NCBI GenBank assembly: GCA_030043435.1
Contig: JASHXR010000066.1
Span: forward strand, 1 to 10,744
Reading direction: 5' to 3'
Source of the DNA: Microcaldota archaeon
Lineage (GTDB): Archaea > Micrarchaeota > Micrarchaeia > Micrarchaeales > CABMGC01
DNA length: 10,744 nucleotides
The notes beneath the pieces are model-generated. The model was not told the origin of the DNA, made no database searches, and saw nothing but the letters and a program-made list of their open reading frames with translations. Every line of letters begins with the position of its first letter. Positions within the stretch are counted from its first letter, which is position 1. Positions 1 to 10,744 of this stretch are shown here, piece by piece. Position numbers and translations under genes: made by a program.

Positions 1-1
1 A

Positions 2-967
2 ACCTGGGGGTTCCCCGTCCCGCTCAAGGGGTTCGAGGACAAGGTGCTCTACGTCTGGCTCGACGCGCCGATAGCATACATAGGGATAACCGACGAGTGG
101 AATGCGGCGCAGAGCGAGAGGTACTGGAGGGCCAGGAACACCAGGCTCATACAGTTCATGGGCAAGGACAACATAGAGTTCCACGCGCTCCTCTGGCCGG
201 CCTACCTCATGGGCAGCGACCTCGGCTACGTCCTTCCGCACACCATATACGCGTACGAGTTCCTGATGTGGAACGGGCAGAAGTTCTCGAAGTCCAGGGG
301 CATAGGCCTGGACCTGAAGGAAGCCATCGGAATAATGGACTCAGACTACTGGAGATTCGTCCTCGCCTCCCTCCTGCCAGAGACCTCGGATACCGACTTC
401 TCGATAGACCTGCTCAGGCAGGCGGTGGACAACGACATGAACAACGCTATAGGCAACTTCGTGCACCGCACCCTGACGATGGCGAGGAACAACCTGGGGG
501 CTAAGGTTCCCGAGCTCGTCGAGAAGGACCTAGGCACGGAAGAGCTCGCTGTCCTGGAAGAGGCACAGAGGGAGATCTCCAACTACAAGAGCCACTTCGG
601 AAAGATAGAGATACGCGAGGCGCTGAGGTGCATGGTCTCAGTAGCGACGATAGGCAATGCCTACATGAGCAAGGTCGAGCCATGGAAGCTCGTTAAGTCG
701 TCCAATGGGGATGACAATGAGAGGTTCAGGCGCGTGATGTACGTGACGCTCAACATAGCCTATGACCTCGCCATCCTCCTCTACCCTTTCACCCCAGCCG
801 CTTCAGCCAGGCTTCTCAAGGTCTTCTCAGAACCAGAGGCGCGCATGGCCCTCCTGCCTGGGCACCTCAGGGGAGGCGCACCGCTGGATCTCGGCGGCCT
901 CAAGCCGCTGTTCAGCAAGCTCTCCAAGGAGCAGATCAAGGCCATAGAGGACTCGATAAAGGGCTGA
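2..967 (+). CDS. metG: Methionyl-tRNA synthetase, C-terminal part (5' end outside window)
   Basis: Cytoplasmic class I aminoacyl-tRNA synthetase that charges tRNA-Met. The frame is open from base 2, so the gene starts upstream of the window; 321 residues remain. The first residues (TWGFPVPLKGF, then YVWLDAPIAYIG) match the end of the MetRS catalytic domain. The KMSKS-class signature appears as KFSKS at 281-295, and the helical anticodon-binding domain follows from about residue 130. The protein stops at a short helical tail (SKEQIKAIEDSIKG) and has no C-terminal OB-fold tRNA-binding domain; a free-standing copy of that domain is encoded at 5879-6211. The gene converges on the UPF0210 gene with only 2 nt between stop codons. 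Identity is secure. A GTG at 44 is in frame but lies inside the catalytic domain and is not the start. Confidence 0.96.
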   Translation, partial: TWGFPVPLKGFEDKVLYVWLDAPIAYIGITDEWNAAQSERYWRARNTRLIQFMGKDNIEFHALLWPAYLMGSDLGYVLPHTIYAYEFLMWNGQKFSKSRGIGLDLKEAIGIMDSDYWRFVLASLLPETSDTDFSIDLLRQAVDNDMNNAIGNFVHRTLTMARNNLGAKVPELVEKDLGTEELAVLEEAQREISNYKSHFGKIEIREALRCMVSVATIGNAYMSKVEPWKLVKSSNGDDNERFRRVMYVTLNIAYDLAILLYPFTPAASARLLKVFSEPEARMALLPGHLRGGAPLDLGGLKPLFSKLSKEQIKAIEDSIKG

Positions 968-969
968 GG

Positions 970-2328
970 TCAGTTCCTGAGGCTCGTGATCGGGGCAGGC
1001 AGCCTGCCCCCCCTTCCGACGAACCTTCTTGACGAGTACCTGTTTACGCGCATTATCGGCACGTCGCCGAGCAGCCCGCCTAGCCTGACCAGGTCGCCAG
1101 CCTTCTTCCCGGGGACCGGCAGCACCCTCACCGCCGTAGTCTTGTTGTTCACTACACCTATCGCGAGCTCGTCAGCGATTATCGCGTTTATAGTCTCTGC
1201 AGGAGTGTCGCCCGGTATGCCGAACATGTCCAGCCCGACAGAGCAGACCGCGGTCAGGGCCTCGAGCTTCTCCAGGCTCAGCGCGCCCTTCCTCACCGCT
1301 TCCACCATCCCGAGGTCCTCGCTCACTGGTATGAAGGTGCCGCTCAGCCCGCCGACGGAGCCGCTCGCCATCGCCCCTCCCTTCTTGACTGCATCCACGA
1401 GGAGCGCCACTGCGAGGGTCGAGCCCGGCGCGCCTATCCTCTCTATGCCCAGGCTCTCTATTATCCCTGCCACCGAATCGCCCTCTGCGGTCGTCGGAGC
1501 CAGCGAGAGGTCCACGATGCCGAACTCGACGCCGAGGTTGGAAGCGAGCTCCCTGCCTACGAGCTCCCCTGCCCTGGTTATCTTGAACGCAGTCCTCTTT
1601 ATGACCTCGGAGAGTTGGGTGAGGTCGCACTCCCTGTTCTTCTCCACCACCGACCTGACCACTCCAGGGCCGCTTATCCCAACGTTCAGGGCGAAGTCCC
1701 CCTCCCCGACCCCGTGGAACGCGCCTGCCATGAACGGGTTGTCCTCAGGTGCGTTGACCATCGCGATGAACTTGGCGCAGCCCACCGCGTTCCTTGAGCG
1801 TGCTGCGGTCTCCTTCAGCATATTGCCGAGCAGGTTCACAGCGTCCATGTTCAGGCCGGCGACGCTTGAGCCGAGATTGAGGAAGGCGCAGACCCTCTCG
1901 GTCTTCGAGAGGACATCGGGCAGTGAGTCTATTAGTGTCCTGTCTGCTCCGGTCATCCCCTTCTGGACGAGAGCGCCGAAGCCCCCGACGAAGCTGATCC
2001 CCGCGTCGCCAGCGGCGCTGTCTATGGTCTCAGCCATCTCCATGAAGCAGCGCCTGGAGGAGTGGCCCTCCATGACTATGCTTATCGGCGTTATCGAGAT
2101 CCTCTTGTTGACTATCGAGATTCCGTACTTCGACTCCAGCTTCTCTGCCTCGGCGACCAGCTTCCTTGCGTTGGTCCCGATCTTCCTGTGCACCTTGGCC
2201 TTGAACCTCCCGAAGTCCGAGTCGATGCAGTCCTTCAGGTTTATCCCGAGCGTGACCGTCCTTATGTCGAAGTTCTGGTACAGGATCATGCTCGCGGTCT
2301 CGTATACCTCGTCGATGTCGATTGACAT
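970..2328 (-). CDS. UPF0210 (DUF711, PFL-like) family protein
   Basis: A 452-residue protein of the UPF0210/DUF711 family, whose members resemble pyruvate formate-lyase in fold; no reaction is established to my knowledge. Recognisable stretches are the N-terminus (DEVYETASMILYQNFDIRTVTLGINL), the central MVNAPEDNPFMAGAFHGVGEGD and NVGISGPGVV, and the glycine-rich SGSVGGLSGTFIPVSED with a following SVGLDMFGIPGDTP. The length is normal for the family and no truncation is visible. It lies 1 nt downstream of the UPF0237 ACT-domain gene on the same strand; this UPF0237-UPF0210 pairing recurs in bacteria and archaea and implies a joint role, probably with the ACT protein as ligand sensor (inference). 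A 471-codon open frame on the opposite strand (986-2401) is a GC-rich shadow. Confidence 0.93.
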   Translation of the reverse strand: MSIDIDEVYETASMILYQNFDIRTVTLGINLKDCIDSDFGRFKAKVHRKIGTNARKLVAEAEKLESKYGISIVNKRISITPISIVMEGHSSRRCFMEMAETIDSAAGDAGISFVGGFGALVQKGMTGADRTLIDSLPDVLSKTERVCAFLNLGSSVAGLNMDAVNLLGNMLKETAARSRNAVGCAKFIAMVNAPEDNPFMAGAFHGVGEGDFALNVGISGPGVVRSVVEKNRECDLTQLSEVIKRTAFKITRAGELVGRELASNLGVEFGIVDLSLAPTTAEGDSVAGIIESLGIERIGAPGSTLAVALLVDAVKKGGAMASGSVGGLSGTFIPVSEDLGMVEAVRKGALSLEKLEALTAVCSVGLDMFGIPGDTPAETINAIIADELAIGVVNNKTTAVRVLPVPGKKAGDLVRLGGLLGDVPIMRVNRYSSRRFVGRGGRLPAPITSLRN

Positions 2329-2329
2329 G

Positions 2330-2620
2330 CTACACCCTGTGCATGATGTTGAAGATCTCCTCGTGCTGGACCTGTATCGTCAGCTTCATCTCCTTGCCTA
2401 GCCTCTCCAGTTCCGAGCGGACGTCGTCTATAGGGAGCTTCGAGTCCTTCATGTCCACGAGCATGGTCATGACGAAGTAGCCCTCTATCACCTTCTGGCT
2501 TATGTCCTCTATGTTTATCCCGTTCCGGTAGAGCAGGCCCGAGACGCGCGCGACGATGCCCTTCCTGTCTAGCCCTATTATCGTTATGAATGAGAATTCC
2601 CTCCTCGCCGCCTTCGTCAT
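2330..2620 (-). CDS. UPF0237 ACT-domain protein
   Basis: A single ACT domain of 96 residues in the UPF0237 family, related to the regulatory ACT domains of GcvR-like proteins. It is probably a small cytoplasmic ligand sensor that dimerises and may bind an amino acid (family inference). The signature is the first strand and helix, FITIIGLDRKGIVARVSGLLYRNGINIEDISQ, followed by EGYFVMTMLVDM. I chose ATG at 2620 because GGTGAT (2624-2629) lies 3 nt upstream. An in-frame TTG at 2650 would lie upstream of the transcription start expected from the TATA box at 2651-2660. The gene is first in an operon with the UPF0210 gene, 1 nt apart. Confidence 0.9.
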   Translation of the reverse strand: MTKAARREFSFITIIGLDRKGIVARVSGLLYRNGINIEDISQKVIEGYFVMTMLVDMKDSKLPIDDVRSELERLGKEMKLTIQVQHEEIFNIMHRV

Positions 2621-2623
2621 CGC

Positions 2624-2629
2624 ATCACC
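2624..2629 (-). promoter_or_regulatory. Shine-Dalgarno GGTGAT of the UPF0237 gene
   Basis: GGTGAT, 3 nt before ATG 2620, complements the conserved ATCACC stretch at the archaeal 16S rRNA 3' end. It decides the start in favour of ATG 2620 over TTG 2650. Confidence 0.7.
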
Positions 2630-2650
2630 AGAAGGAGTTAGGAAGCCCAA

Positions 2651-2660
2651 CCTTAAAAAG
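2651..2660 (-). promoter_or_regulatory. TATA box of the UPF0237-UPF0210 operon
   Basis: On the minus strand this reads CTTTTTAAGG, an archaeal box A-like element. A start of transcription about 25 nt downstream (near 2630) would leave a leader of about 10 nt before ATG 2620. It lies in the 105-nt gap after the thioredoxin gene, separating the two minus-strand operons. Confidence 0.6.
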
Positions 2661-2725
2661 CGTTCCCATCCGCGCGCTGCTGCGGATTAACCATCGCCGC
2701 GACTGCACCGCAGGCGTATGTGCTC

Positions 2726-3808
2726 TCAGTCGAAGGTGAACGTATATATCCTGAAACCTGGGCTCGCCTCTATCTCGAGCGTATGCCATCCGTATGACGG
2801 AGCTGATATTATGCTGTAAAGCCTGGGTGAGCTCACGTCCACCACTGCGTTGCCATCCACTATGTGCGCATCGCTGCCCAGGTAGTCCTGGGGCAGGCTG
2901 TTGTTGTCCAGCCTGACCACTATGCTTGCGTTGCTGGTGTTGTATGCCTCGGCCACTATGTTCACGTAAGCCGACTTGTACGTGAGGAATATTGTCGCGT
3001 TGCTCACTGCTATCATGCTGTCTTCCGCATTATACCACTCCCCGCCGAGATACGCGACGTTGGTCTGCGTGACATCGGGAATACCATAGTCAACGATGTT
3101 GCCCGGCGAGAAGACCTCGCCCCCTCCGAGGGCCTGCCGCGCCTCCCCGTATCCAAGGTAGATCTCGGGAGTGTCTATCTGCGAGAAGTTCACGCTGCTC
3201 GTCACATTTGCAAGGGAGTTGGCCACGCTGTAGCCTGCGCTCTCGAGCAGCAGCTGGATGGCGCGCTGGGTTGTGTTGTAGTTCCCGTCGCCGAACGAGA
3301 CGTACCTCACGTACCCGCTCGCGTTTATGAGGTAGTCCGCAGGCCAGTAGTGGTTGTCATAGTTGTCCCACGTCGTGTAGTTGTTGTCCAGCGCCACAGC
3401 ATACTTTATCCCGTCCCTCTGTACCGCATCGTATACGTTGGTATAGTTGTGCTCGAAGGTGAATTCAGGCGTGGAGACGCCGATGATGACGAGCCCGTTG
3501 CTCCCGTACTCGCTCTCCCATGCGTTCAGGTATGGTATCTCCAATAGGCAGTTTATGCACGAGTATGTCCAGAAGTCGACCAGCACCACCTTGCCTCGCA
3601 GCTGCGAGAGGTTCAGCGGAGGTGAGTTGATCCATGCGGCTATGCCTGCGATGGGAGGTGCGGGCCCGTAGTCCGGCAGGCTGGCCAGCGAGAGGTTCTC
3701 CCCGGCCTGCGGCGCCGTCGAACTCGACGGCAGGAAGGACACGGCCGCAGCCAGCACTATGATCACTACGACAGCAAGGAAGACCACCAGGTACGCGTTA
3801 ACTCTCAT
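2726..3808 (-). CDS. Membrane-anchored DipZ-type thioredoxin (TlpA-like) with C-terminal beta domain
   Basis: A 360-residue extracytoplasmic thiol-disulfide protein. Residues 5-26 form one hydrophobic N-terminal anchor (signal-anchor type), followed by a Ser/Pro/Ala linker. Residues about 50-200 are a TlpA/DipZ thioredoxin fold (LRGKVVLVDFWTYSCINC) with redox cysteines C84 and C87 in a CINC motif; WTYSCINC is characteristic of DipZ. Residues about 212-360 match the DipZ C-terminal beta domain, beginning TPEIYLGYGEA and ending WHTLEIEASPGFRIYTFTFD. Twelve N-X-S/T sequons lie after the anchor, consistent with a glycosylated surface protein. ATG 3808 overlaps the CcdA stop (ATGA), and GGTGAAGGG precedes it. 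It probably takes electrons from the neighbouring CcdA and reduces outside disulfides. The C-terminal domain's ligand is unknown. Confidence 0.92.
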   Translation of the reverse strand: MRVNAYLVVFLAVVVIIVLAAAVSFLPSSSTAPQAGENLSLASLPDYGPAPPIAGIAAWINSPPLNLSQLRGKVVLVDFWTYSCINCLLEIPYLNAWESEYGSNGLVIIGVSTPEFTFEHNYTNVYDAVQRDGIKYAVALDNNYTTWDNYDNHYWPADYLINASGYVRYVSFGDGNYNTTQRAIQLLLESAGYSVANSLANVTSSVNFSQIDTPEIYLGYGEARQALGGGEVFSPGNIVDYGIPDVTQTNVAYLGGEWYNAEDSMIAVSNATIFLTYKSAYVNIVAEAYNTSNASIVVRLDNNSLPQDYLGSDAHIVDGNAVVDVSSPRLYSIISAPSYGWHTLEIEASPGFRIYTFTFD

Positions 3809-4530
3809 CCCTTCACCACATCAGATACTGTGCCGCCGATATACGCGAAGTATGCTGGTACAAGGGGCAATATGCACGGCGACAAGAACGTGAGTATACC
3901 GGCAGCTATGGCGATAATGAAGTCAAGCGAGCCGTTCAGGGCCACGTAGCCGTTGGTGCTCAGCAGGAACACGGAGAGCAGCCCTATGTAGTCTGATACG
4001 ACCAGGAGCCCAAGCGCTATGAGGAGCGCGCCGCCTATGACGTTGAAGTACCTGAGGAAGCGCCCTGCGCTCTTCAGGAAGAGCGAGAACCTCGAGATGA
4101 ACGCTCCGGCGAGCAGGAACGGTATGCCGAGTCCGAGGGAGAAGGCCAGCAGGAGCAGGAAGCCGGTGCCGGGAGAGGTTATCGCCAGCGTGTAGATGGC
4201 TCCGAGTATCGGCCCCACGCACGGCGTCCATCCTATCGCGAACGCGACCCCGAACACCAATGACGAGATGAAGCTGTTGCCTGACCTCTTTACGCGTATC
4301 CTGTACTCCCCGGAAAAGAACGGTATTCTGTACCTGGCCGAGGCTATGAGAAGTATCCCGAATCCTATTATCACCACGCCCCCGATTATCCTTAGGGTGT
4401 TGGCCAGGGTCACCGCCACCCCAGCCACGAGGGTCTGGAGCAGTATGCCGACTACAGAGAAGACAAGGACAAACCCTATCACGAAGAAGACGGAATTGAG
4501 GAATATCACCTCCTCGCTCTTCAGTCTCAT
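3805..4530 (-). CDS. ccdA: CcdA/DsbD-beta-type membrane thiol transporter, circularly permuted
   Basis: A polytopic membrane protein of 241 residues that passes electrons from cytoplasmic thioredoxin to extracytoplasmic thiol proteins. Six hydrophobic segments are visible at about 7-30, 46-64, 87-116, 121-145, 158-190 and 203-230. The two signature cysteines are C104 in GWTPCVGPILGA (canonical TM4) and C219 in FLSPCILPLVPAYFAYIGG (canonical TM1). In canonical CcdA the SPCxLPLVP helix comes first; here it is last, and the protein starts with the TM2 sequence FFVIGFVLVFSVVG. Helix order is therefore 2-3-4-5-6-1. Both catalytic cysteines are kept, so it is probably functional. I chose ATG 4530; an in-frame TTG at 4629 lies upstream of the TATA box at 4573-4582 and would add 33 polar residues. 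It is translationally coupled by a 4-nt overlap to the thioredoxin gene. Confidence 0.9.
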   Translation of the reverse strand: MRLKSEEVIFLNSVFFVIGFVLVFSVVGILLQTLVAGVAVTLANTLRIIGGVVIIGFGILLIASARYRIPFFSGEYRIRVKRSGNSFISSLVFGVAFAIGWTPCVGPILGAIYTLAITSPGTGFLLLLAFSLGLGIPFLLAGAFISRFSLFLKSAGRFLRYFNVIGGALLIALGLLVVSDYIGLLSVFLLSTNGYVALNGSLDFIIAIAAGILTFLSPCILPLVPAYFAYIGGTVSDVVKG

Positions 4531-4572
4531 CCCATCATCCCTTGCGCATGCCAGATATGATTGCCTCGCCAG

Positions 4573-4582
4573 CTTTAAATAT
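4573..4582 (-). promoter_or_regulatory. TATA box of the ccdA-thioredoxin operon
   Basis: Minus strand ATATTTAAAG. Expected transcription start is near 4552, about 22 nt before ATG 4530. The leader holds only a weak Shine-Dalgarno candidate (GGGATGATGGG). Confidence 0.65.
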
Positions 4583-4677
4583 GCCCCATAATACTTAGTT
4601 TTCCCGCCTTCCGCTGTACACCTTGGCAAGGTCGGAGGGCAGCGCCGCAGGCCGCATGGTCGCCAGCGCGTATAAGC

Positions 4678-4686
4678 GTATATAAT
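4678..4686 (+). promoter_or_regulatory. TATA box of the unknown gene at 4719
   Basis: GTATATAAT on the plus strand, expected transcription start near 4707, about 12 nt before ATG 4719. Together with the box at 4573-4582 it makes the 188-nt region 4531-4718 a divergent promoter region. I see no clear operator repeat in it. Confidence 0.55.
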
Positions 4687-4718
4687 CCTGCTCCATGCTA
4701 TACTAATCGCGCAACACG

Positions 4719-5330
4719 ATGCGACTGCGCGATGGTTTGAAGATGGACCTATGGCCTGCGTATCTGCGGGAGTCGACGAGGGCGGCGTTCGGCGCGGCAG
4801 CCCTGAGGCTTAAGACCGGGACGAGGCACCACACCTCCCTTGCTATGGTGGAGGAGAGGGCCACAGACCTGGAGCTGAACAAGGCGCACATCCAGGACTA
4901 CTCCGATACGGCAAGGTATGTCACCGCCAGGGAGATAACGTACGACCTCTTCATCTCCATATACGACGTGGACACCGGCTGGGCCGCGTCGATGAGGCCG
5001 TCGCAGCATGTAGCCAAGGGCGCGGTGCACCAGATAAACAAGGCTATAAGGGCGAAGGGCCACAGGAACCTCGAGATGAGGGTCATAGGGATGCAGGGTC
5101 CTGACCCAATCATGCAGAGCGTCATCGACACGGTGCGCTCCTCCATACCGTGCCGCCTTGCGGAGCTGGACCTCTTCGGAAACCAGACGAGGCACATAGC
5201 CCTCGACCTCAAGACCGGGTCGAGCTACGACCTCCTCCTCAACAACAAGGTCTACGGCCCTGCAGAGCTGATAACGAAGGCGACGCAGGAAGAGTTCGCG
5301 GCGAGGAGGTCAGAGCTTGCTTTTGTATAG
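4719..5330 (+). CDS. Conserved-looking hypothetical protein, 203 aa
   Basis: I do not recognise this protein. It is soluble, with no signal peptide or membrane segment, and appears mixed alpha/beta. Visible features are a basic N-terminal stretch (LRESTRAAFGAAALRLKTGTRHH), an acidic/aromatic strand YDLFISIYDVDTGW, a helix rich in His and Lys (RPSQHVAKGAVHQINKAIRAKGHR), a single cysteine in SSIPCRLAELDLFG, and a C-terminal half rich in short strands (TRHIALDLKTGSSYDLLLNNKVYG). Strong codon bias like its neighbours and a well-placed TATA box argue that it is expressed. The start is uncertain: ATG 4719 suits the TATA box, and ATG 4743 (MDLWPAYL) is an in-frame alternative. Its 3' end overlaps convergent thpR by 21 nt. 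Confidence 0.8.
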   Translation: MRLRDGLKMDLWPAYLRESTRAAFGAAALRLKTGTRHHTSLAMVEERATDLELNKAHIQDYSDTARYVTAREITYDLFISIYDVDTGWAASMRPSQHVAKGAVHQINKAIRAKGHRNLEMRVIGMQGPDPIMQSVIDTVRSSIPCRLAELDLFGNQTRHIALDLKTGSSYDLLLNNKVYGPAELITKATQEEFAARRSELAFV

Positions 5331-5837
5331 CTCCTCATAGACTGGAGCGCCGTAGCCCAGCTCGCTCCTCACGAGCGTTATCGAGTCGGCCTGGAACGAG
5401 CCGAAGTCGCAGTCCTCGTACTCCCTGGCGACCTCCATGAACGCGGCCCTCTCCCTCAGTCCGCGCACCCTCGCCATGGTGGCGTGCGGGACGAACCTCT
5501 CACCGCTGCCGACCCCGAGTCTCCTGGCCAGGTAGTCGTGCATCGAGGCCAGCCTCTCGGCCCCGGCAGCCACGCCTGCGTATACTACGCGGATGCGCTC
5601 CGGCTTGAAGAACCCGATGCCGTGCAGCGTGACCCCGAACCCCCCTCCGCCTATCGAGTCCATCGCAGCCTCTATCTCGCGCACCCTCGCCTCAGAGACC
5701 TCGCCGAAGAAGAGGAGGGTGAGGTGCAGCGCCTCCTCCCTGACAAGCGTGACCTCCTTGAACGCGAGGTACCTGGACGCGTCAAGCATGCGTGCCTTCA
5801 CCTCCCTTGGTATCTCTATCGCAGCGAAGACGCGCAT
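5310..5837 (-). CDS. thpR: RNA 2',3'-cyclic phosphodiesterase (LigT/ThpR, 2H family)
   Basis: A 175-residue 2H phosphoesterase that opens RNA 2',3'-cyclic phosphates to 2'-phosphates; some family members also ligate tRNA half-molecules in vitro, and its cellular role is in RNA end processing. Both catalytic H-x-T-x motifs are present: HLTL at H38 and HATM at H118. The N-terminus MRVFAAIEIP and the FGEV after the first motif are typical, and the length is normal for the family. ATG 5837 lies about 28-37 nt from a TATA-like element (5861-5870), implying a leaderless or nearly leaderless message. It shares a 41-bp divergent promoter region with the MetRS-beta-like gene, and its 3' end overlaps the unknown gene convergently. 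Confidence 0.93.
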   Translation of the reverse strand: MRVFAAIEIPREVKARMLDASRYLAFKEVTLVREEALHLTLLFFGEVSEARVREIEAAMDSIGGGGFGVTLHGIGFFKPERIRVVYAGVAAGAERLASMHDYLARRLGVGSGERFVPHATMARVRGLRERAAFMEVAREYEDCDFGSFQADSITLVRSELGYGAPVYEELYKSKL

Positions 5838-5838
5838 C

Positions 5839-5848
5839 CTTATTAAAT
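5839..5848 (+). promoter_or_regulatory. TATA box of the MetRS-beta-like gene cluster
   Basis: CTTATTAAAT on the plus strand, centre about 35 nt before ATG 5879; expected transcription start near 5870. It lies within 2 nt of the thpR start codon, so the two divergent promoters interlock. Confidence 0.5.
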
Positions 5849-5860
5849 GAGCCGTTCCAT

Positions 5861-5870
5861 CTTAAATACG
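5861..5870 (-). promoter_or_regulatory. TATA box of thpR
   Basis: Minus strand CGTATTTAAG, 24-33 nt upstream of ATG 5837, which would place transcription start almost at the start codon. It overlaps the expected start region of the divergent transcript. Confidence 0.5.
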
Positions 5871-5878
5871 GCTGTCTT

Positions 5879-6211
5879 ATGGTGACGTTCGATGAGTTCG
5901 CGCGGCTCGAGATCCGCGTAGGCAGGATCGTCTCCGCAGACGACCACGAGCAGGCGAGGAAGCCGATGTACCGGCTCACCGTGGACCTCGGCCCCGAGGT
6001 GGGCAAGAGGACCATAGTGGCAGGCATAAAGGCATGGTATGCCAAGGAGGAGCTCGTCGGAAAGGAGGTCGCATGCATAGTGAACCTCGACCCGAAGACG
6101 ATAGCAGGTGTGGAGTCGCGGGGCATGCTCCTGGCCGCTGGCGACGGCGTAGAGGCGCTCTCGCTCCTCACCGTGGACAGGCAGGTAAGCGAGGGCAGCA
6201 TGGTGAGGTAG
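5879..6211 (+). CDS. Free-standing tRNA-binding OB-fold protein (MetRS beta / Trbp111-CsaA type)
   Basis: A 110-residue single-domain tRNA-binding protein (EMAP-II/Trbp111-like OB fold). Signature stretches are FARLEIRVGRIVSADDHEQA, the KPMYRLTVDLG strand, RTIVAGIKAWYAKEELVGK and GVESRGMLLAAGDG. The last two are those of MetRS C-terminal domains; ARKPMYRL also recalls CsaA. Because the MetRS in this window lacks that domain, this protein is probably the MetRS beta subunit, binding in trans to improve tRNA-Met capture (inference). A CsaA-like chaperone role is the alternative. ATG 5879 begins right at the domain edge and about 9 nt after the expected transcription start; an upstream ATG at 5792 lies inside thpR and adds no domain sequence. 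It leads a plus-strand cluster with two P-loop kinases. Confidence 0.88.
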   Translation: MVTFDEFARLEIRVGRIVSADDHEQARKPMYRLTVDLGPEVGKRTIVAGIKAWYAKEELVGKEVACIVNLDPKTIAGVESRGMLLAAGDGVEALSLLTVDRQVSEGSMVR

Positions 6212-6273
6212 GGCATGGCGTTATGGCGGCACCGCCAAGGCGCATCGGACAAGCATATTGGAGGCGTGGCATC

Positions 6274-6861
6274 ATGATACTCTGCGTAGTGGGGCTCCAC
6301 GGTTCTGGGAAGGGCGAGGTCGCTGACATACTCTCAGGCAGGGGCTTCGCTGTCCTTGACATGGGCGACATAATAAGGGAGGAGATGGCACGGTCCGGGA
6401 TAGTTGTGACCCGGGAGACCGACCGGAGCTTCCCCGTGGAGCTGAGGGAGAAGCGGGGCAAGGACATCGTCGCCGTCCTCACCGTCGAGAAGCTGCGCAA
6501 GCTAGATTCAGATGACATAGTCCTGACCGGCATAAGGAGCACCTACGAGCTGGACTATCTCAGGAGCAAGGTGCCGTCGCTGACGCTTGTCGCGGTGGAG
6601 ACCCCCACCGAGGTCAGGTTCGAGAGGCTCAGGGCGCGCGGCAGGCCCTCTGACCCCAAGACGCTTGAGGAGTTCAACGAGAGGGACGAGAGGGAGGCCA
6701 AGGCGAACATGGGCTCGGAGAGGTACAGGAAGGCCGGCCTCAATGCGGTCATAGCCATGGCAGACTACAGGATAGCCAACTCCGGGACCAGGGACGAGCT
6801 GAAGGAGGCGGTGGGGAAGGTCCTCTCGAACATCAAGAGGAGGCAGCTCAGAAAGGCATAA
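6274..6861 (+). CDS. UPF0200 family P-loop nucleotide kinase-like protein
   Basis: A 195-residue cytoplasmic P-loop NTPase of the mainly archaeal UPF0200 family, related to dephospho-CoA and adenylate kinases; substrate is unknown. The Walker A motif is G7-LHGSGKG-14 directly after the first strand MILCVV, with the G-K-G ending typical of the family. MGDIIREEM (about residues 30-38), the strand DDIVLTGIRSTYELDYLR, and a lid-like RFERLRARGRPSDP followed by FNERDEREAKANMG fit the family. ATG 6274 was chosen because the P-loop strand starts immediately; GGAG lies 10 nt upstream. In-frame ATG 6223 would add 17 residues unlike the family. It lies 62 nt after the MetRS-beta-like gene and 63 nt before another P-loop gene, probably in one operon, as I see no TATA box in either gap. 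Confidence 0.88.
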   Translation: MILCVVGLHGSGKGEVADILSGRGFAVLDMGDIIREEMARSGIVVTRETDRSFPVELREKRGKDIVAVLTVEKLRKLDSDDIVLTGIRSTYELDYLRSKVPSLTLVAVETPTEVRFERLRARGRPSDPKTLEEFNERDEREAKANMGSERYRKAGLNAVIAMADYRIANSGTRDELKEAVGKVLSNIKRRQLRKA

Positions 6862-6924
6862 ATTGGCGCGGTGCGCATACCTACCATACAGGCGCCTTGC
6901 AGAGATGCGCCAAGACGTGGTAAG

Positions 6925-7671
6925 ATGGCAGATTGCGAAACCCGCCAGCCCGGAAGGCCGACTCCCTCCATACCCTCATTCGTCTTCATAGGCGTTACCG
7001 GGTCGGGGAAGTCCACTTACTCCGACTACCTCAAGTTCCGCCTTGAGGAGGAGTTCGGCATAGCCGTCTACAGGCCCTCGTTCTCGAAGCGGATAGAGGA
7101 GCTGGCGAGGGAGCTCTTCGGCATGAGGGAGTACGACAGGACGCTGCTGCAGGACATAGGCAACAAGATGCGCGAGCTCGACCCTGCTGTCTGGGCTAAG
7201 CACATAATAAGGGACCTGAAGGCCAACGACCGCCTTCCTGTCGTCTGCGACGGCCTGCGCAAGCCAGAGGAGCTCGAGGCCTTCAAGGAGGAGCTTAAGG
7301 ACTTCGTTGTCATCAGGCTCGAGGCCGACGAGAAGGCGCTCTTCGAGCATTATAGGAAGAAGTACGGAAGGTATCCAAGCAAGGATGAGATGACGAACCC
7401 TGCCGAGACCTCCATCGCGATGCTGCACTCCGACATGACGCTGTTCAACGATTACGACCCTGCCAAGATGGACAGGCAGGTAGGCGAGCTGGTCAAGGCG
7501 GTGAAGGAAGGCACGCTCCAGAGGCTCATAGACCGCTGCAAGCCCGGCATCGTCTACAGGCAGCCATGGGACGAGGAGTTCGTAAGGCACAACAAGTTCT
7601 CCAATCCCGTAAATGCGAACAACTTCAGGAAGATAGAGGAGATAGTCTCCGAGACTACTGAAGAGAAATAG
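6925..7671 (+). CDS. P-loop kinase resembling deoxynucleoside monophosphate kinase
   Basis: A 248-residue P-loop kinase-like protein. Walker A is G23-VTGSGKST-31. The pattern YDRTLLQDIGNKMRELDPAVWAKHI resembles the LLQ-IG-R-D-P-W stretch of phage-type dNMP kinases, and the strand LPVVCDGLRKPEELEAFK fits the Asp/Arg site of that fold. From residue about 135 a charged, helical region follows (EHYRKKYGRYPSKDE), then a C-terminal extension (CKPGIVYRQPWDEEFVRHNKFSNPV) that I do not recognise. In some archaea a similar kinase domain is fused to dCMP deaminase; no deaminase is attached here. ATG 6925 is preceded by GTGGTAAG; GTG 6871 would add 18 residues. Probable role is nucleotide phosphorylation or salvage; the substrate cannot be told from the sequence. 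Confidence 0.8.
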   Translation: MADCETRQPGRPTPSIPSFVFIGVTGSGKSTYSDYLKFRLEEEFGIAVYRPSFSKRIEELARELFGMREYDRTLLQDIGNKMRELDPAVWAKHIIRDLKANDRLPVVCDGLRKPEELEAFKEELKDFVVIRLEADEKALFEHYRKKYGRYPSKDEMTNPAETSIAMLHSDMTLFNDYDPAKMDRQVGELVKAVKEGTLQRLIDRCKPGIVYRQPWDEEFVRHNKFSNPVNANNFRKIEEIVSETTEEK

Positions 7672-7736
7672 CCGCAGCTTGCCTTCCGGGTCTGCTGTCC
7701 GGCCTGCGCAGAGCGAAAGACCTTGCGTAAGCTGGA

Positions 7737-7766
7737 GCCGTGCACCACCCCTCCCAAATGCACGGC
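7737..7766. repeat. 8-bp inverted repeat between convergent genes
   Basis: GCCGTGCA (7737-7744) and TGCACGGC (7759-7766) are perfect complements around a 14-nt loop. It lies in the 114-nt gap between the ends of the dNMP-kinase-like gene and the winged-helix gene, where a stem could form in either transcript. There is no T-tract, so it is not a standard archaeal terminator; it may be a 3'-end stabilising hairpin. Confidence 0.5.
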
Positions 7767-7785
7767 CCCGCGCGCTTACACACAT

Positions 7786-8118
7786 TCATACGCTTATCTG
7801 TGCCACCCTCCTCACATCGCAGTTCACCCCTGCATGAGTCATGCTAGCCCTTAACACCTTCATCCCACCCTCTGTCAGCGCAAGCGGCCTGTACGCCTCA
7901 CCCTTCTCGGTGAAGTCCAGCACCCCCTCCTTCTTGAGCTTCTTCAGCGTATACCAGATGCCGCTCTGCGACATCGCGTAGTTCTCCGATGCGAATTCGA
8001 CGAAGTCTGTGGCAGTAGGTATCTCGTTCAGCCCTATCTCGGCGAGCAGGAGCATCTCCTTCTCGCTAAGCCTGAGCCTCGCAAAATCCACACTACCCAT
8101 GTTTTTGTCCACTTGCAT
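7786..8118 (-). CDS. Small winged-helix DNA-binding protein
   Basis: A 110-residue protein consistent with one winged helix-turn-helix domain. Residues 18-47 (LSEKEMLLLAEIGLNEIPTATDFVEFASEN) would be helices 1-2. MSQSGIWYTLKKLKKEGVLDF (49-69) looks like the recognition helix with the start of the wing, and GEAYRPLALTEGGMKVL completes the wing and last helix. The pattern is PadR/MarR-like but I cannot assign a family. It is probably a local transcription regulator with no visible ligand domain. The start is ATG 8118 (GGTG 7-10 nt upstream); ATG 8100 (MGSVDF) is also plausible, and the longer frame from 8172 lies upstream of the likely TATA element. It faces the prepilin peptidase gene across a 499-nt gap and may regulate it or itself. 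Confidence 0.75.
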   Translation of the reverse strand: MQVDKNMGSVDFARLRLSEKEMLLLAEIGLNEIPTATDFVEFASENYAMSQSGIWYTLKKLKKEGVLDFTEKGEAYRPLALTEGGMKVLRASMTHAGVNCDVRRVAQISV

Positions 8119-8348
8119 AAAGAACACCGAAGAGAAGAGAGTTAAGAGCTTTATGCAGCGGACGCACCACAATAATTGCTATTGCGTATGTGCGTGGCCT
8201 TTACTGGAAATGGTGAAACTACCATCGAGCCCGTCGTCGCAGCCAAAAATTGCGCTCGGATAGTTGCCATATCTACAGCCCATTCATCCTTCATTGGTCT
8301 TTCATTCCTTCCTGATTCCTTCCATCCTACAATACACTCCCCAGTCAG
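8119..8348. other. Upstream non-coding region with pyrimidine-rich tract
   Basis: No credible gene on either strand. The first part holds the winged-helix promoter and a small 5-bp hairpin (ATGGT/ACCAT, 8210-8225). From about 8281 to 8345 the plus strand is strongly pyrimidine-rich and internally repetitive, with ATTCCTTCC twice at a period of 11 (8304-8312 and 8315-8323). It is clearly less GC-rich than the coding DNA around it. The tract ends just before the strong TATA box at 8349. Confidence 0.6.
8148..8157 (-). promoter_or_regulatory. Possible TATA element of the winged-helix gene
   Basis: Minus strand CATAAAGC-like element, centre about 35 nt upstream of ATG 8118. It is a poor match to box A but the best in the right place. 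Confidence 0.35.
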
Positions 8349-8358
8349 ATATTTAAAC
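8349..8358 (+). promoter_or_regulatory. Strong TATA box upstream of a structured, non-coding stretch
   Basis: ATATTTAAAC, among the best box A matches in the window. Expected transcription start is near 8378, where a nested hairpin begins. No convincing protein-coding gene follows within 230 nt, so it suggests a small RNA or a long leader. Confidence 0.6.
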
Positions 8359-8378
8359 CTTCCCTACAAGATGGCGCT

Positions 8379-8488
8379 ATGCACGCCCTTCGCGCCGCCT
8401 ACCGAAGTATAACGTGCATGAATCGCGCTGTAGACGTTGAGAATCGCATCATGCGTCCCATGCGCGGTAAACCTGCGCAGGGAAAGGG
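8379..8488 (+). ncRNA. Candidate structured small RNA
   Basis: The predicted transcript begins with ATGCACG (8379-8385) pairing perfectly with CGTGCAT (8413-8419). Nested inside is CTTCG (8388-8392) with CGAAG (8403-8407) around a 10-nt loop. Further on are CGCAT/ATGCG around 8445-8455 and a second hairpin, TGCGC (8461-8465) with GCGCA (8475-8479). I find no C/D box motifs, no H/ACA tail and no tRNA T-arm, and it does not look like SRP or RNase P RNA. The 3' end is unknown; the second TATA box at 8489 suggests it ends before that. It could also be the start of one long leader for the prepilin peptidase. Confidence 0.35.
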
Positions 8489-8498
8489 CTTTATATGC
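8489..8498 (+). promoter_or_regulatory. TATA box of the prepilin peptidase leader
   Basis: CTTTATATGC, expected transcription start near 8519. This leaves a leader of about 100 nt before the TTG at 8618, much longer than the roughly 0-25 nt inferred for other genes here. Confidence 0.5.
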
Positions 8499-8518
8499 GC
8501 GGTATCATATACGAGGGT

Positions 8519-8617
8519 AACTCCCCTGCAAGCGGACTCGGCGCAGGGGTATGCGCGCGCGGAGGTCCGGCATCGAAAGTGCCTCAAAGGCGCGCGTCCA
8601 AACGCGCATGTGATCAC
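8519..8617 (+). promoter_or_regulatory. Hairpin-rich leader of the prepilin peptidase gene
   Basis: Three perfect hairpins are visible: CCCCTGC/GCAGGGG (8523-8529 with 8543-8549), GGCAT/GTGCC with one G-T pair (8569-8573 with 8579-8583) and GCGCGT/ACGCGC (8592-8597 with 8602-8607, 4-nt loop). ATGCGCG (8551-8557) can instead pair with CGCGCAT (8603-8609), which excludes the last hairpin. The alternative stem ends directly against the likely Shine-Dalgarno GTGATC (8610-8615). The arrangement resembles a translational switch, but no known riboswitch class is recognised. Confidence 0.4.
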
Positions 8618-9475
8618 TTGTTACTCGACATAATCAGGGTGGCCGCGCTCCTAGCAGTGACGCTCGCATACGCGCTCTTCGACGTCTTCAACAAGAGGAA
8701 CGTGCCCAACGTCTTCGCGTACGCGACGGTAGTGGCCGGCGTACTCATCACGCTGACGTACGGGCTCCACACGATAGAGCTTAGCGTGCTCTTCGCCGTG
8801 ATAATAGCTGCGATAGGGTATCCCACCTACAAATACGGCGTTCTCGGCGGCGGGGACCTCTTCGAGTTCGTCTTCATAAGCCTGGTCATGCCAATGCAGC
8901 TGGTCCCACTCCTGCTCAGCGTGCCGCAGTTCTCGCTCCCCTTCATCCTCTCGGTATTCATCGCCACCGGCTATGCGACCATGATTCTTGCGCCTGCGTA
9001 TTATATACTCAAGGCAAAGAGGAAGCTCGGCCGGGTACCTATCGAAGGGAGGAACGTCCTTTCGGCAGTCGTGCTCCTCGCCGCGTATGCTGCGCTCATA
9101 ATCGTCCTCAACGTGGTGGTGGACTACTCCCTCACAGGCACGCTGATACTCCTCCTCGCCGCGATACCTTCCGCGCTCATACTGGTTTACAAGAAGGCGA
9201 TATACGAGGGCATGACCCTCTCCGTGTATCCGTCGGAGCTGGAGAGCGGCGACATGATAGCGACCAACATGATGGGCGCGAGGGACCTGGCGTACTTCAG
9301 GAAGAGGTCGAGGCGCTTCGGCAGGCTGGCCACCAGGGCCCTCATCTCAGAGATAAAGCACGCCAGGAGGAAGATACCGGTATACAAGAACGCAGTGCCG
9401 CTCGCGCTCTTCACCTTCATAGGCGTAGTGGTCACTCTGCTCGTCGGCAACCTGATGCTCCTTATACTCGTATGA
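8618..9475 (+). CDS. Archaeal prepilin/preflagellin peptidase (A24 family, FlaK/PibD-like)
   Basis: A polytopic membrane aspartic protease of 285 residues that removes class III signal peptides from type IV pilins or archaellins. The two catalytic aspartates are D22 in LFDVFNKRNVPN after TM1 and D80 in the G-x-G-D motif GVLGGGDLFEF. These positions agree with PibD (Asp23, Asp80) and FlaK (Asp18, Asp79), which supports TTG 8618 over the in-frame ATG 8495 that would add 41 non-hydrophobic residues. GTGATC precedes the TTG at close spacing. Hydrophobic segments continue through residue about 195, then a soluble loop (SELESGDMIATNMMGARDLAYFRKRSRRFGR), and a last helix at the C-terminus. No pilin, archaellin or assembly ATPase gene lies nearby, so its substrates are elsewhere in the genome. 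Confidence 0.92.
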   Translation: MLLDIIRVAALLAVTLAYALFDVFNKRNVPNVFAYATVVAGVLITLTYGLHTIELSVLFAVIIAAIGYPTYKYGVLGGGDLFEFVFISLVMPMQLVPLLLSVPQFSLPFILSVFIATGYATMILAPAYYILKAKRKLGRVPIEGRNVLSAVVLLAAYAALIIVLNVVVDYSLTGTLILLLAAIPSALILVYKKAIYEGMTLSVYPSELESGDMIATNMMGARDLAYFRKRSRRFGRLATRALISEIKHARRKIPVYKNAVPLALFTFIGVVVTLLVGNLMLLILV

Positions 9476-9557
9476 CCCTTATGCATGGCAGTACTTTCAG
9501 AAGACTCATCCTGCTTGACACGATGGGCGTTGACCCTGCCCTGGGTCTCTGCTTACC

Positions 9558-9586
9558 TTCAGCGACGTGAGGCATGCGCCGCTGAA
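9558..9586. repeat. 7-bp inverted repeat between convergent genes
   Basis: TTCAGCG (9558-9564) and CGCTGAA (9580-9586) are perfect complements around a 15-nt loop. It lies in the 141-nt gap where the prepilin peptidase and COG1395 genes converge. Placement and size resemble the repeat at 7737-7766. It has no T-tract. Confidence 0.4.
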
Positions 9587-9616
9587 TACAGAAAGCGATG
9601 TCCGAGGCGCCCAGGC

Positions 9617-10498
9617 CTATGAGAGCGCGTAGAGCGCCTCCACGAGCTCCTTCTCCGACCTAAGGCCGCGTACCGTCTCCTGCCTTAGGATGGGTATGCC
9701 CATTATCCTCCCCTCGCGCCTCCTGCTCACGAAGAACGGGTAATTGGACTCGAGCAGGCCGCTGAGCGAGCTGAAGAGCTCGGCGCGCTTCGCCATGGTC
9801 CTCGAATCCGTGTCGTAGCTTATCTCATACCTGTTCTCGTTCTTTACTATGACGTCGAAAGGCGCATTGGATACGTCCAGGGCCGCCATGCCAGTGGTGC
9901 CGAACATCCTCGACGCCTCGACCCTCTTCGGCTCGCCCTCCCTTGCGTCCATCGTCACCGCCTCCCCGAGCGCGCGCCCGAGCCTCAAGGCCACTCTCCC
10001 CGTCGCGAAGCCGCTGCAGCGCTCGTACCTGTATACCGCCTCCCTCGAGATGCCAGTCATCTTCGCGAGCCTTGCGGCGCTGACCCCGCAGTTCTTCCTC
10101 AGCTTCCTGAGCCTGGCCCCGTCCACCCTCACCTTCACTCCCACCGTGCGGGCCGCCAGGCGCGCTGTCACCTCCTCTCCGAGCAGGTCTATAGAGGAAG
10201 AGGCCATGCACCTGACCGAGAACCTCCGGTATATCACGCCCTCGCCGAGCCTGCCGTTCTGGGAGACGCCCCCCACTATCAACGGCTCGGCGCCGATGAA
10301 CGACGCGATCCTGTAGAGCGACTCCACCCCGGCCCTGCCCGCCGAGTCTATGTTGTGCACCGCCTTTATCGCCACGGTCCTGCCCAGCTTGGTGGCGAAG
10401 ACGTCTATGCACGTGCGCATGTTCCTGACCACTACCGTGGAGTAGCCGCTGTCATCAAGCTCCTTCGCAACCCTCCTGACGATGCCTTCCTTCTTCAT
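9617..10498 (-). CDS. COG1395-type archaeal HTH transcriptional regulator
   Basis: A 293-residue protein of the archaeal 'putative HTH-type transcriptional regulatory protein' family. The N-terminal domain (about 1-115) resembles a nuclease-like fold, with IDVFATKLGRTVAIKAVHNID, but its catalytic pattern looks incomplete, so it is probably a binding or dimerisation domain. Residues about 127-178 are an XRE/Cro-type HTH (LRKLRKNCGVSAARLAKMTGISREAVYRYERCSG, then ALRLGRALG). The C-terminal domain (about 205-293) includes FDVIVKNENRYEISYDTD and ends PILRQETVRGLRSEKELVEAL, typical of the family. Length is normal. ATG 10498 has GAGGCG a few nt upstream and a TATA box at 10521-10530. Regulated genes are unknown; the divergent gene at 10692 is a natural candidate. 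Confidence 0.9.
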   Translation of the reverse strand: MKKEGIVRRVAKELDDSGYSTVVVRNMRTCIDVFATKLGRTVAIKAVHNIDSAGRAGVESLYRIASFIGAEPLIVGGVSQNGRLGEGVIYRRFSVRCMASSSIDLLGEEVTARLAARTVGVKVRVDGARLRKLRKNCGVSAARLAKMTGISREAVYRYERCSGFATGRVALRLGRALGEAVTMDAREGEPKRVEASRMFGTTGMAALDVSNAPFDVIVKNENRYEISYDTDSRTMAKRAELFSSLSGLLESNYPFFVSRRREGRIMGIPILRQETVRGLRSEKELVEALYALS

Positions 10499-10520
10499 GA
10501 GTACGCCTCTCAGACGAGGG

Positions 10521-10530
10521 ATATAAATGC
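10521..10530 (-). promoter_or_regulatory. TATA box of the COG1395 gene
   Basis: Minus strand GCATTTATAT, 23-32 nt upstream of ATG 10498, so the message should be leaderless or nearly so. Confidence 0.6.
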
Positions 10531-10648
10531 AGCGGCCGCGTCCCTGCGAGGCCCCGGCCCGGCCCAGCGATGCACAACCCCATAACTCGCTGCAGCCTCA
10601 CCTGTGCCTCCAGTGCTATTACCTCCCTCCTTCTACGCATCGGCATGC

Positions 10649-10658
10649 CTATTTAAAC
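10649..10658 (+). promoter_or_regulatory. TATA box of the last, partial gene
   Basis: CTATTTAAAC on the plus strand, expected transcription start near 10678. The 193-nt region 10499-10691 is a divergent promoter region with boxes for both genes; no other element is evident. Confidence 0.6.
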
Positions 10659-10691
10659 GTGAGGATGAATAATATGATGGGAATGATACAT

Positions 10692-10744
10692 ATGAAAGAG
10701 ATAATTGAGGGCAAATACCTGTTCGGCACGTCGAAGATAGGCGA
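10692..10744 (+). CDS. Start of an unidentified gene (3' end outside window)
   Basis: Only the first 17 codons are visible from ATG 10692 (MKEIIEGKYLFGTSKIG). That is too little to identify the protein. In-frame ATGs at 10674, 10677 and 10683 are alternatives; the TATA box at 10649-10658 makes 10683 or 10692 more likely than 10674. It is divergent from the COG1395 regulator. Confidence 0.55.
   Translation, partial: MKEIIEGKYLFGTSKIG

Follow-up and report, generated by a model that had tools for sequence, protein, structure and literature searches.

The window, i.e. the whole 10,744-nucleotide stretch of DNA that was analysed, carries on its minus strand (3805-4530, with the ATG at 4530 and the stop codon at 3805-3807) a gene for a 241-residue protein, which we consider with a probability of roughly 0.86 to be a genuine CcdA, i.e. 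a six-helix thiol-based electron transporter, that is encoded by a circularly permuted gene and is likely to form the same helix bundle and to keep the electron path to a CINC thioredoxin partner. The helices of the window CcdA follow each other in the order TM2-TM3-TM4-TM5-TM6-TM1, with the SPCxLP helix (TM1) last. An earlier note on this DNA had read the gene as a natural permutation. That reading is borne out, and the permutation is wider than first reported.

In a phmmer search against the PDB, residues 11-190 of the window CcdA matched residues 41-211 of the Thermus CcdA chain (5vkv; 85.9 bits) and residues 201-234 matched residues 2-35 of the same chain (29.1 bits, i-E 7.3e-06), i.e. the N-terminus begins with the sequence that normally follows TM1, as the earlier note had claimed. 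Similarly, residues 10-179 corresponded to positions 45-216 of the Pfam family DsbD_TM (PF02683), for which the whole protein scored 48.9 bits, above the curated cut-off of 27.1. The C-terminal piece, the sole piece listed in a six-frame profile search of the genome, corresponded to DsbD_TM 7-40 with 17.6 bits, below the family cut-off. The profile positions 45-216 thus precede 7-40, and the protein does not have the canonical linear order from TM1 to TM6. When the ends were rejoined with the C-terminal part first, a single DsbD_TM stretch 7-216 with 56.6 bits was obtained, so that joining the C-terminus to the N-terminus does restore the canonical order. A profile alignment had been proposed as a check, and two out-of-order matches were found both with DsbD_TM and with 5vkv. 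Two swapped segments, each present in one copy and rejoining to a continuous match, are what characterizes a natural circular permutation. Judged by its sequence, the window CcdA is a permuted homolog of CcdA and DsbD_TM, not a colinear member.

The TM2-TM6 core (residues 5-192, positions 3955-4518, minus strand as for all parts of the gene) was delimited by the 5vkv and DsbD_TM matches and by the helices of an AF2 model. Most of the homologs listed share a comparable short tail at the N-terminus, ahead of (I/V)FLNSVFFV. The core contains the TM4 active-site motif WTPC, W101-C104 (4219-4230, by motif position), and is followed by an external TM6-TM1 linker at about residues 190-199 (3934-3963). 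The relocated TM1, residues 200-233 (3832-3933) with SPCILPLVPAYFAYIGG, corresponds to 5vkv 2-35 and DsbD_TM 7-40 and holds the TM1 active-site motif SPC, S217-C219 (3874-3882). C104 sits in WTPC and C219 in SPC, and the motif positions and the 5vkv matches agree that the SPC helix comes last, after the WTPC helix. In the WTPC motif all four residues were invariant in alignment A1 (66 rows), and W, P and C were invariant in alignment A2 (130 rows). Both active-site cysteines, i.e. those of the SPCxLP and W(T/S)PC helices, were invariant across 130 aligned permuted proteins. A candidate TATA-like element, ATTTAAAG, was seen by eye at 4573-4580, 43-50 nt 5' of the ATG.

The window is the entire contig of a fragmented MAG (125 contigs, 70.6 % complete), which could speak for an artefact of assembly or gene calling that conceals a real gene with TM1 first. 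We regard this as hardly conceivable. The WTPC helix preceded the SPC helix in 119 of 119 listed homologs (59-74 % identity; the list holds the best 120 of 7855 matches) and 20 other genomes of the phylum were colinear with the window protein, which argues against an assembly artefact. An assembly error was further rejected on the ground that the order recurs in independent genomes and records, and a 4.40-Mb contig from the Chloroflexota sample carries two permuted copies. Translated in six frames, the window contains a single SPCxLP motif, at 3882, and the open frame of 93 residues that precedes the ccdA ATG lacks it. TM1 has thus been moved, neither missed nor doubled, and both a duplicated helix and an overlooked N-terminal helix were rejected, in agreement with the claim that this is a permutation and not a duplication.

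Directly downstream on the same strand lies the partner gene (2726-3808, minus strand), which is of the DipZ C-terminal region type based on its Pfam and PDB matches and its adjacency in relatives. The four-nucleotide overlap that had been reported between the two genes is present as ATGA at 3805-3808, where the stop of ccdA overlaps with the start of the gene that follows. The partner protein consists of a thioredoxin-type domain with a CINC motif (C84, C87) and a Thioredoxin_10 C-terminal domain (PF00578, 1.4e-10; PF17991, 5.9e-23), preceded by an N-terminal hydrophobic segment, an anchor as judged by eye. DipZ itself is a mycobacterial fusion of a CcdA-like domain to a thioredoxin and a C-terminal domain, and it was the best solved match of the partner (2hyx/5cyy; E 2.5e-55 for 2hyx). 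The product of 2726-3808 has the thioredoxin-type and Thioredoxin_10 domains of DipZ, but DipZ is one chain, whereas in the window the CcdA and the thioredoxin are encoded by two separate genes with the 4-nt overlap. If the C-terminus of the permuted CcdA lies inside, a thioredoxin fused directly to it would come to lie on the wrong side of the membrane.

A search of related archaeal genomes, also proposed earlier, returned the same order and the same ccdA-thioredoxin pair. In 38 of 42 permuted loci, a count in which some genomes occur twice, the partner followed immediately downstream on the same strand; it was missing in L029, L044 and L048 and in L007, a locus cut by the contig end. In L103 only the thioredoxin part was within reach, and in L024/L102 the partner was spread over two frames. 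Among archaeal canonical loci it was next downstream in 12 of 15 (missing in L039, L108 and L115; thioredoxin part only in L042). These canonical pairs, from other Micrarchaeota families, Nitrosopumilus and Woesearchaeota, have the same downstream partner, but TM1 is first. The distances of the CcdA cores and of the partners were correlated over 36 loci (Mantel r 0.859, reached in 0 of 2000 shuffles), a set from which weaker partner matches and loci occurring under a second id were omitted. The permuted L035 and the canonical L110 were nearest neighbours in both the ccdA core and the partner. Other arrangements were also observed. In L245 (genome G1073; 1515-3399 and 6815-8980) a permuted ccdA with a CINC partner is followed 4.5 kb on by a canonical ccdA with a CPPC partner. 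In L246 and L247 (genome G596) each permuted ccdA is followed, in place of the DipZ-type partner, by a gene with an FQCPFC motif, which looks DsbA-like. L251 (genome G325, Patescibacteria sample) encodes a canonical-order CcdA fused to a CINC thioredoxin in one chain, as in DipZ, with AAPCIWP as its TM1 motif.

The loop charges of 120 homologs fit a topology in which both termini of the permuted CcdA would be inside. The mean number of lysine and arginine residues was 1.50, 4.74, 4.16 and 1.83 in the loops expected inside and 0.13, 0.01 and 0.00 in those expected outside, and the aligned columns of residues 190-202, i.e. the TM6-TM1 linker, had neither residue in any of the 120 homologs. This agrees with the earlier proposal that the cut lies in the cytoplasmic TM1-TM2 loop and that the outer ends are joined by a linker. 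The chain would now begin in what was the cytoplasmic loop between TM1 and TM2, and a short linker that carries no positive charge would connect the former outer ends, behind TM6 and ahead of TM1. The same helix bundle as in canonical CcdA would most likely be formed, with both termini now inside. A first structure model had no significant Foldseek match and gave a tied Z for 5vkv in a sequential alignment. In the second model (AF2) the confidence was improved, the discrimination for 5vkv was not, and the monomer was only moderately confident. Its core helices span residues 5-35, 41-66, 86-118, 120-147, 156-178 and 181-192, and TM1 is modelled as two helices, 200-215 and 223-240, broken at LSPCILP.

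The permuted protein most likely does the job of CcdA, and its fold, electron path and function would be the same as in the canonical form. Reducing equivalents would pass from a cytoplasmic thioredoxin to the C104/C219 pair, and from there to the separate, membrane-anchored DipZ-type CINC thioredoxin and on to thiols outside, i.e. reducing power would probably leave the cell through this protein. The proposed transfer from a cytoplasmic thioredoxin to an external thiol protein derives from the partner gene and from the one cytoplasmic thioredoxin gene found in the genome. Neither VKOR nor cytochrome c assembly had a match in the genome, which is weak evidence of their absence because the MAG is 70.6 % complete.

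It is possible, but unlikely, that the relocated TM1 is packed into an adjacent subunit, giving a domain-swapped dimer. In favour of this are a short linker and the only moderate confidence of the monomer model; however, the spacing between the TM4 and TM1 cysteines was narrow within each query list (113-120, exactly 127 and 121-128), and the charges in the loops are as expected for a simple closed bundle. Even less probable, and in our opinion very improbable, is that the window protein belongs to a related family and does something else, e.g. exports sulfite (TauE/SafE). Some source names say TauE/SafE, others say CcdA, and the NCBIfam matches were all sub-threshold, but the catalytic cysteines and both motifs are kept, the CINC thioredoxin partner adjoins, and canonical CcdA proteins that have this partner, too, are found among the near relatives.

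Permuted genes are not confined to the window. Among the near genomes, 17 of 98 matched the window CcdA (its own genome included), and in the phylum scan 50 of 301 did. Of these 50 genomes, 24 belong to families f1 and f2, and 21 of the 24, the window included, were colinear over nearly the full protein; in one further genome the match was divided between two contigs without a change of order, and two had fragments. The remaining 26 genomes are from other families of the same class, 22 of them canonical, with a TM1 piece upstream of the core, and four without an order call. All eight fetched loci of other families (L108-L115) were canonical by motif order, and the canonical cores of the phylum scan were 29-48 % identical to the window protein. 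Truncated permuted ccdA remnants were seen in Micrarchaeota (L045 at 5001-5342, also in L017; and L018), stopping near TM4 or after about 40 residues, consistent with a patchy presence of the gene.

Permuted genes were also found in Aenigmatarchaeota, in archaeon GW2011_AR5 and archaeon PL23a, and in Diapherotrites (L035), Woesearchaeota (L038), Ryanbacteria (L044) and Chloroflexi (L048). With the protein of Ryanbacteria, which belong to Patescibacteria, as query, 119 of 120 listed homologs (own record included) were TM2-first, and the remaining one had lost the TM1 cysteine motif and had no order call by motif. The Chloroflexi query gave 66 TM2-first, 50 canonical and three TM4-first proteins and one without an order call among 120 listed homologs. 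These counts were made with a widened motif; under a stricter motif 12 proteins of the second list and 6 of the third had remained without a label. P0360, a homolog of the Patescibacteria type, has the TM1 cysteine replaced (SPFILP). Several TM2-first CcdA proteins of the Chloroflexota type (P0192, P0196, P0214 and L139/L174) have roughly 100 extra residues between TM3 and TM4, by eye apparently additional membrane helices.

In the phylum sample around L038 51 of 279 genomes matched at E<=1e-15, of which 27 were colinear to residue 240 or beyond, and around L035 the matching genomes were 12 of 87, six of them permuted. The 44 loci from these two samples (L201-L244) were divided equally by script into 22 permuted and 22 canonical. 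In Chloroflexota a stop-free match running through TM4-TM6 into TM1 was found, among the matches listed, in 20 of 301 genomes; it began at TM2 in 15 and later, but before TM4, in five, all of which were permuted by motif order (L144, L158, L178, L249 and L250). One genome of that phylum (G596) has two permuted ccdA copies and one canonical on a single 4.40-Mb contig. In the Patescibacteria sample 66 of 286 genomes had a match to the L044 protein, and colinearity over the whole query was confined to the source genome; of nine other loci fetched from it, eight were canonical by motif and one had no order call. Weak matches with stops were seen in G498 and G537, and a weak junction-spanning match in G325 was rejected as a permuted gene, being the canonical CcdA fused to a DipZ-type thioredoxin. 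Since the permuted relatives from Patescibacteria came mostly from the protein search, the permuted form is a minority in the sampled genomes.

The three TM4-first proteins (P0190, P0210 and P0219), from which this order is known, were homologs of the Chloroflexi query and have the order TM4-TM5-TM6-TM1-TM2-TM3, i.e. they are cut at a second site. Residues 17-119 of P0219 corresponded to 5vkv 113-211 and residues 144-239 to 5vkv 6-93; in Pfam, residues 144-242 matched DsbD_TM 6-103 and residues 13-104 matched DsbD_2 117-198. When P0219 was used as query against 301 Chloroflexota genomes, there was no stop-free colinear match to the whole query among the matches listed.

Trees were made from the core columns (TM2-TM6) that were filled in over 70 % of the rows, leaving out proteins without a clear motif pair; the three TM4-first proteins are likewise absent from the tree set. 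The minimum number of order changes was 7 in a tree of 80 rows and 10 in one of 85 rows, in which 12 earlier rows, long-branched or redundant, had been dropped and others added. It was 7 in the tree of Chloroflexota with outgroups (61 rows) and 5 in that of archaea and Patescibacteria with outgroups (55 rows). A single clade of all permuted rows was rejected by the AU test (p 6.3e-5 and 1.75e-198). Within the groups, the smaller sets did not reject one permuted clade, either for archaea with Patescibacteria (p 0.246, 0.171) or for Chloroflexota (p 0.145, 0.0737). The widest sets rejected it, with p 0.00128 for Chloroflexota and p 0.00923 for archaea and Patescibacteria (0.0145 without one long branch); these values follow earlier looks, as the sampling was enlarged after the smaller sets and then retested. 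One clade was not rejected for a subset of seven Chloroflexota rows (p 0.161), and further tests gave p 0.223 with another row set and p 0.395 with four rows.

The rejections of one clade together with the TM4-first cut indicate that the helix order has apparently changed repeatedly, and the data suggest at least four order changes in the CcdA family, though reversals or recombination may account for some of them. TM1 of Chloroflexota was nearer to that of canonical proteins of its own group than to that of archaeal permuted proteins in 64 of 65 cases, which agrees with permutation in place; for archaea and Patescibacteria the comparison favoured neither side (137 of 245). It thus seems likely that several natural permutations of the CcdA fold occurred in archaea and in bacteria, at two loops, with the archaeal operon partner kept and sometimes beside the canonical form in one genome (G1073, G596). 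Less plausibly, though not to be dismissed as lightly as a swapped dimer, there was a single ancient permutation that spread by transfer, combined with reversions or with recombination between permuted and canonical genes. The smaller row sets that fail to reject one clade at group level would fit such a history, as would the Micrarchaeota-type and Woesearchaeota/Patescibacteria permuted rows, which on their own do not reject one clade (p 0.404), and the TM1 similarity in archaea favours neither side. It is, however, at odds with the rejection of a clade of all permuted rows and with the rejections by the widest samples within each group. The second cut site of P0190, P0210 and P0219 also speaks against it, and a reversal requires the same kind of event as a permutation.

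The direction of change was presumably from canonical to permuted, and each origin may have been by duplication followed by trimming or by fission and fusion, both of which have been described as models of natural permutation (PMC3320104). None of the 359 listed homologs had a TM1 motif at both the N- and the C-terminus. Chloroflexota matches with an internal stop were considered as possible tandem ccdA-ccdA intermediates and rejected: L162-L165 have one TM2-first gene each and L166-L170 one canonical gene each, so that no intermediate was found among the fetched loci. A similarity upstream of the L166 gene was likewise discarded as a second ccdA, since it falls in an unrelated open frame without CcdA motifs.

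Thermus CcdA (5vkv) and other canonical CcdA proteins have the cysteine helices with SPCxLP and WTPC in common with the window CcdA and are homologous to it segment by segment, but in them TM1 is first and in the window protein it is last, so that the termini of the latter should lie inside and not outside. Canonical CcdA has six helices and is described as the smallest elevator-type protein, in which TM1 and TM4 are proposed to move in an O-shaped scaffold (PMC7329351). In the permutants the connection between TM1 and TM2 is cut and a new one runs from TM6 to TM1, so that they could be used to test which connections the elevator mechanism needs. With both termini presumably on the other side, they also bear on membrane insertion and on the separateness of CcdA from the external thioredoxin, and canonical and permuted genes with the same type of partner provide ready-made comparisons.

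Among soluble proteins, natural circular permutants are known. The authors of a 2020 paper on the symmetry of membrane proteins state that they knew of no such observation in membrane proteins, and mention circular permutants of rhodopsin that were engineered (PMC7162841); in these, too, the helices of a polytopic membrane protein are reordered, but not naturally. The membrane-bound transhydrogenase has a permuted order of domains (PMC3320104), and with this precedent the novelty of the permuted CcdA is the reordering of helices within one membrane domain. The earlier note knew of no described permuted CcdA, and no description was met in the papers searched either, a literature with few subscription papers within reach. 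Natural examples of membrane proteins with a changed order are rare, and the permuted ccdA still has its usual partner gene beside it. For annotation it is of interest that colinear profile searches score such genes in part only.

Several other genes were noticed in the window. A 203-residue open frame on the plus strand (4719-5330) had no match in Pfam or NCBIfam. On the same strand as the thioredoxin gene and 3' of it, genes for a DUF711 protein and an ACT-domain protein are adjacent (970-2650, minus strand). The plus strand further carries a methionyl-tRNA synthetase gene cut by the contig end (2-967), a separate tRNA_bind domain gene (5792-6211) and a gene of the prepilin peptidase type (Peptidase_A24, 8495-9475, E 8.5e-07).
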